Assembly (NCBI GenBank): GCA_014360905.1 | Contig: JACIWW010000006.1 | Span: forward strand, 1-64,000 | Reading direction: 5' to 3' | DNA length: 64,000 nt | Origin: Chloroflexota bacterium | Lineage (GTDB): Bacteria; Chloroflexota; Anaerolineae; UBA2200 | In this document: in pieces, positions 1 through 64,000 of the stretch | Numbering within the stretch: position 1 is the stretch's first letter | Layout: each line of letters opens with the position of its first letter | Notes under the pieces: generated by a model | The model's database searches: none | What the model was told of the DNA's origin: nothing | What the model saw: only the letters and a program-made list of their open reading frames with translations | Program-made: the position numbers and the translations under genes

Positions 1-84
1 TAGCTCCTCTTGCAAGGCAGCTACTTGTGCGCGCAAAGTATTGTTCTCAGCACGGAGGGCAACGACTTCTTCTTCCAGTGTCAT
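1..84 (-). CDS. IS66-like transposase, N-terminal fragment (runs off the window)
   Basis: Only the first 28 codons are inside the window. They start at an ATG at 84-82 and encode an acidic, leucine-rich segment (MTLEEEVVALRAEN then NTLRAQVAALQEEL) that looks like the coiled-coil start of single-ORF IS66-type transposases, which pair through such a zipper. No Shine-Dalgarno is visible. The start lies just inside a sequence (101-125) that recurs as the ends of a small element near 36.5 kb, which fits an insertion sequence entering from the left. The remaining protein is not visible, so another coiled-coil protein cannot be excluded. Confidence 0.45.
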   Translation of the reverse strand, partial: MTLEEEVVALRAENNTLRAQVAALQEEL

Positions 85-100
85 GTGCTCAGTATACCAC

Positions 101-125
101 AGCTAGCCCTAATCTGAACAATTAC
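101..125 (-). repeat. Putative insertion-sequence terminal repeat
   Basis: Read on the minus strand this starts GTAATTGTTCAGATTAGGGC. The stretch TAATTGTKCAGATTAGGGCTAG recurs at 36469-36490 with one mismatch in 22 bases, and its outer 15 bases recur exactly, in the same orientation as here, at 36601-36615. It sits 17 bp upstream of the transposase-like start, where an IS left end is expected. The outer boundary at 125 is inferred from the shared sequence; the target duplication is not visible. Confidence 0.5.
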
Positions 126-221
126 GAGCTTGAACGGGGGATCGCTGGCGGGCAGACAGGGTGGCTCAAGGCTTTACGCGAAGCATACCTTGTCGACGAG
201 GTACAGGACCTTAGGCTTTAA

Positions 222-250
222 TTGGCACTCCAATAAATTGCAAGTAAAAT
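222..250 (+). promoter_or_regulatory. Promoter of the flavodiiron protein gene
   Basis: TTGGCA at 222-227 and TAAAAT at 245-250 are separated by 17 bp, about 55 bp before the ATG at 306. Between 126 and 221 I see no gene or clear structure. Confidence 0.55.
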
Positions 251-305
251 TAAAGTTACTTGACGCAAACAAAGGTTTATTTAGGGCAGCAAAAGGAGCA
301 AAACA

Positions 306-1523
306 ATGAGCGCAATAGAAATCAAGCCAGGCATCTGGTGGATTGGCGTGAATGTGAGATCACACGACCTATTCGAGGGTCTTTGGCCCATTCCCCATGG
401 TGTATCTCTCAATGCTTACTTGGTGAAAGGCGAGAAGACAGCCATTGTGGACCTGGTGCGTGAATGGAGCGGCAGTTCGCGCAACTTTCTCACCCAGTTG
501 CAATCCACTGGCACTGAGCCAAAAGACGTTGACTATGTCATCTTGAATCACCTGGAGCCAGATCACACAGAGTTTCTGCAGAACTTTCGACGGATGGCTC
601 CGCAGGCCGTAATTATCTCCACGCCCAAGGGAATAGAGATGACCAAGCATCTCTTTGGCATCACGGAAGGGGTAAAGGCAGTGGAAGATGGCGAGCAACT
701 TAACCTCGGCGGTGGCAAGAAGTTGCTTTTTGTCCATACGCCTTTTGTCCATTGGCCTGAGACCATGATGACCTACGAACTCGCAACGAAAGTGCTGTTC
801 TCATGCGATGCATTCGGTGGCTTTGGGGTGCTAAAAGGTATTCTCTTTGACGACCAAGTCCAGGAGAATGACCGGGCTTTCTATTACGATGAAATGCTGC
901 GTTACTACGCCAACATCGTGGCGAACTTTTCGCGCATGGTGCTGCGCGCTATTGATAAGTTGGCAGGTACAGAGGTCTCGGTAATTGCCCCCTCCCACGG
1001 TCTGGTCTGGCGCAAAAATCCAGGCGAAGTCGTCGCTCATTACAAGAAATTCGCCGAGTACCCCACTGGCAAAGCCGAAAAAGGCATCACCCTACTCTGG
1101 AGCAGCATGTATGGCAATACTAAGATTGCTACCGACGCCGTAATGCGTGGCATTGCCCGGGAGCAGGTGCCGATGGAGGTCTTCGAAGTACCAGTGGTGG
1201 ATGAATCCTATATTCTGGCTTCGGTTTTCAAGAACAGGGGTATTGTGGTGGGAGCACCAACCTATGAGACCAAACTTTTCCCCCCAATGGCGCATGTTTT
1301 AGACAGTATAGTGCGCAAGAACATGACCAATAAAAAAGCATTCCGTTATGGTTCGTATGGATGGTCTGGCGGAGCACAGCGCGAGTTCGACGCTCTGGCT
1401 CAGGCTTTGAAATGGGAACAAGCCGAGCCGCTGGAATTTCGGGGCGCACCGACGCCTGAGGATCTGTTAAAAGCGGAGGAACTAGCGGCTGCTTTTGCCA
1501 GGAGCATACGTGAAGAGGCATAA
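306..1523 (+). CDS. Flavodiiron protein (A-type flavoprotein, FprA family)
   Basis: A 405-residue cytosolic protein, full length for a flavodiiron protein, which reduces O2 to water and/or NO to N2O in anaerobes. Residues 1-250 form a metallo-beta-lactamase-like domain. The di-iron ligand set is visible: H82-x-E84-x-D86-H87 (HLEPDH), H149 (FVHWPE), D168 and H231 (PSHGLVW). Residues from about 251 form a flavodoxin domain with an FMN phosphate loop near SSMYGNTK. A good AGGAG lies 7 bp before the ATG. It is followed after 72 bp by a DUF438/hemerythrin/PAS protein, probably in one operon ended by the terminator at 2874. No rubredoxin gene is adjacent, so the electron donor is unknown. O2 versus NO preference cannot be read from sequence. 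Confidence 0.93.
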   Translation: MSAIEIKPGIWWIGVNVRSHDLFEGLWPIPHGVSLNAYLVKGEKTAIVDLVREWSGSSRNFLTQLQSTGTEPKDVDYVILNHLEPDHTEFLQNFRRMAPQAVIISTPKGIEMTKHLFGITEGVKAVEDGEQLNLGGGKKLLFVHTPFVHWPETMMTYELATKVLFSCDAFGGFGVLKGILFDDQVQENDRAFYYDEMLRYYANIVANFSRMVLRAIDKLAGTEVSVIAPSHGLVWRKNPGEVVAHYKKFAEYPTGKAEKGITLLWSSMYGNTKIATDAVMRGIAREQVPMEVFEVPVVDESYILASVFKNRGIVVGAPTYETKLFPPMAHVLDSIVRKNMTNKKAFRYGSYGWSGGAQREFDALAQALKWEQAEPLEFRGAPTPEDLLKAEELAAAFARSIREEA

Positions 1524-1535
1524 CACCATGGCTAC

Positions 1536-1564
1536 AAACCAGATTTCGCACAGCAACCTGGTTT
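1536..1564 (+). other. Intercistronic inverted repeat
   Basis: AAACCAG at 1536-1542 and CTGGTTT at 1558-1564 are perfect complements with a 15-nt loop, between the flavodiiron and DUF438 genes. No U-tract follows, so it is more likely an mRNA-stability or processing hairpin than a terminator. Confidence 0.35.
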
Positions 1565-1595
1565 GCAAAAATTGAACAAGAGTAAGGAGAGATAA

Positions 1596-2837
1596 ATGGG
1601 CGAATACATCAATAACCGTCGGTATCGGCATGAGACGCTTAAGCGACTCATTCGAGAACTGCATGAAGGGCGAGACCTAACGGAGATAAAAGAAGAATTC
1701 CGCAAGTTAATAAAGGATGTCAGTGCAACGGAAATTGCGCAGATGGAACAGGCTCTTATCGCGGAAGGGATCCCGAGCGAGCAGATTAAGGAACTCTGCG
1801 ATATCCATGTGCAGGTGTTCCGCGAGTCGTTGGATAAGCAAGTGCCCCCAGAAATGATGCCAGGGCATCCTGTGCACACCTTCCGTGCTGAGAATAAGGC
1901 CATAGCCCAAGTAGTAGAGGACCTCCAACAGAGAATTCAGCAAATAGCCTCAGCCCAAACGATAGATGCAGCAGGTGAACTCGTGCAACTCGCACGCGAA
2001 AGCCTAGACAAATTGATGCAGGTGAACAAGCACTATTTACGCAAGGAGAACCTGCTTTTCCCTTATCTGGAGAAGCATGGTTTCTATGGGCCATCGTCAG
2101 TCATGTGGGCAATTCATGACGACATCCGAGCCCAACTTAAAGAGCTACAGCAGGTACTGACGAATTACAGGAATTATGAACTCACTGCGCTGGTGACAGC
2201 CATTGAGCGGATAGCCACTCCTCTGACCACTGCCATTACAGAGATGATCTACAAAGAGGAGAACATCCTATACCCCGCAGCATTGGAAAGGTTATCGGAC
2301 GCAGAGTGGCTGGAAATCAAGAAGCAAAGTGCGGAGTTAGGGTATTGTCTAATCGAACCAGGAGACGAATGGCCGCAAGCCAAAGAGCCAGTTTCGGCGG
2401 AAGCACGCCCTGCCGAAGCCCAGGCATACCCAGACATTTTACCCTTGGACACCGGCAGTTTGACGCCTCGGGAGATCAACCTGTTGCTAAAGCACCTGCC
2501 AGTGGACATCACTTTTGTGGATAAAGATGACACTGTAAGGTATTTTTCGCAGACCCCAGAGCGTATCTTTCCACGAGCCAAAGCCATCATCGGCCGCAAA
2601 GTTCAGAACTGCCACCCTCCAGCCAGCATACACGTGGTAAATCGCATTCTGGACGATTTTAGACAAGGCAAGCAGGACGTAGCCGAGTTCTGGATCCAGA
2701 TGAAAGGCAGGTTTGTACACATTCGCTACTTCGCAGTGCGTGACGAAAGCGGCGAATATGTGGGTACAATGGAAGTAACACAGGATATCACGCGGATCCG
2801 CGAACTAACTGGTGAGCGGCGGATTTTGGATGACTAG
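1596..2837 (+). CDS. DUF438 / hemerythrin-like / PAS domain protein
   Basis: 413 residues. Residues 1-75 match the helical DUF438 module that precedes hemerythrin domains. About 90-245 is hemerythrin-like, with spaced His and Glu residues (HPVHTFRAENKAI, KHYLRKENLLFPYLEKH, MWAIHDD, EMIYKEENILYPAAL) suited to a non-haem di-iron or other O2/NO-binding site. About 290-405 is a PAS domain (INLLLKHLPVDITFVDKDD). There is no kinase or other output domain, membrane segment or signal peptide. Start ATG follows AAGGAGAG. Its place behind a flavodiiron protein suggests sensing or handling of O2 or NO; that role is inferred. Proteins with this architecture are common in anaerobes and still poorly defined. 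Confidence 0.85.
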   Translation: MGEYINNRRYRHETLKRLIRELHEGRDLTEIKEEFRKLIKDVSATEIAQMEQALIAEGIPSEQIKELCDIHVQVFRESLDKQVPPEMMPGHPVHTFRAENKAIAQVVEDLQQRIQQIASAQTIDAAGELVQLARESLDKLMQVNKHYLRKENLLFPYLEKHGFYGPSSVMWAIHDDIRAQLKELQQVLTNYRNYELTALVTAIERIATPLTTAITEMIYKEENILYPAALERLSDAEWLEIKKQSAELGYCLIEPGDEWPQAKEPVSAEARPAEAQAYPDILPLDTGSLTPREINLLLKHLPVDITFVDKDDTVRYFSQTPERIFPRAKAIIGRKVQNCHPPASIHVVNRILDDFRQGKQDVAEFWIQMKGRFVHIRYFAVRDESGEYVGTMEVTQDITRIRELTGERRILDD

Positions 2838-2873
2838 GGCGACCCTTGATAGAAACCTGTCCTTTTTCCTACA

Positions 2874-2900
2874 GCCAGGCCCAAATAGGCCCGGCTTTTT
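2874..2900 (+). terminator. Rho-independent terminator after the DUF438 gene
   Basis: GCCAGGCC and GGCCCGGC pair (one A-C mismatch) around CAAATA and are followed by TTTTT. It ends the fprA-DUF438 operon and touches the stop codon of the convergent gene. Confidence 0.75.
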
Positions 2901-3486
2901 AGCGTTTCCTGTATAAAAGTCGCTTCCGTATGAAAACTACCAAGACAATGCCGCTGAGCACAGCCCAGACGAACCGCAGTAGTGGAGTGGAGACATCTGT
3001 ACCGATCAGCCAAGAGTGGGTGAAGGCTAACGCAAAAGCAAGATAGTTAAGCCAGTGGAGCAGTTTCCAGGTATTCTTGATATTCCTGCGCCACACTGCA
3101 GCCAATGTAGCGATGATGAAGAGATATAGCGCAGGGCGACCCCCCAGCGAGAGGAAAAGGCGCAGGGAATCAAAACGAGGCAGGAAAACTGCCAAACGAC
3201 GCGTTAGCAGGGCATACAACACAGCGTGTAGGCCCATGAGTACCAACCCTGCTACAGCTAGAATGTGATGCACAACAAGGAAAGGTCTGCCAAAAAGGTC
3301 GCGCATTTCACGCATGTACTCGCTCGAAATAATGGCTAAAAACACAGCTGTATAGGCAAACAAGGCAGTAGCTCGCACTATCATTGCCAGTGCAGGCGCT
3401 GGAATACTGTAAAGCGTGTAAAGCATCAGCCCCGTCCACAAGGCGAGTCCTATGTAGATAAGCCTACGCCAAACGGTTTTCTTCAT
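2899..3486 (-). CDS. Ferric-reductase-like (YedZ/MsrQ-type) haem membrane protein
   Basis: 195 residues with about six hydrophobic helices and a basic C-terminus (RKRLLYRKR). Two helices carry paired histidines, VVHHILAVAGLVLMGLH near residues 91-105 and LLHWLNYLAFALAFTHSW near 140-157. This is the pattern of b-haem ligation in the ferric-reductase-like transmembrane domain family, which includes MsrQ/YedZ, the membrane partner of methionine-sulfoxide reductase MsrP. No MsrP or flavin reductase gene is next to it, so the substrate is unknown. AGGAG stands 8-9 bp before the ATG. It is transcribed alone, convergent to the flavodiiron operon. Family confidence is moderate and was judged from topology and histidine spacing only. 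Confidence 0.7.
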   Translation of the reverse strand: MKKTVWRRLIYIGLALWTGLMLYTLYSIPAPALAMIVRATALFAYTAVFLAIISSEYMREMRDLFGRPFLVVHHILAVAGLVLMGLHAVLYALLTRRLAVFLPRFDSLRLFLSLGGRPALYLFIIATLAAVWRRNIKNTWKLLHWLNYLAFALAFTHSWLIGTDVSTPLLRFVWAVLSGIVLVVFIRKRLLYRKR

Positions 3487-3838
3487 GGTCAGGTCTCCTA
3501 AAACAGTCTTTCAACCCCCATTTTAATCAATTGAAGGCGACCCTCCAAGCAGTAGGAAAGTGGGGAAACTAGCCTGGACAACCGTTTGCTATACCGACCC
3601 GAAGCATCATCCTTTGCCGCTGCGCGGCTCAGAATTCCATCGCTTGGAGTCTCTTCGCTCAGAGCAGCAAAAAGCGGAGTGTTGCAGAGATGCCCCAAAT
3701 CGAGATTCGGGGAAGTTTGGTTTGCTTTCTGAATGGATGTCAGTTACGATATCCATGAGTTTCACCCAAACGCTTTCACTATTTACACTTCACCTAGTGA
3801 AGCTCGTCTAGTCGGAGGCGAAATCCAGATTATAAAAG
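3487..3838. other. Intergenic region, no gene seen
   Basis: Short open frames here have no start signals or recognisable protein character. It holds a perfect 6-bp inverted repeat CTTCAC-CTA-GTGAAG at 3788-3802 and an imperfect one at about 3691-3711 (CCC..ATC/GAT..GGG). No terminator with a U-tract was found. Confidence 0.4.
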
Positions 3839-3867
3839 TTGCAAAATGTACATAAATATGGTATAAT
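3839..3867 (+). promoter_or_regulatory. Promoter of the PA14 protein gene
   Basis: TTGCAA at 3839-3844, 17 bp spacer, TATAAT at 3862-3867 preceded by TGG (extended -10). The start would be near 3874, giving a 45-nt leader before the strong GGGAGGAG site of the next gene. Confidence 0.8.
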
Positions 3868-3918
3868 ATTCATAACTTTGGGGCCGCACAAGACTGGGAT
3901 ATAAAGGGAGGAGACAAG

Positions 3919-5889
3919 ATGTCAACAAAAAGACCTTGGCAAAAAGCCAGCTACCTGATAGTCACTACACTGCTTGTGCTGGCTTGTTTACAAGTAGTTC
4001 AGCCGACTGTATCTGGTGCCCAGGACACTTTGCCATGGCGAGGTGAGTATTTCAATAACATCAGTCTCACCGGAGAGCCAACTCGGATACGCTATGACAG
4101 AGCGATTGATTTCAACTGGGGCCACAATAAACCAGACGATGGCCTTCCGGTCGACTATTTTTCTGTGCGCTGGACCGCTTCCATCTATTTCGAAGGAGGC
4201 ACGTATTCATTCAAGACCTACACTGATGACGGGGTACGCCTATGGCTTGATGGGCAATTGCTCATTGACCAATGGCGTAACCAGCCAGCAACTCTCAACC
4301 AACGAGAGGTTGATGTCAGCCCTGGCTATCACAACATACGCATGGAATACTATGAGCACATCGGCAATGCCGTGGCCATGCTTTGGTGGGATCGCTTGAC
4401 TGTATCAACCACGACCATGCGTTGGCGTGCGGAGTATTTCAACAACCCCTGGCTCGTTGGTGCACCAGTGCTGGTTCGCGAAGAGACTGATATCCGATAC
4501 GACTGGGGCTCAAATTCCCCTGCGCCTGGCATTGTAGCCGACGGTTTCTCAGTGCGTTGGACGGGTATCGTGGGCTTTGACAACACCGATACTTACACCT
4601 TCACAGTTACTGTGGATGATGGTGTACGCGTATGGATTGATGGCGGCCTGCTGATTGATGCATGGCGTGATCAATCCGTCACCACGATATCTGTGGCTCG
4701 TTATGTCACTAAGGGAACGCATCCCATAACTGTCGAGTACTACGAGGGCTCAGGAAATGCATGCATCACCTTTACCTGGCAAAGAGGAGTAACCGGCCCA
4801 CCAACTCCTAGCCCTACAACTACGGCTGGGCCAACTACTCCAGCAGGGGAGATCATCGTAGATGACAAGAGTAGCGGCTTTCAGAAAGGCGGCCCAAATG
4901 AGAGCTGGTATGAGAGGTCAATAGGCTACAACGGTCATATCTATTGGACGTACAACAGCGATGCCCAGGTTTACAACTATGCCAGGTGGACCCCGCAGCT
5001 ACCCGGCGCAGGAAACTATCAGGTTTACGTATTCATTCCCAGGGAACGTGCTGATACCAAGAGCGCTCGCTATCGCATCTATCACAATGGCCAACAGCAT
5101 ACTGCCACGGTTAATCAATCTATCTACTTCGACAAATGGGTCTCCTTGGGGACTTACTACTTTGCTGCTAGTGGCAACGAATACGTGTACTTGGATGATG
5201 TCACAGGCGAGCCTTACGCCTCGCGGAAGATCGGTTTTGACGCGGTCAAATTCGTCATGGTAGGCGCGGTCTCACCGACATCAACTCCTGCAGCGCCGAC
5301 ACCTACGCCATGGGTGCTCACTGCTACTCCCCCACCCACAGCGACACCAATCGTAGTGACGCCTACCGCAACACCAATTGTGCCCACTCCTACGCCGACA
5401 CCAGCATTGCCTTCGTGCCCCATCACGCCTATTCTTGGCTTTGGCCGTATCTGGTCCACATACGCAACGGTGCGCAACCGACTTGGGTGTCCAGTTGAAA
5501 TTGAAAAGAACACCTGGAGTGCGGAAGAAACCTTTATCGGCGGCTACATGTTCTGGCGTGGCGACTTGAGGCTTATCTATGCCCTATACAATGATGGCAC
5601 ATGGCAAAGCTTCATTGACACCTGGACTGAGGGACAACTAGAATGGGATCCTGGTATTGTACCACCATCTGGTTACTTCCAACCCAAGCGCGGCTTTGGC
5701 AAAGTCTGGCGCGAACAACTGGTGCAACCCGGGGTCCTCGTCAGGGACAAGCTCAGTTGGGCCACGACAGAGGAACGTGGCTTGAATGCTTCCTGGCAAG
5801 CTTATGCTGGTGGCTTGATGCTGTGGAGCGACACGCTAGGATTCTTTGTCCTTTATTATGACAACAACACCTGGAGCCGCTATTACTAA
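3919..5889 (+). CDS. Exported protein with two PA14 domains and a golvesin-like domain
   Basis: 656 residues. A signal peptide covers about 1-34 (basic start, hydrophobic LIVTTLLVLACL, cleavage near VSGA/QD). Two PA14 beta-barrel domains follow (about 38-160 and 168-292), each opening W.G/AEYFNN and containing DDGVR(L/V)W(L/I)DG, the usual sugar- or surface-binding core. A Thr/Pro linker leads to a golvesin C-terminal-like domain (about 312-450, starting IIVDDKSSGF, ending GFDAVKFV). A second Pro/Thr linker precedes two GFG(R/K)(I/V)W repeats, at about 510 and 590. No sortase signal or C-terminal helix was seen, so it is likely secreted or loosely cell-bound. Carbohydrate or surface binding is inferred from the domains. 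It stands alone, with its own promoter and terminator. Confidence 0.85.
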   Translation: MSTKRPWQKASYLIVTTLLVLACLQVVQPTVSGAQDTLPWRGEYFNNISLTGEPTRIRYDRAIDFNWGHNKPDDGLPVDYFSVRWTASIYFEGGTYSFKTYTDDGVRLWLDGQLLIDQWRNQPATLNQREVDVSPGYHNIRMEYYEHIGNAVAMLWWDRLTVSTTTMRWRAEYFNNPWLVGAPVLVREETDIRYDWGSNSPAPGIVADGFSVRWTGIVGFDNTDTYTFTVTVDDGVRVWIDGGLLIDAWRDQSVTTISVARYVTKGTHPITVEYYEGSGNACITFTWQRGVTGPPTPSPTTTAGPTTPAGEIIVDDKSSGFQKGGPNESWYERSIGYNGHIYWTYNSDAQVYNYARWTPQLPGAGNYQVYVFIPRERADTKSARYRIYHNGQQHTATVNQSIYFDKWVSLGTYYFAASGNEYVYLDDVTGEPYASRKIGFDAVKFVMVGAVSPTSTPAAPTPTPWVLTATPPPTATPIVVTPTATPIVPTPTPTPALPSCPITPILGFGRIWSTYATVRNRLGCPVEIEKNTWSAEETFIGGYMFWRGDLRLIYALYNDGTWQSFIDTWTEGQLEWDPGIVPPSGYFQPKRGFGKVWREQLVQPGVLVRDKLSWATTEERGLNASWQAYAGGLMLWSDTLGFFVLYYDNNTWSRYY

Positions 5890-5935
5890 AAAGTGAACGC
5901 AAAATCCAAGTTGCGTGGTTAGTAAAAGGCTTTGC

Positions 5936-5974
5936 AAGAGAGGAGCTGATTATTCCGTCATGCCCCTCTCTTTT
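5936..5974 (+). terminator. Rho-independent terminator after the PA14 gene
   Basis: AAGAGAGG at 5936-5943 pairs with CCTCTCTT at 5965-5972 and is followed by further T residues. The loop is long (21 nt), so efficiency is uncertain. Confidence 0.55.
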
Positions 5975-5998
5975 CACTCTAACGGGGGAATAAGTGCT

Positions 5999-6487
5999 TC
6001 AGGGTTGCCATGAAATACCTACTCTGGCAAGCGCCGTGTTCTGTATCTGCCACATCTCTTCTTTGTCGCTGGCCTGCTCATGGTCATAACCCAAAAGATG
6101 TAACGTTCCATGTATGACCAGGAGCAAGAGCTCCTCTTCGACAGGATGACCATAGGCAGTTGCTTGCTCAACAGCACGGGGATAGGAAATGAGGATGTCA
6201 CCAAAGTAGACAGGAACCGTAGGAGGCAGAATCAAGTCCTTAGCCTCGCCCATATGGCTGAAAGCGAGCGCATCCGTCGTAGCATCCACACCACGATAAA
6301 TACGATTTAGTTCTCTCACCTGTTCATCATTGGTGATTACTACCGTCAACTCGCCTTGACGCTGTTGGCCGGCGCTTTCGAATGCGGCGTGGACAGCCTG
6401 CCGTAAACGGGCAGAGCTTACCCTCCGGGCATATTCAGGAGCAATGCGCAGATCAATCTTCAGAGTCCGAACAGAGGCTTTCTTCAC
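5999..6487 (-). CDS. ybeY: Endoribonuclease YbeY
   Basis: 162 residues, normal length for YbeY, the zinc-dependent RNase that takes part in 16S rRNA 3'-end maturation and 70S quality control. The metal site is visible as H126-x3-H130-x5-H136 in HGTLHLLGYDH, preceded by the conserved YFGDILIS segment. The start ATG overlaps the stop of the upstream HD-domain gene by 4 nt (ATGA), so translation is coupled. It is the last gene of the rpsU-yqeY-pgpH-ybeY operon. Adjacency of ybeY with a PgpH-type gene is also seen in Firmicutes. Confidence 0.95.
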   Translation of the reverse strand: MKKASVRTLKIDLRIAPEYARRVSSARLRQAVHAAFESAGQQRQGELTVVITNDEQVRELNRIYRGVDATTDALAFSHMGEAKDLILPPTVPVYFGDILISYPRAVEQATAYGHPVEEELLLLVIHGTLHLLGYDHEQASDKEEMWQIQNTALARVGISWQP

Positions 6488-8607
6488 ATGGTTCCCGCTT
6501 CTGCTTGAGCTACGCTGTCTTTCTCCGGATACTGAATCCGCGGATGGAAAACGCCCTGCAGAACCTCGATGAATGCACTGCGGATTCTATCGAGATCCTG
6601 CAGAGTCAATTCGCACTCGTCTAACTCCCCACTTACAAGCCTGTCATTGGCAATTTTGCGTACAATGCGTTCTATCTCACCAGGGGAACTTGGTGCAGAG
6701 GCACGAACAGCTGCTTCCACACTATCTGCCAGCATCACAATGGCTGCTTCTTTGCTGCGCGGTCGCGGGCCAGGATAGCGGAATCGGGCTTCATCAATAC
6801 CTTCCTCGCCTTCTTGACGTGCCTGTTGATAGAAGTAACCAAAGCCAACACTGGTTGTGCCGTGATGCTGCGCGATGATATCTACCACCTCCTGGGGAAA
6901 ATGGTGTTTCTGCGCCAGTTCTACGCTATCCTTCACATGATTAATGATGATCTGAGCACTGGTCTTTGCATCGAGTTGCTGATGATAGTTCTCGCCGCTG
7001 ACTTGGTTTTCGATGAAGAAATAAGGTCGCAACACTTTGCCCACATCATGGTGTAGAGCTGCCGCACGAACTAGCAACGGGTCTGCACCCACCAACTCCG
7101 CAGCACGTTCCCCCAAATTCCCTACGATTAGGCTGTGATGATAGGTACCGGGGGCTTCCAGCAATAAACGTCGTGCCAATGGATGAGTTGGGCGCACCAA
7201 TTCGAGCAATTGCAATGGTGTGGTGATGCCAAATATCGCACCGAGCCAAAAGAAAGTCGTGAATGTGAGACTGGCAGAAAGGACGCCATTGGCGAAACTG
7301 GCTCCACTTAACTGCAGCAGTGCAACCAAGTCATAGCTCTGTCCAAACAGCCGAAAGGACACCGCTACGACAGCATTGACTATGGCAATAACGATAGCGG
7401 CCCAGGCAAAAGTACTCAGGTGCTCCAGATGCGCTACAATCAATGCAGCAAACACACTGCCTAACAAGACATACGCCGTAAGATCCAGAGAGCCACCGCT
7501 AATGAACCCCACAAAAAGACTCAGTACGATCGTAACCATAATAGCAAGTTGAGTATCTAGGAGTACTGCTACAAGCATGGCAACTGCTGCCATAGGGAAG
7601 AAATAGGGCAGCAAGACATGACCAGGTATGGCCAACTTAGCTGCCACCCCGGTCAGTACAATGAGCAAACCCAACAACAGCAAGCGCTTCCGATCGTGCA
7701 GGAGCCAGCGATATGCCTGCCACAAGTAAATGCATAGTGCAGCGGTGATTACCAGCACGAAAAGCATCTTGCTCACCAAGCCATGCCATTCCGGTTCCGT
7801 GGGTTGCAAGCCTAGTGCTGCCAATTGCTCAAGGTGCAATGGGGTGACAATGTCGCCCACGCGAAGCACCGCCTGCCCTCTCTCAATCACACATTGCACT
7901 GGTTGGACTGCCTCGCGCGCTTGACGACGTGCTCTTGCCGTCTGCTCTTCATCTAGAAAAGCATTGGGTTTTAGCAAAGATTGAATGATGCCGACGACTA
8001 TCTCAACTTCTGGTGGAGAAAGGGCATAACTAACAAGTTGTGGAACTCTCGCCCGCGTCTCATCCAGTCGGTCCTCACGCACCCCCTCGCGCATCAGCCG
8101 GTCGAGTAGAGAAATAACCTCAGCAGATACACTTTCCCACTCTGAATCATCTAGGGAGAGCACATTGCTAATCATTGTAGCGGGCAGGGCAAGGTCTGGT
8201 ATTTTGCTAATCCATCTTGCCTTGTCTTCAGAGGAAGCGCGTGCATCCTGGCGGACGGATGCAATGTAGGAGATAATCTGATGGACTCGATTAACTTGTT
8301 GACGGGCAATGGCAGCATCCACCATGTACACTGGTTCTACAGCAGCTTCAGCACGCTCTTGTTCCACTTCTGTCAGCAAGCGGCTGTTGTACACCACGCG
8401 ATGGGGTGCGAGTATATCATACCGGCTTACTATCCCAGGCGTCAGCAAGTTCCTTCCAGAGAAGGATGGCAATGTTAGGAGAAGACCTAGTCCTGTGATC
8501 AGAAAAAGAGCAAAGAGAAGCAGGTGCACCCCAACTGCATGTAATTCCTTACTTATTGAAGCAAGCGGAGCCTTTTTCTGGGCCCCGCTTGGTTGTGTAT
8601 GTATCAT
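6484..8607 (-). CDS. 7TM-HD phosphohydrolase, PgpH-like (cyclic-di-AMP phosphodiesterase family)
   Basis: 707 residues with the full architecture of YqfF/PgpH. There is an N-terminal membrane anchor (about 24-48), an extracytoplasmic 7TMR-HDED region (about 50-275), seven membrane helices (about 278-465) and a cytosolic HD domain. The HD signature is H519-H520-D521 followed by GK, with a preceding HHSL and later INHVKDS and IAQHHG histidines. In Listeria PgpH this domain hydrolyses cyclic di-AMP to pApA. A diadenylate cyclase gene is not in the window, so the nucleotide substrate is inferred. It sits between yqeY and ybeY, with 28 nt before it and a 4-nt overlap after it. Confidence 0.9.
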   Translation of the reverse strand: MIHTQPSGAQKKAPLASISKELHAVGVHLLLFALFLITGLGLLLTLPSFSGRNLLTPGIVSRYDILAPHRVVYNSRLLTEVEQERAEAAVEPVYMVDAAIARQQVNRVHQIISYIASVRQDARASSEDKARWISKIPDLALPATMISNVLSLDDSEWESVSAEVISLLDRLMREGVREDRLDETRARVPQLVSYALSPPEVEIVVGIIQSLLKPNAFLDEEQTARARRQAREAVQPVQCVIERGQAVLRVGDIVTPLHLEQLAALGLQPTEPEWHGLVSKMLFVLVITAALCIYLWQAYRWLLHDRKRLLLLGLLIVLTGVAAKLAIPGHVLLPYFFPMAAVAMLVAVLLDTQLAIMVTIVLSLFVGFISGGSLDLTAYVLLGSVFAALIVAHLEHLSTFAWAAIVIAIVNAVVAVSFRLFGQSYDLVALLQLSGASFANGVLSASLTFTTFFWLGAIFGITTPLQLLELVRPTHPLARRLLLEAPGTYHHSLIVGNLGERAAELVGADPLLVRAAALHHDVGKVLRPYFFIENQVSGENYHQQLDAKTSAQIIINHVKDSVELAQKHHFPQEVVDIIAQHHGTTSVGFGYFYQQARQEGEEGIDEARFRYPGPRPRSKEAAIVMLADSVEAAVRASAPSSPGEIERIVRKIANDRLVSGELDECELTLQDLDRIRSAFIEVLQGVFHPRIQYPEKDSVAQAEAGTM

Positions 8608-8635
8608 TTGTCACTATCCATGCATTCAGGACGAA

Positions 8636-9100
8636 TCAGCGTTGCTCTGGCCTTGCACAACTGAGCAATTCCCTTACTATTTGGTTTACCTCGCTGCCAT
8701 TGGCTTTACCACGCAAGCGAGGCATCAGGATGCGCATTACCCGCCCCAAATCTTCTGGCTTGTTGGCTTGTACCTCTATAATGGCCTGCTGCGCGGCAAA
8801 CACAATTTCTTCCCGACTCATCTGTGGCGGTAGGTAGCTGAGCAGCACTTCTAACTGGGCTTTCTCCTCTGCAACCAGATCTTCCCGCTTGGCCTTCTCG
8901 AATTCCAATAACGATTCCCGATGCTGCTTGATCTCCCTGCTAATTACCTCCAGGACCTCTTCGTCACTCAGTTCATGCTGTCTGGCAATCTCTTCATTAA
9001 GGATAGCAGCACGCACCAGCCGAATAGCTGACTTGCGCTGTTCGGCATGGTCTCTAACTGCCTGCAGTAAATCTTGTTGTAGCCGTCCTTTCAAAGTCAT
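8636..9100 (-). CDS. YqeY-like protein (GatB/YqeY domain)
   Basis: 154 residues, typical of stand-alone YqeY. It starts MTLKGRLQQDLLQAVR with the helical bundle and ends in the three-helix tail (EDLGRVMRILMPRLRGKANG) shared with the tRNA-binding tail of the amidotransferase GatB. The function is not established; a role in tRNA or aminoacylation quality control is often proposed. It follows the ribosomal protein S21 gene, the common rpsU-yqeY pairing, and precedes the PgpH-like gene. Confidence 0.92.
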   Translation of the reverse strand: MTLKGRLQQDLLQAVRDHAEQRKSAIRLVRAAILNEEIARQHELSDEEVLEVISREIKQHRESLLEFEKAKREDLVAEEKAQLEVLLSYLPPQMSREEIVFAAQQAIIEVQANKPEDLGRVMRILMPRLRGKANGSEVNQIVRELLSCARPEQR

Positions 9101-9166
9101 ATGTGACCGCGCCCTAATAAAAATCTATGAAACTAGTATTGACTGTCCCGGATATTGCACTCTTAT

Positions 9167-9367
9167 TTAGTCAAATTGGTGCTTGAACGTCTGCTTTCGA
9201 CTCTTCCGGCGCTTGGCAGCCTTTTTTTTCTTGCGCAAGACGCTAGGCTTCTCGTAGAATCGCCGGCGACGCACCTCGGAAAGCACGCGATCCTGTTGCA
9301 CTTTTTTGTTGAACCGCCTCAGCGCGCTCTCAAAGGTCTCGTCCTTTTCAACGATAATCTGCGTCAC
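9167..9367 (-). CDS. rpsU: 30S ribosomal protein S21
   Basis: 66 residues. The start is GTG at 9367-9365, placed by a strong GGGGAGGG 5-6 nt upstream. This gives MTQIIVEKDETFESALRRF, the expected S21 start. A TTG nine codons earlier keeps the frame but has no ribosome site and would add residues that are translated from the Shine-Dalgarno itself. The rest is the typical basic S21 helix pair (RRRRFYEKPSVLRKKKK). It is the first gene of its operon, with a consensus promoter at 9440-9467. Confidence 0.95.
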   Translation of the reverse strand: MTQIIVEKDETFESALRRFNKKVQQDRVLSEVRRRRFYEKPSVLRKKKKAAKRRKSRKQTFKHQFD

Positions 9368-9439
9368 ATACTTCCCTCCCCTCTTGCCAGTCAATAGCTT
9401 CCAAAACCTGGAACTACCAACTGTTCATTACAGAACTCG

Positions 9440-9467
9440 ATTATAGTGGTGAACGACAAAATGTCAA
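9440..9467 (-). promoter_or_regulatory. Promoter of the rpsU-yqeY-pgpH-ybeY operon
   Basis: On the minus strand, perfect TTGACA (9467-9462), a 16-bp spacer and perfect TATAAT (9445-9440). The start would be near 9433, about 65 nt before the rpsU GTG. It lies back to back with a plus-strand promoter at 9492. Confidence 0.85.
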
Positions 9468-9491
9468 ATCTTCATGGCACAGTCCCCTTAC

Positions 9492-9520
9492 TTGGCGATT
9501 CTAAAGGAAAATGCTAAAAT
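9492..9520 (+). promoter_or_regulatory. Promoter of the DUF503-C39 gene pair
   Basis: TTGGCG at 9492-9497, 17 bp, TAAAAT at 9515-9520. It would give a leader of about 230 nt before the DUF503 start. Confidence 0.55.
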
Positions 9521-9526
9521 AGCAAT

Positions 9527-9758
9527 TGAATATGGGTATGAGTTGTGACTATATAGACTAGATCACACGCCGAATCCCCCTTGGCAAATGCCAGCACGGT
9601 ATTTGCGACGCATGTTTGGGGCAAATAGCCAGGAAGCTTCTATCTGCACACGGTTCTCGATGCTCCCAGCATTAGATTCAACAAGGCTTTCAGCGAGGGA
9701 AGGCGTGCGCACCTCGCTCTGAGAGGTATAGAAAAACGGAAATATATTGTTAAGAGAA
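9527..9758 (+). other. Long untranslated leader ahead of the DUF503 gene
   Basis: No gene is seen between the promoter and the ATG at 9759. There is one very short open frame at 9532 (ATG GGT ATG AGT TGT, nine codons). I recognise no riboswitch or T-box motif and no clear terminator. Confidence 0.35.
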
Positions 9759-10043
9759 ATGACCGTTGGAGTTTGCACGATCTATCTTAGTATTCCCGCG
9801 AACCATTCCCTGAAGGGCAAGCGACAGGTGCTCAAATCACTTATAGCCCATGTGCGTAAGGACTTTAATGTATCCATCGCTGAGGTGGCCCAGCAGGATG
9901 CTTGGCAGGCTGCAACCTTGGGAATAGCGTGCATTGCTTCTGATCCCGCTTATGCTCATGGTTTGCTCACCAGAGTGGTAGAAGCTATATCCGCCTACCG
10001 CCTGGATGCCGATGTTCTTGACTTCGAAATAGAGATTTACTAA
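9759..10043 (+). CDS. DUF503 (YlxP-like) protein
   Basis: 94 residues beginning MTVGVCTIYLSIPANHSLKG, the usual DUF503 start, so ATG 9759 is preferred over a TTG four codons earlier. The hallmark SLKGKRQVLKSL and the EVAQQDAWQAATLGIACIA strand-helix are both present. The structure is a ferredoxin-like fold of unknown function; in other genomes it is often next to translation-factor genes (infB, rbfA), which is not the case here. The ribosome site is weak (AAGAGA). The next gene begins on the base after its stop. Confidence 0.9.
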   Translation: MTVGVCTIYLSIPANHSLKGKRQVLKSLIAHVRKDFNVSIAEVAQQDAWQAATLGIACIASDPAYAHGLLTRVVEAISAYRLDADVLDFEIEIY

Positions 10044-10940
10044 GTGTTCACCTGGCTACAACGCAACAAACTACTCTGGATCATTGGCTTACTAGGCCTT
10101 GGGTTTTTGGTCATCAGCTACTGGGCGTTAGCTTTTGGTCATGGCTTGGGCTTCTATTTTTCGCCCACTGCAACGCCTGTGCCAACACCATTGCTCTCAC
10201 CCACAACAACGCTCACACGGACTGCACCCCCAACTGCGACCTCTACCTTGACATCCACACCGGTTTCTACTCCGACGCCAACCCACTCGCCGACCGCATC
10301 GCCCACTGCAACGGCCACGGCAACTTCCACACGCGAGGGTTCGCGCATTCTCCCCGTGCCGCTTATCCTGCAAGAATTGCCTCTCTCTTGTGAAATCGCA
10401 GGGATGCGCATGGTCCTTTCCGCTCTGTTCGACGCTGTCCCCAGCGAAAAAGAACTACTTGCCTGCATGCCCAGAAACTCCAATCCATACCTCGGTTTTC
10501 GCGGGGACCCCTCCGGTAGGAACCGTTACGCAGACGGTAGCATCAACTGGGAGAACTATGGAGCTTATGCACCCGCCGTAGCTGAAACATTGAACCGCTG
10601 TGTCTTAGAGCCGGCCGGTGGCGAGTTCGTGGCTTTGGCAGTCAAGGGCACTAGTTACCAAGAGGTGGCTGAGGCAGTGCTCGATGGCTACCCTGTAATC
10701 GTTTGGGTGACAAAACGGCAGGAAATAGAAGAAACCACCATTGATACCCCTGAAGGTCAGGTAAGGCTTATCTTTGGCGAGCACGTCTGGGTGGTGATTG
10801 GCTACCATGGAGATAGGACTTTTGAAGTGCATGATCCATACCCACAGAAAAATGGCACGCAGACTTTTCGTGTGCACTCCTTCCCCAATTGGGACCTATT
10901 CGACCGCATGGCGGTCTTCGTTAGGCCACGCACCTCCTAG
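10044..10940 (+). CDS. Membrane-anchored C39-like cysteine peptidase
   Basis: 298 residues from a GTG that directly abuts the stop of the DUF503 gene, so translation is coupled. One N-terminal helix (about 10-35) would anchor it with the rest outside. A Thr/Pro spacer (about 41-97) leads to a papain-fold peptidase C39-like domain (about 100-298). The candidate catalytic residues are C116 in LPLSCEIAGMRMVL, H247 in GEHVWVVIGY and D264 in VHDPY. The family (Peptidase_C39_2) includes many uncharacterised surface hydrolases; the substrate is unknown. No ABC exporter is fused or adjacent, so it is not a bacteriocin-leader exporter. Confidence 0.82.
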   Translation: MFTWLQRNKLLWIIGLLGLGFLVISYWALAFGHGLGFYFSPTATPVPTPLLSPTTTLTRTAPPTATSTLTSTPVSTPTPTHSPTASPTATATATSTREGSRILPVPLILQELPLSCEIAGMRMVLSALFDAVPSEKELLACMPRNSNPYLGFRGDPSGRNRYADGSINWENYGAYAPAVAETLNRCVLEPAGGEFVALAVKGTSYQEVAEAVLDGYPVIVWVTKRQEIEETTIDTPEGQVRLIFGEHVWVVIGYHGDRTFEVHDPYPQKNGTQTFRVHSFPNWDLFDRMAVFVRPRTS

Positions 10941-11010
10941 ACCAACCCAGGCACCCAATACATCTTTCTCAGCCACTGCAAACGTTGGTTTTTTATGCCC
11001 GCCTTTCGTC

Positions 11011-11853
11011 TCAACCCGCCTTGCAGCTAAGCGCACGGTATAACGATATCCACTCATTGACACTTAGTGTCTGTGCCCGACGTTGCTCCTCGATGCCTGC
11101 TTCTTCCATGGCTTGAGCAACGCGTTCCACCGATAAGTCCAGACCATGAGCAAGCGCATTGCGGAGCTGTTTGCGCCGCTGAGCAAAGCCAGCACGCACT
11201 ACATCGAAAAAGGGCCCAATCTCGTTCGTTGCAAGAAGTTGCTGCTCGTGTGGATCAATGCGGACAATGGCCGAATCTACCTTGGGAATTGGGTAGAACG
11301 CCTTAGCAGGCACATGCGCAATGAGCCGAGGTTGCCCGTAGAACTGCACACTGACGGCAAGAAGGCTCATTTGCCCCGGCTGGGCCGTAATGCGCTGCGC
11401 TACTTCTTTTTGCAACATCAGCACAATCAGTTGGGGTTTTTTGTCTGCTTCCAGTAAATGCCGCATCACGGCCGAAGTGATGTAATAAGGGATGTTGGCC
11501 ACTACTTTGTAGCTGGGAATGTCCTCCGTATGCGCTCCTTGTACAAGGTAGGCGATGTCCACAGTCAGGATATCGGCTGGGATAATTTCGATGTTGGCAA
11601 GCGATGCCAGTCGCTCCTGCAAGATGGTCACAAGTTCTTCATCAATCTCAACGGCTACTACGCGACGTGCCCGCTCAGCCAAAGCTTCAGTCAGAGTTCC
11701 TAACCCAGCTCCAATCTCGAGCACGGTATCGTGTGGCCCCACTTCGGCAGCCGCGAGTATTCGCCTCAAGACACGCCGATCGACAAGAAAGTTCTGTCCT
11801 AGCCTTTTGTGCGGTTGAAGCTCAAGTTCCTGCAAAAACGCCTTGATGCTCAT
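11011..11853 (-). CDS. rsmA: 16S rRNA (adenine(1518)/(1519)-N6)-dimethyltransferase
   Basis: 280 residues, normal for RsmA/KsgA, which dimethylates two adjacent adenines in helix 45 of 16S rRNA. Seen are the N-terminal RLGQNFLVD motif, the SAM-binding VLEIGAGLGTLTEAL (about 44-58), the acidic VAVEIDEEL, the catalytic NIPYYITS motif near 118 and the C-terminal AGFAQRRKQLRNAL. It lies 23 nt behind the YabE-like gene on the same strand, the same pairing as yabE and ksgA in Bacillus. Confidence 0.96.
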   Translation of the reverse strand: MSIKAFLQELELQPHKRLGQNFLVDRRVLRRILAAAEVGPHDTVLEIGAGLGTLTEALAERARRVVAVEIDEELVTILQERLASLANIEIIPADILTVDIAYLVQGAHTEDIPSYKVVANIPYYITSAVMRHLLEADKKPQLIVLMLQKEVAQRITAQPGQMSLLAVSVQFYGQPRLIAHVPAKAFYPIPKVDSAIVRIDPHEQQLLATNEIGPFFDVVRAGFAQRRKQLRNALAHGLDLSVERVAQAMEEAGIEEQRRAQTLSVNEWISLYRALSCKAG

Positions 11854-11876
11854 CCTCGCTCAGAAAGCAACAGCCC

Positions 11877-13496
11877 TTAGCGCCGCTCCGTGGGATAACT
11901 GGGCAAAATCCAGTTGATTTTCTCAGTAGACGGCACTGGCTCAAGCAAATACACATCCACCCACTTATACCAAAGCACCAGGTTGTCATCATCGTAGCAG
12001 AGGTCTATACGTCGCCCCAGAATCTTACTGCCGGTGTCAGCAGCCGTGGCAAACCCATAGCCTGGAACATACACTTCGGTGCGCAAGGCAATAACTCGTG
12101 GGTCCACAGCCACAATACCCTTCCGTGCTTTCCATCCCAGTCTGGTTATGCCATAAGTAGGATGATCGGGATTCTTGCCCGCGGTCGCAGCATTATAGGA
12201 AGTAGCCAACATGCGCACCTTGCGCCAGTAGCGGATAACACCATCTGGGGTTGCCAACTCTCGCACGACGATCTTGGTACCATAGGACACGATACGCGTA
12301 GTAGGTTGGCGCTCAATCCACTCGTCCACTGTGGTCCGCTCCTTCTCCTGACCATCTTCGTAGACGATACGTACACGTCGTTTGCGCACGCCCGACTTCC
12401 CCTGCTGGTCTATACGCTGCTGATCTAGCTCCAGCGTGTTATCCGGACGCCAAGCTGTTTCGAAGGGAATGGCTTCCGTCTCCACGATGAGATCCTCGAG
12501 CACGCGCACCACCCTCACCGTCATATCCACTGTGATTTCCGCATCCAAATGTGGGATGGTGTAATCTTTACCAAGCAGTGTGATCCCTGCCTCATGTAGC
12601 AGCTCAGCCACAGTGTCTGCCTGTGTGCGGGTCGGAATCGTCCTACCATCCGCTCGAATCGTCACTGGTTTAGCACGGTGGATCTCAACGTGCATGCCGG
12701 CCGTCAGCAAAGTACCCAATAAAGGCTGTACACGATCGCCAACATATAGGGCAATGCCTTGGCTGAGCAGCGCCTCACCCACTGTACGCGCCACTGTATG
12801 GATAACAGTCTGTGCACCACCGTCTCGAATAGACAATGAAATCGCACGTTGCAGCTTAATCCGTGTCCAGGAAGACATTGGCACGCTCGCCAGACCATGT
12901 AGAATTCCTCGAACCAGCGGCCAACGGCTTGGCGTCCATTGGTAATGTGGGAGGGACGCTTCCGGACTTACCAGTGTGCCATTGAGCATCACCCGATCAT
13001 AGTCTTTGGGCTGCAAGCCCCTTTCGCGCAACACATCCACTACTTGCCGGCTTTGAGTATAGTGCTCGATAACCTGCCCATCGGCTTCAATCAACACCGG
13101 CAGAGCCTTTTGCACGACGATGGTTTGCTGTTCCCCAAGTGGGGAGTCAAGCGAAGGTAGGACAATGTCCCCTGGTTGTAAGGTCAAACCTACTTCGCGC
13201 AGATATGCACCGACTGTGCGCTGATGGGTTTTCGTCCTCCATACCTGCCCATTCACCTCCAACGTGACCAATACTCCTGATCGGGCATAACTAGAGGCCA
13301 TCACTAGCACGAGAGACATAACCAGTAGCAGAGAAAACAACCCCGACCGCAGTTGGATGCTCTGGATTATGGACAAAAGATAAGATTCAGAGTTTATTGG
13401 TGCCCTAGGCAATGCTTGCTCTTTTTCAGACAATCGTTCTCGATCCTTCGCACAGTTTCGTCGGCAATCAGCGGGCCACGCAGGCAATCCTGACAT
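11877..13496 (-). CDS. YabE-like cell-wall protein (DUF348 x3, G5, 3D domain)
   Basis: 539 residues. A single membrane anchor or uncleaved signal lies at about 53-70 (GLFSLLLVMSLVLVMASS). Then come three ubiquitin-like DUF348 repeats (each with a GRTVG/TVAELL-like pattern), a G5 domain (about 360-425) and a C-terminal 3D domain with the expected aspartates (AVDPRVI, AADTGSK, GRRIDLCY). 3D domains resemble the MltA lytic transglycosylase barrel, so it probably cuts peptidoglycan outside the membrane, as proposed for YabE/Rpf-like proteins. The ATG at 13496 lacks a ribosome site and the first 50 residues are poorly typical, so the true start may be internal. ksgA follows directly. Confidence 0.88.
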   Translation of the reverse strand: MSGLPAWPADCRRNCAKDRERLSEKEQALPRAPINSESYLLSIIQSIQLRSGLFSLLLVMSLVLVMASSYARSGVLVTLEVNGQVWRTKTHQRTVGAYLREVGLTLQPGDIVLPSLDSPLGEQQTIVVQKALPVLIEADGQVIEHYTQSRQVVDVLRERGLQPKDYDRVMLNGTLVSPEASLPHYQWTPSRWPLVRGILHGLASVPMSSWTRIKLQRAISLSIRDGGAQTVIHTVARTVGEALLSQGIALYVGDRVQPLLGTLLTAGMHVEIHRAKPVTIRADGRTIPTRTQADTVAELLHEAGITLLGKDYTIPHLDAEITVDMTVRVVRVLEDLIVETEAIPFETAWRPDNTLELDQQRIDQQGKSGVRKRRVRIVYEDGQEKERTTVDEWIERQPTTRIVSYGTKIVVRELATPDGVIRYWRKVRMLATSYNAATAGKNPDHPTYGITRLGWKARKGIVAVDPRVIALRTEVYVPGYGFATAADTGSKILGRRIDLCYDDDNLVLWYKWVDVYLLEPVPSTEKINWILPSYPTERR

Positions 13497-13541
13497 TTGA
13501 AAACATTGGCAACATCTAGCAACTTTTCATTCTACCACAGC

Positions 13542-14783
13542 TCATGATGCCTCATGTGCGGCCGACTCACCGGCCAAGTAGCCCGTAGAGAAAGCCGCCT
13601 GCAGATTATAGCCACCAGTGTCCGCATCCACGTCAATCACTTCCCCGCAGAAGTAAAGCCCCTTAACTAGGCGTGATTCCATCGTTCGTGGATTGATCTC
13701 CTTTGTGTCTACGCCGCCTGCGGTCACAATGGCTTCGCTGATAGGGCGGCTGCCGGTTATGGTCAGCCGCAGATCTCTTAAGAGCGACACGATGCGCTTC
13801 CTGTCAGTTGATGTGATTTGATGTCCGGGCTTGTCGGCTGGAATGCCAAGCAAGGTTACAAACACGGAGATCATCTTGCTAGGCAAAAACGCGCCCAAAA
13901 AATTGTGCAATTGCTGGCGTCCATGGGCATCCAGTTCCTGCCGCAATTGTTCATCCAACTCCTCAGCAGCAAGAGCGGGGTTGAGATTGATGGACAAATA
14001 AATCCTCCCTTGGCCCAGCACATCCACGGCTCTTTTGCTCAGAGTCAAAACGGCAGGCCCAGACACGCCAAAATGCGTAAATAGCATCTCACCACATTCT
14101 TGAGCAATAGCCTCCCGGTCCAAGAACAGAGTAATCTGTACATTGCGCAGGCTAAGGCCTTGCAATTCTTGTACCCAAGGCTCTTTGGTGAGCAAGGGTA
14201 TTAAGGCAGGGCGGATTGGCACAATGCGATGCCCCACCTCCGCGGCGAGGCGGTAGCCATCACCACTGGAACCTGTGCGTGGATAAGAAGCTCCTCCTGT
14301 AGCTAGGATTACCGCATCTCCTGGAATGGTACGCCCTTTTACCTGTACACCTCGGATTTGTCCTTCTTCGACCGCGAGGTGCTCCACCGGACATCTGCGC
14401 TGTATGCGCACCCCATTCATCTCGAGATAACGCTCCAGAGCATCTGCAACTTGGTGCGCATCGTTGGAGGCTGGGAAAACACGCCCGCCCCGCTCCACCA
14501 CGGTCGGAACACCCCGTTCGTGAAAAAAGGAGAGCAGATCCTGCACAAAAAAGCGGGAGAAAGCGCCGTATAAGAAATGCCCTGTCTCACCAAAATGTGC
14601 AATGAACTCGGATAGCTCAGTCTTGTTGGTAAGATTGCAGCGTCCTTTGCCGGTCAGACGCAGTTTGTTGCCCAGGCGAGGTGTCTTCTCCAGCAGCAAG
14701 ACATCCGCACCACATTCCGCGGCGCAGCCAGCAGCCATCATACCTGCAGCACCCCCGCCCGCTACAATGACCTGTTTTTTCAT
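13542..14783 (-). CDS. HI0933/YhiN-family FAD-dependent oxidoreductase
   Basis: 413 residues from ATG 14783, where the protein begins MKKQVIVAGGGAAGMMAA, the dinucleotide-binding motif at the N-terminus. An upstream in-frame extension of 38 codons has no family character. The other family signatures are GNKLRLTGKGRCNLTN (about 40-55), VILATGGASYPRTGSSGDGY (about 160-180) and the C-terminal GLYFCGEVIDVDADTGGYN. Proteins of this family bind FAD in a three-domain fold; their substrate is unknown. It lies just downstream of the SRP RNA gene. Confidence 0.92.
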   Translation of the reverse strand: MKKQVIVAGGGAAGMMAAGCAAECGADVLLLEKTPRLGNKLRLTGKGRCNLTNKTELSEFIAHFGETGHFLYGAFSRFFVQDLLSFFHERGVPTVVERGGRVFPASNDAHQVADALERYLEMNGVRIQRRCPVEHLAVEEGQIRGVQVKGRTIPGDAVILATGGASYPRTGSSGDGYRLAAEVGHRIVPIRPALIPLLTKEPWVQELQGLSLRNVQITLFLDREAIAQECGEMLFTHFGVSGPAVLTLSKRAVDVLGQGRIYLSINLNPALAAEELDEQLRQELDAHGRQQLHNFLGAFLPSKMISVFVTLLGIPADKPGHQITSTDRKRIVSLLRDLRLTITGSRPISEAIVTAGGVDTKEINPRTMESRLVKGLYFCGEVIDVDADTGGYNLQAAFSTGYLAGESAAHEAS

Positions 14784-14836
14784 TTCATCCCAGTAACGGA
14801 AAGAGGGCGGGAAACATGCCCACCCTCCGCATTTGC

Positions 14837-15110
14837 AATGGTCGTGCACCCTCTGTCGATGCCAACACACCAGCTTGCTGTGGACAGCCTGCTCCAATCA
14901 GGCTACCCTACGGCACCCAGAGGAGGCTGCTTACCGTTGCTTCCTCCCGGACCTGGCGGGGTTCACAGGCCTCTGCCGCGTAGGACCCGATCTTCAACGC
15001 CGCTTGGCCGCAGCAGTCCTGACATGCTGCACCTCGAGAGGGAATTCGACCCCGCTATAGCGGCTTGCGGGTACAGGGCACCGCTAGCTCCCCATCTAGC
15101 ACGACCAGCC
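14837..15110 (-). ncRNA. ffs: Signal recognition particle RNA (large form with Alu domain)
   Basis: Read on the minus strand it begins GGCTGGTCGTGCTAGATGGG, continues with the Alu-domain sequence GCGGTGCCCTGTACCCGCAA, and contains the S-domain helix 8 signature CCAGGTCCGGGAGGAAGCA. The ends pair perfectly (TGGTCGTGC at 15107-15099 with GCACGACCA at 14847-14839), closing helix 5 and setting a length of about 270 nt. It is the 6S-like form found in Firmicutes, Thermus and Chloroflexota rather than the 4.5S form. The exact ends are inferred from this pairing. It lies 45 nt downstream of tRNA-Ser and is probably transcribed with it. Confidence 0.95.
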
Positions 15111-15155
15111 TTATCTTATCTGGTCCTGTTCCTTTTGTCAAACCTGCCTCGACAG

Positions 15156-15241
15156 CGGAGAGGGCGGGATTTGAACCCGCGAGGCTCATCGCCTACACGA
15201 TTTCCAATCGTGCGCACTAGACCAAGCTATGCGACCTCTCC
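15156..15241 (-). tRNA. tRNA-Ser (anticodon GGA)
   Basis: 86 nt. Acceptor GGAGAGG (15241-15235) pairs with CCTCTCC (15163-15157), with G as the discriminator. The anticodon stem-loop CACGATTGGAAATCGTG gives anticodon GGA. A long variable arm (class II) and GGTTCAAATCC T-loop are present. CCA is not encoded. A promoter is at 15252-15280. Confidence 0.97.
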
Positions 15242-15251
15242 GTACAAACAC

Positions 15252-15280
15252 ATTATAGCCTCGAAAAAAGATTGTGCAAA
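15252..15280 (-). promoter_or_regulatory. Promoter of tRNA-Ser and SRP RNA
   Basis: Minus strand: TTTGCA (15280-15275), 17 bp, TATAAT (15257-15252). The start would fall about 4 nt before the mature tRNA 5' end. Its -35 box overlaps the -35 box of the plus-strand promoter at 15272. Confidence 0.75.
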
Positions 15281-15300
15281 ATGCCTTTTCAAAGTATAAT
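15272..15300 (+). promoter_or_regulatory. Promoter of the coiled-coil/selB/nurA/herA gene block
   Basis: TTGTGC at 15272-15277, 17 bp, TATAAT at 15295-15300. Transcription would start near 15307. An ATG at 15281 would therefore not be on this transcript, which supports the TTG start at 15389 for the next gene. Confidence 0.65.
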
Positions 15301-15388
15301 AAAAAATATAGGCAGAATTGCTACTCTATTAGAAGAGCTGGGAAATTCCCGCGTTGTATCACACCTCACGGCCGAACAGGAGGAAAAA

Positions 15389-16540
15389 TTGGATCTTAAC
15401 CAAATCACTCAATTGCTGACCTGGCTTGACGAGGAGCGCCGCAAAGACAAAGCGATGCTAATGGCTCTGCAAAGCCAAATTGATGTCCAAAAAGCACAAC
15501 TCACGGAGCAAGCCCGCCAATTGCAGGAGATGCAAACAGCGCTGGTCCGCATCGAAAGTCAGCCTCCCGCTTTGGCACAAATCAAGGACTCGCTGCAGAG
15601 CATCCGCACAGAGTTTGCTGAGCTTTTAGCCAAGCATGATGCTGAACAAGAAGCACGGGAACAAGCCCGGACACGGACCGATAAGTTGGAGAGCGAGACC
15701 ATCGCTAAGATTGTGCGCCAGTTACAGGAACGAGTGGATGCTATCGGCTCCTTCGACAACATGGCGGCTGTCCTGCGCGAGGAGGACAGCAAGCTGCGCA
15801 GCGAAATAACAAGGGCTTTCACCCAACTTGAGGATATCCTCAAGCGCTTTGAAGCCCAGGACCAACGCATTACCCTGCTTGCTCAAGATGCACAAGCTTT
15901 GCGGGATGGCCTGAACAGTATGAGAGTAACCTATGAGGGCTTGAGCACCAGCATCATGTCGCTCAAAGCCGCTCTCGATGCCCTAGGACCGCGTTTGGAA
16001 GCGAAAATTGAGCAGATACAATCATCCATCGAGGAAATCAGCAAGAGAGAGCAATCTGACATAGGTGCTTTGCAGGCCAAGCAACAAGCTCAAGACAGGA
16101 CGATGGAAGAATTAGGCAAAGAAATACAAGGCTTCAAGATACTGCTGGACCGCTGGGCCAAGCAGATGGACAGATTCACGGACGAGTTCGAGCGTGATAA
16201 GAAGACCTTATACGATTTGCGTGAGCTTGAAAGGCAACTGCGCCAGCAAGGAAACGAGCTCCTGGAGCGGCAGCGTTTGGAGGCGGAAAGGCAGCGCACA
16301 GAACTGCGCGAATGGCAAGACAATCAAATGAAGGTAGATGAGGAGCAAACAGCTCGTCTGGAACAATTGCTAGCCTGGCAACAAAAAGTCACCAAGATTC
16401 TGGAAAACCTGGAACAACGCCTCGAGCAGAACAAACAGGATATCAAGGCTTCCACTGATGAGTTTTGGCAGGTCATGGCCAACTATGTACAAGGGCAGGT
16501 CAAACTCCTAGAGATCTTGCAGCAGAAAAAGGTGGGCTGA
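15389..16540 (+). CDS. Long coiled-coil protein of unknown function
   Basis: 383 residues from TTG 15389, chosen because a full AGGAGG lies 5 nt upstream and the promoter starts transcription after the alternative ATG at 15281. It begins MDLNQITQLLTWLDEERRKD and is almost wholly heptad coiled coil, rich in Gln, Glu, Arg and Leu, with no Cys, membrane helix or signal peptide. I do not recognise a catalytic domain. It resembles SMC-type or filament-forming scaffolds in composition only. Its stop overlaps the selB start by one base (TGATG), so the two are translationally coupled and head a block that continues to nurA and herA. A function with SelB or with HerA-NurA cannot be deduced from sequence. 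Confidence 0.8.
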   Translation: MDLNQITQLLTWLDEERRKDKAMLMALQSQIDVQKAQLTEQARQLQEMQTALVRIESQPPALAQIKDSLQSIRTEFAELLAKHDAEQEAREQARTRTDKLESETIAKIVRQLQERVDAIGSFDNMAAVLREEDSKLRSEITRAFTQLEDILKRFEAQDQRITLLAQDAQALRDGLNSMRVTYEGLSTSIMSLKAALDALGPRLEAKIEQIQSSIEEISKREQSDIGALQAKQQAQDRTMEELGKEIQGFKILLDRWAKQMDRFTDEFERDKKTLYDLRELERQLRQQGNELLERQRLEAERQRTELREWQDNQMKVDEEQTARLEQLLAWQQKVTKILENLEQRLEQNKQDIKASTDEFWQVMANYVQGQVKLLEILQQKKVG

Positions 16541-18438
16541 TGCGCGTTATTGGCACAGCAGGACATGTAGATCACGGCAAATCCACTCTGGTGCATGCCC
16601 TGACAGGCATTGACCCCGACCGCCTAAAAGAGGAAAAAGAGCGCGAAATGACCATTGATCTAGGCTTTGCTTGGCTAAAATTGCCCAGCGGTCAGGAAGT
16701 GAGCATTGTCGACGTTCCAGGACATGAGGATTTCATCAAGAACATGCTTGCCGGAGTAGGAGGCATTGACCTTGCCCTTTTCGTCGTCGCCGCCGATGAA
16801 GGTGTCATGCCGCAAACCCGCGAGCATCTGGCAATTCTGGATCTTTTGCAGGTCTGCGACGGCGTAGTAGCACTGACCAAGAGCGATCTGGTTGAAGACC
16901 CCGAATGGCTGGAATTGGTGCAGGACGAGGTACGCAAGGAACTAGCTGGTTCGGTCTTGGAAAATGCTAGGATTATCCCTGTTTCCGCACGTACAGGGCA
17001 GGGGATATCCGAGTTATTAAACGAACTCGATCGCTTGTTGCAATCTCCTCCGCCTCGCACTGAGACAGGGCGACCACGCCTGCCCATTGATCGTGTCTTC
17101 ACCATTGCCGGTTTTGGTACCATCGTTACGGGGACGCTGATTGATGGACGTCTGCACAGTGGAGAAGAGGTGGAGATTCTGCCGGGCAACATCAAAGCAC
17201 GCGTGCGAGGGTTACAAACGCACAAAGCCAAAGTAGAAGTAGCTATTCCCCCCAGCCGTGTAGCAGTTAACCTTGCTGGAGTCAGCAAAGACCAATTGCA
17301 GCGTGGAGATGTCCTAACCACCCTGGGTTGGCTGCGCCCTACATCCTTGCTGGATGCGCGCCTGCGCTTGCTGAAAAATGCACCTCGTCCATTGGCGCAT
17401 AACACCATGGTGGATTTCTTCACCGGCACAACCCAATGTCAAGCACGGGTACGGCTGCTAGATTGTAAAGAGCTCGAACCAGGCGAGGAAAGCTGGGTAC
17501 AATTCATCTTGTCCGCTCCAGTGGTGGTAGTAAAAGGCGACCGCTTCATCATTCGCCAAGCTTCGCCAAGCCTGACGCTGGGTGGCGGCGCTGTGGTTGA
17601 TCCGTTTCCACAGCGACGGCATCGTCGCTTTCGGCGCGAGGTCATCAACCGGTTGGAACAACTGATCCGTGGCACGCCCGAAGAAGTCTTGTTGCAGGAA
17701 ATGGAACGCGAGCAACCCTGTGAGGCAGCCACTCTCGTGTCACGCAGCACACTGGGCGCTGAAAAGGCAACGCAAGCTCTTCGCTCGTTACTGAAAAGCG
17801 GTCAGGCAGTGCTACTGGATCCTGCTACGGACTTTGATTCCGTGCCTGCTAGCACCAAATACGTGATGTCAACAAATGCTTGGAAGTCGCTGCTAGAGAG
17901 AATGACCGCATTGCTGCGCGAGTATCACCTGCGTTATCCTTTGCGGGCGGGCATGCCACGCGAGGAATTGAAAAGCCGGTTACAGGTGGCCCGTGCCTTT
18001 AACGAGATCATGGCCAAAGCGGCAAGGCAAGGGATAATAGGGGAGAAAGAAACGGCTATCTTTCTGTCCGATCATCGAGTAGTGTTCAATCCAGAGCAGC
18101 AACGAAAGATCAATGAGCTGCTTCAGATGTTCGCAAAGAGCCCTTATGCGCCTCCATCGCTGGCTGATAGCGAAGCCCTGGTGGGAACAGAGGTCCTCGC
18201 TGCTTTGATCGAACAGGGAAAGCTAGTTAAGGTCAGCGATACCGTATTGTTCTCAGCAGAAGCCTACCAAACAATGATGCAGACCGTGGTTGATCATCTC
18301 AAACGCGAAGGCCGTATCACCCTGGCACAGGTGCGTGATATATTCTCAACCAGTCGCAAGTACGCTCAGGCTTTATTGGAGCACCTGGATGACAAACGCA
18401 TCACCAAACGCATTGGTGACGAGCGTATCCTGCGTTAG
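16540..18438 (+). CDS. selB: Selenocysteine-specific translation elongation factor
   Basis: 632 residues, usual for SelB, which carries Sec-tRNA to the ribosome at SECIS-marked UGA codons. The start ATG 16540 gives MRVIGTAGHVDHGKSTL, with the P-loop at 8-15. Other G-motifs are the switch II DVPGHEDF and ALTKSDL (TKxD). EF-Tu-like domains II and III follow, then the C-terminal winged-helix repeats (about 380-632) that bind SECIS RNA. It overlaps the preceding gene by one base, with nurA 14 nt downstream. No selA, selD or tRNA-Sec gene is in the window and I saw no selenoprotein here. It may therefore be active with genes elsewhere, which is unverified. Confidence 0.95.
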   Translation: MRVIGTAGHVDHGKSTLVHALTGIDPDRLKEEKEREMTIDLGFAWLKLPSGQEVSIVDVPGHEDFIKNMLAGVGGIDLALFVVAADEGVMPQTREHLAILDLLQVCDGVVALTKSDLVEDPEWLELVQDEVRKELAGSVLENARIIPVSARTGQGISELLNELDRLLQSPPPRTETGRPRLPIDRVFTIAGFGTIVTGTLIDGRLHSGEEVEILPGNIKARVRGLQTHKAKVEVAIPPSRVAVNLAGVSKDQLQRGDVLTTLGWLRPTSLLDARLRLLKNAPRPLAHNTMVDFFTGTTQCQARVRLLDCKELEPGEESWVQFILSAPVVVVKGDRFIIRQASPSLTLGGGAVVDPFPQRRHRRFRREVINRLEQLIRGTPEEVLLQEMEREQPCEAATLVSRSTLGAEKATQALRSLLKSGQAVLLDPATDFDSVPASTKYVMSTNAWKSLLERMTALLREYHLRYPLRAGMPREELKSRLQVARAFNEIMAKAARQGIIGEKETAIFLSDHRVVFNPEQQRKINELLQMFAKSPYAPPSLADSEALVGTEVLAALIEQGKLVKVSDTVLFSAEAYQTMMQTVVDHLKREGRITLAQVRDIFSTSRKYAQALLEHLDDKRITKRIGDERILR

Positions 18439-18452
18439 AAGGACAGTTCGGA

Positions 18453-19634
18453 TTGCCACTGAAACTGGATTTCATCAGCAAACAAATAGAGAGCCTAGCG
18501 CAAGCAACCGTCGCAAAGTCGCCCACCCAGGACCAATTTTTGAGGCAAGCACAGGCGTATCTGCGCAGCATCAATGCAGATGCTTTGCGTCAAAGGCTAG
18601 AATGGCAGCGCCGGCAGCAGGATCGCTTCCCCTGGCTGGTCGCCATCCCCTATGGGTCTTTGTCCGAAGTTATCCCCGCCCCACCCACACCAACGAATTT
18701 CTCCGTGATCGGTGTTGATGCCTCTTCCATGCCACCGGATCGTCATAGCTCTGTTCGCTTCTACGTGCTCAACATTGGCTACGCTTTTCTCACCTACGGC
18801 CAGCACTCCAATGCTATCCTGGATGCCAATAGCCGGTTTTGTTTTCTCGATGAGGATCTCTATCTCTTTCCAGAGAAACGCGATGTGCCTATTGAGGGCA
18901 CACTTTTCAATGCACGCATGGAATTGGAGTGCCTGGACGCCTTGCAGGAGGTGATCCACTCACCCCCTTCCCTTCCTACGGCAGCCTTGCGCGATGGTCC
19001 ACTCATCCTGTGGGCACTGCAAAACGAGAGCCAGACAGTGCAGGAAAAGCTCCTACATGGTTTTCTAGCCGCGATGGCTTGCTTGCGAGAAGAGGGCATC
19101 CCACTGGCTGGGTACATCAGCTACACAGATAGCCGCGATGTAGCCAATTCTCTACGGGTGTGGATCTGCAAAGAGCGGCCTAATGAATGCGAGCATTGTA
19201 GCAGCAGCGAACGCGATCTGTGCTTGGCGCTGGCCAAGATTCGTGACCGTGACCTGTTTAACTTTCTAGCCACAGGAGAGCGCTCTGCACTGTTTGGCAG
19301 TTCCTCCCAAATACTGGAAAGATATGGGGAACATCGGGTGGATTTCTTCTACCTTAACGTGGGAGGAGAAATCGTGCGCGTCGAGGTACCTCATTGGGTA
19401 AGCACCGATGCCGCATTGCTGGACCTGCTCCATGCCATCTTATATGACCAGTGCCAGCGTAGCCCCGGCTTCCCACCCTATCCTCCAGCATTGTTGGAAG
19501 CACATGAGCAGGCTGTGATCACCACTGCCGAAAGGCGCCTGATAGAGGAAATGGTTGAACGGGCATTGGGACTCCATGGACAACTTGTAACTCGCTCGGC
19601 CAAGGATGATAGCAAGAGGAGACGAGGAGTATGA
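18453..19634 (+). CDS. NurA-domain nuclease
   Basis: 393 residues from TTG 18453 with AAGGA 9 nt upstream. It shows NurA-family features: the first metal-binding aspartate in FSVIGVDASSM (D89), a central acidic stretch NARMELECLDAL, a second aspartate in RDGPLILW and the C-terminal VRVEVPHWV. NurA is a Mn-dependent 5'-3' exonuclease/endonuclease that works with the HerA translocase in DNA-end resection in archaea and some bacteria. herA lies one gene downstream, which strongly supports the call. It contains a Cys-rich insert (CEHCSSSERDLC, with another Cys just before) that might bind metal. Its stop overlaps the next start by 4 nt. Confidence 0.87.
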   Translation: MPLKLDFISKQIESLAQATVAKSPTQDQFLRQAQAYLRSINADALRQRLEWQRRQQDRFPWLVAIPYGSLSEVIPAPPTPTNFSVIGVDASSMPPDRHSSVRFYVLNIGYAFLTYGQHSNAILDANSRFCFLDEDLYLFPEKRDVPIEGTLFNARMELECLDALQEVIHSPPSLPTAALRDGPLILWALQNESQTVQEKLLHGFLAAMACLREEGIPLAGYISYTDSRDVANSLRVWICKERPNECEHCSSSERDLCLALAKIRDRDLFNFLATGERSALFGSSSQILERYGEHRVDFFYLNVGGEIVRVEVPHWVSTDAALLDLLHAILYDQCQRSPGFPPYPPALLEAHEQAVITTAERRLIEEMVERALGLHGQLVTRSAKDDSKRRRGV

Positions 19635-20317
19635 GAATTGGCGAAATTGTCGAGACAACGAGCACCGGCTTTATCGCCGAAAGCTTCGAACTCAACCGCC
19701 CTCCACCGCTGGGCAGCCTTGTCGTCGTGACCTTGCCTGGCTATAAAGAAACCTCAACCAGACAGCCCAGTGAGCCTGCGAATGCGATGGATCTCTACGC
19801 TGTAGTTACTTATGGTCAAACAGTTGGATTGGATCCAGGTCGCCGTGCAGTACGCCGCAGCACAGAAGAGGTATTCGATGAGGCCATTTACGAGGAACAC
19901 CCAGAGTTAAGGCATGTCTTGCGCACCGAGTTCGGGACAGTTCTGGTAGGCTTCTTTGCGCACGGGCAAGTATGGCAGCATTTGCCGCCTCAGCCGCCAC
20001 CTCTGCATTTCTCGGTACAAACTGTGGAAATGGATCAAGTGCAGCGTTTCACTGAGCACCTCCACTATTTCCGTTTACTCCTCAGCTACAGTGGCCCAGT
20101 CTCGCCTTTGCAGGTGTTAGCAGCCCATGTGCGCGAAGTATATTGGCAACGCGGAAGCGATCGTGCCTGGCTTGACGTAGCAGCTCGAGAGATCGCAACT
20201 TTGCTCAAAGATGATCACAAAGCACTGCTAACGGTCTTGTACGCTATTGATCCGGGGGAAGCTCTCTCACTACATAGACCTGGTGAGACTCCCACTTTTG
20301 TAGAGCGGGGAGGATAA
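19631..20317 (+). CDS. HerA-associated protein, possible HAS-barrel domain
   Basis: 228 residues, overlapping nurA by 4 nt (ATGA) and 2 nt before herA. The N-terminal 60 residues (MRIGEIVETTSTGFIAESFE) look like the small beta-barrel found at the N-terminus of HerA ATPases (HAS barrel). The rest is mixed and I do not recognise it. It has no membrane segment. The tight nurA-X-herA arrangement suggests that this is a third subunit or adaptor of the HerA-NurA complex; that is inference from context. Confidence 0.65.
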   Translation: MRIGEIVETTSTGFIAESFELNRPPPLGSLVVVTLPGYKETSTRQPSEPANAMDLYAVVTYGQTVGLDPGRRAVRRSTEEVFDEAIYEEHPELRHVLRTEFGTVLVGFFAHGQVWQHLPPQPPPLHFSVQTVEMDQVQRFTEHLHYFRLLLSYSGPVSPLQVLAAHVREVYWQRGSDRAWLDVAAREIATLLKDDHKALLTVLYAIDPGEALSLHRPGETPTFVERGG

Positions 20318-20319
20318 GC

Positions 20320-21954
20320 ATGAGCAGCAAAAGGCTAGGCGTAGTTATAGATGGCACTTTCAGCAGCGGACTTACCGTGCGCCTAGATCCTGGCATTACC
20401 ACTGAACAATTGCGCATTGGCAGTTTTGTCGTGGTAGAAGGCCAACGCAATCGCTATTTCAGTCTCATCTCGGACATCCATTTGAAAGCTACTGACCCGC
20501 GCTTGTTGAGCGATCCTCCTCGTGTCACCTCCCCGTTTATCGCTCGCACCTTGGCTGGCACCAGTGTCTATGCCACGGTCGAGGTGAGGCCAATGCTCAT
20601 GCTCGAGAAACCAGACGAATCTGACCCTCGTGCCTTGTTGGAAGAGCGCAGCGGACCGCAGCCGGTGAAAACGATACCCATGCATTTTGCCGAATTGCGC
20701 GAAGCCACCGATCTGGATTTTGCCACCGTCTTTGGCAAAGAAGGCGGGGAGTACTTTGCCATGGGCACACCGCTGACTATGGACATCCCCATCTGTCTGA
20801 AGTTGGATCGCTTCGTAGAACGCTCTGATGGCATATTTGGCCAGTCGGGCACAGGGAAAAGTTTCCTCGCACGGCTAGTTATCAGCGGCGTTATCAAAAG
20901 CAAAGTAGCGGTAAATCTCATCTTTGACATGCACGATGAGTACGCCTTTGATAAACAGACTGAAGACGGCCGCTGGGTAAAGGGCTTGCGCCAAATTTTT
21001 GGTCCCCAGGTGCTCATCTATTCTCTGGATGAGGAACTGGGACGTCGCACGGGGCGCAATGCTGATGTCACACTCAAAATTGGACTAAACCAGATTGAAG
21101 AGGCCGATGTGATCCTGCTGAGCGAAGAACTCAACCTACGCCAGACAGCGGAGGCAACCATTGGACTCTTGCGTGATCGCTTCCGCGAACAATGGCTGCG
21201 CAGACTCCTCGAGATGACCCAGGAAGAGTTAGAAGAATGGTGCAAAAGCAGTGGCGCTCACGCTGGGGCTGCAAGCAGCTTGCAGCGCAACCTGAAGAGG
21301 CTACAGCGACAAGAGTACGTTGTCCAAGAAGCATCCTTTGATGCATTGGATGACATGGTAGAATCGCTCGACCGGGGCAAGCACGTCATCCTGCAATTTG
21401 GCAGGCACAACAACGTGCTTGACTACCTGCTAGTTGCCAACCTGGTAACGCGACGCGTTCGTCAACGCTATGAAGAGAAAACACGTCGCTACGAAGAAAG
21501 CAAAAATGAAGCGGACAAGCCCCGCCCGCTGATGATAACCATCGAAGAAGCGCACAAGTTCCTCAACCCAGCCGTCGCCCGACAGACAACTTTTGGCACC
21601 ATTGCACGTGAGATGCGCAAGTACAATGTCACCCTGTTGGTAATAGACCAGCGTCCCAGCAGCATTGATCCCGAAGTAATGTCTCAGTTAGGTACGCGCA
21701 TCACAGGCAAGCTCACTGAAGAGCGGGATATTGACGCGGTGCTGACCGGGGTGAGCAATCGCAGTGCACTCCGCGGCGCTTTGGAAAGCTTGGATACGCG
21801 CCAGGAAATCCTCATCATGGGACATGCTGTGCCCATGCCCATCGCATTGCGCACTCGCCAGTACGATGAAGCATTTTATAAAGCAATGGGTACGCGTTTG
21901 GAGGCTCAGCAGGGAGCAGATATTAGCATCCAGGATTTATTTGGCGTGGAGTGA
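20320..21954 (+). CDS. HerA-type DNA translocase ATPase
   Basis: 544 residues with GGGGAGG 9 nt upstream of the ATG. The N-terminal part (1-60) is a HAS barrel. Walker A is GQSGTGKS with K180, and Walker B is in PLMITIEEAHKFLNP (near 400). The motif LLVIDQRPSSIDPEV follows, then an arginine-bearing segment TGVSNRSALRGAL. HerA forms a hexameric FtsK-like pump that moves dsDNA and activates NurA. In this order (nurA, small gene, herA) it is a bacterial version of the archaeal resection module. Bacterial HerA homologues also act in anti-phage systems paired with other effectors, so a defence role cannot be excluded. Confidence 0.92.
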   Translation: MSSKRLGVVIDGTFSSGLTVRLDPGITTEQLRIGSFVVVEGQRNRYFSLISDIHLKATDPRLLSDPPRVTSPFIARTLAGTSVYATVEVRPMLMLEKPDESDPRALLEERSGPQPVKTIPMHFAELREATDLDFATVFGKEGGEYFAMGTPLTMDIPICLKLDRFVERSDGIFGQSGTGKSFLARLVISGVIKSKVAVNLIFDMHDEYAFDKQTEDGRWVKGLRQIFGPQVLIYSLDEELGRRTGRNADVTLKIGLNQIEEADVILLSEELNLRQTAEATIGLLRDRFREQWLRRLLEMTQEELEEWCKSSGAHAGAASSLQRNLKRLQRQEYVVQEASFDALDDMVESLDRGKHVILQFGRHNNVLDYLLVANLVTRRVRQRYEEKTRRYEESKNEADKPRPLMITIEEAHKFLNPAVARQTTFGTIAREMRKYNVTLLVIDQRPSSIDPEVMSQLGTRITGKLTEERDIDAVLTGVSNRSALRGALESLDTRQEILIMGHAVPMPIALRTRQYDEAFYKAMGTRLEAQQGADISIQDLFGVE

Positions 21955-22004
21955 ATCAAAAAGCAGCAAGACCTATTTCCCCAAAACACTACGAAGGAGG
22001 ATCA

Positions 22005-23627
22005 ATGGCTACAAAAAGGATATCCTTTGATCTGGATGAGCCTCTGCACCGGCGTTTTAAAGCCCGTGTAGCTTACTTCAATGCTTCGATGACCAGCATC
22101 CTGAATAGCCTGATCAACAACTGGGTAGGAACGTGGGGCAATTATTTCCAACCCCATATTGTACAGGAAGGGGAAGATCTTCCCAGCATTGCTCAGAGAT
22201 ATTACAACGATCCCGAGCGATATTGGACGATCGTCTATTTCAATGACCTCTCTGATATAAACTTGCTCCAAGGACAAGAACTTTGGATACCCGAGCCGGG
22301 GGCAACGCCATCGGGCTTAGTACCTGGGGTTTCGATCCCGGAAAATGTGCCCAAGATCGCCGTGTCCGTGGAGATCGATGAGCTGCTTCATCGCCGGTTC
22401 AAGGCCAGGACTGCTTTCGAAGCGACCGCTATGAGCGCTTGGCTCTATGATTTTGTCGCCGCATGGACAGGCAAATGGCCCACTAAAACCGCAAGCTATA
22501 CGGTGAAAGCAGGAGATACTCTAAGTACAATTGCCTTTCGCTTCTACAATGATGCACGCAAATACTGGGTAATTGCCTATTTCAACGGCATTGCCAATCC
22601 CGCTCTCATTCATGTTGGTCAGCAGCTTATCATTCCAGAGCCAGTGACCGTAGGGCTGTTGCCGGCTGGCGAATCGCCGTACATCTTTGGCATTCACGAC
22701 CAAGGAGGCGAACACCTAATGGCCGCAAAAAGCAAGAAAGGCTGGGTACTGATCACCGAGGAAATTGGCCGGAATCCCTATGACTACAGTGGCAAGGATT
22801 ATTCTGCGCTGCAGAACGCTGGCTATGGCGTGATCGTGCGCCTGAATCATGGTTATAGTAACCCTTCTCTGAGCAACTACCCGGGCACCATTCCGGAAAG
22901 GGATGCCAACGCACAAAACTACCGGGAATTCGCTGTGCGCTGTGGCAACTTTGTCGAACAGTCAAAGGGATGCCATATCTGGATCATTGGCAACGAAATG
23001 AACCATCCCAACGAATGGCCGGGTGGTCCACAAGGCCAACCGATCACGCCCCAGAGGTATGCAGATTGCTTCAAGTGCTGCTATGAGGAGATACACAAGC
23101 GGCCGGGGCATAAGGATGATCAAGTAGTGATTGGCGCTGTTGCTCCTTGGAATGCCGAGACCAAGTATCCAGGCAACGAGCGTGGCGATTGGATCAAGTA
23201 TCTGGCCGATATCTTGATTTTTGTTGGCAACAAATGCGATGGCATAGCCTTGCATACTTACACCCATGGGCCTGAGCCAACCAAAATTACTTCTTATGCC
23301 CGGATGAATGCACCTTTCGAAGACCGTTACTTCGAATTCCGTACCTACCGTCAGTTTATGGAAGCCATCCCGCCCAGCATGAGGCATTTGCCAGTGTACA
23401 TCACCGAAACCGATCAAAACGACCCCTGGGCGCGCACCAACACCGGCTGGGTACAGGCTGCCTATGCAGAAATCGACAGATGGAACCAAGATCTGACACA
23501 CCAGAAAATTCGCTGCTTGCTTCTCTATCGCTGGCTGGCACACGATCAGTGGTCCTTTGCACATATCCCCGAAATCCTCGATGACTTCAGAGCAGCTATG
23601 AACAATGACTACCGTTGGTGGCGATGA
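22005..23627 (+). CDS. Fusion: (RHH-like + LysM) x2 + glycosidase-like TIM barrel
   Basis: 540 residues. ATG 22005 follows a strong AAGGAGG, 51 nt after herA. Residues 4-45 and 118-157 are two copies of a ribbon-helix-helix-like segment (FDLDEPLHRRFKARVA and VEIDELLHRRFKARTA). Each is followed by a LysM domain (about 51-97, 165-212; motifs GEDLPSIAQRYY and GDTLSTIAFRFY). Residues 226-540 resemble a clan-A glycoside hydrolase barrel, with candidate acid/base E331 in IIGNEMNHPNEW and nucleophile E468 in VYITETDQND. There is no signal peptide or membrane helix, which is odd for LysM plus glycosidase. An intracellular role or leaderless export is possible. I know no standard name for this architecture. 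Confidence 0.75.
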   Translation: MATKRISFDLDEPLHRRFKARVAYFNASMTSILNSLINNWVGTWGNYFQPHIVQEGEDLPSIAQRYYNDPERYWTIVYFNDLSDINLLQGQELWIPEPGATPSGLVPGVSIPENVPKIAVSVEIDELLHRRFKARTAFEATAMSAWLYDFVAAWTGKWPTKTASYTVKAGDTLSTIAFRFYNDARKYWVIAYFNGIANPALIHVGQQLIIPEPVTVGLLPAGESPYIFGIHDQGGEHLMAAKSKKGWVLITEEIGRNPYDYSGKDYSALQNAGYGVIVRLNHGYSNPSLSNYPGTIPERDANAQNYREFAVRCGNFVEQSKGCHIWIIGNEMNHPNEWPGGPQGQPITPQRYADCFKCCYEEIHKRPGHKDDQVVIGAVAPWNAETKYPGNERGDWIKYLADILIFVGNKCDGIALHTYTHGPEPTKITSYARMNAPFEDRYFEFRTYRQFMEAIPPSMRHLPVYITETDQNDPWARTNTGWVQAAYAEIDRWNQDLTHQKIRCLLLYRWLAHDQWSFAHIPEILDDFRAAMNNDYRWWR

Positions 23628-23699
23628 GAAGCTGGGTCTGGCTGGCTACGGCTAACGGACGGTGAGCAGGAGTAGCTGGCTGTAGGAGATGGATAGACT

Positions 23700-24074
23700 A
23701 TGGTTGAACTGACAGCTTCTCAATTCGCAGCGCTGGTCGAGGAGGCACTGGCCGACTTGCCAGAGGACATCCAGCAACACATGGACAATGTGGTCATCAC
23801 CATCTCCGACTGGCCCAGCCCTGGCGAATTGAAACGTGCTGGGGTAAATCATCCTAGCCAGTTGTTTGGCCTTTATGAAGGGATCCCCCTTCCCCATCGG
23901 GGCAGGCACTATAACCTGGTAACGCCAGACCGCATTGTGATTTACCGGGGACCACTGCTCCATGCGTGTCCTACAGTGGTTGCATTGCGTGAGCAGGTTC
24001 GCCGCACCGTAGTGCACGAGATCGCACATCATTTTGGAATAAGCGAAGCACGCCTGCGCGAATTAGGGTATTGA
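23700..24074 (+). CDS. Small zincin-like metallopeptidase
   Basis: 124 residues. The zinc site is HEIAHHFGIS near the C-terminus (HExxHH), with a preceding strand of the MpxA/DUF1025 family (VEEALADLPEDIQQHMDNV). The catalytic motif sits within 20 residues of the end, as is normal for this family, whose function and substrate are unknown. A GGAGATGG precedes the ATG. The next gene starts at or just after its stop. Confidence 0.85.
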   Translation: MVELTASQFAALVEEALADLPEDIQQHMDNVVITISDWPSPGELKRAGVNHPSQLFGLYEGIPLPHRGRHYNLVTPDRIVIYRGPLLHACPTVVALREQVRRTVVHEIAHHFGISEARLRELGY

Positions 24075-24076
24075 GC

Positions 24077-25138
24077 ATGGCACGGTGTACACTCTGTGGG
24101 CAGCAGTCCTTGCTGATCGCTTCATCTCTTGGCTTGTGTGTAGACTGCATCCGACAGCATCCTGACGAAGCACTGCCACTAGCCCGGGAAATCCATCACC
24201 GTTCGCGGTGCGAATTCAACTTGCCAGAAGCCCCGCCTGATAGCCCTTCGGGCAAATCCTGCCAGATCTGCAGTAATCAATGCCGTATGGCAGAAGGGGA
24301 GACGGGATACTGCGGCTTGCGTCGTAACGAGCACGGCATTTTGAGACACTACGCAGGCACACCTGCGAAAGGGCTTTTGCATTGGTATTTCGACCCTCTG
24401 CCGACCAACTGCGTGGCCGACTGGGTCTGTGCTGGACACACGCGCTACGGCTACAAAAACCTGGCTGTATTTTATGGTGCATGTACGTTCAATTGCCTGT
24501 TCTGTCAGAATTGGCATTATCGAGAGATGTCCCCTCACGGACGAGGACTCAGCGCTGCAGAGTTGGCCGCATGTGCCGACCAACGCACCTTCTGCGTCTG
24601 CTACTTCGGTGGAGATCCCACACCTCAGATGTCTCACGCGCTGGCTACTTCGCGTTTATTAGCGGACAAGGGCATCCGCATCTGTTGGGAGACAAATGGC
24701 AGCATGCATCCCTCTCTGGCCAAGCAGATGGTTGAGCTTTCGTTGCACAGCGGTGGCTGTATCAAGTTTGATCTAAAAGCATGGAATGATCACCTTCATC
24801 GTGCTCTGACAGGAACAAGCAACGAGCGAACTCTGCAGAACTTTGCTATGGTGGCCACCCACATAGACCAGCGCCCCGATCCCCCGCTGCTGATCGCTAG
24901 TACGCTCCTTGTACCTGGCTATGTCGATGTAGAGGAAGTGCAGCACTTGGCAAGGTTCATCGCTTCGTTGAATCCTTCCATTCCCTACGCATTGCTGGGA
25001 TTTCACCCCCATTTTTACCTTCACGACCTACCTACGACATCAGTGCGGCATGCTGAAGAAGCACTTGCTGCTGCACAGGAAGCAGGCTTGCGCAATGTGC
25101 GCATTGGCAATCGTCATCTGCTGTCGCGCGCTTATTGA
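24077..25138 (+). CDS. Radical SAM protein, PflA/AmmeMemoRadiSam type
   Basis: 353 residues from ATG 24077 (a TTG at 24071 overlapping the previous stop is also possible). An N-terminal zinc-ribbon-like part has C4-x2-C7 and C21-x2-C24, followed by a second Cys cluster (CQICSNQC, GYCG). The radical SAM core has CTFNCLFC in the CxxxCxxC form, then a conserved YFGGDPTPQ and KFDLKAW. Proteins of this type resemble pyruvate-formate-lyase-activating enzymes; the AmmeMemoRadiSam group usually neighbours Memo and AMMECR1 genes, which are not seen here. The target is therefore unknown. It is probably co-transcribed with the zincin gene. Confidence 0.85.
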   Translation: MARCTLCGQQSLLIASSLGLCVDCIRQHPDEALPLAREIHHRSRCEFNLPEAPPDSPSGKSCQICSNQCRMAEGETGYCGLRRNEHGILRHYAGTPAKGLLHWYFDPLPTNCVADWVCAGHTRYGYKNLAVFYGACTFNCLFCQNWHYREMSPHGRGLSAAELAACADQRTFCVCYFGGDPTPQMSHALATSRLLADKGIRICWETNGSMHPSLAKQMVELSLHSGGCIKFDLKAWNDHLHRALTGTSNERTLQNFAMVATHIDQRPDPPLLIASTLLVPGYVDVEEVQHLARFIASLNPSIPYALLGFHPHFYLHDLPTTSVRHAEEALAAAQEAGLRNVRIGNRHLLSRAY

Positions 25139-25179
25139 AAACGGTTCGCTTCGTCTCTAAGTCATAGCAGATCTCGCGC

Positions 25180-26001
25180 TTACCGTGAGTACAGGAAAAG
25201 CATCAACAGCGCTAGTACGCTGACAAGCAGATACTCTAAAGAAATTTCTCTGCTAAATTTGCCCCGCAAGAACTGCCTTGCTATCCCGGTCAGCCCATAC
25301 AGGAAGATGATCAACGAGAAGGAATACAATAGTGGAGATGCAACGCGAGGAAGCAGCCACCAAGAGATTATGCCAAGCAGAGATCCCACGCCCAAGGTAC
25401 AGAGCGAGACGCGTGAGAAAGAAGGAAGATGCTCATCGCCCAGGAGCCGAAGACTCAAGAGTGCGCTGGCCACCGCCACCGTATCTGCTGCAATGCGAGC
25501 CACAGAGATGCACTCATGAATCGTGAAGTACACTAGCGCAGCTAGCAGATAGGTGGCGAGTTGTAGAGCGAATTGGGCTAATGCACCCCAATATCTTGTA
25601 GAGTTCACTGCATAATATTCTGCATACAGCAGCAGCGCCAGCGCTGCACTTGTGATTGCGATGCCTATCGCTTTTGCTTCCAAGGGTCCAGGTCGAGCAA
25701 GCAGCCCCCAAACTGCCGTGGTCAGTGCAGCAGGCAAAATCCAATGCAAAAATGGATACTGTGCTTCTGTACTGCAACTGGTTGGGTTTTGTTGTTGAGA
25801 GGGAACTCTGGGATGCTCATGAACGATAAAGTCCGTACCGGCACAGGCCAACCCGAGCAAGACAAGCCCGAGCAGCCTCCTGCCGGACAAGGTAAAGATG
25901 ATACCATGCCAGAAGACATCGCGGGATGGCCAAGTCAATGCGCAAGAACTAAGCAATCCGATGGCAATCAGAATGACAACTGCACCTACTTTGTTATGCA
26001 T
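25180..26001 (-). CDS. Integral membrane protein of unknown function
   Basis: 273 residues with about eight hydrophobic helices; the loops are short and no catalytic or transport motif is recognisable. The ATG at 26001 is chosen; a TTG seven codons upstream is the alternative, and neither has a strong ribosome site. It follows radA by 12-33 nt on the same strand, so it is probably read with clpC-radA. In Firmicutes a PilT/PIN-TRAM gene usually follows radA; this protein is different. Confidence 0.65.
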   Translation of the reverse strand: MHNKVGAVVILIAIGLLSSCALTWPSRDVFWHGIIFTLSGRRLLGLVLLGLACAGTDFIVHEHPRVPSQQQNPTSCSTEAQYPFLHWILPAALTTAVWGLLARPGPLEAKAIGIAITSAALALLLYAEYYAVNSTRYWGALAQFALQLATYLLAALVYFTIHECISVARIAADTVAVASALLSLRLLGDEHLPSFSRVSLCTLGVGSLLGIISWWLLPRVASPLLYSFSLIIFLYGLTGIARQFLRGKFSREISLEYLLVSVLALLMLFLYSR

Positions 26002-26034
26002 CGGAACGGCCTCAGTTTGCAATCCAAGGCCAGC

Positions 26035-27396
26035 CTATGGCTGCAGGGCAATATCCAAGGCTTCCCCAATGGAGCGTGCACGCAATAGCTCTATTCCAAT
26101 TGCCTCGGCCTTCCCTAGGCGCAGAAAACGCGGCACAATGCAACGCTTGAAACCCAACTTCGCTGCTTCGTTCAGCCGTTTCTCTGCGTGGCTAACGGAA
26201 CGCAGTTCTCCCGAAAGTCCAACTTCACCCAGCATCACGCAATCGTCCGGAATGGGGATGTTGCGGTAACTAGAGGCAATTGCTCCAGCTACCGCCAGGT
26301 CTGCGGCTGGTTCGCTAATGCGCAGCCCACCCACAACGTTGACAAAGATGTCTTGCGAAGCCAGCTTGAGTCCCACCCGCTTGCTCAGCACAGCGGTGAG
26401 GAGGAGCATGCGATTGAAGTCAATGCCGTTGGCAGTGCGGCGGGGCAGTCCGAAACTAGTCGTGGTTGTCAGCGCCTGAACCTCCACTAACAATGGCCGG
26501 GTACCTTCCATTGTCACGGCTACAACTGAGCCGGGGGAAGAAGCTAACCTCTCTGATAAGAAAGCCTGGGATGGATTGGTAATCTCGACTAATCCCTGCT
26601 CTTGCATCTCAAAAACCCCGACCTCGTTGGTGGAACCAAAGCGGTTCTTGACACTACGCAAAAGCCGATAAGCATAGAACCTGTCGCCCTCGAGATAGAG
26701 CACCGTATCCACCATGTGTTCGAGCACACGCGGTCCTGCTATCGCCCCTTCTTTTGTTACATGTCCCACGATGAACATGGGTATGTTGCGCGATTTAGCC
26801 AGGCGTAGCAAAGCAGCGGCACACTCTCTAACCTGCCCGATGCTTCCTGCAGATGATTCCAGTTCCTCCAGATAAACGGATTGTATCGAATCCACCACAA
26901 CCAATTGTGGTTCCAATTGCTCAATCTGGCTCAAGATATGATTGAGGTTAGTCTCCGATAGGACATACAATTGCTCTACCGAAATGTTCAATCTGTCGGC
27001 ACGCATTTTAATCTGCTGCACAGACTCCTCACCGGAAATGTACAGCGTAGTTTTCCCCTCTGAAGCTAACAAAGCAGAAAGCTGTAGAAGCAGGGTAGAT
27101 TTGCCAATGCCTGGATCACCACCGATGAGCACCACAGACCCCGGCACAATGCCTCCACCGATGGCACGATTGAATTCGTCTATGGGTACCGGAATACGGG
27201 CAAAACCGTCAGCAGAAATGGCAGTAATCGGCTGGGGAACAGTGCGCGTGACTGCCCGCGCTACACCTGGGCCGGGACGCTCCTCGATCGTCTCTACGAG
27301 CGTATTCCACTGACCACACTCAGGGCATCTCCCTGACCATCGCGGCGCGGTATAACCGCATTGTTGACAAACAAATTGGGTTCGTGTCTTGGGCAC
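26035..27396 (-). CDS. radA: DNA repair protein RadA (Sms)
   Basis: 453 residues, normal length. The N-terminal zinc finger has C10-x2-C13 and C24-x2-C27. The RecA-like domain has Walker A GDPGIGKST (K99) and Walker B VVVDSIQSVY. The RadA-specific KNRFGSTNEVGVFEM and a C-terminal Lon-protease-like domain without catalytic residues are present. RadA drives branch migration in recombination. The start is GTG. It follows clpC by 11 nt, the clpC-radA order known from Bacillus. Confidence 0.96.
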   Translation of the reverse strand: MPKTRTQFVCQQCGYTAPRWSGRCPECGQWNTLVETIEERPGPGVARAVTRTVPQPITAISADGFARIPVPIDEFNRAIGGGIVPGSVVLIGGDPGIGKSTLLLQLSALLASEGKTTLYISGEESVQQIKMRADRLNISVEQLYVLSETNLNHILSQIEQLEPQLVVVDSIQSVYLEELESSAGSIGQVRECAAALLRLAKSRNIPMFIVGHVTKEGAIAGPRVLEHMVDTVLYLEGDRFYAYRLLRSVKNRFGSTNEVGVFEMQEQGLVEITNPSQAFLSERLASSPGSVVAVTMEGTRPLLVEVQALTTTTSFGLPRRTANGIDFNRMLLLTAVLSKRVGLKLASQDIFVNVVGGLRISEPAADLAVAGAIASSYRNIPIPDDCVMLGEVGLSGELRSVSHAEKRLNEAAKLGFKRCIVPRFLRLGKAEAIGIELLRARSIGEALDIALQP

Positions 27397-27407
27397 GCAG
27401 ACTCTTT

Positions 27408-29912
27408 CTAGACGGTCTGGTCAGTATCGTCAGGCGATGCTGTTTGCAGAGGGCTTTCCTCTACCTCGGCTGGCTTTTGGGCACACAAATGGAGCTTGTT
27501 GCCCTCGCGGTCAATCAGGATGGTATCGCCTGCTTTGAACTGACCGGAGAGCAATCCCTCACACAGTGGATCCTCAAGCAATTGTTGTATCGCACGGCGC
27601 AATGGACGCGCACCATACTGCGGATTATACCCCTCTATCGCTAGCAAGTCCCTTGCCGCTGGAGTCAACTCTAATCGGAGGTTGTGCTCTTTCAGGCGCT
27701 TTGCCACTTCGGCTACCTGAATATCCACGATTTGCCGAATTTGCTCTTCCGTCAAAGCATGGAAGACAACGATGCTATCCACACGGTTTAGAAATTCGGG
27801 GCGGAAAGTGCGTTTCAGCTCGCCAAGCAGCTTTTCCTTCATCTTATCGTAGTTCTCTTGTGCTTTCTTGGCGTCATCCCTGGCAACTGCAAAGCCTATG
27901 GTTGTCTCTCGGGTCAGCAGCTCCACACCGATGTTCGAGGTCATGATGATGATGGCATTGCGAAAATCTACCTGACGACCTCTCGCATCCGATAGATGTC
28001 CGTCTTCCATGATCTGCAGCAGGATATTGAAAGCCTCCTCGTGCGCCTTTTCGATCTCATCGAAACAGATCACGCAATAAGGTCGGCGTCGTACTGCTTC
28101 GGTCAATTGCCCTGCTTCCTCATAGCCAACGTACCCTGGTGGCGCTCCCACCAGGCGTGAAACCGTGTGGCGTTCCATAAATTCGGACATATCGAGCTGC
28201 AGGAGTGCCTCTTCGCTGCCGAACATGAATTCTGCCAGAGCCTTGGCTAGTTCCGTCTTGCCGACACCAGTTGGCCCCAGGAACAAGAAAGAACCAATGG
28301 GTCGCTTTGGATCCTTCAAACCTGCCCGTGCTCGTCTCACTGCCTTGGCTATAGCTGTAATGGCTTCATCTTGCCCCACGATCCGCCGGTGCAGCGCTTC
28401 CTCCATGTTGAGCAGGCGTTGGGTCTCCTCTTGGGCAAGCTGGGTCACAGGCACGCCAGTCCACATCGAGACAATCTCAGCTATGTCATCCTCGGTGACT
28501 TTGAGGCCTTCAGGCTCATCCGTGCCTTGCAAACCCAGTTGCAGTTGTTCCACGCTCCCGCGCAACTCTCGTTCCCGCTCGCGCAGTTGAAATGCGTCCT
28601 CGTACCTGCGCTCCTCTAACGCTTTGTCCTTTTCCCTCTGCACCTCTTGCAACCGCAATAGAGCGGTTTTCACAGCAGCGGGTTGAAACGCCTTGAAAGT
28701 GCGCACGCGCGAAGCCGCCTCGTCGATCAAATCAATCGCCTTGTCTGGCAAGTAACGGTCTGGCACATAGCGAGCGGCCAAATTCGCTGCTGCCAGAATA
28801 GCATTGTCGGTAATCGTGAGGCGATGATATTCTTCGTACCTCGAGCGGATGCCACGTAGAATCTCGATCGTCTCTTCCACCGTTGGTTCTTCGACAAGCA
28901 CCGGCTGGAAACGACGCTCCAAGGCGGGATCACCCTCGATGTACTTGCGATACTCGTCCATGGTGGTTGCGCCAATGCACTGCAACTCGCCGCGAGCCAA
29001 GGCCGGCTTGAGGATGTTTGCTGCATCAACTGAGGAGCCTGCTGCTCCTGCTCCGATGATCATGTGCAACTCATCAATGAACAGGATGCTTCTGCTTTTG
29101 CGAATTTCATCAATTACGCGCTTCATGCGCTCTTCGAATTGCCCTCGGTACATCGTACCGGCCACAAGGGATCCCACGTCGAGCATGATCAAATGCTTAT
29201 CCGCCAGGCGCTCCGGAACCTCGCCGTTCACGATGCGCTGTGCGAGGGCTTCGACAATAGCGGTCTTTCCAACACCAGGCTCGCCAATGAGGGCGGGATT
29301 GTTTTTGGTGCGCCGCGAGAGAATCTGAATGACTCGTTCGATTTCCTTTTCACGGCCAATGACGGGGTCTAGTTTCCCTTGCCGGGCTGCTTCCGTCAGG
29401 TCTGTACCTACTTGCTCCAACACGGATTGAGACTTTGGGCTTTCTTTCGCTGGAGCCGGTTGGTACTGGCTCGCTTGCATCTCGCGAAAGGTCTCCCTGC
29501 GCACCTCCTCGAGGTCAAGTCCCAGGACTTCCAGTATCCCAGCACTGATGACCCGGTTCTCCCGCACAAGCCCTAACAGCAAATGCTCTGTCCCGATATA
29601 CCCGTGCCCCAGGCGCCGGGCTTCGTCCATGGCTAGCTCCAACACACGCTTAGCAGCAGGGGCTAATTGAATGGAAGTGCTCATGGAGCGCTCCTCACTG
29701 CCAAGCATTTCCATAACCAATTGACGTGCGCGCTCCAGAGTGACTCCCATTCGCATGAGGACCTTGGCTGCTATTCCTTGCTGCTCACGAAGGAGCCCCA
29801 ATAGCAGGTGCTCAGTGCCGATATAGCGATGACCTAGACGCAGTGCCTCCTCTTGGGAGAACCCTAACGCCTGGCGCGCTCTTTTTGTAAACCGTTCCAG
29901 CTTATCTGACAT
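27408..29912 (-). CDS. clpC: ATP-dependent Clp protease ATPase subunit ClpC
   Basis: 834 residues with the full ClpC layout: a double Clp-N domain (1-145), first AAA+ module ([17 protein letters not shown]), a UVR motif in the middle region ([19 protein letters not shown]) and second AAA+ module ([12 protein letters not shown]), with the C-terminal ClpB-D2 small domain. It unfolds substrates for ClpP in heat and stress responses. In Bacillus it needs the adaptor McsB and is repressed by CtsR; neither gene is adjacent here. Its promoter (30012-30040) is followed by an inverted repeat at the transcription start (29975-30004). radA follows in the same operon. Confidence 0.97.
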
Positions 29913-29928
29913 ATCAAATAATCCTGCT

Positions 29929-29946
29929 AGCGTGGAATATCACGCT
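29929..29946 (-). repeat. Small inverted repeat in the clpC leader
   Basis: AGCGTG (29929-29934) and CACGCT (29941-29946) are perfect complements around GAATAT, 16 nt upstream of the clpC ATG. It lies near the ribosome site and could shield it or be a half-site pair; a purely structural role is unproven. Confidence 0.35.
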
Positions 29947-29974
29947 CTGTCGCGGTTTTGCCCCTTAACCCACT

Positions 29975-30004
29975 GCAAGCAGCCTTTTCTTATGAACTGC
30001 TTGC
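29975..30004 (-). promoter_or_regulatory. Inverted repeat at the clpC transcription start
   Basis: Perfect 8-bp complements GCAAGCAG (29975-29982) and CTGCTTGC (29997-30004) with a 14-nt loop, at about +1 to +30 of the clpC transcript. It is not the CIRCE element (TTAGCACTC-N9-GAGTGCTAA) or an obvious CtsR heptad pair. It may be a repressor operator or a 5'-end stem that stabilises the mRNA. Confidence 0.5.
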
Positions 30005-30011
30005 ACCCTAA

Positions 30012-30040
30012 ATTATATCAGAATAGTCCTAAGAAATCAA
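30012..30040 (-). promoter_or_regulatory. Promoter of clpC-radA
   Basis: Minus strand: TTGATT (30040-30035), 17 bp, TATAAT (30017-30012) preceded by TGA (extended -10). It overlaps the end of the upstream gene's stop codon region. Confidence 0.8.
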
Positions 30041-30550
30041 ATTGATGGCAATCTGATCTATGTTATGGGCCCAAGTAGGCAAATCCACCACCTGACGCAA
30101 TTGCACGATCAGGCGCTCCCAATTTTTGCCACACTGCTCTGGATGGGTGCGCTCGAAGTATTGCTGGCTGTCAAAAACCAGGTAAGGTCCGGCAAGAGTG
30201 TACCAGCGTTCCAAGCGCCATGGTGTGCCCGTTTTGCGCTCTTCCAGGAAATGCAAATGAGGATAAGCTTCCAGGTACTCATCATCGATATCTGCAGGCC
30301 AAGCACCAACTGCCTGGTACATAGCGGGAGTGGCAATGCCTTCCAACTGCACGACCAGGCTCTCAAAAACGCAGGGCACGGCATAATAGAGCACCCCGCT
30401 AATTGGTGCTCCACCTTCTGCCTCGATACTGCCCTCTTTAAATTCAAAATCGCCGTAGAACTTTTCCTCCCCCGTCAAACGAAAGGATAGTCGTGCATCG
30501 CGAGCGATGCGGAGCAAGACTTGGTCATTCCATATTTGCAGTCCTTGCAT
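30029..30550 (-). CDS. Conserved hypothetical protein
   Basis: 173 residues from ATG 30550 with GGAGGGG 9 nt upstream; a GTG three codons earlier overlaps that site and is less likely. It has no signal peptide or membrane helix. The sequence is aromatic-rich (WRLERWYTLAGPYLVFDSQQY, in part) and looks like a compact beta-rich domain. I do not recognise it. It lies between the panE-like gene and clpC on the same strand and is flanked by a 14-bp perfect inverted repeat (30001-30014, 30586-30599). Confidence 0.65.
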   Translation of the reverse strand: MQGLQIWNDQVLLRIARDARLSFRLTGEEKFYGDFEFKEGSIEAEGGAPISGVLYYAVPCVFESLVVQLEGIATPAMYQAVGAWPADIDDEYLEAYPHLHFLEERKTGTPWRLERWYTLAGPYLVFDSQQYFERTHPEQCGKNWERLIVQLRQVVDLPTWAHNIDQIAINLIS

Positions 30551-30588
30551 GCTATCCACCCCTCCGGAGATCGGAATCCATACACAAT

Positions 30589-31656
30589 TTAGGGTGCAAA
30601 ACTATATGGGCTTGTGTGTTGTATCTTCGCGACCAGCCTCTGAGGTTGGCCACGGAAGTCATCCCATGGTATTCTGCCTGTAACTATGCCAGTCAGTACA
30701 TCACACAAGGTACGGTTGACTGGCACATCCAGTCCCAGACGTTCGGCATGAGCAGCCACCGCTCCATTCAAATAGAGTACTTCAGAACGCTGCCGTCCGC
30801 TTGCCAAATCCATATAAAGCGATGGCCTCTTGTCTCCCCGCCCCGTAGCAACCAAGCGCATGAGCAGTGGGCGCAACAACGAGGCAGGCATCGCCTGCAT
30901 TGCCCACACCAGTAGAGGAACCGGATAGCCAGGGAAGCTGACCACGCTGAGACGCATAGCCTGCATTACTGCCAGAGCCTCCAAAAAGGCAGAGCGCTCA
31001 ATGGCAAACAGCGCCGCATGGGCGAAGACAGCCGCCGGTGTCATGTCCAAGATGGCCGGGATAGCATTGGCTTGTATATTGAGCAGCAACTTAGACCATT
31101 TCATGGCGCGGTAGTCATGGTATGTGGCGGTCTTCAGCCCTGCCGTGGAGAAGAGCCTGGCCCACCTATCCACATCCATGTCTCCTCTGGTCGGGGCCAG
31201 GTTCAAACCGCCACGAGTGGTTTCCAGACGGATGCGGCCAGGGGCTAGCACCGACACGGAGAGAGTGAGCACCCCAGAGATGATCGCTGCTTGTTTCCAT
31301 ACCCGCTGGGCTAATTCTTCGCCGCCCACACCATTTTGCACGATGAGAAGTGGTATATCGTTTGAAGCATACGGGGCAAGCGTCAAAGCAGCTTCCCGCG
31401 TATCATACGCCTTCACTGTCAGCAGAATCATATCCCAGTGACGCTGGCTAACAGGAATGTCCGAGATGTTTGCGACAGTGCTGGGGTATACGGCATGGCT
31501 ACCTGGAGCCTTGGCCCGCTCTAGAATCAAACCGTGTTCCTGCACAGCATGCACGTAACTGGGACGACCAACTAATATCACTTCGTGTCCCGCGCTTGCA
31601 AGGCGATGACCAAGCAGCGAACCAATGGCTCCAGCCCCGAAAACCAGGACGCGCAC
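30589..31656 (-). CDS. Ketopantoate reductase-family (ApbA/PanE-like) protein
   Basis: 355 residues from GTG 31656, set by AGAGGGGG 7 nt upstream and by the family start VRVLVFGAGAIGSLLG (NADP-binding GxGxxG). The central helix-strand contains MKWSKLLLNIQANA, the usual K-x3-N region, and the C-terminus PSLYMDLASGRQRSEV is the family's (pre-E and active Glu) segment. True PanE makes pantoate for CoA. Here it sits in the glycerol operon, 4 nt after DUF1667, and may act on another 2-keto acid. The operon position suggests reductant-linked metabolism but does not show the substrate. Confidence 0.85.
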   Translation of the reverse strand: MRVLVFGAGAIGSLLGHRLASAGHEVILVGRPSYVHAVQEHGLILERAKAPGSHAVYPSTVANISDIPVSQRHWDMILLTVKAYDTREAALTLAPYASNDIPLLIVQNGVGGEELAQRVWKQAAIISGVLTLSVSVLAPGRIRLETTRGGLNLAPTRGDMDVDRWARLFSTAGLKTATYHDYRAMKWSKLLLNIQANAIPAILDMTPAAVFAHAALFAIERSAFLEALAVMQAMRLSVVSFPGYPVPLLVWAMQAMPASLLRPLLMRLVATGRGDKRPSLYMDLASGRQRSEVLYLNGAVAAHAERLGLDVPVNRTLCDVLTGIVTGRIPWDDFRGQPQRLVAKIQHTSPYSFAP

Positions 31657-31660
31657 GAGG

Positions 31661-32032
31661 CTACCCCCTCTGTGGCATATCCCTGCTGGCAAGTACATTG
31701 ATCCCAGTCCCCAAAGCGTTGGGCTGAATCACCTGACCAGCACGTACAGGCGCTGCCACCGTAACCTGCTGCAACTCTTCCAACAGAGGGAAAATCTGAT
31801 TCTTAGGGAAAGGCCGCTCAGTATAAACTGGCAGCAGAGGATGGAGACCGTTTACCACGCGTACTGTAGTTGTGACCGTGCGTCTGGGATCGGTGATCTC
31901 ATCCTGCGCATAGGTCAGACCACGCTTGCAGGCTTGTCCCTCTACGGATACCACCTTGCCCTCTTCTACGGTGACATCCAGGCGACAACCCATGGGGCAG
32001 GTGATGCATGTCAGGATAGTTTTGTTCTTCAC
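31661..32032 (-). CDS. DUF1667 protein (glycerol dehydrogenase operon)
   Basis: 123 residues, typical of DUF1667. Four cysteines (C9, C12, C16 in CITCPMGC, and C35) could hold an iron-sulfur cluster or zinc. It overlaps the upstream FAD/NAD oxidoreductase by 4 nt and is followed by the PanE-like gene. DUF1667 regularly accompanies this GlpA-like plus FAD/NAD pair in anaerobes, where it is thought to be a small redox subunit; that is inferred from neighbourhoods. Confidence 0.9.
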   Translation of the reverse strand: MKNKTILTCITCPMGCRLDVTVEEGKVVSVEGQACKRGLTYAQDEITDPRRTVTTTVRVVNGLHPLLPVYTERPFPKNQIFPLLEELQQVTVAAPVRAGQVIQPNALGTGINVLASRDMPQRG

Positions 32033-33306
32033 TTTCGCTTCCTCACCCCCACCCTCAAGATAGTGGCGAGCTTGAGTCGGTCATAGAGGTCAGGTATCAA
32101 CTGCACCGTGACCATCTCGCCTGGCCGCACATAGCGCTCTGTCTTGCGCCAGATATCCGTCCCATCTGCCTCGAGGATCACATTTACTTTCTCTTCGATA
32201 GGCTCACGCACACGCAACTGCAATCGCTGTGGACCAAGAGTCAGACTCTCGGGATCGAGTAATTGGGGCACTACATAGCGCACATTATCTCCTGCTACAA
32301 CACGCAAGCGACGCACCGCAGCAGGAGCCAACCCAAGTGCGTATTCGGCAGCGCTGCGTCCAGCAACTTCCCCAGCCATCGTCACCCAGTCTACCAGATC
32401 GTAGACATGCACAACGTTCCCCGCAGCGAAAAAGCCGGGCAAAGAAGTGCCCATCCCCTCATCTACGATTGGCCCACCAGTGACAGGGTCAATCTGCACG
32501 CCAACCCGACGCGATAGCTCATTTTCCGGGATAAGTCCAACAGAAAGCAGCAAGGTGTCGCAAGGGATTATCTCTTCGCTTCCCGGAATGGGGCGCCACT
32601 GCTCATCCACAGCCACAGATACAACTGCTTCCACACGCCTGTCTCCCTTTATTTCGCGCACGGTGTGGCTCAACTGCAACGGGATGCCAAAATCCTGTAG
32701 GCATTGTACGTAATTGCGCTTCAGTCCAGAAAGATACGGCATGATCTCCAACACTCGTTCCACTTTAGCCCCTTCTAAGGTCAAGCGGCGTGCCATGATC
32801 ATGCCAATATCGCCAGACCCTAGGATCACAAAGCGCCGTCCCGGCATGTAACCCTCGATGTTGACCAAGCGCTGCGCCGTTCCAGCAGTGTACACTCCCG
32901 CTGGACGAGTGCCTGGGATAGCCAATGCTCCTCGCGTTCGCTCGCGACAGCCCATGCCAAAAACAATGGCGCCAGCTTTGATCTCTACAATGCCATCCCG
33001 CGAATTGGTAGCATAAATACTCCGCTGGGAAGTAACTTCTAGTACCATGGTATCCAACAATGCCTGCACCCCAGTTTGGTAAACGCGATTGATAAAGTGT
33101 TGTGCATAAGCGGGGCCTGGCAGGTCAGATCCAAGCACTTCCAGACCAAATCCATTGTGGATGCACTGCTGCAAAATGCCTCCCAACTCCTCCGCGCGCT
33201 CGACAATACAGACGTGCTCCGCGCCGCGCTCACGGGCGGCAATAGCTGCAGCAAGCCCTCCTGGACCTCCTCCTATCACTACAACATCATAATGCAAGGT
33301 CTTCAA
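32029..33306 (-). CDS. FAD/NAD(P)-dependent oxidoreductase (GlpB-like partner)
   Basis: 425 residues, with FAD-binding GGGPGGLAAAIAA at the N-terminus, a second dinucleotide site near VILGSGDIGM (about 165-175), and the C-terminal motif ...FFAAGNVVHVYDLVDWV typical of thioredoxin-reductase-like flavoproteins. Between two redox genes it probably passes electrons from the GlpA-like dehydrogenase to an acceptor. It is 6 nt behind the GlpA-like gene and overlaps DUF1667 by 4 nt. The direct acceptor is unknown. Confidence 0.88.
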   Translation of the reverse strand: MKTLHYDVVVIGGGPGGLAAAIAARERGAEHVCIVERAEELGGILQQCIHNGFGLEVLGSDLPGPAYAQHFINRVYQTGVQALLDTMVLEVTSQRSIYATNSRDGIVEIKAGAIVFGMGCRERTRGALAIPGTRPAGVYTAGTAQRLVNIEGYMPGRRFVILGSGDIGMIMARRLTLEGAKVERVLEIMPYLSGLKRNYVQCLQDFGIPLQLSHTVREIKGDRRVEAVVSVAVDEQWRPIPGSEEIIPCDTLLLSVGLIPENELSRRVGVQIDPVTGGPIVDEGMGTSLPGFFAAGNVVHVYDLVDWVTMAGEVAGRSAAEYALGLAPAAVRRLRVVAGDNVRYVVPQLLDPESLTLGPQRLQLRVREPIEEKVNVILEADGTDIWRKTERYVRPGEMVTVQLIPDLYDRLKLATILRVGVRKRK

Positions 33307-33312
33307 CGCTAG

Positions 33313-34779
33313 CTACACCTTTGTCTTGGTATCATTCCTGTCCTTTGTCTCGCGCACAACGAACTCGGAACCTGGCCCCTTCTTCGTGATGGCAGTTAGT
33401 GGGAGGCCTAGCTCGCGGCTCAGGATATGAATCACGCGAGGGGTATCAAATCCTCCCTGACATCGCCCGGCTCCTAGACGCGTCCGTCTCTTGAGCGCGT
33501 CATATGTGCGTGCCGGGACAGGGGCATGAATCGCCGCGACAATCTCGCCCTCGGTCACCATCTCGCAACGGCACACAATACGCCCATAGCGCGCATCCCG
33601 AGCAATCAGCAAGGCTTGTTCCCGATGCGATAGTTCGTGAAAGCGCGGTGGAGAACGGCGAATGGGATTGTAGTCAGGTTTTTCCCGCAATTCTAGCCCG
33701 CACTCGCGCAGCAGATCAAGGACAAACTCTGCAATGGCTGGCGCCGCAGTTAAACCCGGGGATTCAATCCCCGCTACGTTGATCAAACCAGGAGCCTGTA
33801 CAGGGGCTTCGATCAAGAAATCGCCTGTACTGCCGCTGGCGCGCAGACCCGCAAAAACAGCGATAACATCGCGCCGCTCCAGTGTAGGCACCAGTCGCTG
33901 CGCCCCCGAGAAAACCTCTTCCAGACCCTGCGGAGTTACTGAAAGATCGCTCTTGTCCTGGATATCCACTGCATTTGGGCCAATCATGGTGTTGCCGTGT
34001 GTCGTGGGTGTCACCAGAATGCCTTTGCTAATCGGCGTAGGGCAGGGGAAAAGCACAGCACGTACCCGACTCTTCTCGCGGTCAAAAACGCAATACTCGC
34101 CCTTGCGTGGTGTGATGGAAAATCCGTGCAGACCAGCCTTGGCCATTAGTTGATCAGCATACAAACCGGCAGCGTTGATCACAAAACGACTCAAAAACTG
34201 GCCGTGGCTTGTTCTGACCCCAGCTAGCCTGCCATTCTGTCGGATGAAATCCGTGACTTCGGTCTCCAGAAGCAGGTGCACGCCATTGACCACTGCGTTT
34301 TCCGCCGCGGCAATGGTCAGCAGAAAGGGATCCACAATACCACCGGTGGCAGCATACAATGCTCCACGCACTTCAGGATTGACCAATGGTTCAATGCGCC
34401 GCATCTCTTCTCCAGAGATCACGCGCATGCCTGTCACGCCATTCTGTACGCCGCGCTGATACAAATCATCGAGGGTGCGCAAATCCTCTTCATCCAAAGC
34501 CACGACATAGGTGCCACAACGTTGAAAAGGCACATCCAAATCTGCACAAATCTGGTCATACACGCGATTGCCCGCCACATTGAGCGAGGCTTTGAGCGTG
34601 CCCGGCTTGGCGTCGTAGCCAGCATGGACAATGGCCGTATTGGCTTTGGAAGCGCCCGAACAAACATCGGACTCACGCTCCAAAAGGAGCACACGCAGCT
34701 TATAGCGGGAAAGCGCGCGGGCGATGAAACAACCTACTACTCCGCCGCCTACGATGATGATGTCATACCAAGCATTCAT
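33313..34779 (-). CDS. Glycerol-3-phosphate dehydrogenase, anaerobic GlpA-like
   Basis: 488 residues. The N-terminal FAD site is GGGVVGCFIARALSRY, followed by the DAO-family segments SGASKANTAIVHAGYD and GLYADQLM. The C-terminal BFD-like domain has C-x-C in RIVCRCEMV and a third cysteine in GAGRCQGG. The fourth BFD cysteine is missing; an Asp (GGFD) is in its place. The enzyme oxidises glycerol-3-phosphate to dihydroxyacetone phosphate. It lies between glpK (upstream, 32 nt) and the FAD/NAD gene. Close homologues may act on other 2-hydroxy substrates, but the adjacent glpK favours glycerol-3-phosphate. Confidence 0.9.
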   Translation of the reverse strand: MNAWYDIIIVGGGVVGCFIARALSRYKLRVLLLERESDVCSGASKANTAIVHAGYDAKPGTLKASLNVAGNRVYDQICADLDVPFQRCGTYVVALDEEDLRTLDDLYQRGVQNGVTGMRVISGEEMRRIEPLVNPEVRGALYAATGGIVDPFLLTIAAAENAVVNGVHLLLETEVTDFIRQNGRLAGVRTSHGQFLSRFVINAAGLYADQLMAKAGLHGFSITPRKGEYCVFDREKSRVRAVLFPCPTPISKGILVTPTTHGNTMIGPNAVDIQDKSDLSVTPQGLEEVFSGAQRLVPTLERRDVIAVFAGLRASGSTGDFLIEAPVQAPGLINVAGIESPGLTAAPAIAEFVLDLLRECGLELREKPDYNPIRRSPPRFHELSHREQALLIARDARYGRIVCRCEMVTEGEIVAAIHAPVPARTYDALKRRTRLGAGRCQGGFDTPRVIHILSRELGLPLTAITKKGPGSEFVVRETKDRNDTKTKV

Positions 34780-34811
34780 ATTCCACTGCTCGAATCTGCT
34801 TCCTCTGCCGA

Positions 34812-36329
34812 TTACTTCTCCACCCAGTGCATAGCTCTCTGCACTGCCTTGCGCCAGCCACGGTAGCCAGCTTCGCGTTTTTCTTCATCCCACTGAGGAA
34901 TGAAAACGCGATCAACCGCCCAGTTCTCACGCAGTTCCTCGATGCTCTTCCACAGGCCTGAAGCTAAACCCGCCGCGTACGCTGCCCCCAACGCCGTTGT
35001 CTCCCGGACTGTAGGCCGCACGACCTGAACTCCTAGGATATCGGACTGCAACTGCATCAGAAAATCATTGACGACCGCACCACCGTCCACCTTCAACGAC
35101 TGCAACCTCAACCCCGCATCGGCATGCATGGCTTCCAATACCTCGCGCGTCTGGTAGCAAATAGCTTCCAGTGTAGCACGTACGAGGTGTGCCTTGGTCA
35201 CATAGCGGGTAATGCCTAAGATCGCTCCTCGTGCATCCATGTCCCAATAGGGAGCAAATAAACCGGAGAATGCTGGCACAAAGTAAATGCCACCAGCATC
35301 TTCTACCGAGCGCGCAATCTCTTCCGTCTCAGCTGCACTCTTGATCAGGCCCAGGTTGTCACGCAACCATTGCACGGCTGCTCCAGTGATGGCGATGGAG
35401 CCCTCCAATGCATAGACGCAGTGCCCTGATTCAAAACCATAGGCTACAGTGGTGAGGAGCCCGCTTTTGGAAAGCACAATCTGCTCGCCGATGTTCAGCA
35501 GCATAAAACAACCAGTGCCATACGTATTCTTAGCCTCACCAGGTGCGAAGCAGGTCTGTCCTACGAGAGCTGCCTGCTGGTCACCGAGATCGCCACACAC
35601 GGGTATGCGCGCTGGCACCGGCCCTTTGGTCTCCGTGTAGCCGTAGAACTCGCGGTCGCTGGATGGGCGAATAGTGGGGAGCATTGTTCTGGGGATGTCA
35701 AGCGCCGCAAGGATTTCGTCGTCCCAATCCAGCGTGTGTAAGTTCATCAGCATCGTACGAGAGGCATTGCTATAGTCAGTGACGTGTACTCCGCCATTCA
35801 CGCCCCCCGTGAGGTTCCAGATCAGCCAGGTATCTACATTGCCAAAGAGCGCTTGCCCTAGTTTCGCTTTCTCGCGCACACCAGGTACATTGTCCAGAAT
35901 CCATTTGATCTTGGGGCCGGAGAAATAGGTGGCGATAACTAGGCCAGTCCGCTCTCGGACAAGGGGCTCAAGATCCTGCTGGATAAGGCTCTGGCAGATA
36001 TCTCGAGTGCGTGTGCATTGCCAAACAATGGCATTGCATAGCGGTTGGCCAGTGGTTCGGTCCCAGACAATGGTCGTCTCCCGTTGATTGGTGATGCCAA
36101 TGCCAAGCACCTGCTGTGGGTTGATACCACTTTCATCGAAGGCTCGCCGGATAACCTGGCAGGTGACACTCCAGATTTCCTTAGGATCGTGCTCTACCCA
36201 GCCGGGTTTGGGATAGATTTGTTGATGTTCCTGGTACGCTGAGGCAACCACCTGACCTGTGTGGTCGAAGATCATGAAGCGTGTGCCGGTCGTCCCTTGG
36301 TCAATGGCAGCAGCATAGGCGGTTGTCAT
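34812..36329 (-). CDS. glpK: Glycerol kinase
   Basis: 505 residues, normal for GlpK. The N-terminal ATP-binding region reads [16 protein letters not shown], and the glycerol-binding and adenosine motifs [27 protein letters not shown] and [10 protein letters not shown] are present. It phosphorylates glycerol to glycerol-3-phosphate for the dehydrogenase encoded next. The ATG follows AAGGGAGG. It is the first gene of the minus-strand operon glpK-glpA-like-FAD/NAD-DUF1667-panE-like, with its own promoter (36369-36397). No glycerol facilitator gene is adjacent. It faces a DeoR-type regulator that could control both directions. Confidence 0.96.
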
Positions 36330-36368
36330 TCTGTATGTGCCTCCCTTGCTACAGTGAATTATGGCAGC

Positions 36369-36397
36369 ATACTATCGCATTTCAGGTCGCTGGTCAA
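36369..36397 (-). promoter_or_regulatory. Promoter of glpK operon
   Basis: Minus strand: TTGACC (36397-36392), 17 bp, TAGTAT (36374-36369). A leader of about 30 nt precedes the glpK ATG. Confidence 0.7.
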
Positions 36398-36467
36398 ACA
36401 AACAGACGGTGATTGGAGCCTGCGTGTTGTAATCTGGGTTAATAAGAAGGGCTTTTCACTCCCTATT

Positions 36468-36615
36468 ATAATTGTGCAGATTAGGGCTAGGGTTGGTGAG
36501 TTGGGGATAGCTCGGTTTCTACTATTAGTACCTAGCTATCGTGGCACTACTCTACTATATCTTGTGACCAGAGGCTGCTCGGCTACGATTCTTTACCGCA
36601 AATCTGAACAATTAC
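36468..36615. mobile_element. MITE-like remnant with IS66-type ends
   Basis: 148 bp bounded by TAATTGTGCAGATT (36469-36482) and its near-perfect complement AATCTGAACAATTA (36601-36614; one mismatch in 14). The same sequence ends the IS at the left edge of the window, and similarity there extends inward for 22 bases on the left side. The inside has no open frame and includes a GATAGCT/AGCTATC inverted repeat. No target duplication was found. It lies between the glpK and deoR promoters. Confidence 0.55.
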
Positions 36616-36629
36616 TCATGCAAAAACTA

Positions 36630-36658
36630 TTGACAACGGCACGAATTTGTGCTATAAT
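36630..36658 (+). promoter_or_regulatory. Consensus promoter of the deoR/PTS cluster
   Basis: Perfect TTGACA (36630-36635), 17 bp, perfect TATAAT (36653-36658), preceded by TGC for an extended -10. It starts just 15 bp after the end of the MITE-like element. Confidence 0.85.
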
Positions 36659-36676
36659 ATGCTCAAGAATGAGCAT
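36659..36676 (+). promoter_or_regulatory. Palindrome at the deoR transcription start (probable operator)
   Basis: ATGCTCA-AGAA-TGAGCAT is a perfect 7-bp inverted repeat placed at about -6 to +12 of the deoR promoter. DeoR-type regulators often bind palindromes at their own start, so autoregulation is likely. A partial repeat (TTGCTCGAAA) follows at about 36691. Confidence 0.55.
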
Positions 36677-36729
36677 TTTGAAACAAAAAATTGCTCGAAA
36701 TAGTTTTGTTATGCACATCAAGAGGTATC

Positions 36730-37494
36730 ATGCTTGCTGAAGAGCGCCGTGCGATCCTGCTAGATAAACTGAGAGAGAAGGGCTACATTGAAGTTGCAGA
36801 AATAGCCGTACCGCTCGAAGTGTCCCCAGCAACGATCCGCCGCGATCTAGCGCATCTGGAACGAGGAGGACAACTCATTCGTACGCGTGGTGGTGCTGTG
36901 ATCGCTGTGCCAAGCACCACTCTGGAACCCCCTTATGAGATCAAACGCCAGCGTAACATCGAGCAGAAACGCCGTATTGCAGCTGCAGCAGCGGAGATGG
37001 TGCGCGACGGTGAGACCATTATCTTAGACGCTGGCTCCACAACTTACGAACTGGCGCTCTTGCTCGCACGCCGGCGCAATCTCACTGTAGTAACTAACGA
37101 TCTGCAAATCGCGGTGAAGTTGGCTGCCAATCCCAACATCGCTTTGGTCTGTACGGGAGGTGTCGCCCGTGCTAACGTGTACACCCTACTTGGTCCCCAA
37201 ACAGAAGCGTTCCTCAGGACTCTTCGCGTGAACAAGACCTTCTTAGGTGCCGATGCTATCCATGAAGATGGCGTTATCGGCAATGTCGTTTTGGAGGAAG
37301 TGGCAATAAAGCAAGCCATGCTTCATGCAGGCGAGCAAGTGATCGTGTTAGCCGATTCGTCGAAATTTGGGGTTATTGGCTTTGCCAGGGTGTGTGACTT
37401 GGGAGAAGTGGATGTTCTCATTACTGATACAGACGTATCCACTCGCGCTCTTGACATGCTCAAGGCATGGCCTGTGGAAGTGAAACTCGTTTGA
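36730..37494 (+). CDS. DeoR-family transcriptional regulator (SgcR/GatR-like)
   Basis: 254 residues from ATG 36730 (MLAEERRAILLDKLREKGYI), preceded by AGAGG; an in-frame TTG 13 codons earlier lacks family residues. The N-terminal helix-turn-helix (about 6-57) has the DeoR motif VSPATIRRDLAHLE and is followed by RTRGGAV. The C-terminal DeoRC domain (about 75-235) binds a phosphorylated sugar and has the D-GSTTYELA and VTNDLQIA motifs. It is the first gene before PTS IIA, so it most likely controls the cluster and perhaps glpK. Effector unknown. Confidence 0.92.
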   Translation: MLAEERRAILLDKLREKGYIEVAEIAVPLEVSPATIRRDLAHLERGGQLIRTRGGAVIAVPSTTLEPPYEIKRQRNIEQKRRIAAAAAEMVRDGETIILDAGSTTYELALLLARRRNLTVVTNDLQIAVKLAANPNIALVCTGGVARANVYTLLGPQTEAFLRTLRVNKTFLGADAIHEDGVIGNVVLEEVAIKQAMLHAGEQVIVLADSSKFGVIGFARVCDLGEVDVLITDTDVSTRALDMLKAWPVEVKLV

Positions 37495-37510
37495 ATCAAT
37501 AGAGGTGTTC

Positions 37511-38038
37511 GTGAGCAATAGTGGTGTGGTGGACAATACAAAATCGGTAACATGCAACGAAGTCTACTTGGATGAGAAGTTAGTATGTTTAAATGTGCGT
37601 GCTGCGGACAGTGATACTGTCATTCGCAAGTTGGCCGAAATGTTATATGCTTGCGGCGCTGTAAAGGACAGCTATGGCGGTGCAGTATGTAAACGAGAGC
37701 AGCAATTCCCAACTGGTTTACCAACACGAGGCGTTTATGTTGCTATTCCACACGCTGAAGCAGAGCATGTTAATTATACAGCCATCGCTGTCGCTACATG
37801 CTCGCCAGCGGTCCCTTTTGGGAATATGGCCGATCCAGAAGAGAAACTGCCGGTCGAATTGGTAATCATGGTTGCGGTTGCGGACAGCAGCCAGCAAGTG
37901 AAGATGCTTCAGCGTCTAGCAGAGGCTTTTGGTGAACCAGAGACTCTTCTAGCACTCAAAGAAGCCAGGACCCCTGCAAAGGTTGTCTCGCTTCTGCGAG
38001 ATAAGATCCTGGCGAATGGCGATGGTGAGCCAGAATGA
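37511..38038 (+). CDS. PTS galactitol-type IIA component
   Basis: 175 residues from GTG 37511, with AGAGG 5 nt upstream (an in-frame GTG at 37505 overlaps that site). It is an EIIA domain of the fructose/mannitol/galactitol group, with the phosphorylated histidine H81 in VAIPHAEAEHV. It receives phosphate from HPr, whose gene is not seen here, and passes it to IIB. It follows deoR by 16 nt and precedes IIC. SgcA in E. coli is its counterpart in the related cluster. Confidence 0.9.
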   Translation: MSNSGVVDNTKSVTCNEVYLDEKLVCLNVRAADSDTVIRKLAEMLYACGAVKDSYGGAVCKREQQFPTGLPTRGVYVAIPHAEAEHVNYTAIAVATCSPAVPFGNMADPEEKLPVELVIMVAVADSSQQVKMLQRLAEAFGEPETLLALKEARTPAKVVSLLRDKILANGDGEPE

Positions 38039-38121
38039 GATGCGCCTTCTGAATGGATAGCGATGCCAAGGAAAGGAGGTGATGGCCTGTAATAAACTAA
38101 TTTGTTCGAAACCTGTTGCTT
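38039..38121 (+). other. Intercistronic stretch with an orphan anti-SD match
   Basis: AAAGGAGGTGAT at 38072-38083 is a full match to the 16S rRNA anti-Shine-Dalgarno sequence, but no start codon with useful spacing follows it; ATG 38082 is only 2 nt away and its frame runs about 46 codons into the IIC gene. I leave this open frame uncalled. Confidence 0.3.
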
Positions 38122-38143
38122 TTTATAACCACTTTATAACCAC
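38122..38143 (+). repeat. Two tandem copies of TTTATAACCAC
   Basis: TTTATAACCAC is repeated exactly at 38122-38132 and 38133-38143, followed by a partial TTAT. The 11-bp period places both copies on one face of the helix, 36 bp before the IIC start codon. A protein-binding site or slipped repeat are both possible. Confidence 0.6.
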
Positions 38144-38179
38144 TTATTTGCGAATATCTAAAAAGCAAGGAGGAGAAAA

Positions 38180-39487
38180 ATGGGAGCCATTTCCAGTGCG
38201 ATCAATTGGTTTATTGGCCTAGGTCCGATTGTCATCGTGACCGTGATGATGTTTCTTGTGGGTCTAGTTTTTCGGGTTTCGTGGGGAAAAGCTCTAGTTG
38301 GTGGTCTGCTTGTCGGCGTTGGCTTGCAGGGCCTATTCCTAGTGGTGAATATGATCGTCGAAAACCTGGAACCAGCAATGGCAGCTCTTGCCGCCAGATT
38401 TGGATGGAGCTCTACCATAGTGGATGTAGGCTGGGGGACTGCTGGACTAGCCTTTGGATGGCCAGGATTGGCGGCTGTTTATGTTGGCATCCTGGCGGTC
38501 AATTTGGTGCTAGTCGCCCTTCGCGTACAAAAAACCCTATGGACTGATATCTGGGGCATGTGGCATGCTCAGACATTCGGAGCCTGCATTTGGGCACTGA
38601 CTGACAGTGTGGTAATCGCGATTGTAGCAGCTGTCATCTACTCAGTGTTCGGCGTCGTTCTCGCCGATTGGCAGAAAAAAGAATTCCAGAAATTCTTGAA
38701 CATTCCTGGTATTTCTTTCCCCGCCGGGCCAACTGCACATTTTACTGCTATGGGTATCCCTGTGCTTTGGCTTCTGGATAGGATTCCATTTATTAAAGAT
38801 ATAGAAGCCGATGTAGATGCTATACGCGACCGTTTTGGAGTGCTCGGAGAGCCGGTTGTGATGGGCGCGGTGGTTGGGGTAATCCTGGGTATCATAGCCG
38901 GGTACAATGTAGCCAAGATCTTGGGTTTCGCTGCTGTCGTGGCAGCTTTGATGGTTTTGCTGCCGCGCATGGTGGCGATTCTGTCAGAAGGATTAGTCTC
39001 CCTCACCACAGAAATCGTTGACTTTCTCCGCCGTCGATTTACAAAAGGGGAGGAAAAATACGAGTATGGGGAAGAGCCGGTTTCGGTATCCGTTGATGTA
39101 GCAGTATATGTTGGTCCGCCTCCGGTAATCGCTGCATCTGTAATTGGTATGCCTCTAATGGTACTCCTAGGCGCTATCCTGCCTGGAAACCAGTTGTTGG
39201 CTATTACTAGCCTGGCATCAGTTCCCTATTATTTGGGAGCGATCATGCCTTGGGCCAAAGGTAATATCGTGAAAGCGGTTTTGGCGATGTTGATTGTGGC
39301 CATTCCTATCTTCTACACCTCGACTTATCTTGCCCCAGTCTACACGGCTGCTTTTGCGAAACTCGGTCTGTATGCTGAGCAGATCGCGGCTGGTAAACAG
39401 GTGGCGGCTTTTGGACTAGGTGGTGGCGATCTTATGGCCTTCATCTGGGTAGTGTTTTTCCGATTGATCGGGTTAGCGAAGATTTAG
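38180..39487 (+). CDS. PTS galactitol-type IIC permease
   Basis: 435 residues with roughly ten membrane helices of the galactitol (EIIC-GAT) family. The glycine-rich segments PGAG-free loops and the family regions GLGPIVIVTVMMFLVGLVFR (start), FPAGPTAHFTAMGIPVLW and VVMGAVVGVILGIIAGY are visible. The ATG follows AAGGAGGAG. It imports and phosphorylates a sugar or polyol with IIA and IIB. E. coli SgcC and GatC belong to the same family. The substrate cannot be read from sequence. PTS genes are rare in Chloroflexota, so the cluster may have been acquired. Confidence 0.92.
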   Translation: MGAISSAINWFIGLGPIVIVTVMMFLVGLVFRVSWGKALVGGLLVGVGLQGLFLVVNMIVENLEPAMAALAARFGWSSTIVDVGWGTAGLAFGWPGLAAVYVGILAVNLVLVALRVQKTLWTDIWGMWHAQTFGACIWALTDSVVIAIVAAVIYSVFGVVLADWQKKEFQKFLNIPGISFPAGPTAHFTAMGIPVLWLLDRIPFIKDIEADVDAIRDRFGVLGEPVVMGAVVGVILGIIAGYNVAKILGFAAVVAALMVLLPRMVAILSEGLVSLTTEIVDFLRRRFTKGEEKYEYGEEPVSVSVDVAVYVGPPPVIAASVIGMPLMVLLGAILPGNQLLAITSLASVPYYLGAIMPWAKGNIVKAVLAMLIVAIPIFYTSTYLAPVYTAAFAKLGLYAEQIAAGKQVAAFGLGGGDLMAFIWVVFFRLIGLAKI

Positions 39488-39497
39488 TTTTGTGTCT

Positions 39498-39532
39498 AAA
39501 GGGCTCGTGTGCGCATGACACGAGCCCTTTCC
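39498..39532 (+). terminator. Strong hairpin between PTS IIC and IIB genes
   Basis: AAAGGGCTCGTG (39498-39509) and CACGAGCCCTTT (39519-39530) form a perfect 12-bp stem with a 9-nt loop and end in TTTCC. It should reduce transcription into the IIB gene or stabilise the upstream mRNA. Confidence 0.7.
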
Positions 39533-39583
39533 CTGCGTAGATTTCGGATATTGCTAATATAGCACAAGGGGGGGTTGTTTTGG

Positions 39584-39886
39584 ATGGAGGACAAAGTCAA
39601 ACACATTGTGGTCGCCTGCCCGGCAGGAATTAATACCAGCACCATTGGTGTTGCTGCATTGGAGGATATGATCCGTGAGCGGAAACTCAGCCGCTTTGTG
39701 AAAGTTGTCAAATCCAACTTGGCAGGGCTAGATCGTTGGGCGGAGCAGGCTGACTTGATCATTGAAATGACGCCTCTTTCGCGGACTTTTCGCGTGCCGG
39801 TTGTGAGTGGTGTACCCTTCATCAGTGGGACCAAAGCTGAGAAGAGGGCTTTGGCTGAAAGCATCCTGAAACAGCTCGGTTATTGA
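39584..39886 (+). CDS. PTS galactitol-type IIB component
   Basis: 100 residues from ATG 39584, about 9 nt after a run of seven G. The phospho-accepting cysteine is C12 in VVACPAGINTSTIG, in the expected N-terminal loop. It takes phosphate from IIA and transfers it to the sugar carried by IIC. It is separated from IIC by the 39498 hairpin and lies 158 nt before the URO-D-like gene. SgcB is its counterpart in E. coli. Confidence 0.88.
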   Translation: MEDKVKHIVVACPAGINTSTIGVAALEDMIRERKLSRFVKVVKSNLAGLDRWAEQADLIIEMTPLSRTFRVPVVSGVPFISGTKAEKRALAESILKQLGY

Positions 39887-40044
39887 TCGTCTATTTATTA
39901 CCCTTCGAATGTTGTAGTCTGGATTCAGCGCATTTTGAATAGCTGCTGGCCCTACAAGCTAATGGTTAAGCAATCACTCTGCGATAGGCTTGCTGATAAA
40001 TCGGCCACTCATGGGCCAATCCCACAAGGAGCATTTGATTCCAC

Positions 40045-41199
40045 ATGACCCCGAGAGAACGAGTAACATCCACATTGAGTCACCGTGAGCCAGACCGCGT
40101 GCCCATCGGAATCGGAGCCAGTGGATCCGCGATCCACGATGCGGTATATAGAGCATTGAAGGATCGACTGCACATTGAGGGCGAGATTGAGCCATTCCGG
40201 CGCGGACACGGTGATAACTACTACGATGATCGTGTTTTTGATGCTCTTGGCACGGATGTACGACATGTCTTTCTGAATTTTTATCACTCCGACCATTTCG
40301 TGCGCAAAGAGCTGGGTGCGGGTGGCTTGTATGACCCGTTTGTCGATGCTTGGGGCATAACTAGAGAGACGAAAGGCGGCCTACACGCCTTCACGGGTAA
40401 TCCCCTGGCCAAAGCGACAACAATATCTGATATCGATGGATATCCCTGGCCGAACCCGTATGGGGATTCTGGCTTACTGGAAGGGGTAAAAGAGCGGGGT
40501 GAATACTTGCGGCACCATACGGCTTTCGCCGTTGCGACGCGCTCTCCAACTTCAGGCATTTTTGAGCATTGCTGGGTGCTGCGTGGCATGGAAAATTTCA
40601 TGGTAGATATGATTGCCGACCCTAAACTGGCTATACGGCTGGTAGACCGAGTGACAGATACCATTATGAGGTATTACGATGTTTTATTGACCGCGGTAGG
40701 ATCGTACGTAGACATCGTGGAGACGCAGGATGATTATGGTACTCAACAGAACAGCTTTATGTCTCCTGAGTTATTTCGCAAAATGATCAAACCAGCTAGA
40801 CAACGATTGCATGAGCTGATACGTAGTAAGGCTCCGCAAGCTCGCATTTATCTGCACAGTTGTGGTTCGATACGGAACCTGATCCCTGATCTCATTGAAC
40901 TCGGAGTGGATATTTTAAACCCAGTCCAGCCATTGGCTGCAGGGATGGATCCAGCAGAGTTAAAGGCTAATTTTGGTGAGAAGCTGGTGTTCCACGGTGC
41001 AATCGACATGCAGCAAGCCATGCCAGGCTCGCTTGAAGATGTCTCGCGTGAAGTCCGCACACGTATTCGCCAGCTTGCGCCGGGCGGTGGATACATCCTC
41101 GCTCCGGCAAACCTTGTCCAAAGCGATGTGCCTCTAGATAACCTTTTACGGATGGTTGAAGATGCCAAAAGATATGGTCGATACCCAATCGCGGTGTAA
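40045..41199 (+). CDS. Uroporphyrinogen decarboxylase-like (URO-D/MtaA-type) protein
   Basis: 384 residues starting MTPRERVTSTLSHREPDRVP, the usual start of URO-D-superfamily proteins outside haem synthesis. A zinc-type H271-x-C273 (YLHSCGSI) resembles the metal site of methylcobamide:CoM methyltransferases, and DILNPVQPLAAGMDP lies near the expected barrel end. True HemE lacks this H-x-C. AAGGAG precedes the ATG. No corrinoid protein is adjacent. It lies inside a sugar cluster where such proteins recur, so it may process the imported sugar, but the reaction is unknown. Confidence 0.85.
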   Translation: MTPRERVTSTLSHREPDRVPIGIGASGSAIHDAVYRALKDRLHIEGEIEPFRRGHGDNYYDDRVFDALGTDVRHVFLNFYHSDHFVRKELGAGGLYDPFVDAWGITRETKGGLHAFTGNPLAKATTISDIDGYPWPNPYGDSGLLEGVKERGEYLRHHTAFAVATRSPTSGIFEHCWVLRGMENFMVDMIADPKLAIRLVDRVTDTIMRYYDVLLTAVGSYVDIVETQDDYGTQQNSFMSPELFRKMIKPARQRLHELIRSKAPQARIYLHSCGSIRNLIPDLIELGVDILNPVQPLAAGMDPAELKANFGEKLVFHGAIDMQQAMPGSLEDVSREVRTRIRQLAPGGGYILAPANLVQSDVPLDNLLRMVEDAKRYGRYPIAV

Positions 41200-41222
41200 C
41201 TGAGGAGAAAGGGATCAGAAAC

Positions 41223-41963
41223 ATGCCTTATATCATAGATTTGAGCGGCCAAGTGGCCATTGTAACCGGCGGTGCCCAAGGAATTGGTCGTGCTACTTGC
41301 CGACTTCTAGCAGAGGCAGGGGCTGATATTGTCCTTGATGATATTCGAGAAGAGCGCGAAGTGCGTCCTACCATGGACTATATTGAAAGTCTAGGTCGAC
41401 GGGTCGTTTTCGTGCAAGCAGATGTTTCCGTCAAAGAGGGAGCAAAGCATATTGCTTCAACTGCACTCGATGCGTTTGGCCAGATCGATATCTTGGTCAA
41501 CAACGCCGGAGTAAGCGAAGACTGGGAACGCACTATTGCTGTCAATGTAACGGGTCAGTACTTATGTGCGATGGCAGTGCTGCCGCACATGGTCGCCAGA
41601 GGGAAGGGTCGAATCATCAATATCTCATCTACTTGCGCCATGACAGGTTCAACAGGGGCACCTGCTTATGTCGTGTCAAAAGGTGGGAGCTTTAGCTTGA
41701 CTCGCTACTTGGCCAGGGAATATGCGCCAAAGGGAATCCTGGTCAATGGCATTATGCCGGCGGTGATCCAGACAGATATGCTTATGGCTCGTTACAAGAC
41801 GGAAGAGGCATTGCTGGAGCACTATATCCCGCGCATACCTATCCGGCGCATAGGACAACCAGAAGATATTGCACGCGTTGTGCTCTTTCTCTGCTCTGAG
41901 CTATCGAATTATATTAGCGGTGAGATAATAACAGCTGACGGTGGACGGATGTGGGGCTCTTAA
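41223..41963 (+). CDS. Short-chain dehydrogenase/reductase
   Basis: 246 residues, the classical SDR length. Cofactor motif TGGAQGIG (15-22), NNAG (93-96), catalytic S136, Y149 and K153 (YVVSK). The C-terminal GEIITADGG motif is typical. The aspartate at the end of beta-2 (VLDDIREE) favours NAD(H) over NADP(H). It starts 23 nt after the URO-D-like gene, in the sugar cluster, and probably oxidises a sugar alcohol or its phosphate; substrate inferred from context only. Confidence 0.9.
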   Translation: MPYIIDLSGQVAIVTGGAQGIGRATCRLLAEAGADIVLDDIREEREVRPTMDYIESLGRRVVFVQADVSVKEGAKHIASTALDAFGQIDILVNNAGVSEDWERTIAVNVTGQYLCAMAVLPHMVARGKGRIINISSTCAMTGSTGAPAYVVSKGGSFSLTRYLAREYAPKGILVNGIMPAVIQTDMLMARYKTEEALLEHYIPRIPIRRIGQPEDIARVVLFLCSELSNYISGEIITADGGRMWGS

Positions 41964-42292
41964 GTCACAACATAGAAAGCAACGCAAAAGACGTAGACAA
42001 ATCGAAATAACCAAATGCAAATCCAAAGAGATCATTTAGGCTGTTTAGTCAGAGTCTATGAAAGAGCGGGCTTACTATCTCTGGCATGTTCGTTTATCGC
42101 CTCCCCCTTCTGCGCATGTCTTGCGGTCCGATTGGCCATTGCAGAGACTATTGGTTACAATTATGCCAGACTAGGTCGCTGGTTCTGAAATTTATGGATC
42201 GTTTCGGATCAAGGACCTTTTGGTCAGCACACAACCAGCGCTAGACAAAGAGCTCGCCTTGGGCACAGAGACAAGGAAGGAAAACAGAAAAA
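41964..42292 (+). other. Intergenic region with a weak promoter
   Basis: No gene is seen. TTGGCC (42132-42137), 18 bp, TACAAT (42156-42161) is a possible promoter for the M42-BtpA-epimerase genes. AAGGAAGG stands before the next start. No terminator or clear hairpin was found. Confidence 0.35.
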
Positions 42293-43387
42293 GTGAAGCC
42301 GATTGAGAGCCTAGAACAACTACAGCAGATGTGCCATCTCTCCGCACTGTCAGGCCACGAGGAGGCTATGATCCAGTACATGAAGGCGGAAATGTCACGC
42401 TTCGTGTCTGACGTGCGTGTAGATCGCCTAGGTAATGTGATCGCTTGCCTACCTGGTACGCAGGCAAAAGGCCCAAAAGTCATGATTTCCGCGCATATGG
42501 ACGAGCTTGGGTTTATGGTGCGCAAAATCGAGGATGATGGATGGATACGATTAACGCGAGTAGGTGGCGTTCCGGAGAAGAGCCTTCCAGCACAGCGCTT
42601 GGTTTTGCGCGGTTCCAAAGGCGATGTATTTGGTGTGATTGGACCAAAGTCTCATCACTTGACACCGCCGGAGGAGAAATTCAAGGTTACCGAAATCAAT
42701 GAGCTCTATGTGGACATTGGTGCACACTCGAAGGCTGAAGCTGAGGCCATGGGTATTTATCCCGGTACTCCGGTCACATATCATGGTTTCTTCCAGGAGA
42801 TGCTGGGTGGGCAATTTGCAGGAAAGGCACTCGATGACCGAGCCGGTTGTTTTGTCTTATTACAGCTCATACGCTTGCTGGCAGGCAAAAAGAGAGCTGC
42901 CACAATATATTTTGTTGCCTCTGTGCAGGAGGAATTTAATATCCGTGGTGTAGTGACGGCAGGGTTTGCCATCAACCCGGACATGGCAATTGGATTGGAT
43001 GTAGCTGTTGCTTGTGATACACCGGATCTGAAGCCCCTTGCAGATATCCGATTTGGAGGCGGACCGGTCATTAGCCATTATACCTTTCACGGTCGGGGCA
43101 CATTGAATGGTCTGATTCCTAATCCACGACTTCGTCAATACGTTACTGAGACTGCTGCCCGTTTAGGCATCCCTCTACAGCATTCTGTGTTCTTAGGAGG
43201 ATTAGGAGAAACCTCTTATTTAGCTGTCGTGCGGGAGGGGATACCCGCCCTGGACATGGGATTTCCCGTCCGTTACACTCATGCTCCGATTGAAGTGGGC
43301 TCACGGCCGGATATGGAGCATTTGATCATTCTACTGGCGGAGGTATTGGATAGCATAGATTCAGCTCTTGACCTATCCCGGGGATAG
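42293..43387 (+). CDS. M42-family metallo-hydrolase (FrvX/SgcX-like)
   Basis: 364 residues from GTG 42293. It has the M42 co-catalytic dinuclear metal set: H68 in SAHMDE, D181 in LDDRAG, E213/E214 in VQEE, D236 and H330 in RYTHAP. M42 enzymes are aminopeptidases (PepA, tetrahedral complexes). FrvX and SgcX of this family lie in PTS gene clusters of E. coli and were once annotated as endoglucanases. Here it lies between the SDR and the BtpA-like gene. Whether it acts on a peptide or on a sugar derivative is open. Confidence 0.9.
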   Translation: MKPIESLEQLQQMCHLSALSGHEEAMIQYMKAEMSRFVSDVRVDRLGNVIACLPGTQAKGPKVMISAHMDELGFMVRKIEDDGWIRLTRVGGVPEKSLPAQRLVLRGSKGDVFGVIGPKSHHLTPPEEKFKVTEINELYVDIGAHSKAEAEAMGIYPGTPVTYHGFFQEMLGGQFAGKALDDRAGCFVLLQLIRLLAGKKRAATIYFVASVQEEFNIRGVVTAGFAINPDMAIGLDVAVACDTPDLKPLADIRFGGGPVISHYTFHGRGTLNGLIPNPRLRQYVTETAARLGIPLQHSVFLGGLGETSYLAVVREGIPALDMGFPVRYTHAPIEVGSRPDMEHLIILLAEVLDSIDSALDLSRG

Positions 43388-43440
43388 TCTAGCAATAGCT
43401 TGATTCAAACTGTATTTTTAGCCTGATGAGGAGGATGAGA

Positions 43441-44247
43441 TTGTCCTGGTTACAGGATGTTTTTGGAACGGATAAACCTATCATCGCTATGTGTCACCTG
43501 CGTGCTATGCCCGGCGACCCTGCCTATGACCGTAGTGGAGGCATGAAAGCCGTCGTGGAGGCTGGGCGCAGGGATTTGTTGGCATTACAGGAAGGCGGCG
43601 TAGATGCGGTGATGTTCTCCAACGAGTTCAGCCGCCCCTATCTGACACAGGTGGAAACCGTGACCGTGGCTGCCATGGCGCGTGTCATTGGCGAGTTGTT
43701 GCCAGAAATTTGTATCCCATTTGGAGTGAACGTGCTCTGGGATGCACGTGCTTCCCTTGATTTGGCTGTGGCCGTCGGAGCGAAATTCGTGCGCGAGATC
43801 TTCACAGGTGTATATGCTAGCGACTTTGGACTGTGGAATACCAACTGCGGCGCCGTAGTGCGCCACCAGCATGCGATCGGGGCGCAGGATGTGCGTTTGC
43901 TGTTCAACATCTATCCAGAGGCAGCAAAATACTTGGCTGACCGCCCTCTCACGGACATAGCGGTCTCCACGGTATTCAATACACTGCCTGATGGCATTTG
44001 CGTTTCGGGAATAACTGCTGGACAGGAGACAGATACCAGTCTCCTTGCACAGGTGAAGAAAGCTGTGCCGGATATCCCGATCTTTGCCAACACTGGTGTG
44101 CGCACAGATAATGTGGAGGCTCAACTCTCTGTTGCTGACGGTGCAATCGTGGGCACCTATTTCAAACAGGATGGCATTACTTGGAATCCTGTAGATGTTC
44201 GGCGAGTGAAGGAATTCATGGCCGTGGTGCGGGCTTTTCGTGGCTAG
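43441..44247 (+). CDS. BtpA/SgcQ-family protein
   Basis: 268 residues. GAGGAGG at 43428-43434 lies within the first ATGs (43426, 43435), so the start is probably TTG 43441, 6 nt after the site, giving MSWLQDVFGTDKPIIAMCHL, the usual family start. It is a TIM-barrel-like protein with conserved FGVNVLWDARASL and GVRTDNVE...ADGAIVGTYFK. The family includes the photosystem I biogenesis factor BtpA and SgcQ of the E. coli sgc cluster; the latter has no known reaction. Here it sits between the M42 gene and the epimerase, as part of the same gene set. Enzymatic role unknown. Confidence 0.85.
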   Translation: MSWLQDVFGTDKPIIAMCHLRAMPGDPAYDRSGGMKAVVEAGRRDLLALQEGGVDAVMFSNEFSRPYLTQVETVTVAAMARVIGELLPEICIPFGVNVLWDARASLDLAVAVGAKFVREIFTGVYASDFGLWNTNCGAVVRHQHAIGAQDVRLLFNIYPEAAKYLADRPLTDIAVSTVFNTLPDGICVSGITAGQETDTSLLAQVKKAVPDIPIFANTGVRTDNVEAQLSVADGAIVGTYFKQDGITWNPVDVRRVKEFMAVVRAFRG

Positions 44248-44260
44248 CCGGAGGCCACCT

Positions 44261-44923
44261 GTGATCCAGATAGCACCCTCTATGGCCTCGGCTCCATTCC
44301 TTCATCTAGCTAATGTCGTTCAGGATCTCGAAGCTGCTGGAGCCAATATCATTCACTTTGATATCGAAGACGGCACTTTTGTGCCCATGATGACCTTGGG
44401 CACGCGCATCATAGGCGAATTGCGCCCATTGACTCACTTGCCCTTTGATGTGCATCTGATGATGCACGCGCCAGATTGGATTATCCCCGCAGTAGTCTCC
44501 TTAGGTGCAAACTGGGTCTCGGTACACTATGAGGCATGTTCCTACCCGCACCGTACCTTGCGCTTGATCCGACAGTTGGGTGCGCGGGCAGGTTTGGCCT
44601 TTAATCCCAAGACACCTTTGCCTGATTTGCGTTACCTACGCCGCTATCTTGATTTCGTCCTGATCTTGACTACGGAACCTGAGTATCCGGACGCTGACTT
44701 TTTGCCCGAGGTATTGCGCAAGGTAAGAGAAGGGCAAAAGATGCTTGGTCAGCAGGGCATAGACTGGGTGGTTGATGGAGGGATTACAACGGAGAACATT
44801 GGCGAAGCCGTACGGGCGGGAGCGAATGTGATTGTGGCAGGACGCAGTGTGTTCCACAATGGAGCCGTCGCCGAGAATCTCGTAGCTTTGCGTACTGCTG
44901 CTATTGCCAGCATCAGCATATAA
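44261..44923 (+). CDS. Ribulose-phosphate 3-epimerase-family protein (SgcE-like)
   Basis: 220 residues from GTG 44261, with GGAGG (44250-44254) 6 nt upstream. An in-frame GTG at 44240 would overlap the BtpA stop. Rpe-fold metal/catalytic residues are kept: IQIAPSMAS (Ser near the start), HFDIEDGTFVP (His, Asp), FDVHLMM (His) and WVVDGGI (Asp). Members of this family interconvert ribulose- and xylulose-5-phosphate or allulose-6-phosphate-type sugars. The position at the end of an sgc-like cluster suggests a cluster-specific phosphosugar rather than housekeeping Rpe. Confidence 0.9.
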   Translation: MIQIAPSMASAPFLHLANVVQDLEAAGANIIHFDIEDGTFVPMMTLGTRIIGELRPLTHLPFDVHLMMHAPDWIIPAVVSLGANWVSVHYEACSYPHRTLRLIRQLGARAGLAFNPKTPLPDLRYLRRYLDFVLILTTEPEYPDADFLPEVLRKVREGQKMLGQQGIDWVVDGGITTENIGEAVRAGANVIVAGRSVFHNGAVAENLVALRTAAIASISI

Positions 44924-44925
44924 AC

Positions 44926-46155
44926 TCATGCCCGTTCTAGCAGGGCTACGCATTCGATATGGTGGGTTTGTGGGAACATGTCTATCGGCTGTACTTCGCA
45001 CAACTGGTAGCCAGATGCAAGCAGTCGCTTGATATCGCGGGCTAGTGTGGCCGGATCACAGGAGACGTAGACGATACGGGTAGGAAGCAAGTTCACCAGA
45101 GCAGCGAGAGCCTTCCTATCCATGCCAGACCGAGGCGGGTCTACAAGGACAAGAGGGGACTGAATGTCCAAGGTTGGCAGAATTTCCTCTGCTAGTCCCT
45201 GGACAAAAAGCACATTCTCCATGTCCATTGCATTGGCTTGAGCATCAGCAATCGCAGCCGCGTTGCTTTCGATGCCGATCACCTGCTTTGCCTTCTCCGC
45301 CATCGCTAGAGCAAACGTGCCCACTCCACAGTAAACGTCAAGGACAGTACTATCCGGCTTGGGATCCAAGTAAGTGGAGACTAGTGAGATCAGCACTTCG
45401 CATTGCTGCGTGTTTACCTGGAAGAAACTGGGAGCTGAGATGCGGTAAACTCTACCTGCAATCTGTTCGTGGATATAAGGGCTGCCAAGCAGAGTAACCG
45501 GAGTTCCATCGGCTAAGACCAGCACGCAAGAAACAGGAATTTCCACTTCTAATTCAGGTGGCTCGTCGCCCTTTATTTCAAAGATGACCATCTGCTCACC
45601 AGTATTCACTCCTGCGCGCAGTGACAAGCGTTGCAGCCCCGCAAGTTCGATGTCTAGGGAATCGAATAAATCCTGCAAAAGGGGATGCAACAACGGGCAT
45701 TGCTCAATAGGAATGACCTGATCACTGCGAGCAGCCATGAAGCCTAAATGGCCATCCGTGCTCACGCTGAACTGCACATGGTTGCGGTAATGCCAGGGAT
45801 TATGCATGCCGATGGTTGGGTGGATCGTAGCATGGGCTAGGCTGGCGATGTGCTGCAACTGGCCATGCACAATGGAGCCTTTATATTCCAATTGTGCTTC
45901 GTAGGCCAAATGCTGCCACTGACAACCGCCGCACAGGCCAAAGTAAGGGCACAGTGGTTGCACACGCTGTGGGGATGGAGTCAAAACTTCCAACAATCTA
46001 GCATGTGCGAAGTGGCCCTTATCCAGCACGATTTGTGCACGAACTAGTTCGCCAGGGATGGCATACGAAACAAAGATGACCTTTCCCTCGTAACGCCCTA
46101 CTGCTTCGCCACCATGGGCCATATCGGTCAATAAAATGGTCAATATTTCGTCCAT
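44926..46155 (-). CDS. 23S rRNA (uracil-5-)-methyltransferase, RlmD/RumA family
   Basis: 409 residues, convergent with and 2 nt from the epimerase stop. An N-terminal TRAM domain (about 1-55) precedes an iron-sulfur segment CPYFGLCGGCQWQHL, with a further cysteine in IEQCPLLHP; together they are the usual four cluster ligands. The SAM domain holds VLDVYCGVGTFALAMA, VDPPRSGMD, and the catalytic cysteine in IVYVSCDPATLARD. It makes m5U in 23S rRNA. Which position it targets (RlmC, RlmD or RlmCD type) is not resolved. Confidence 0.93.
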   Translation of the reverse strand: MDEILTILLTDMAHGGEAVGRYEGKVIFVSYAIPGELVRAQIVLDKGHFAHARLLEVLTPSPQRVQPLCPYFGLCGGCQWQHLAYEAQLEYKGSIVHGQLQHIASLAHATIHPTIGMHNPWHYRNHVQFSVSTDGHLGFMAARSDQVIPIEQCPLLHPLLQDLFDSLDIELAGLQRLSLRAGVNTGEQMVIFEIKGDEPPELEVEIPVSCVLVLADGTPVTLLGSPYIHEQIAGRVYRISAPSFFQVNTQQCEVLISLVSTYLDPKPDSTVLDVYCGVGTFALAMAEKAKQVIGIESNAAAIADAQANAMDMENVLFVQGLAEEILPTLDIQSPLVLVDPPRSGMDRKALAALVNLLPTRIVYVSCDPATLARDIKRLLASGYQLCEVQPIDMFPQTHHIECVALLERA

Positions 46156-46170
46156 ATCCCTTGTGCTACA

Positions 46171-46200
46171 AACAAAAGGGGCGAACGCGATGTTCGCCCC
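46171..46200 (-). terminator. Rho-independent terminator after gdhA
   Basis: GGGGCGAAC and GTTCGCCCC form a perfect 9-bp stem with a 5-nt loop; on the minus strand the stem is followed by TTTTG TTTG. It lies 16 nt after the gdhA stop and before the rRNA methyltransferase start. Confidence 0.85.
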
Positions 46201-46216
46201 TGCTGATCAGCCGGAA

Positions 46217-47467
46217 TTATACCCAGCCACGCATCCTGACGGCTTCTGCCACGCGGTTTACTGCTACCAAGTAGGCTGCTACCCGGTTGTTGACGCCATA
46301 GGCCTGTGCCATATCATACATGGCATGGAAAGCGGCAGTCATTTTCTTATCCAGCTTTTCGTATACCTCTTCGATGGGCCAGTAGTAATTGTAGGCGTTC
46401 TGCACTTGCTCAAAGTAGGATACGGTAACGCCCCCGGCATTGCACAAAAAGTCCGGAAGGACAAAAACCCCATTCTTGTACAAAATGTCGTCGGCATCAG
46501 TGGTGGTGGGACCATTGGCTAACTCGGCCAGGATCTTAGCCTTTATCCCACCCGCGTTCTTGCCTGTAATCTGGTTTTCCATAGCGGCAGGAATGAGCAC
46601 GGTGACATCCAGTGTTAAAAGCTCTTCATTGGTGAGGTTCTCGCATCCAGACAAATTGACTACAGAGCCTGTGTCGGCTTTGTGTTTCATGACTTTTTGT
46701 GGGTCAAGCCCTTCTTTGCAATAGATTCCACCCTTCGTGTCACTGACCGCGACCACCTTGAGTCCCAGCAATTCCTGGCCAAGTTGGTGGGCGAACTGTC
46801 CGGCATTCCCATAACCTTGAATGGCTGTCGCTTTGCCCCTCAGATCAATGCCGAGCACCTTTGCTGTTTCACGTATGACATACATGCCACCACGTGCAGT
46901 AGCATCACTGCGTCCACATGAGCCCCCCAAGCAGAGGGGTTTGCCCGTGATCACGCCGGGCACATTGTGCCCTTGCATGGCACTGAATTCATCCATCATC
47001 CAGGCCATGATTTGCGCATCGGTGTATACGTCCGGCGCAGGTACGTCCATCTCCGGTCCCAGGATACGTCCTATTTGCCGTATATAAGCGCGGCTGAGGC
47101 GTTCTAGCTCACCCTTGGACATCCTCTTCGGATCGCATACTACGCCACCCTTGCCTCCTCCTAGAGGCAAGTCCAATAGAGCACACTTCCAAGTCATCCA
47201 AGCAGCCAGAGCGCGTACGGTATCGATCGTCTCCTCAGGATGAAAGCGGATGCCACCTTTGCATGGCCCACGGGCATCGTTGTATTGCACGCGAAAGCCC
47301 TTGAATACTTTGACAGTACCATCGTCCATCCTTACAGGCAAGGAGACATGCAGTTCGCGCATGGGCTCGCGGAGAAAAGCGTGCATCCCAGGATCCAATT
47401 TCAGGATCTCAGCAGCAATATCGAGCTGGCGTTGAGCATTTTCAAATGGATTGATTTCGTTCGTCAT
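46217..47467 (-). CDS. gdhA: Glutamate dehydrogenase
   Basis: 416 residues, hexameric Glu/Leu/Phe/Val dehydrogenase family. Glutamate-binding lysines lie in KGGIRFHPE and [19 protein letters not shown], the catalytic PAPDVYTD aspartate near 165, and the Rossmann [12 protein letters not shown] in the C-terminal half. It links 2-oxoglutarate and ammonia to glutamate; NAD or NADP use is unresolved. AAAGGAG is 13 nt before the ATG, a long spacing. It has its own promoter (47689-47717) and a leader of about 215 nt, followed by a terminator. Confidence 0.96.
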
Positions 47468-47634
47468 AATTCTATTAATTCTCCTTTGAATGTATTTTGC
47501 TTTATTGATTCGCCTGTCTCAAAACGAGCGGATTGGCTCCCCAGGCTTGCCGTTCAGCGATATGAACACCGCCTTTCAGATTTTGAGAACTGTGTTAATG
47601 AGTACCCCTATCCAACGCAGATTCCGTGCCTCAC

Positions 47635-47686
47635 CTCGTCGCAAAGCTATCAGAGCATATAAGCCCTGATGCCTCTTCACAACGAG
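47635..47686 (-). other. Inverted repeats at the gdhA transcription start
   Basis: An inner stem ATCAGGGC/GCTCTGAT (one G-U) around TTATAT lies inside outer arms CTCGTTG/CGACGAG (one G-U). Transcription from the gdhA promoter should begin near 47682, so the outer arm may be partly lost in the RNA. Further down, GTTCA and TGAAC pair around TATCGC. The whole 215-nt leader matches no riboswitch that I recognise. Confidence 0.35.
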
Positions 47687-47688
47687 AA

Positions 47689-47717
47689 ATTATACCGCAA
47701 CCAAGATCACTTCCCAA
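47689..47717 (-). promoter_or_regulatory. Promoter of gdhA
   Basis: Minus strand: TTGGGA (47717-47712), 17 bp, TATAAT (47694-47689). It is 3 bp after the gatB stop, so gdhA is transcribed separately from gatB. Confidence 0.65.
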
Positions 47718-47719
47718 AA

Positions 47720-49159
47720 TCAAGCGCTTAGTTTTTTCCTTATCAATTCAGCGGTTATATTTGGATCTGCCTTGCCTTTTGTGGCTCGCATTACTTGGCC
47801 GACAAGGAAACGCAGCACAGTCTCCTTACCTCTTTTATACTGGGCTACTGCATCGGGATTTGATCTGATAACCTCTTCTACGATGGGCATAATCTGGTCT
47901 GCATCTGCAATTTGTATCAATCCTTCTTCGGCCACAATATCCCTCGCCGCTTTACCCGTGTGGAACATGGTTTCCAAAACATGCTTGGCACTAGTCATTG
48001 TAATCAGGTTCTCGTTGAGCAGCACAACGAGTTCAACGAGCTGCTCCGGAGGCACCTGGATAGCAGTTGGTTCCACATTGGTGACATGGAGCAGACGGAA
48101 CAATTCGCCAGTAATCCAATTGGCAATGGTTTTAGGTGGAATACCTCTGGTTTTTGCTGTGGTGACTGCCTGCTCGAAATAGTCAGCAATAAAGCGATCA
48201 TCGGTAAGCAAACCCGCATCGTATGCCGAGAGTCCATACTCCGACACGAAGCGACGATAACGTTCGTCGGGCAACTCTGGCATCTTGGCCCGAATCTCTT
48301 CCACCCATTCTCGTGTGATCTCCAAAGGCGGAAGGTCGGGCTCTGGAAAGTAGCGGTAATCATCAGCGAATTCCTTGCTGCGCTGCACGAAGGTTATGCT
48401 GCGTGTCTCATCCCAGCCTCTCGTCTCGCGACTGATCGTTCCGCCCTCCCGAAGCACCTGCTCCTGGCGGCTGATTTCATATTCCAGCGAGCGCAGCAGT
48501 GCCCTGAAACTATTCAGATTCTTGATCTCGACGCGCGCGCCTTTCTCGGTTGTGCCTGCCGGATGCAATGACACGTTGGCCTCGAAGCGCATGGCACCTT
48601 CCTCCATGTTGCCTGAGCTGACACCAAGGTAACGCAGTATCCGGCGGAGTTTGAGCACATATTCGCGCACTTCTTCGATCGAAGTGAAATCAGGTTTGGT
48701 TACAATCTCCATCAGTGCTACGCCAGAGCGGTTAAAATCAATTAGGCTTTGGCCCTGGACGTGGACAAGCTTGCCCGTGTCTTCCTCCAGATGCACGTCT
48801 TGGATGCCAATACGCTTTGTTCCTCCACTCACTTGGATTTCTATCCAGCCGTCGCGGCATAAAGGCAGGTCGTATTGGGAGATCTGATAGCCCTTGACTA
48901 GATCGGGATAGTGGTAATTCTTGCGGTCAAATCGCGATACTTCGGGAATACGGCAGTTCAAAGCCAATCCGGTCATGATCACGTACTCGACAGCACGTTG
49001 ATTGATGACCGGAAGCGAGCCAGGCAGGCCCAGGCAGACAGGACAAACAAGGCTGTTGGGGGGCGCCATAGCATAGTCGCTGCTGCAAGAGCAGAACACT
49101 TTGGAAGCAGTGAGCAATTGTGCATGTGTTTCGAGGCCAATAGTTGGCTCGTATTCCAT
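47720..49159 (-). CDS. gatB: Asp-tRNA(Asn)/Glu-tRNA(Gln) amidotransferase subunit B
   Basis: 479 residues from ATG 49159 (GGAG 4 nt upstream; a TTG one codon earlier is the alternative). The start [14 protein letters not shown] is the usual GatB. Zinc cysteines in [10 protein letters not shown] and SLVCPVC (about 23, 25, 39, 42), kinase-like motifs [11 protein letters not shown] and [12 protein letters not shown], and the YqeY-like helical tail are present. With GatA and GatC it converts mischarged Glu-tRNA(Gln)/Asp-tRNA(Asn). It is separated from gatC-gatA by the nucleotidyltransferase and ald genes. Confidence 0.97.
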
Positions 49160-49202
49160 CAAGCTCCTTCAAGAGTTTTGGATTGCTAGGTTCATTCCGG
49201 GC

Positions 49203-50315
49203 TTAGAGCAGCTCCGTAAGGGGGCAGTACTCCATACCAAATGCTTCAGCAACGGCTTGATACGTGATATGTCCTTTATAGGTGTTGACCCCCTTAGCCA
49301 GAGCAGCATTTTCTTTGATCGCATTCAGGAAACCCCTATTAGCCAGCTTGAGTGCATAAGGCAGGGTGGCATTGGATAAGCCATACGTGGATGTACGCGG
49401 TACTGCGCCAGGGATATTCGGAACGCAATAGTGCACCACGCCATCTACTAAGAAAGTGGGATTGCTGTGGGAGGTAGGACGCGTTGTTTCGACACAGCCA
49501 CCCTGATCTACCGCCACATCTACAATCACACTTCCTGGCTTCATCGTGGACACCATATCACGTGTGACCAAGCGCGGTGCTTTGGCGCCTTTGATCAGCA
49601 CTGCTCCAATAACCACATCCGCTCGACGCACCGCTTCGGCAATGTTGCGCGGGGTGGAAATGAGCGTCTTTAAATTGCCATGCAGCACCTCTGTCAGATA
49701 GCGCAGACGGTCGGCATTGATGTCAATGATCAATACGGAGGCTCCCATGCCCAAGGCCACGATGGCGGCGTTGGTCCCAACAGTACCCCCACCGATGATC
49801 ACGACATCAGCAGGCAAGACCCCTGGTATGCCGCCAAGCAATTTACCTCGGCCCCCATTCATTTTCTCCAGGTAGTGTGCAGCAATCTGCACGGACATCT
49901 TGCCTGCTACCTCGCTCATTGGAGTAAGGAGTGGCAAAGAACCATCCGGGAGCTCCACCGTTTCGTAGGCAATGCCGGTAACCTTGCGGGCCACCAATTG
50001 CTTGGTCAGTTCTTCATCAGCGGCCAGATGCAGGTAGGTGTACAAGATGAGTCCTTCCCTCAGGTAGTCATATTCTTGGGGCAGAGGTTCTTTCACTTTC
50101 ATCACCATTTCGGCTCTGTGCCATACTTCTGCAGCATCAGCAACCAACTTCGCACCAGCTTGCTCATATTCGCTATCGGCAAAACCGCTACCTTCCCCAG
50201 CTCCTCGTTCTATCAATACCTGATGCCCTTCTACTACAAGTTGGTGCACGCCCCCTGGGGTGATGGAAACCCGATACTCATTATCCTTGATCTCTTTTGG
50301 TACACCAATGATCAT
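49203..50315 (-). CDS. ald: Alanine dehydrogenase
   Basis: 370 residues from ATG 50315 with GGAGG 10 nt upstream, starting [20 protein letters not shown] as in all Ald proteins. Catalytic residues K and H are in the expected places ([10 protein letters not shown] and [10 protein letters not shown]-type, here [13 protein letters not shown]), and [15 protein letters not shown] binds NAD. It converts alanine to pyruvate and ammonia. A 99-codon segment runs into it in frame with no stop (50316-50612), so a longer fused product may also be made. Its ammonium product would suit the gdhA gene nearby. Confidence 0.95.
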
Positions 50316-50612
50316 CCTTGACCATCCTCCTTTTGTGATTTTTTCATCCTCAATCCCATTCATCGTCATAATACGCGCTGGCCTCGAACACAGTAGGGAT
50401 ACATACCATTGGTCAGCAGATTCATGATAAGCAAGCAAATACACCCTGCCATCATCCGCAAGCACTTCGAAGAAAGGCCCTGTCGGCTCTCGCCATCTCT
50501 TACGGACATCTGTTACCATGCGCCGCTCGTTCTCAAAGGCAAAGGCACGCGGTTCTTGAGCATAGTTGTAGCCTGAATAGCATTCCACGCGGGTGGGGTT
50601 ATTCACGTTCAT
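50316..50612 (-). CDS. Small domain (DUF6504-like) fused in frame ahead of Ald
   Basis: 99 codons from ATG 50612, whose first codons overlap the stop of the nucleotidyltransferase gene (AATGAACGTGAATAA), typical translational coupling. The conserved-looking part [20 protein letters not shown] and [19 protein letters not shown] (about residues 8-60) resembles small proteins known as free-standing genes in Chloroflexota. No stop codon separates it from ald: the last 28 residues are a non-conserved link that reads through the ald Shine-Dalgarno. Either the cell makes a bifunctional fusion, with Ald also started internally, or a stop has been lost. The family assignment is from memory of the motif, not a search. 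Confidence 0.6.
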
Positions 50613-51591
50613 TGCCCGCAAAATCCACCTGTGAGGAATCACCAACGTTTAAGCGTTGAGAAGAACCCCGTACCACAGCGTCTTTGCCAATCAGGGATTG
50701 GCTCAAATTGGCGTCCTCGATATGCGCAAATTCGTTAATAATGGAATCTTTGATGATAGAGCGTATAATCACCGCTCCTCCCGCTACACTGACATAGGGG
50801 CCAATAACCGAGTCCTTTATCAAGGCGGTTCTCTCGATATAGACTGGCGGAATCAATACCGAGTTCTCGGTCTCTATCTCCTGCGCGCCGCCGTGCTCCA
50901 GGAGATAGCGATTCGTATGCAGCACTGTTTCGGGCCTGCCACAGTCTTCCCAGACCTCCACAGTCCGAGCTACGAACCTGGCTCCGCGGTCGATCATCAA
51001 CTGGAAGGCATCGGCTAGAAAATATTCCCCTTGGGTCTTAATGTCTTTCTGGATTAATTCGCCAATGCATTCGATCATCATTTGGGAATCTTTGACATAG
51101 TACAGGCCAATCACAGCTAAATTGGAAACCGGGGAAGCAGGTTTCTCGACCAGTTTCGTGATCAAGCCGTTTTCTGTAATGACTACGCCAAAGCGTCGTG
51201 GATCATCCACTTCTTTGACATAGATGATGCCATCTGCTGGTTCCTGTGCGAGTGTGCTGAGGTCTGTCTCAAAGATAGTATCCACAAAAATAATCAGCAC
51301 GGGCCCGGAAATGTGTTCCTTAGCCAGAAAAATGGCATGAGCTTGGCCCTTCAGTTCCTTTTGCTCGATATAGCGGGAGGGAAAGTGATAATTGGCAGTT
51401 ACATAGTCGCGTATCTGGTCGCCGAGGTAGCCAACAATGAAGATGATCTCTTCTATGTCCAGATTGGTTAGTTTGTCTAGGATGTGGCCCAGGACTGGCT
51501 TGCCAGCCACAGAGACAAGTGGCTTGGGCTTGGTATAAGTATGCGGACGCAATCTGGTGCCAAAGCCCGCTAATGGAATAATCACTTTCAT
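50599..51591 (-). CDS. Sugar nucleotidyltransferase (long RmlA/GlmU type)
   Basis: 330 residues from ATG 51591, which overlaps the gatA stop by 4 nt. The N-terminal Rossmann-type transferase has the signature [20 protein letters not shown]. The C-terminal part (from about 250) carries a left-handed beta-helix with hexapeptide-like repeats ([20 protein letters not shown]), usually a second activity or trimer-forming unit. Proteins like this make NDP-sugars, often dTDP-glucose or UDP-glucose/GlcNAc. The base and sugar preference is not resolved. Its coupling to gatA is unusual. Confidence 0.88.
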
Positions 51592-53078
51592 GGTCTGTAC
51601 TCCTCGTTTTCGAGAGTGCTCATAGGCTGCATCGGTTTGCACTTGTGCCATTCTGTTGCTTGCTCATAAGCGAAGGCAACGCGCAGGACGATTTCCTCGC
51701 CCATAGCTGGTCCACTGATTTGCAGTCCTACCGGCAATCCATCGGAAAAGCCACAGGGCAACGAAAGCGCACAGATGCCTGCCAAGTTATGCGCCAGCGT
51801 AAAGACATCCGAGAGGTACATCTGCAGCGGATCGTCTACTTTTTCTCCGATTCTGAAAGCCACAGTGGGTGAAGTTGGTCCAACCAGCACATCAAATTGC
51901 TGAAAAGCCCGATCGAAATCTTGTTTGATCAGGGTGCGTACTTTCTGCGCTTTCAGGTAATAGGCGTCGTAGTAGCCGGCTGAAAGAGCATAGGTACCCA
52001 ACATGATACGACGCTTTACTTCTGCGCCAAAACCATGCTGTCGCGTCTTGCGGTATGCCTCCCAAATATCGGACGCCTCGGTAGCAGCGAATCCGTACTT
52101 CACACCGTCGTAGCGAGCCAGGTTGGCCGAAGCTTCAGCGGGGGCGATCAGGTAGTATGTTGGCAGAGCATATTCGGTGTGTGGCAGGGAAGTCTCGGCA
52201 ATCTCTGCACCTAAATCCGCCAATACCTGAATCGCCTTGCGCACTGCAGTTTCCACCCCAGGCTGTATGCCTGCAGCGAGGTACTCACGTGGCACACCAA
52301 TGCGTAGCCCCTTGATGTCGGGACGAAGAGCTCTGGTGTAATCTGGCACAGGCGCGTCTAAAGACGTAGAATCTCGTGCGTCATGACCTGCAATTGCATT
52401 GAGTAGCAATGCACAATCCGTGACATCTTTTGCAAGCGGTCCGATTTGATCCAGCGATGAAGCAAATGCCACTAGCCCGTAGCGCGACACGCGCCCATAA
52501 GTAGGCTTCAGGCCAACTACACCACAAAACGAAGCGGGCTGGCGCACACTGCCCCCAGTGTCTGAACCCAAGGCTCCCAAAGCTTCATCAGCACTTACCG
52601 CAGCAGCACTGCCACCACTTGACCCACCAGGCACCCGTGTCAAGTCCCAGGGATTGTGAGTGGTGAAAAAGGCCGAGTTCTCCGTGGAGGAGCCCATAGC
52701 GAATTCGTCGGTGTTCGTTTTCCCCAAAAAGATCGCACCAGCCTGATACAGCCGCTCTACGACGGTCGCGTCATATGGTGGGATAAAGCTCTCTAAAATG
52801 CGCGAGCCACAGGTAGTGGGCGCTCCAGCCAAGCAGATGACATCCTTAATTGCCAGCGGAATGCCTAATAAAGCCCCATCCATGCCCTTTAGACGACGCT
52901 CATCTGCAATGCGCGCTTCTTCCAGTGCCATTTCAGGCAAAAGGGTAATATAGGCTTTGATGTCATTGTCCACATCCACGATGCGATCCAAAAGTGCTCT
53001 CGTCAACTCGACTGCTGAGATCTCCCGGCACCGCAGCAAGTCGAGCGCTTTATGGATGGTTAGTTCATACAAGTTCAC
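51588..53078 (-). CDS. gatA: Asp-tRNA(Asn)/Glu-tRNA(Gln) amidotransferase subunit A
   Basis: 496 residues from GTG 53078 (AGAGGTG upstream). Amidase-signature catalytic triad: Lys in LAIKDVICL (near 79), Ser in the [16 protein letters not shown] segment and the upstream [12 protein letters not shown]. It supplies ammonia from glutamine to GatB. gatC is 68 nt upstream; the nucleotidyltransferase start overlaps its stop. Confidence 0.97.
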
Positions 53079-53146
53079 ACGTCACCTCTGGCAAGGATGG
53101 CTGACAAGTGATGAGCAACGCATGATGCTACCCTGTTCATCACGCA

Positions 53147-53440
53147 CTACTCCAGAATCGCTTTGACGCGAAAATGTCCTTCTACTACTGCAGGAGCATT
53201 GGCCAGTACATCTTCCCGTGAAAGCGAAGGGCTGGGTTCGTCCATGCGCATGACATTGCGCAAGGGCAGAACGGTAGCCGTCGGAGGGATGGCATCAGTG
53301 TCAAGCTGTTGCAAGATGGCAAAGTATTCCAAAATAGCCGAAAGTTGCTCACGGTATAGCTCGATTTCCTGTTCCGTCAGTCCCAGTTTAGCTAGATTGG
53401 CAACATGCTCGACCTGTTCGCGAGTGAGTATCACGGTCAT
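53147..53440 (-). CDS. gatC: Asp-tRNA(Asn)/Glu-tRNA(Gln) amidotransferase subunit C
   Basis: 97 residues, normal length. Starts [19 protein letters not shown] and ends with a conserved [15 protein letters not shown]-like segment ([11 protein letters not shown]) and REDVLANAP. GatC stabilises GatA on GatB. Its ATG overlaps the stop of the zinc-ribbon gene by 4 nt. Confidence 0.96.
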
Positions 53441-54033
53441 CTTTTACCACCCTGCTTGTTACACTCTCGAGAAAAATGCGTTACTGATACCCAAGCGAAC
53501 CCTATAATGCCCAATAAGGTCATCAACCCCACTGTCAGGCAACCCATTCGCTTCGCTGTTTTGCTGGTTGTTGGCTTATTCGCTGTCGAGTCCGTTTTTC
53601 CTATTTCCAGCTGCATGGACGATGCTAGCCACTTATCAGTGCTCGGCAGCACACCTTGGATGCCCCGGAGATACTTGTTCCTCTCTTCCTCTACTAATAG
53701 TGGTGCAGCAGCGGATAAGCTAACATCTTTAGGCCGTGTACTAAGCTCTTCGTAAAGCCAAGATGGTAACTCACGCTGAGGAGTGACTGCTTCCATGCCC
53801 TCTTTCCCAGTCTCCTCCTGTCGCGGGGCGGTTTGACCTGTTGCACTTTCCGCAGCAGGAACGCTAGATACAAGAAGGGCACCACAAAAGGCGCAAAAAG
53901 TGCTGCCTAGTGGATTCAGTCTTTCGCAGGCTGAACAAGCGATGCCAGAGACTTCTTCCAGACGTTGACCACAATTGCTGCAATATCTGCTTCCCCGTCG
54001 GTTGGGCATACCGCAATATGGACACTTGATCAT
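53437..54033 (-). CDS. Double zinc-ribbon membrane protein
   Basis: 198 residues. Two zinc ribbons lie at the N-terminus: [19 protein letters not shown] (about 4-22) and [19 protein letters not shown] (about 33-51). A low-complexity linker follows, and one membrane helix near 165-185 ([19 protein letters not shown]). The zinc ribbons would face the cytosol and probably bind a protein or nucleic acid. Such proteins are common in Chloroflexota and uncharacterised. It is coupled to gatC by a 4-nt overlap and follows the HEAT protein by 28 nt. Confidence 0.8.
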
Positions 54034-54061
54034 CTAGATGACTCCTGCCATTCATCCCAAA

Positions 54062-54973
54062 TCACGACACTCGCAAACGCTCTCGCCGTGCCTGATCTTT
54101 CTGGCGCTGTTCGATGCTCCTGATCGCTTGACGCGCTGCCTCTGAAATAAGCGAACCAAACACTTCTGTTTCGTCATGCAGCAGCGATGCCAAAGCAGAC
54201 AGTACCTCTTCGTTGCCAATTATACTTAAAGCACGCACTGCGTGCCACCTGACACCAGGATCGGGATCATGCAACAGATGCTGAAGAGCGCTAGCCGCCT
54301 TGGATTCAGGGATCTTGCCCAATGCTGCGGCTGCACTAGCCCGAACAGGCGCGCTCCTGTCTCCCAAGGCGGTCAATAAGGCTGGTACCGCTTCACGGCT
54401 ACCAATAGCTCCAATGGCTTGCGCCGCGCTTCGCCGCACCTGCGGGTCGTTATCGGACAGTGCTTGGATCAGCGCAGGTAGAGCGGTCGGATCTGCCAAA
54501 CGACCCAATGCTTCTGCCGCGCTACAGCGCACTTGAGCATTACGGCTATCCAACGCTTTGCAGAGGTCACTGGTCACTTCTTTGTCCCCAAGTTTACTCA
54601 GAACCTCCGCTGCTTCACTGCGACGGTGGATGTTCCTGCTCGAGAGCGCCTCCTTCAACAAGGTTACTGTGCGCGCATCCTTATGCTGGGCAAGGCTTTC
54701 CCCTGCTTGCCAGCGCACAAATGGATGTGGATCTCCCAAAGCCTTGATCAATGCCTCAACTACTGACTGGTCTCGATAATAACCAAGGATTTCCGCAGCT
54801 TCCCAACGAGTGCGTGCGTCGTCGCTCGATAACTGTGCCAACAATTTTTCGAGACGAGACCTTTTGTCGAAGCGCAGGTTCTCCAGCAGGGCTTTTACCC
54901 TTCTTTGCACGGACAGTTGCAAGCGTTTTACAATCTTAAATGGGGTTGAAATTTCGGTATAGTGCCGGGTCAT
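54062..54973 (-). CDS. HEAT-repeat protein
   Basis: 303 residues. From about residue 45 it contains seven to eight HEAT/PBS-lyase-type helical repeats of about 31 residues with the pattern (V/A)R..AAEALG.L.D..A...L..AL.D. The first 44 residues are basic and unlike the repeats. No catalytic residues, signal or membrane helix are seen. Such scaffolds bind proteins; the partner is unknown. It is the first gene of the run to gatB, behind a promoter at 55046-55074. Confidence 0.85.
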   Translation of the reverse strand: MTRHYTEISTPFKIVKRLQLSVQRRVKALLENLRFDKRSRLEKLLAQLSSDDARTRWEAAEILGYYRDQSVVEALIKALGDPHPFVRWQAGESLAQHKDARTVTLLKEALSSRNIHRRSEAAEVLSKLGDKEVTSDLCKALDSRNAQVRCSAAEALGRLADPTALPALIQALSDNDPQVRRSAAQAIGAIGSREAVPALLTALGDRSAPVRASAAAALGKIPESKAASALQHLLHDPDPGVRWHAVRALSIIGNEEVLSALASLLHDETEVFGSLISEAARQAIRSIEQRQKDQARRERLRVS

Positions 54974-55045
54974 CGTGAATGCGTATTCCTGAGCAAACTA
55001 CCAGATATTGCTCTATGTTTTCGTCGCAAATAGCATACGTCTCAA

Positions 55046-55074
55046 AGTATACCATGCCTTTTGTAATCTGTAAA
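55046..55074 (-). promoter_or_regulatory. Promoter of HEAT-zinc ribbon-gatC-gatA block
   Basis: Minus strand: TTTACA (55074-55069), 17 bp, TATACT (55051-55046), with an extended TGG before the -10. Leader about 65 nt to the ATG at 54973. Confidence 0.75.
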
Positions 55075-55251
55075 AACCGCTTGTTAGCTACATTGCTTAT
55101 AGCAGGGATGAGAAAGCGTGAGGCTGTTGAGAAACACATCAGTTACTTGAAAAAATGCCTGCATATTGTGCAATAGTTAGTGAATGGCTATTACATGCTG
55201 TGGTGCGGGTTAACAAGAAAGGACTTTTTCAACATCCTCAAAGCGTACAAG
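55075..55251. other. Intergenic region between divergent promoters
   Basis: No gene is seen. It contains GGGTTAACAAGAAAGG at 55207-55222, which recurs in degenerate form at 36436-36451 (GGGTTAATAAGAAGGG); meaning unknown. Confidence 0.35.
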
Positions 55252-55279
55252 TTGACTTCAGTAACAATCTGGGTATAAT
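55252..55279 (+). promoter_or_regulatory. Promoter of the ECF transporter operon
   Basis: TTGACT (55252-55257), 16 bp, TATAAT (55274-55279). Only about 60 nt separate the start from the first gene, so there is no room for a large riboswitch. Confidence 0.75.
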
Positions 55280-55345
55280 GACTTGCGATGACTTCGGAGT
55301 GCCCAAAATGTCCATCACGTACTCTGTGCAATCGGGAGTGTGTCC

Positions 55346-57007
55346 TTGATCGCAAACGTGCCCGCTGTTGTTGTAGAGAACCTATCCTTTCGTTACCATA
55401 CCCGCTCCGACCAGGCTATTCAGAATATCTCGTTTGAGCTCTGGCCTGGTGAGATACTGCTGGTAGCGGGAGCCAGTGGCTGTGGCAAAACTACCCTGAT
55501 GCGCTGCATCAATGGACTGATTCCGCGCAGTTACAAGGGGGAGTTGCACGGGCGCGTCCTCCTTCATGGCCAGGATACTACCGGTATGAGGCTAGCCGAT
55601 ATCTCCCGCATTGTCGGCACGGTGCTCCAAGACCCGGAAAAACAGATCATGGGCAGCTACGTGTATGACGAGGTCGCCTTTGGACTCGAGAACTTGGGCT
55701 GGCCACGTGAGCAAATTATTGCCGCCGTGGAAGAAACGTTGGACTATTTACGCATTAACCATCTCCGTGACCGCGAGACGTTTTACCTTTCCGGCGGGGA
55801 GAAACAAAAAGTTGCCATTGCCGGAACGCTGGCTATGCGCCCATCCATCCTCCTCCTTGACGAACCACTTGCTAATTTGGATCCATTCAGTGCGCGCGAA
55901 GCTCTGGATATGATACGGCGTTTGGCCGACGAAGGGCGCACAATCCTGATTATTGAGCACCGCGTAGAAGATGTGCTGTCCATTCGGCCGAATAAAGCGC
56001 TGCTCTTGGAACAGGGACAACAGCGCTATTTCGGTGACCTGGATGGCTTTGCTCGTACTGTCCAGTACGGTGAGGTCAAATTGCCTGCCCCACTGGTGAT
56101 GGAAAAAGCCAAGGGCAGGGTTGACATGGAACATGCTTATCCCGTTCTTGCGACCAAAATCAGCGACAGCGAACCACTGGTTCTGTTCGAAGATGTAACC
56201 TTTAGTTATGAAGAGGGCACCACTGCTCTGCGCGACATTAACCTTGCCATTTATCCTGGCGATGTGATCGCCCTACTGGGCCCCAACGGAGCAGGCAAAA
56301 CCACGTTAATCAAGCATGCTATTGGCTTGCTAAAACCCAGTGCAGGACGAGTCATTGTTGCGGGACAAGATACGCGTCAGACAAGCACGGCAAAGTTAGC
56401 TAGTACTCTGGGTTATGTTTTTCAAAGTCCCAGTCACATGCTCTTTGCCCCAACAGTGCATGAGGAACTCGCTTTTGGCCCTCGCAACCTGGGTTACAGC
56501 GAAGAAGACGTGAAAGCAGGCGTAGCGGAAGCGGTGCGCATTCTAAATTTGAGTGGGTTGGAGCAGTTTTCGCCCCTTTCGTTAAGTTTCGGACAGCAGA
56601 AACGAGTGAGCATCGCAGCTATCCTTGCCATGCGCTCGCGTATCCTGGCTATGGATGAACCTACCGCTGGACAAGACTATCGCAACTATATGGAATTCAT
56701 GGATTCCATCTTACAATTGCCTTATTTCTCTGCGATCCTTTTCATTACTCATGACCTCGATTTAGCTGTTTGTTATGCGAACCGCGTGGTTCTGATGGAC
56801 AATGGCCGCATTGTAGCGGATGGGAAACCAGAGGAAACGCTCTCAGTGCCAGAATTGCTGAGAGAATGCCATCTTTACCCAACCTCGTTGCTGCAGACGA
56901 ACCTGGCGCTGATCGAACGGACTGGTCGGTTCATGCGCGCTGAGGCGCTGGCTTGTTTAGGGGCAACCCCTTCTACAGATTCACCAGCCTATAGAATGGC
57001 CTGTTGA
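55346..57007 (+). CDS. ECF transporter ATPase with two ABC domains
   Basis: 553 residues from TTG 55346 with GGGAG 7 nt upstream; a GTG two codons earlier overlaps that site. Two ABC ATPase modules are fused: first Walker A GASGCGKTTL, signature LSGGEKQKVAIAG and LLLDEPLANLD; second Walker A GPNGAGKTTL, Q-loop, signature-like LSFGQQKRVSIAA and MDEPTAGQD. This matches fused EcfA1/A2 (YkoD-like) proteins, which drive ECF vitamin/metal uptake with EcfT and a substrate subunit. All three subunits are encoded in a row here. The substrate is not evident; no adjacent vitamin gene or riboswitch helps. Confidence 0.93.
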   Translation: MIANVPAVVVENLSFRYHTRSDQAIQNISFELWPGEILLVAGASGCGKTTLMRCINGLIPRSYKGELHGRVLLHGQDTTGMRLADISRIVGTVLQDPEKQIMGSYVYDEVAFGLENLGWPREQIIAAVEETLDYLRINHLRDRETFYLSGGEKQKVAIAGTLAMRPSILLLDEPLANLDPFSAREALDMIRRLADEGRTILIIEHRVEDVLSIRPNKALLLEQGQQRYFGDLDGFARTVQYGEVKLPAPLVMEKAKGRVDMEHAYPVLATKISDSEPLVLFEDVTFSYEEGTTALRDINLAIYPGDVIALLGPNGAGKTTLIKHAIGLLKPSAGRVIVAGQDTRQTSTAKLASTLGYVFQSPSHMLFAPTVHEELAFGPRNLGYSEEDVKAGVAEAVRILNLSGLEQFSPLSLSFGQQKRVSIAAILAMRSRILAMDEPTAGQDYRNYMEFMDSILQLPYFSAILFITHDLDLAVCYANRVVLMDNGRIVADGKPEETLSVPELLRECHLYPTSLLQTNLALIERTGRFMRAEALACLGATPSTDSPAYRMAC

Positions 57008-57078
57008 TTTAGTAGCCAAGCCTCGCGGAGGGAAGGGCGCGGGGATAAGCAAATTACCAAGAAGAAAGGAGAAGGGAA

Positions 57079-57963
57079 ATGCAAAAGAAACTACTGAACT
57101 GGGTGGTCCTCTTTGCCGTGCTCATCGCTCTCATGCTGATTGTCAACGTTGCATCGGGGGGACAACTCCAAGGAATCATGTGGGCAGTTTTCGTTGCCAT
57201 CGGCGTGGTGCTGATCTTGGCCATCTACCTCGCCACGTCGGAGAACAAGGTCTGGGAGATTGGAACCCGGCAGGTGGTTTATATGGCTCTTGGCGCAGCA
57301 CTCTATGGCGTTTTCTGCTGGGTCTTTAACGTTATTCCCATGCCCTCCGTAAGCCAAGTAGCTCTGCGTCCAGCGGTGGTCATCCCCATCTTCTTCGGGT
57401 ACATCTTTGGCCCAGTGGTGGGGTTCTTCACTGGTGCAGCAGGCAACATCCTGGGCGATTTCCTGAGCGGATGGGGCGTTTACCCAGCCTGGGATATGGG
57501 TAATGGATTGATGGGTTTTGTCCCTGGTCTGGTCCTCCTTTTTGCGGACAAAAAACGCAGCCTGAATACACTGACCATTATCACGATTGCCCTGCTGGCC
57601 ATATTCGCCGTGCTCGTGTTTGTCAACCCGAGAGTCATCGGCCCTTGGACAGGCGAAATCGAGGACTTTAGCTTCTGGGCTTGGGCTGCTCTCATTGCAG
57701 GAGGGCTTGTGATCCTGGGCCGCTTCCTATTGGAGCGGTTTAACCCCGACGTGGCCACGGCGGAAGTGTGGGGTGCATTGGGCGTGATCGTGGGCATTGG
57801 CTTTGCCTCTATCGCTGACATCTGGATCAATGGCTACAGTTTGATGACCGCGATCATTGGTGAGTTCATGCCTGCAGCCGTGCCAAACATCTTGAACATG
57901 GTCATCCTCTTGCCCATCCTGCTGGTAGCGTATTTTGCTGTTGTACGGAGAGCGGGTCGGTAA
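57079..57963 (+). CDS. ECF transporter S component (substrate-binding subunit)
   Basis: 294 residues, ATG after AAAGGAGAAGGG. About eight hydrophobic helices: two N-terminal, then an ECF S-type core (QVVYMALGAALYGVF ... GFFTGAAGNILGDFLSG WGV...) and two or three further helices at the C-terminus. The GAxGNxLGDxxSGW motif is of the S-component type that uses helix 1 small residues to bind EcfT. It is longer than typical S components (about 200). Substrate unknown. Confidence 0.85.
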   Translation: MQKKLLNWVVLFAVLIALMLIVNVASGGQLQGIMWAVFVAIGVVLILAIYLATSENKVWEIGTRQVVYMALGAALYGVFCWVFNVIPMPSVSQVALRPAVVIPIFFGYIFGPVVGFFTGAAGNILGDFLSGWGVYPAWDMGNGLMGFVPGLVLLFADKKRSLNTLTIITIALLAIFAVLVFVNPRVIGPWTGEIEDFSFWAWAALIAGGLVILGRFLLERFNPDVATAEVWGALGVIVGIGFASIADIWINGYSLMTAIIGEFMPAAVPNILNMVILLPILLVAYFAVVRRAGR

Positions 57964-58851
57964 ATGCTCGTCACCTGGAAGTATCGAGAACGAAATACAA
58001 TCCTTCAGAAGCTCGACCCTCGCGCTCGTTTGATCTTCATGCTCTGTATGCTGTTCTCGATCATCCAGTTCTGGGACCTGCGCGTGATGCTGCTCTTTTT
58101 GGCTATCTCGCTAGGTCAGTTCAGGCTGGCCAGGCTCACCTTTCGTGAAACGCGCCGGGCATGGATTTTGATAGGAGGGTTTATCACCTTCCTGGCCTTG
58201 CTCGCGTTCGTGACTGGAAGAGGGGGGACAGGCGTCTATACGGAAGAGCATGTGCTCTTCTATCTCCCCTCTTTCACCCTTCCCATTCTCGGACGCGAGA
58301 TCCACTTTCCCATTACTGCTGAGCGCATCATGTTCGCCCTCAGCCAGATGACGCGCATGCTGGCTATCAGCGGGCTGGCAATCATCATCCCCTATACCAT
58401 AGACCCGAGGCTTTATGGCGTGACTTTCCGTGGGCTGGGTCTTCCTGATAAGTTTGCCTACGCCACAGACCTCGCCTTCCGTTTCGTGCCCACGCTTGGC
58501 CGCGATTTCTCCATCACCCTCGATGCGCAGAAAGCGCGGGGGTACGAACTGGAACGATTGGAGGGGGGAATCGTGAGTCAGATACGCAAGCTGGCCCCAC
58601 TCATCGTTCCGGTGACCATTGGCGCCATTGTCTCGGGCGAGGAGATCGCGGATGCCATGGACTTGCGTGCTTTTGGCGTGGCTCCGCGTACTTGGCTGCG
58701 CAAACTCACCTACCAACGCCAGGACAAGATCCTCATCGCCATCAGCGTAGGGGTTTTCTTGCTCTCCACTGTGTTGAGCATCTTGGGGTGGGGCAGATTC
58801 TGGGTGCCGGATTGGCTTTTGCGCATGGCACGGACACGAGTGGCTCGGTGA
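57964..58851 (+). CDS. ECF transporter T component (EcfT/CbiQ family)
   Basis: 295 residues; the ATG follows the previous stop directly (TAAATG). Four to five helices and cytosolic coupling helices. The two Ala-Arg-Gly-type motifs of EcfT are visible as AQKARGYEL (coupling helix) and DAMDLRAFG (a variant of the second ARG motif). It links the ATPases to the S component in the membrane. It is the last gene of the operon, ended by the terminator at 58859. Confidence 0.92.
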   Translation: MLVTWKYRERNTILQKLDPRARLIFMLCMLFSIIQFWDLRVMLLFLAISLGQFRLARLTFRETRRAWILIGGFITFLALLAFVTGRGGTGVYTEEHVLFYLPSFTLPILGREIHFPITAERIMFALSQMTRMLAISGLAIIIPYTIDPRLYGVTFRGLGLPDKFAYATDLAFRFVPTLGRDFSITLDAQKARGYELERLEGGIVSQIRKLAPLIVPVTIGAIVSGEEIADAMDLRAFGVAPRTWLRKLTYQRQDKILIAISVGVFLLSTVLSILGWGRFWVPDWLLRMARTRVAR

Positions 58852-58858
58852 AAGTCTC

Positions 58859-58890
58859 AAAAGCCGGGGCATGCTGCTCCGGCTTTTGTA
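58859..58890 (+). terminator. Rho-independent terminator after the ECF operon
   Basis: AAAAGCCGG (58859-58867) and CCGGCTTTT (58879-58887), extended by GCA/TGC, form a strong stem followed by T residues. The hairpin lies just before the lipA promoter. Confidence 0.85.
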
Positions 58891-58903
58891 TTATTGAAGT
58901 ATA

Positions 58904-59788
58904 ATGAATAATATGACAGCCATGACGGAGGAACAAAAAAAGAAACCATCGTGGTTGACTCGTAGAGCGATCACGCCCGAAGTCTGGCAACAGATGAAGT
59001 CCATGCTAGACAGGCTTTCATTGGCTACGATTTGCGAGGAAGCGCAATGTCCAAACATTGGCGAATGTTTCCGCGACCGCACGGCGACTTTTCTCATCCT
59101 TGGGCGCATCTGCACGCGGAATTGCCGCTTCTGTGCCGTTGAGCACGGCCATCCCCAGCCGGTAGATGCGGAAGAGCCCCAGCATTTGGTGGATGCGGTG
59201 CAACAACTTAACCTGCGCCATGTGGTCATCACCTCAGTCACCCGGGATGACCTGCCAGATGGAGGGGCGGCGCACTTTGCAGCGTGTATCCAATCTCTGC
59301 ATGACAGTACCTTAGCGACAGTAGAAGTATTAGTTCCCGATTTCCAAGGCGATGAAACGGCACTGCGTACGGTTGTCGAAGCTAAGCCTGAGGTGCTTGG
59401 ACACAATGTGGAAGTGGTACCCCGACTTTACCCCCAGATACGCTCTCGCGCAGATTACCAGCGCTCCTTACGATTGCTCAGGCAAGCTAAGAGAATGAGG
59501 CCATCCCTTTACACCAAATCTGGGCTAATGGTCGGGGTAGGAGAAGAGGAAGAAGAAGTCATCCAGGTAATGCACGACCTAAGGGACATGGAATGCGACT
59601 TTTTGACCATTGGCCAATACTTGCGCCCTTCCCCGCAACATTATCCCGTGCAGGAATACATCCCTCCGGCAACTTTTGAGCGCTACGCGCAAATAGCCCG
59701 GGAGATGGGGTTCCGCGGTGTGCTATGCGGCCCCTTTGTGCGCAGTTCGTATTGCGCTGGGACATTGCTGGAGAATGCCAAGGGTTAA
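58904..59788 (+). CDS. lipA: Lipoyl synthase
   Basis: 294 residues. The auxiliary cluster cysteines are in CEEAQCPNIGEC, the radical SAM cysteines in CTRNCRFC, and RSSYCAG is the C-terminal SxxY serine motif. It inserts sulfur into octanoyl domains of 2-oxoacid dehydrogenases and the glycine-cleavage H protein. Three ATGs (58904, 58913, 58922) are in frame. A TATAAT at 58900-58905 overlaps the first, so transcription probably starts near 58912 and the protein at 58913 or 58922, possibly leaderless. lipB is not adjacent. Confidence 0.94.
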   Translation: MNNMTAMTEEQKKKPSWLTRRAITPEVWQQMKSMLDRLSLATICEEAQCPNIGECFRDRTATFLILGRICTRNCRFCAVEHGHPQPVDAEEPQHLVDAVQQLNLRHVVITSVTRDDLPDGGAAHFAACIQSLHDSTLATVEVLVPDFQGDETALRTVVEAKPEVLGHNVEVVPRLYPQIRSRADYQRSLRLLRQAKRMRPSLYTKSGLMVGVGEEEEEVIQVMHDLRDMECDFLTIGQYLRPSPQHYPVQEYIPPATFERYAQIAREMGFRGVLCGPFVRSSYCAGTLLENAKG

Positions 59789-59863
59789 AATCCCTGGTTG
59801 ATTGAGAGGTGTCCTTCAGGCGCTTGACAACCTCCAGAGAAGATTTTCGGCCTTACGGGAATT

Positions 59864-61213
59864 TCATTTGGCGGACTGATTCCCTTTTTGCCGCGCTTTG
59901 CGCCACTTTTCCAAGCGTTCTCTGATTGCCTTCTCGTATCCTAGTTCGCCCGGTTCGTACCAGTGCTTGCCTTGTAGGCGGTCAGGGAGGTATTGTTGAG
60001 CCACCCAGTGCTCGGGGAAAGAGTGCGGATAGAGATAGCCTTCGCCGTGTCCTAAAGCTTTGGCATCGCGGCTGCTGTCCTTGAGATGGTCGGGCACCTC
60101 GATGATGCCTTCTTGTTCCACTTCCTGCAATGCCTTGAAATAAGCACCACAAGAGTTGCTCTTTGGGGCTGTAGCCAGGTAAATCGCGGCTTCGGCCAAT
60201 GCGTATTGTGCCTCGGGCAAGCCCACCCACTCCAGTGCCTGCGCTGCTGCTGTCGCAATCACCAATGCTTGTGGGTCAGCCAGGCCGATGTCCTCTGAGG
60301 CAAGGATGATCATGCGTCGCGCGATAAAACGCGGGTCTTCTCCGCTGTAGATCATGCGTGCCATCCAGTAAAGCGCTGCATCAGGGTCACCGCCGCGCAG
60401 GCTTTTAATAAAGGCGGAGATGGTATCGTAATGGGCGTCACCATCTTTGTCGTAGAGCAAAGCACGACGTTGGATGGATTCCTGAGCCACAGCCAAGTCT
60501 ATGTGCACGCGCCCGTCTTTGTCAGCCGGCGTGGTGAGCACCGCCAGTTCCAGAGCATTGAGCGCGTTGCGAGCGTCTCCCCCGGCCACGTGCACGAGGT
60601 GGGCGAGGGCATCTTCATCTATCTGCACAGGGATTTTGCCCAGACCCCTCTCATTGTCTGCTAGGGCACGCAGCAGGATGGTCTTAATTTCGTCATCGGT
60701 GAGCGGCTTTAGTTGAAAGATTCGTGATCGTGAGACCAAGGCTCCAATGACTTCAAAATAAGGGTTCTCCGTGGTAGTGCCAATGAGGATAATAGTGCCA
60801 TCCTCCACATGGGGGAGCAGGGCATCTTGTTGTGCCTTGTTGAAGCGGTGGATTTCTTCCACTAGGATAATGGTACGCTGCCCATACATGGCACGCCTGT
60901 TCTTCGCTTCCTGCACTAGTTGTCGGATGTCGCTCACACCAGCCATCACGGCGCTGATGCTTTCAAAATGAGAGTTGGTATGGTGGGCGATGATCATAGC
61001 CAGCGTAGTCTTGCCCGTGCCTGGCGGTCCCCACAAAATCATGGAGGAGATGCGATCGGCTTCAATCGCCCGACGCAACAATGTCCCTGGTCCTACAATT
61101 TCCTCCTGGCCGACGAATTCGTCCAGAGTTCTGGGACGCATCCTGGCTGCCAAGGGTTGTTCTTTCTCTATTTGTAACTTGCGGCTGTGCTCAAAAAGGT
61201 CACCTGTTTTCAT
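59864..61213 (-). CDS. rarA: Replication-associated recombination protein A (RarA/MgsA)
   Basis: 449 residues from ATG 61213 ([14 protein letters not shown]), with GGGGA upstream; an upstream in-frame extension of 43 codons is not family-like. AAA+ Walker [13 protein letters not shown], Walker [16 protein letters not shown], sensor 1 IGTTTENP and the C-terminal MgsA domain (about 260-440) with AYFKA and [11 protein letters not shown]. It acts at stalled forks. It has its own divergent promoter (61263-61291), separate from holB. Confidence 0.95.
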
Positions 61214-61262
61214 CGTATCCCCGGAATAGACCACATGGTGGATACTGTGTCTATCTGGTACA

Positions 61263-61291
61263 AGTGTAGCACAACTCCGGGATGTTGCCAA
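61263..61291 (-). promoter_or_regulatory. Promoter of rarA
   Basis: Minus strand: TTGGCA (61291-61286), 17 bp, TACACT (61268-61263). Leader about 45 nt. Confidence 0.7.
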
Positions 61292-61329
61292 AAACAGTCC
61301 TGCCTCGTCGAAGCACGGTCCTTTTTGGA

Positions 61330-61359
61330 TTGGACATAGCATCTAATTCATGCTAAAAT
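61330..61359 (+). promoter_or_regulatory. Promoter of holB, giving a leaderless mRNA
   Basis: TTGGAC (61330-61335), 18 bp, TAAAAT (61354-61359). The expected start falls on or next to the ATG at 61366, with no Shine-Dalgarno in between. Confidence 0.6.
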
Positions 61360-61365
61360 ACGCGT

Positions 61366-62385
61366 ATGACCGAAGTCATAACGAGACCGGCTCCCTTGGT
61401 AATAGGCCACGAATGGGCGGTTGAGCTGCTGAAGCGCAGCCTAGCCTTGAATCATCTGGCACATGCTTATCTGTTCGTAGGTCCACCGCGTATCGGGAAA
61501 ACGACCTTGGCCCTCTTTCTGGCACGGGCGGTGAACTGTCTCAATGAGGGGAACCGACCATGTGGCATCTGCACTGCCTGCCAGGCGATTAGTCGAGGTG
61601 TGCATCCAGATGTGCAAGTTATTGACGAGGAGGGGGGCAGCATTAAAATTGCCCAGATACGCGCATTGCAGAAGGAAGCAGCCCTTTTCCCTTTTGAAGG
61701 ACGGCGACGCGTTTATATCTTGTGCAATTTTCAGCACGCGACGTTGGAAGCAGCCAATTGCCTGTTGAAGACGCTTGAGGAACCCCCTTCTAGTGTGCTC
61801 TTTATTTTGACTGCGGACAAGGTGGAGGGGTTGTTACCGACGATTGTCTCGCGTTGTCAGGTATTAAAACTGCGCCCGCTCGCGGCTGAGCAGGTGGAAC
61901 GAGCTTTGAAGACGTATTGGGGCACTGAGCCGAGCCAGGCTAGAAAGTTGGCCAGGTTGTCAGGAGGGCGAATGGGCTGGGCTATCGAAGCCAGTAGCAA
62001 TGATGCACTGTTGCTTAACCGCAAAAAGTATCTCATAGCGCTCGAACAAGCCCTTGGCCAGGGGCGGACAGAGCGAATGAAGCTAGCTCAGCAACTCAGT
62101 CAATCCCCTGAAGTTTTGCCGGAACTCTTGGGCTTGTGGCAAAATTGGTGGCGCGATCTTTTGTTAGCAAAAAGCGGGAATGTTCACGCGATGACCGATC
62201 TTGAGCGCGAGCCAACCGTTTTGGATGAAGTGCAGCAGTATACGCTGAACGAGATATGGGCCTGCTTGCGTGCAATCGAGCATGCGGCTGAGCAGATTGA
62301 GCAAAACGTAAACCCATGCCTCGCTCTGGAAGTCCTGCTGCTGTCACTGCCGCAGCGTAATGATAGCAAGAGTGAAATCAGGTAA
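61366..62385 (+). CDS. holB: DNA polymerase III subunit delta' (clamp loader)
   Basis: 339 residues, normal length. Walker A is FVGPPRIGKTTLAL, followed by the zinc-module cysteines (CLNEGNRPCGICTACQ) and a sensor-type VEGLLPTIVSRCQVL. It is the clamp-loader subunit that helps open the beta ring. The ATG seems to be at the 5' end of the transcript. ricT follows 31 nt downstream, as in B. subtilis (holB-yaaT). Confidence 0.94.
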   Translation: MTEVITRPAPLVIGHEWAVELLKRSLALNHLAHAYLFVGPPRIGKTTLALFLARAVNCLNEGNRPCGICTACQAISRGVHPDVQVIDEEGGSIKIAQIRALQKEAALFPFEGRRRVYILCNFQHATLEAANCLLKTLEEPPSSVLFILTADKVEGLLPTIVSRCQVLKLRPLAAEQVERALKTYWGTEPSQARKLARLSGGRMGWAIEASSNDALLLNRKKYLIALEQALGQGRTERMKLAQQLSQSPEVLPELLGLWQNWWRDLLLAKSGNVHAMTDLEREPTVLDEVQQYTLNEIWACLRAIEHAAEQIEQNVNPCLALEVLLLSLPQRNDSKSEIR

Positions 62386-62416
62386 TCGTTGAAGACAAGT
62401 AGGATGTGATGATGCA

Positions 62417-63256
62417 ATGCCACTGGTAGTCGGTGTTCGGTTCAAACCAGCAACGAAAATTTATTACTTCGATCCGGCGGGTTTGGATTTACACAAAGGT
62501 GACTATGTTGTGGTGGAGACGGCACGGGCGCGCGAATTAGGGCTCGTGATCATCCCACCAAAGGAAGTCCCGCAAGAGGAAATTGTTGGACAGCTCAAGC
62601 CGGTCATACGCAAGGCCACCGCTTTAGACCTGGTTAACGCACAACACTATGCTAGCCAAGAAGAACTGGCTTTGCAGAAAGCCCGCGAAAAGGCAGCAGA
62701 ATATGACTTGCCCATCAAGTTGATCCGTGCAGAGTACAATTTTGATGGCTCACATCTGACCTTTTTCTTCACTTCTGAGCAACGTGTTGACTTTCGTGCC
62801 CTGGTTCGTGACCTGGCACAGATATTCCATACGCACATCGAACTGAGGCAAATCGGTGTCCGGGATGAGGCGAAACTCATCCAGGGCATTGGCCCTTGTG
62901 GGCGGTTGTTATGCTGCACTACCCACCTGTGTGACTTTATCCCTGTTTCCATTAAAATGGCCAAGCAGCAAAGCCTGCCTTTGAGCCCCACTGAAATATC
63001 CGGCATCTGCGGTCGTCTACTATGCTGCCTGACGTATGAGAATGAATTCTATGAAGAAGCTATCCAGAAGATGCCTAAGGTAGGGAAAACAGTCAGCACG
63101 CCGGATGGCGTAGGCAAAGTCACTGGCTACAATGTGCTGAAGCAGACCGTTCAGGTCGAATTGGAAAGCGGCTCGGTAATTGAGGTGCCTTTAGCTAAGA
63201 TTGATGCGCAACCCCAGCCTGAACGCAGCGAACGAGAGGGCAGAAAAAAGTCCTGA
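62417..63256 (+). CDS. PSP1-domain protein (RicT/YaaT-like)
   Basis: 279 residues. The PSP1 region has the cysteine-rich signature GPCGRLLCCTTHLC and GICGRLLCCLTYENEFY, the four cysteine pairs typical of YaaT/RicT. In B. subtilis RicT is part of the RicAFT complex that regulates mRNA processing and phosphorelay, and holds iron-sulfur clusters. Partners RicA and RicF are not in the window. It is probably transcribed with holB. Confidence 0.92.
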   Translation: MPLVVGVRFKPATKIYYFDPAGLDLHKGDYVVVETARARELGLVIIPPKEVPQEEIVGQLKPVIRKATALDLVNAQHYASQEELALQKAREKAAEYDLPIKLIRAEYNFDGSHLTFFFTSEQRVDFRALVRDLAQIFHTHIELRQIGVRDEAKLIQGIGPCGRLLCCTTHLCDFIPVSIKMAKQQSLPLSPTEISGICGRLLCCLTYENEFYEEAIQKMPKVGKTVSTPDGVGKVTGYNVLKQTVQVELESGSVIEVPLAKIDAQPQPERSEREGRKKS

Positions 63257-63261
63257 GCCAT

Positions 63262-64000
63262 TTAGTTTGGAGCCCTGGCACGGTGACACTGGTAATAGGC
63301 GCGGAGATTTTCGACCACTGATTGTGGAACCATAACTTCACCCAGTTTGCTGCTGGTTGGCATGTCCTCGCCATGAAAATCAGTTCCCCCCGTTACCAGC
63401 AAGCTATACTTTGCGGCCAACTGGAGCAAGAAATCCGTCTCATCAGGGGTATAGGCTGGATAATATACTTCCAGGCCTACCAGGCCGTGAGCTACTAGCT
63501 CTGGTACTAGGTGGCTTATAGACAATGGATGAGCCAGAACGGGTAGTCCCTGTGCGGCGAGGATAGTCTGTACGGCTTCCACTGGTGAGAGTTTGGGGCG
63601 TTTTACGTAGGCCGGGCCACCCCGACTAATGTACAAATCGAACGCCTCATCAATAGAGGAAACATAGCCCTTTTCTAACATGGCCCGCGCAATGTGCGGG
63701 CGCCCAATAGCGCCCGCACCAGCAATTTGCTGGATTCTCTCCCAATCCAGGGGTATGCCCATCTGAGCTAACTTGGATATGATCCTCTGCGCCCGCTTCA
63801 GGCGCAATTCACGGAACAGAGCCAATTTTTGGCAGAGGATGGGATCCCTGTAAGCCACATAATATCCCAAGACATGCACCTCAGAGCGAGGCATCTCCGC
63901 GCTGATCTCTACGCCGGGGATGACCTCCAAGCAAGTGCCTCGGGCTGCCTCCAGCGCCTCTGCGATTCCTTCCGTGGTGTCATGGTCGGTGATGCCAATG
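63262..64000 (-). CDS. PHP-domain phosphoesterase (5' part outside the window)
   Basis: At least 246 residues; the reading frame runs to the window edge, so the start is missing. The visible N-terminal part has GITDHDTTEGI with the D-H-D of a PHP metal site, then PGVEISAE, HVLGYY and the C-terminal GTDFHGEDM and VLAHPLSI. This is the YciV/RNase AM-type (3',5'-nucleoside bisphosphatase or 5'-3' RNA trimming) pattern. Convergent with ricT, 5 nt apart. Confidence 0.9.
   Translation of the reverse strand, partial: IGITDHDTTEGIAEALEAARGTCLEVIPGVEISAEMPRSEVHVLGYYVAYRDPILCQKLALFRELRLKRAQRIISKLAQMGIPLDWERIQQIAGAGAIGRPHIARAMLEKGYVSSIDEAFDLYISRGGPAYVKRPKLSPVEAVQTILAAQGLPVLAHPLSISHLVPELVAHGLVGLEVYYPAYTPDETDFLLQLAAKYSLLVTGGTDFHGEDMPTSSKLGEVMVPQSVVENLRAYYQCHRARAPN

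Follow-up and report, generated by a model that had tools for sequence, protein, structure and literature searches.

A gene in the analysed window, a stretch of 64,000 nucleotides from a Chloroflexota genome, encodes a protein in which two tandem units, each a ribbon-helix-helix (RHH) segment followed by a LysM domain, precede a glycoside hydrolase barrel, and which carries no export signal. We tentatively read this protein, with somewhat less than even confidence, as a chromosomal, endolysin-like, leaderless hydrolase of wall glycan in which the RHH pair would act as a pairing module. This reading is based on the observed domains, their duplication, the absence of a leader, the conservation of the gene, the relatives of the barrel in phage lysis genes and the chromosomal location, together with the RHH fold and strand formation predicted by modelling.

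Domain organization and duplication

The layout of the gene is given in Table 1. The earlier note, made from the DNA letters, had described two blocks of an RHH-like segment and a LysM domain followed by a barrel, and all of these domains proved real in Pfam, in profile searches of the PDB and in an AlphaFold model. Pfam recognizes LysM (1.1e-16, two stretches, both units above the cut-off) and a ParG-type RHH (1.1e-8, also two stretches) in the complete protein. Scanned alone, RHH1 reaches 29.6 bits against ParG, above the cut-off of 21.4, and RHH2 16.3 bits, below it. The note had also placed the gene close behind herA with a strong ribosome site; the ribosome site stands, with AAGGAGG lying 4 nt upstream of the ATG, while the gap between the herA stop and the ATG is 50 nt and not 51.

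Table 1. Coordinates in the window of the gene, its domains and its neighbours.
Feature	Position	Strand	Evidence
Whole gene, RHH-LysM-RHH-LysM-GH clan A barrel protein, 540 aa	22005..23627	+	ORF, Pfam, orthologues in G001-G004
Ribosome site AAGGAGG, ATG 4 nt further on	21994..22000	+	Sequence
RHH unit 1, residues 3-41 (strand 3-11, helices 12-24 and 29-41)	22011..22127	+	Pfam ParG, AlphaFold DSSP, family profile against PDB
LysM 1, residues 48-98, long-loop type	22146..22298	+	Pfam 25.2 bits, model
Linker joining both units, residues 99-114	22299..22346	+	Low model confidence, poor conservation
RHH unit 2, residues 117-155 (strand 117-125, helices 126-138 and 143-155)	22353..22469	+	Model, likeness to unit 1
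LysM 2, residues 162-212, long-loop type	22488..22640	+	Pfam 43.5 bits, model
Glycoside hydrolase barrel, residues 225-540, clan GH-A fold	22677..23624	+	Foldseek, relatives in class and viral contigs
E331, putative acid/base	22995..22997	+	Same in 15 homologues; motif in most phage relatives checked
E468, putative nucleophile	23406..23408	+	Same in 15 homologues; motif in most phage relatives checked
selB, lasting genomic neighbour of the gene family, outside the protein	16540..18438	+	Synteny in f1 and f37 genomes
herA, upstream neighbour, incidental	20320..21954	+	Gene order across relatives

The two units are clearly alike: unit 1 and unit 2 align with a score of 207 (shuffled sequences, 25 ± 4.6; none of 2000 as high) and the two RHH segments alone with a score of 95 (shuffles, 19 ± 3.7). 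Judged by these alignments, RHH1-LysM1-RHH2-LysM2 is an internal duplication. In a tree of units, the first units of the five tandem proteins form one group (99/95), as do the second units (99/98), and the tandem units together with the one-unit homologue of genome G006 form another (97/89); because of these groupings the tree dates the duplication to within this lineage, before its species split. Compared with G001, dN/dS is 0.17 for RHH1, 0.30 for RHH2 and 0.04 for the barrel, dS being saturated for the LysM units, and the gene is under purifying selection in those regions where the ratio could be estimated.

The RHH units as a probable pairing module

A profile built from 35 RHH segments of the family and searched against the PDB matched ParG (6e-7), the RHH of PutA as second best (1e-3), AvtR (1e-3) and ParD (0.03), and several of the weaker matches that follow are also RHH proteins. 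AlphaFold modelled the full protein with a mean pLDDT of 86.5 (15-row alignment), and in this model DSSP assigns a strand followed by two helices to each RHH segment. Both have the strand-helix-helix order, the length of about 40 residues and the profile match of an RHH domain. The earlier note had allowed that these segments might be mere linkers of the LysM domains; the PDB matches and the predicted strand-helix-helix rule this out.

DSSP assigns a strand only where a partner strand exists. Each LysM domain of the full-protein model has its own two strands, and a control model of the one-unit homologue of G006 (112 residues) forms helices 22-34 and 39-51 with no strand ahead of them. For both reasons the strands of RHH1 and RHH2 most likely pair within one chain as a pseudo-dimer, their partnership being read from secondary structure in one predicted model. 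The probable task of the RHH pair is to hold the protein together and not to bind DNA: it would be a pairing module and not an operator reader, yielding an RHH-LysM pair from a single polypeptide, and one-unit homologues would form the same pair by homodimerising.

That the RHH segments act on DNA or on partners had been proposed earlier, and it is DNA as a likely target that has lost ground. We assigned the DNA-contacting strand positions from what we take to be general for RHH proteins. Among 40 aligned RHH units, strand positions 6, 8 and 10 are nearly always hydrophobic, whereas the residues at 5, 7 and 9, which are exposed, differ between units; at position 9 they are acidic in 42% and basic in 5%. 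The mean net charge is -0.23, and the ParG and PutA segments of the PDB matches carry +3 and +1. Given the variability and frequent acidity of the contact positions, DNA binding by the RHH units is not supported, and it is probably absent.

These features bear directly on a PutA-like trigger enzyme, in which the RHH would bind an operator while the LysM domains and barrel sense glycan fragments, making enzyme and regulator one cytoplasmic protein. There is a precedent in PutA, an enzyme whose N-terminal RHH represses its own genes and also mediates dimerisation (PMC5293562); moreover, its RHH ranks second among the profile matches, an export signal is absent here as well, and in four of five orthologues the contact positions of RHH1 still read R-S-[DE]. 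The first contact position of RHH2 is nevertheless A, T or P, net charge is zero or below in 27 of the 40 units, and the contact positions are variable and often acidic as described. In addition, the gene follows herA (by 50 nt) or selB so closely that little space is left for an operator of its own, and the same module is joined elsewhere to unrelated C-terminal domains. We consider such an enzyme quite improbable.

LysM type and absence of an export signal

The LysM domains are of a long type. In all 41 family units reached by the pattern, the GDTL..IA motif and the conserved N are separated by 16 residues; in the exported LysM proteins of the same genome the spacing is 13 in all matched cases except one divergent one (15). 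In HMMER alignments, wall-type LysM domains (Ecp6, SleL, LytN) align only with a three-residue gap, and 7aeb, the LysM of a contractile system, aligns without one; the first Foldseek matches of the one-unit model are Kbp chains and 7aeb. Because of the 16-residue spacing shared with 7aeb and these structural matches, the family LysM domains may differ from ordinary wall binders; they may not bind the wall at all, and an intracellular role is possible.

The resemblance to baseplate LysM domains of contractile injection systems (7aeb, 9gtp) raises the idea that the protein is a cargo of such a system, which would account for both the missing leader and the LysM type. Sheath genes occur in 13 of 26 genomes searched, yet none was found in G000-G006, which hold all the tandem-architecture genomes found, and we regard this explanation as highly improbable.

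The absence of an export signal, as the earlier note had it, is borne out by hydropathy: the highest 15-residue value within the first 46 residues of 35 RHH-LysM homologues is 1.08, as against 2.25-2.85 ahead of the first LysM in six exported LysM proteins encoded elsewhere in the genome. A seventh LysM ORF of this genome has a plain hydrophobic stretch and an eighth has none; the latter, L129:846-1292, is a leaderless LysM protein whose N-terminus is charged and coiled-coil-like and whose LysM belongs to the long type. The note had conceded that homologues with a different start might reveal a signal peptide. In G002, G003 and G004, however, the reading frame is closed 3-5 codons ahead of the ATG, and these stops, together with the low N-terminal hydropathy, rule out a hidden signal peptide.

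A leaderless protein with long-type LysM domains would also suit an intracellular enzyme of wall-fragment turnover, which would trim imported muropeptides or glycans in the cytoplasm and be held together by its RHH and LysM units. The other RHH-LysM homologues lack a leader too, and those of amidase type match AmpD best (7e-37, below the NCBIfam cut-off), AmpD being a cytoplasmic enzyme. Against this stand the settings of the barrel family, which is found in phage lysis or tail contexts and in large proteins with Amidase_2, N_BRCA1_IG and F5/8C domains; a turnover enzyme seems to us rather unlikely. In the endolysin-like reading, the protein would be made without a leader, as classical phage endolysins are, and would gain access to the wall only once the membrane opens, or else by some other route.

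The barrel and its relatives in phages

Foldseek places the barrel in clan GH-A, with a GH26 lichenase (2cit) as best match (E 1.1e-6, 14% identity). The model has the (beta/alpha)8 fold and the catalytic glutamate pair of this clan, from which hydrolysis is predicted. E331 and E468 had been called well placed, rightly so: they lie in the motifs IIGNE and YITE, and all 15 aligned homologues share both residues. The pair is lost in genome G214, whose homologue L054 (frame of 530 aa) reads IGEAPN and VTSAGPD at these places and keeps RHH and LysM; from its sequence it is likely a pseudo-enzyme. The barrel would cut wall glycan by a two-glutamate retaining mechanism, with the LysM units binding glycan or a partner. 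The substrate may instead be a polysaccharide other than peptidoglycan, since we know of no peptidoglycan hydrolase in clan GH-A.

The barrel could be placed in no glycosidase family. DUF5722 (PF18989) scores 22.5 bits on the whole protein and 24.1 on the barrel alone, below the Pfam cut-off of 30.5, and a literature search on DUF5722 found no paper; PHROGs holds no family for the barrel at E 0.001. A barrel profile matches 197 of 396 genomes of the class. Six long relatives (L117-L122, 829-1376 aa) have the barrel first and no obvious leader; of four long relatives scanned, three carry Amidase_2, in up to three copies, and one carries F5/8C domains.

Viral contigs contain 25 loci with the barrel (37-51% identity). 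At one of them, L152, a holin gene (PF05105, 4.5e-21) lies directly upstream of, and overlaps, a gene joining the barrel to M23 and SLT domains. Another, L132, combines the barrel with M23; at L146 an N-acetylmuramidase gene lies two ORFs upstream of the barrel gene; and barrel genes are found shortly downstream of minor tail genes (L133, L134) or upstream of a terminase gene (L143). Because of these contexts, we conclude that the barrel is a domain used by phages in lysis or virion lysin proteins, and that the window gene is its chromosomal relative. In a tree of the barrel most phage copies cluster by themselves, and the copies of families f1 and f37 form another group (96/90) that includes one phage copy, L133. 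Among named phages no barrel match was found. The window gene itself lies in no lysis cassette or prophage, only relatives of its barrel being found in phage cassettes, and PF05105 holins were absent from the eight genomes searched.

Two of these contigs carry genes of separate interest. At L152:3418-6289, which spans the holin gene and the barrel-M23-SLT gene that it overlaps, the barrel-M23-SLT product is a possible three-enzyme endolysin, and the gene at L132:387-3032 has a TOTE-type primase domain.

Distribution and fusion partners

The complete RHH-LysM-RHH-LysM-barrel architecture is found in G000-G004, which belong to one family of Chloroflexota. In G006, from another family of the order, a one-unit RHH-LysM protein without a barrel occupies the same place after herA. 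The earlier note knew of no protein with this order of domains. The fusion is indeed not described in the papers searched, and a literature search gave no relevant paper joining RHH and LysM, but the module itself is recurrent: when 396 genomes of the class were searched with a profile of the unit, about 40 proved to contain full-length RHH-LysM. Among 400 sampled genomes of the phylum, matches occur only inside the class. Phages and plasmids yielded partial LysM matches and no RHH-LysM, and three limited scans of viral contigs gave no RHH-LysM protein.

The C-terminal partner is the present barrel in families f1, f37, f47 and f52, and Amidase_2 in f4, f14 and f45 (by Pfam) and in f17 (by eye). 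Further homologues end in SCP2 with another domain, in an unnamed domain, or in none. Thus in L076 and L078 RHH-LysM is joined to an SCP2 lipid-transfer domain, recognized by Pfam in L078, and to one more domain at the C-terminus. In L079, L080 and L081 the RHH-LysM-amidase gene is preceded on the same strand by a gene for a CT398-like coiled-coil zinc-ribbon protein (Pfam for L079 only).

A broader reading takes RHH-LysM as an unrecognised targeting or assembly module of the class, which would pair through a former DNA-binding fold and bring leaderless hydrolases (barrel, amidase and others) to the wall by an undescribed route, the barrel being an unrecognised lysin-type glycosidase common to phages. 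Taken in full, this is unlikely.

Genomic neighbourhood

In the window the gene is surrounded by selB, nurA, herA, a zincin gene and a radical SAM gene, and a tRNA-Sec (70 bits) is present in the genome. The order selB-nurA-x-herA-gene-zincin is found in G000, G001 and G002. The gene could accordingly be imagined as part of a HerA-NurA operon for DNA-end processing, with the RHH as a DNA clamp: it is on the same strand, 50 nt after herA, G001 and G002 share the order, and the one-unit gene of G006 sits at that place. Yet G004 retains only a herA-like remnant of 106 aa beside the gene, G003 lacks any match to nurA or herA in the interval from selB to the gene, and at eleven f37 loci the gene directly follows the selB match with no NurA or HerA match nearby. 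Since the gene is kept, under constraint, where herA has decayed or is missing, the link with herA is incidental. A partnership with HerA is ruled out by this gene order, which largely refutes the operon as well and leaves it hardly credible. The lasting neighbour, across two families of the class, is selB.

Comparison with known systems

If the endolysin-like reading is true, wall enzymes have taken over a DNA-binding fold as a covalent pairing module, and a barrel domain of phage lysis genes that is absent from PHROGs can be named. It also raises the question of how a whole bacterial class handles leaderless wall-type enzymes.

With ParG/CopG-type proteins the RHH units share the fold and the helix A motif, in keeping with the recovery of ParG by the family profile. 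They differ in being fused to LysM domains and hydrolases rather than forming a free regulator, and in having no conserved basic or polar contact set. PutA is likewise an enzyme with an N-terminal RHH; here, in contrast, there are two RHH units per chain, the catalytic domain is unrelated and the contact positions are often acidic. The clan GH-A glycosidases (GH26, GH51, GH10) have the same barrel fold and the catalytic glutamate pair in the usual motifs, although the present barrel is about 10-15% identical to the solved structures matched.

Modular phage endolysins such as LysTP712, which has a LysM and a signal peptide (PMC6832245), also combine LysM units with a glycoside hydrolase, and the present barrel family has a member in a holin cassette (L152) and shows fusions with M23 or SLT lysin domains. 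The present gene, however, is chromosomal, beside selB, with no holin gene found near it, and its product has a clan GH-A barrel where LysTP712 has GH25, as well as RHH units and no leader. The long proteins of the class (L117-L122) have the identical barrel type and, like the window protein, no obvious leader; instead of an RHH-LysM start they carry Amidase_2 or F5/8C domains.

Follow-up and report, generated by a model that had tools for sequence, protein, structure and literature searches.

A URO-D superfamily protein of an sgc-type PTS operon as a candidate corrinoid-dependent demethylase

Introduction

The window analyzed here, a stretch of 64,000 nucleotides from the genome of an uncultured Chloroflexota bacterium, contains a gene for a URO-D-like protein with an H-x-C motif, placed among the genes of a PTS. 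This raises the question of what such a protein contributes to a sugar operon, and whether it could act on methyl groups taken from the imported substrate. To our knowledge, no mechanism has been established for the anaerobic removal of O-methyl groups from carbohydrates. No description of PTS-coupled corrinoid demethylation was found in the portions of the literature covered by our search, a body of text that leaves out most subscription journals. Here, we propose that the protein is a corrinoid-dependent, probably O-specific demethylase for the PTS substrate that relies on a corrinoid protein encoded at another locus of the genome, and we assign this reading a probability of roughly 0.45.

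Results

The URO-D gene and its family

The ORF at 40045-41199 encodes 384 amino acids and scored 85.9 bits against the Pfam URO-D model (PF01208; gathering cut-off, 23.9), placing the protein in this superfamily. A single scan of genome contigs gave 54 relatives confirmed by tblastn, from Chloroflexota, Planctomycetota, Armatimonadota, Lentisphaerota, and other groups, and 167 of the 396 genomes of the class, its own genome counted, had a match at E ≤ 1e-40 when at most the best four candidates per genome were scored. These data indicate that the ORF is not a chance frame. The stretch YLHSCGSI is present, with HSCG as residues 271-274. Among the matches listed for samples of the order (seven genomes, its own included), the class (396), and the phylum (400, partly overlapping the class set), no closer ortholog with more than 44% identity was found, and the other six genomes of the order gave no closer relative. 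The family set used below has 116 distinct members scoring at least 280 bits, the window protein included.

The window genome has 10 URO-D matches. Two URO-D paralogs on its contig C18 (L103, 1124-12299) lie by sulfatase-, NagA-, NagB-, and uronate-isomerase-like genes, named by eye. An expansion was observed in G007, G043, G060, G095, G131, G283, G294, and G301, with at least 52 URO-D matches each; many of the counts per genome are lower bounds, with the best 52 candidates scored.

The operon and its mosaic structure

The gene lies between those for PTS IIB and an SDR, as the original prediction had stated, and the surrounding cluster contains homologs of all seven sgc genes of Escherichia coli K-12 (blastp, E 4e-7 to 8e-124). 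The features, with identities as percentages, are as follows:

36691-37494, + strand: DeoR-family regulator; SgcR homolog (28%), 87% to the sister species at the same locus
37505-38038, + strand: PTS EIIA-2; SgcA homolog (28%)
38180-39487, + strand: PTS EIIC, galactitol type; SgcC homolog (31%), with its best non-self match among 396 genomes in the URO-D cluster of G027
39575-39886, + strand: PTS EIIB; SgcB homolog (24%)
40045-41199, + strand: URO-D superfamily protein, 384 aa; H271-S-C273, and Asn356 aligned to the third zinc Cys of MtaA
41223-41963, + strand: SDR oxidoreductase, 23 bp past the URO-D gene; 56% to the SDR of a comparable operon in G091 (L183)
42293-43387, + strand: M42 peptidase-family hydrolase; SgcX homolog (43%), 92% to the sister species
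43426-44247, + strand: BtpA/SgcQ-family protein; 61% to SgcQ, 93% to the sister species
44240-44923, + strand: ribulose-phosphate 3-epimerase family (Rpe); SgcE homolog (34%), 85% to the sister species

Just upstream and divergent (31661-36329, - strand), glycerol kinase-, glycerol-3-phosphate dehydrogenase-, and FAD oxidoreductase-like genes and a small cysteine-containing protein were recognized by eye.

The same locus was located in the sister species G082, with the flanking genes matched by eye. There, the regulator, M42, BtpA, and Rpe proteins are 85-93% identical to those of the window, whereas the PTS proteins are merely 27-40% identical; no match for the window URO-D or SDR was found in the stretch, which instead holds TPP-dependent E1 genes and an amidohydrolase. 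The window operon is thus a mosaic in which the PTS and the URO-D gene have been exchanged. TPP-dependent E1a/E1b genes occur in PTS operons of the class, noted at L181 (13637-15645) and L109 (16544-19920; from G027, where E2 is present too), and the version of the sister species is one of these operons.

The mosaic structure, together with the absence of a closer relative in the order, would agree with the gene being a passenger, brought in when the PTS cassette was exchanged and now without a function in the operon. The ORF is nevertheless intact, the family-invariant residues are present, and the SDR gene begins only 23 bp downstream, which makes a passenger very improbable.

The predicted metal site and the fold

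In the alignment to MtaA (PDB 4ay7), HSC of the window protein paired with HIC of MtaA, and the third zinc Cys of MtaA, within PGCG, aligned with Asn356, so the His-Cys-Cys zinc set is incomplete. We take the zinc ligands of MtaA to be His237, Cys239, and Cys316, and the alignment agrees with these positions with an offset of nine. By this comparison, two of the three MtaA ligands are retained and the predicted site is His-Cys-Asn, not the His-Cys-Cys of MtaA and MtbA. The claim that the zinc-ligand type of these enzymes is kept holds, then, for H271 and C273, and fails at the third position.

In a 55-sequence alignment, position 271 was His in 54, position 273 was Cys in 46 and Asp in nine, and position 356 was His in 45 and Asn in eight, the window protein among these eight. 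The 116 members showed HxC in 86, HxD in 29, and RxD in one, i.e., Asp273 in 30 of 116, and position 356 was occupied by His (92), Asn (21), Gln (1), Cys (1), or a gap (1). The family-profile alignment paired the usual His at 356 with a His of the solved URO-D chains, so this residue need not be a metal ligand. HxD was found in L009, L010, L012, and L109, which include the nearest PTS-linked relatives; loss of the metal site in close homologs, named beforehand as evidence against the metal-based proposal, was therefore partly seen. The tree grouped the window protein with L109 (from G027) and L010, both HxD/His, at a weak support of 0.396, and this group then joined L011 with a support of 0.581; the neighboring clade was HxD/Asn, with one HxC/Asn exception.

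According to one study (PMC10418091), a His-Cys-Cys site is the mark of S-methyltransferases, and in O-methyltransferases a carboxylate or a non-ligand residue takes the place of one or both Cys. Under that rule, Asn356 in the window protein and Asp273 in 30 of the 116 members represent the O-type replacement of a Cys ligand.

The AlphaFold2 model, based on a 50-sequence alignment, had a mean pLDDT of 93.9. Its top Foldseek match was MtaA (4ay7; E 4.2e-16; TM 0.66/0.75), followed by URO-D and MetE structures. The structural comparison with MtaA and URO-D ended in a tie, with VIA-align Z scores of 28.6 and 28.9, respectively, so the fold does not discriminate between decarboxylase-like and methyltransferase-like chemistry. 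At the sequence level, the sole PDB match of the protein itself at E ≤ 0.1 was MtaA (4ay7), and the family profile matched MtaA best (2.8e-21), with URO-D chains from 2.7e-15 and CdmB at 8.6e-7. The nearest NCBIfam models were methylcobalamin:coenzyme M methyltransferases, all far under their cut-offs (61.6, 55.0, 47.5, and 25.9 bits against 244, 235.4, 400, and 600).

That the gene encodes HemE, the decarboxylase of the heme pathway, or a decayed copy of it, is hardly credible. The fold, the Pfam family, and the matches to solved URO-D chains are shared, but the NCBIfam hemE equivalog gave no match to the protein at E ≤ 0.001, its motif and operon are unlike those of HemE, and genomes of the class carry tens of URO-D matches each. 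This identity was rejected on the NCBIfam result and the gene context.

Association of the URO-D gene with the PTS

Among the 396 class genomes, with at most the best four candidates scored per genome, the best non-self URO-D match was found in G027 (43%, 1.6e-92), and the best non-self match of the IIC protein in the 396 genomes was also in G027 (47%, 7.8e-113). Both belong to one cluster, about 1.6 kb apart, which contains on one strand genes for a zinc alcohol dehydrogenase, URO-D, IIA-IIB-IIC, a class-V aminotransferase, a regulator (by eye), E1a, E1b, and E2, and continues on the same strand with Enzyme I, transaldolase, and then a B12-binding protein gene about 12 kb downstream of URO-D. 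Upstream of this cluster are CODH/ACS-type genes and RACo (most by eye). A second relative, the Chloroflexi MAG L010, has the order B12-binding protein, URO-D, class II aldolase, IIA, IIB, IIC, class-V aminotransferase, and sugar-binding regulator, with the B12-binding protein gene directly upstream of URO-D. The PTS/URO-D unit is thus common to three genomes, and the window URO-D gene appears, from this shared arrangement, to have been co-inherited with the PTS.

The search for the same gene in other PTS clusters, proposed at the outset, succeeded in G027 and L010. No URO-D member of at least 280 bits was found with other galactitol-type IIC genes in 20 stretches (L164-L183, several of them short), which cover 22 of the 44 IIC places besides the window and G027. 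For one IIC gene, on contig C12 of G082, a member of this score lies at a distance of about 8.7 kb, slightly outside the stretch (L120). The absence from the 20 stretches makes the link look specific to the permease type of the window, G027, and L010. Other associations were observed as well. In L120 (7768-15805), the URO-D gene is near UlaA-type PTS, BtpA, Rpe-like, and phosphotriesterase-like genes (some named by eye), and a second URO-D and PTS association in the genus, with an UlaA-type permease match and a GmhA-like gene (named by eye), was seen in the window genome (contig C2; L105, 6704-10216) and the sister species (L147, 5995-9488).

The gene content of the two related clusters also bears on the demethylation of an S-methyl substrate, i.e., a thio-sugar. 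In the DHAP shunt, a class II aldolase takes part in methylthio-pentose salvage; both L010 and G027 have a class II aldolase gene after URO-D, and a class-V (NifS-like) aminotransferase gene is found in each of the two clusters. However, neither an aldolase nor a NifS-like gene is present in the window cluster, and His-Cys-Cys, the S-type mark (PMC10418091), was absent at positions 273 and 356 in all 116 members, the lone Cys356 occurring with HxD. An S-methyl demethylase is, on balance, improbable.

Corrinoid genes around family members

A corrinoid-type match was found within 6 kb of five of the 116 members, and an MTTB match also of five; the remaining 111 showed no corrinoid gene at this distance, with many of the neighborhoods incomplete. 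One of the five corrinoid neighbors (L041) is a methionine-synthase-sized frame. The missing cis corrinoid gene is the rule in this family and not an oddity of the window locus. L010 and G027, whose clusters resemble that of the window most closely, are among the exceptions. When 15 stretches around other free-standing corrinoid genes were inspected, five had a URO-D match, four an MTTB match, and six neither.

Six ORFs of about 600 aa in L194-L197 have an N-terminal corrinoid domain fused to a C-terminal URO-D domain:

L194, 617-2401 and 5606-7435: corrinoid-URO-D fusions
L195, 899-2710: corrinoid-URO-D fusion
L196, 4345-6129 and 10951-12792: corrinoid-URO-D fusions
L197, 4986-6833: corrinoid-URO-D fusion

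Each of the six has HxD, combined with either His or Asn at 356, and with 171-221 bits they fall outside the family of at least 280 bits. DeoR-type regulators were noted near these ORFs. In the arrays of L198 and L199, HxD/His family members are beside a corrinoid gene, RACo, and a true His-Cys-Cys protein, and in L200 a corrinoid gene lies between two HxC/His members. The neighborhoods within 6 kb of the 116 members also contained SDR (17), ribose-type ABC permease (11), ABC permease (8), PfkB (8), ROK (7), and SIS (3) genes, the seed names being assigned by eye.

Corrinoid machinery in the window genome and the class

None of the 12 B12-binding-domain matches of the window genome (E ≤ 0.01) is on the window contig, in agreement with the prediction of no corrinoid partner nearby. 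The genome has two B12-binding_2 matches, on contigs C15 and C23, two RACo genes, on C2 and C23, and, in an operon judged by eye to be of the CODH/ACS type, a gene for a pterin-binding methyltransferase on C2; a corrinoid protein, a reductive activase, and a methyl acceptor enzyme are therefore all encoded. The best NCBIfam matches of the C15 protein (228 aa) were methyltransferase corrinoid proteins, all under cut-off. Its identity to the G027 and L010 corrinoid proteins is 53-57%, and to one from the sister species, 82%. The C15 gene is unlinked to the window URO-D gene, and the 20-kb stretch around the sister homolog (82%) contained no URO-D or MTTB match.

RACo was present in 26 of 26 mostly URO-D-rich genomes versus 14 in a comparison set of 26 class genomes lacking a match (Fisher p 9e-5, with kinship ignored). 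The first set comprised 23 genomes with at least 25 URO-D matches plus G000 (10), G082 (7), and G027 (4), and the second, 16 listed without a match at 1e-40 and 10 that were merely not among the 167 matches. RACo may, in these genomes, serve the corrinoid protein of the Wood-Ljungdahl pathway rather than a methyltransferase. B12-binding_2, a domain found in methionine synthase too, was detected in 26 of 26 genomes, 25 of them with a frame of 214-292 aa, i.e., not solely long methionine synthase frames; the sole match in G025 was an 84-aa frame. Strict co-occurrence with corrinoid proteins elsewhere in the genome, which had been named as evidence against corrinoid-free working, was in this sense partly seen. 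Absence of corrinoid machinery from URO-D-rich genomes, a possibility that would oppose a methyltransferase, was rejected on the same 26 genomes. Nine genomes with at least 50 URO-D matches had 1 to 13 B12-binding_2 matches each.

This last disproportion is among the points in favor of a corrinoid-independent Lewis-acid metalloenzyme, an isomerase, epimerase, lyase, or decarboxylase with a sugar phosphate or sugar acid as its direct substrate, for which the corrinoid genes of relatives would be incidental. The 111 of 116 members with no corrinoid match within 6 kb make this a serious rival, and the drift of the site from His-Cys-His to His-Asp-His/Asn and the sugar-type neighbors (SDR, ABC permease, PfkB, ROK, and SIS) point the same way. 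Similarly drifted motifs are found, however, in the corrinoid-URO-D fusions, B12-binding genes occur in the two nearest PTS clusters, and the sole PDB sequence match and the NCBIfam matches are methyltransferases. We regard such an enzyme as a realistic possibility.

Discussion

Several lines of evidence favor corrinoid-dependent demethylation by the window protein. The best URO-D and IIC matches are shared by one G027 cluster, and B12-binding genes accompany the clusters of G027 and L010; corrinoid-URO-D fusions carry HxD, and corrinoid genes or RACo neighbor family members in L198, L199, and L200; His-Cys-Asn falls under the O-type rule (PMC10418091), and MtaA was the top Foldseek match; and CODH/ACS-type genes, RACo, and a pterin-binding methyltransferase are encoded in the genome, with RACo more frequent in the mostly URO-D-rich set of genomes. 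It is weakened by the window contig having no B12-binding match, by the five corrinoid neighbors in 116 members, by the unlinked C15 gene, and by URO-D structures equaling MtaA and the low support of the clade (0.396). The paralogs of L103 also count against it, their neighbors looking like genes for sulfated aminosugars or uronates, for which a methyl substrate is not obvious. The suggestion of the original prediction that the protein processes a sugar-derived metabolite or methyl group is in keeping with the gene neighborhood and with a PTS that appears to have been inherited together with the URO-D gene; its idea of working with no corrinoid was weakened by the B12-binding genes in the L010 and G027 clusters and by the unlinked corrinoid protein, RACo, and Wood-Ljungdahl-type genes of the genome.

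In the proposed route, an sgc-type PTS operon would have acquired a URO-D methyltransferase with an O-type metal site as its substrate-specific enzyme. IIA, IIB, and IIC would take up an O-methylated, polyol- or sugar-like substrate and phosphorylate it, and the URO-D protein would bind the ether oxygen of this substrate at a metal coordinated by His271 and Cys273. The methyl group would then pass to Co(I) of a corrinoid protein acting in trans, for which the C15 protein (228 aa) is the candidate, and next to the pterin-binding methyltransferase of the Wood-Ljungdahl-type operon. The SDR would oxidize the hydroxyl left by demethylation, and a sugar-phosphate route would be completed by the M42, BtpA, and epimerase proteins. 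The binding of a metal, the chemistry at the methyl group, the nature of the substrate, the partner acting in trans, and all subsequent steps are inferred. Collectively, the analysis suggests that an uncultured anaerobe may remove methyl groups from a sugar or sugar alcohol that it imports.

A broader proposal, which we consider rather unlikely, is that, in anaerobes, the methyl groups of O-methylated sugars and polyols would enter the Wood-Ljungdahl pathway through PTS-coupled URO-D demethylases sharing stand-alone corrinoid proteins, and that the expansions of the class (at least 50 per genome) would be sets of substrate-specific demethylases. If true, sgc-type operons, including the orphan one of E. 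coli, would be a family with an interchangeable, substrate-defining cassette. The shared PTS-URO-D cluster and the B12-binding genes in the two nearest clusters make the question of carbohydrate O-demethylation directly testable, and the window operon offers a point of comparison for the sgc operon of E. coli and for a protein family with tens of copies per genome.

When compared with known systems, the window protein resembles MtaA and MtbA in fold and in the H-x-C at the metal site, and differs from them in the Asn in place of the third zinc Cys, in the sub-cut-off scores, and in its location in a bacterial PTS operon. CmuA is a fusion of URO-D and corrinoid domains; the class also has natural corrinoid-URO-D fusions (L194-L197), with the corrinoid domain first, the reverse of the order in CmuA, whereas the window protein is unfused. 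With the O-demethylases and dehalogenases MtvB, OdmB, VdmB, MtoB, and CdmB, the protein shares the URO-D superfamily and a replaced Cys ligand as in the O-type class (PMC10418091); the direct comparison to this group was with CdmB only, a weak profile match (8.6e-7). These systems work with a corrinoid protein and MTII (PMC13222342), neither of which is seen in the window cluster, and CdmB is described in the same paper as having no zinc. The Mlp proteins of type 1 MGCs are likewise URO-D methyltransferase homologs of anaerobes, but they are His-Cys-Cys with few exceptions (PMC10418091), and the window protein is His-Cys-Asn by alignment and lies in a sugar operon.

The substrate of the E. coli sgc operon is called unknown in a 2026 paper (PMC13343008). 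Each of the seven genes of the K-12 operon (sgcXBCQAER) has a homolog in the window cluster, where the order is R-A-C-B-(URO-D-SDR)-X-Q-E and not the X-B-C-Q-A-E-R of E. coli. The E. coli operon has no URO-D or SDR gene, whereas the window cluster has both.
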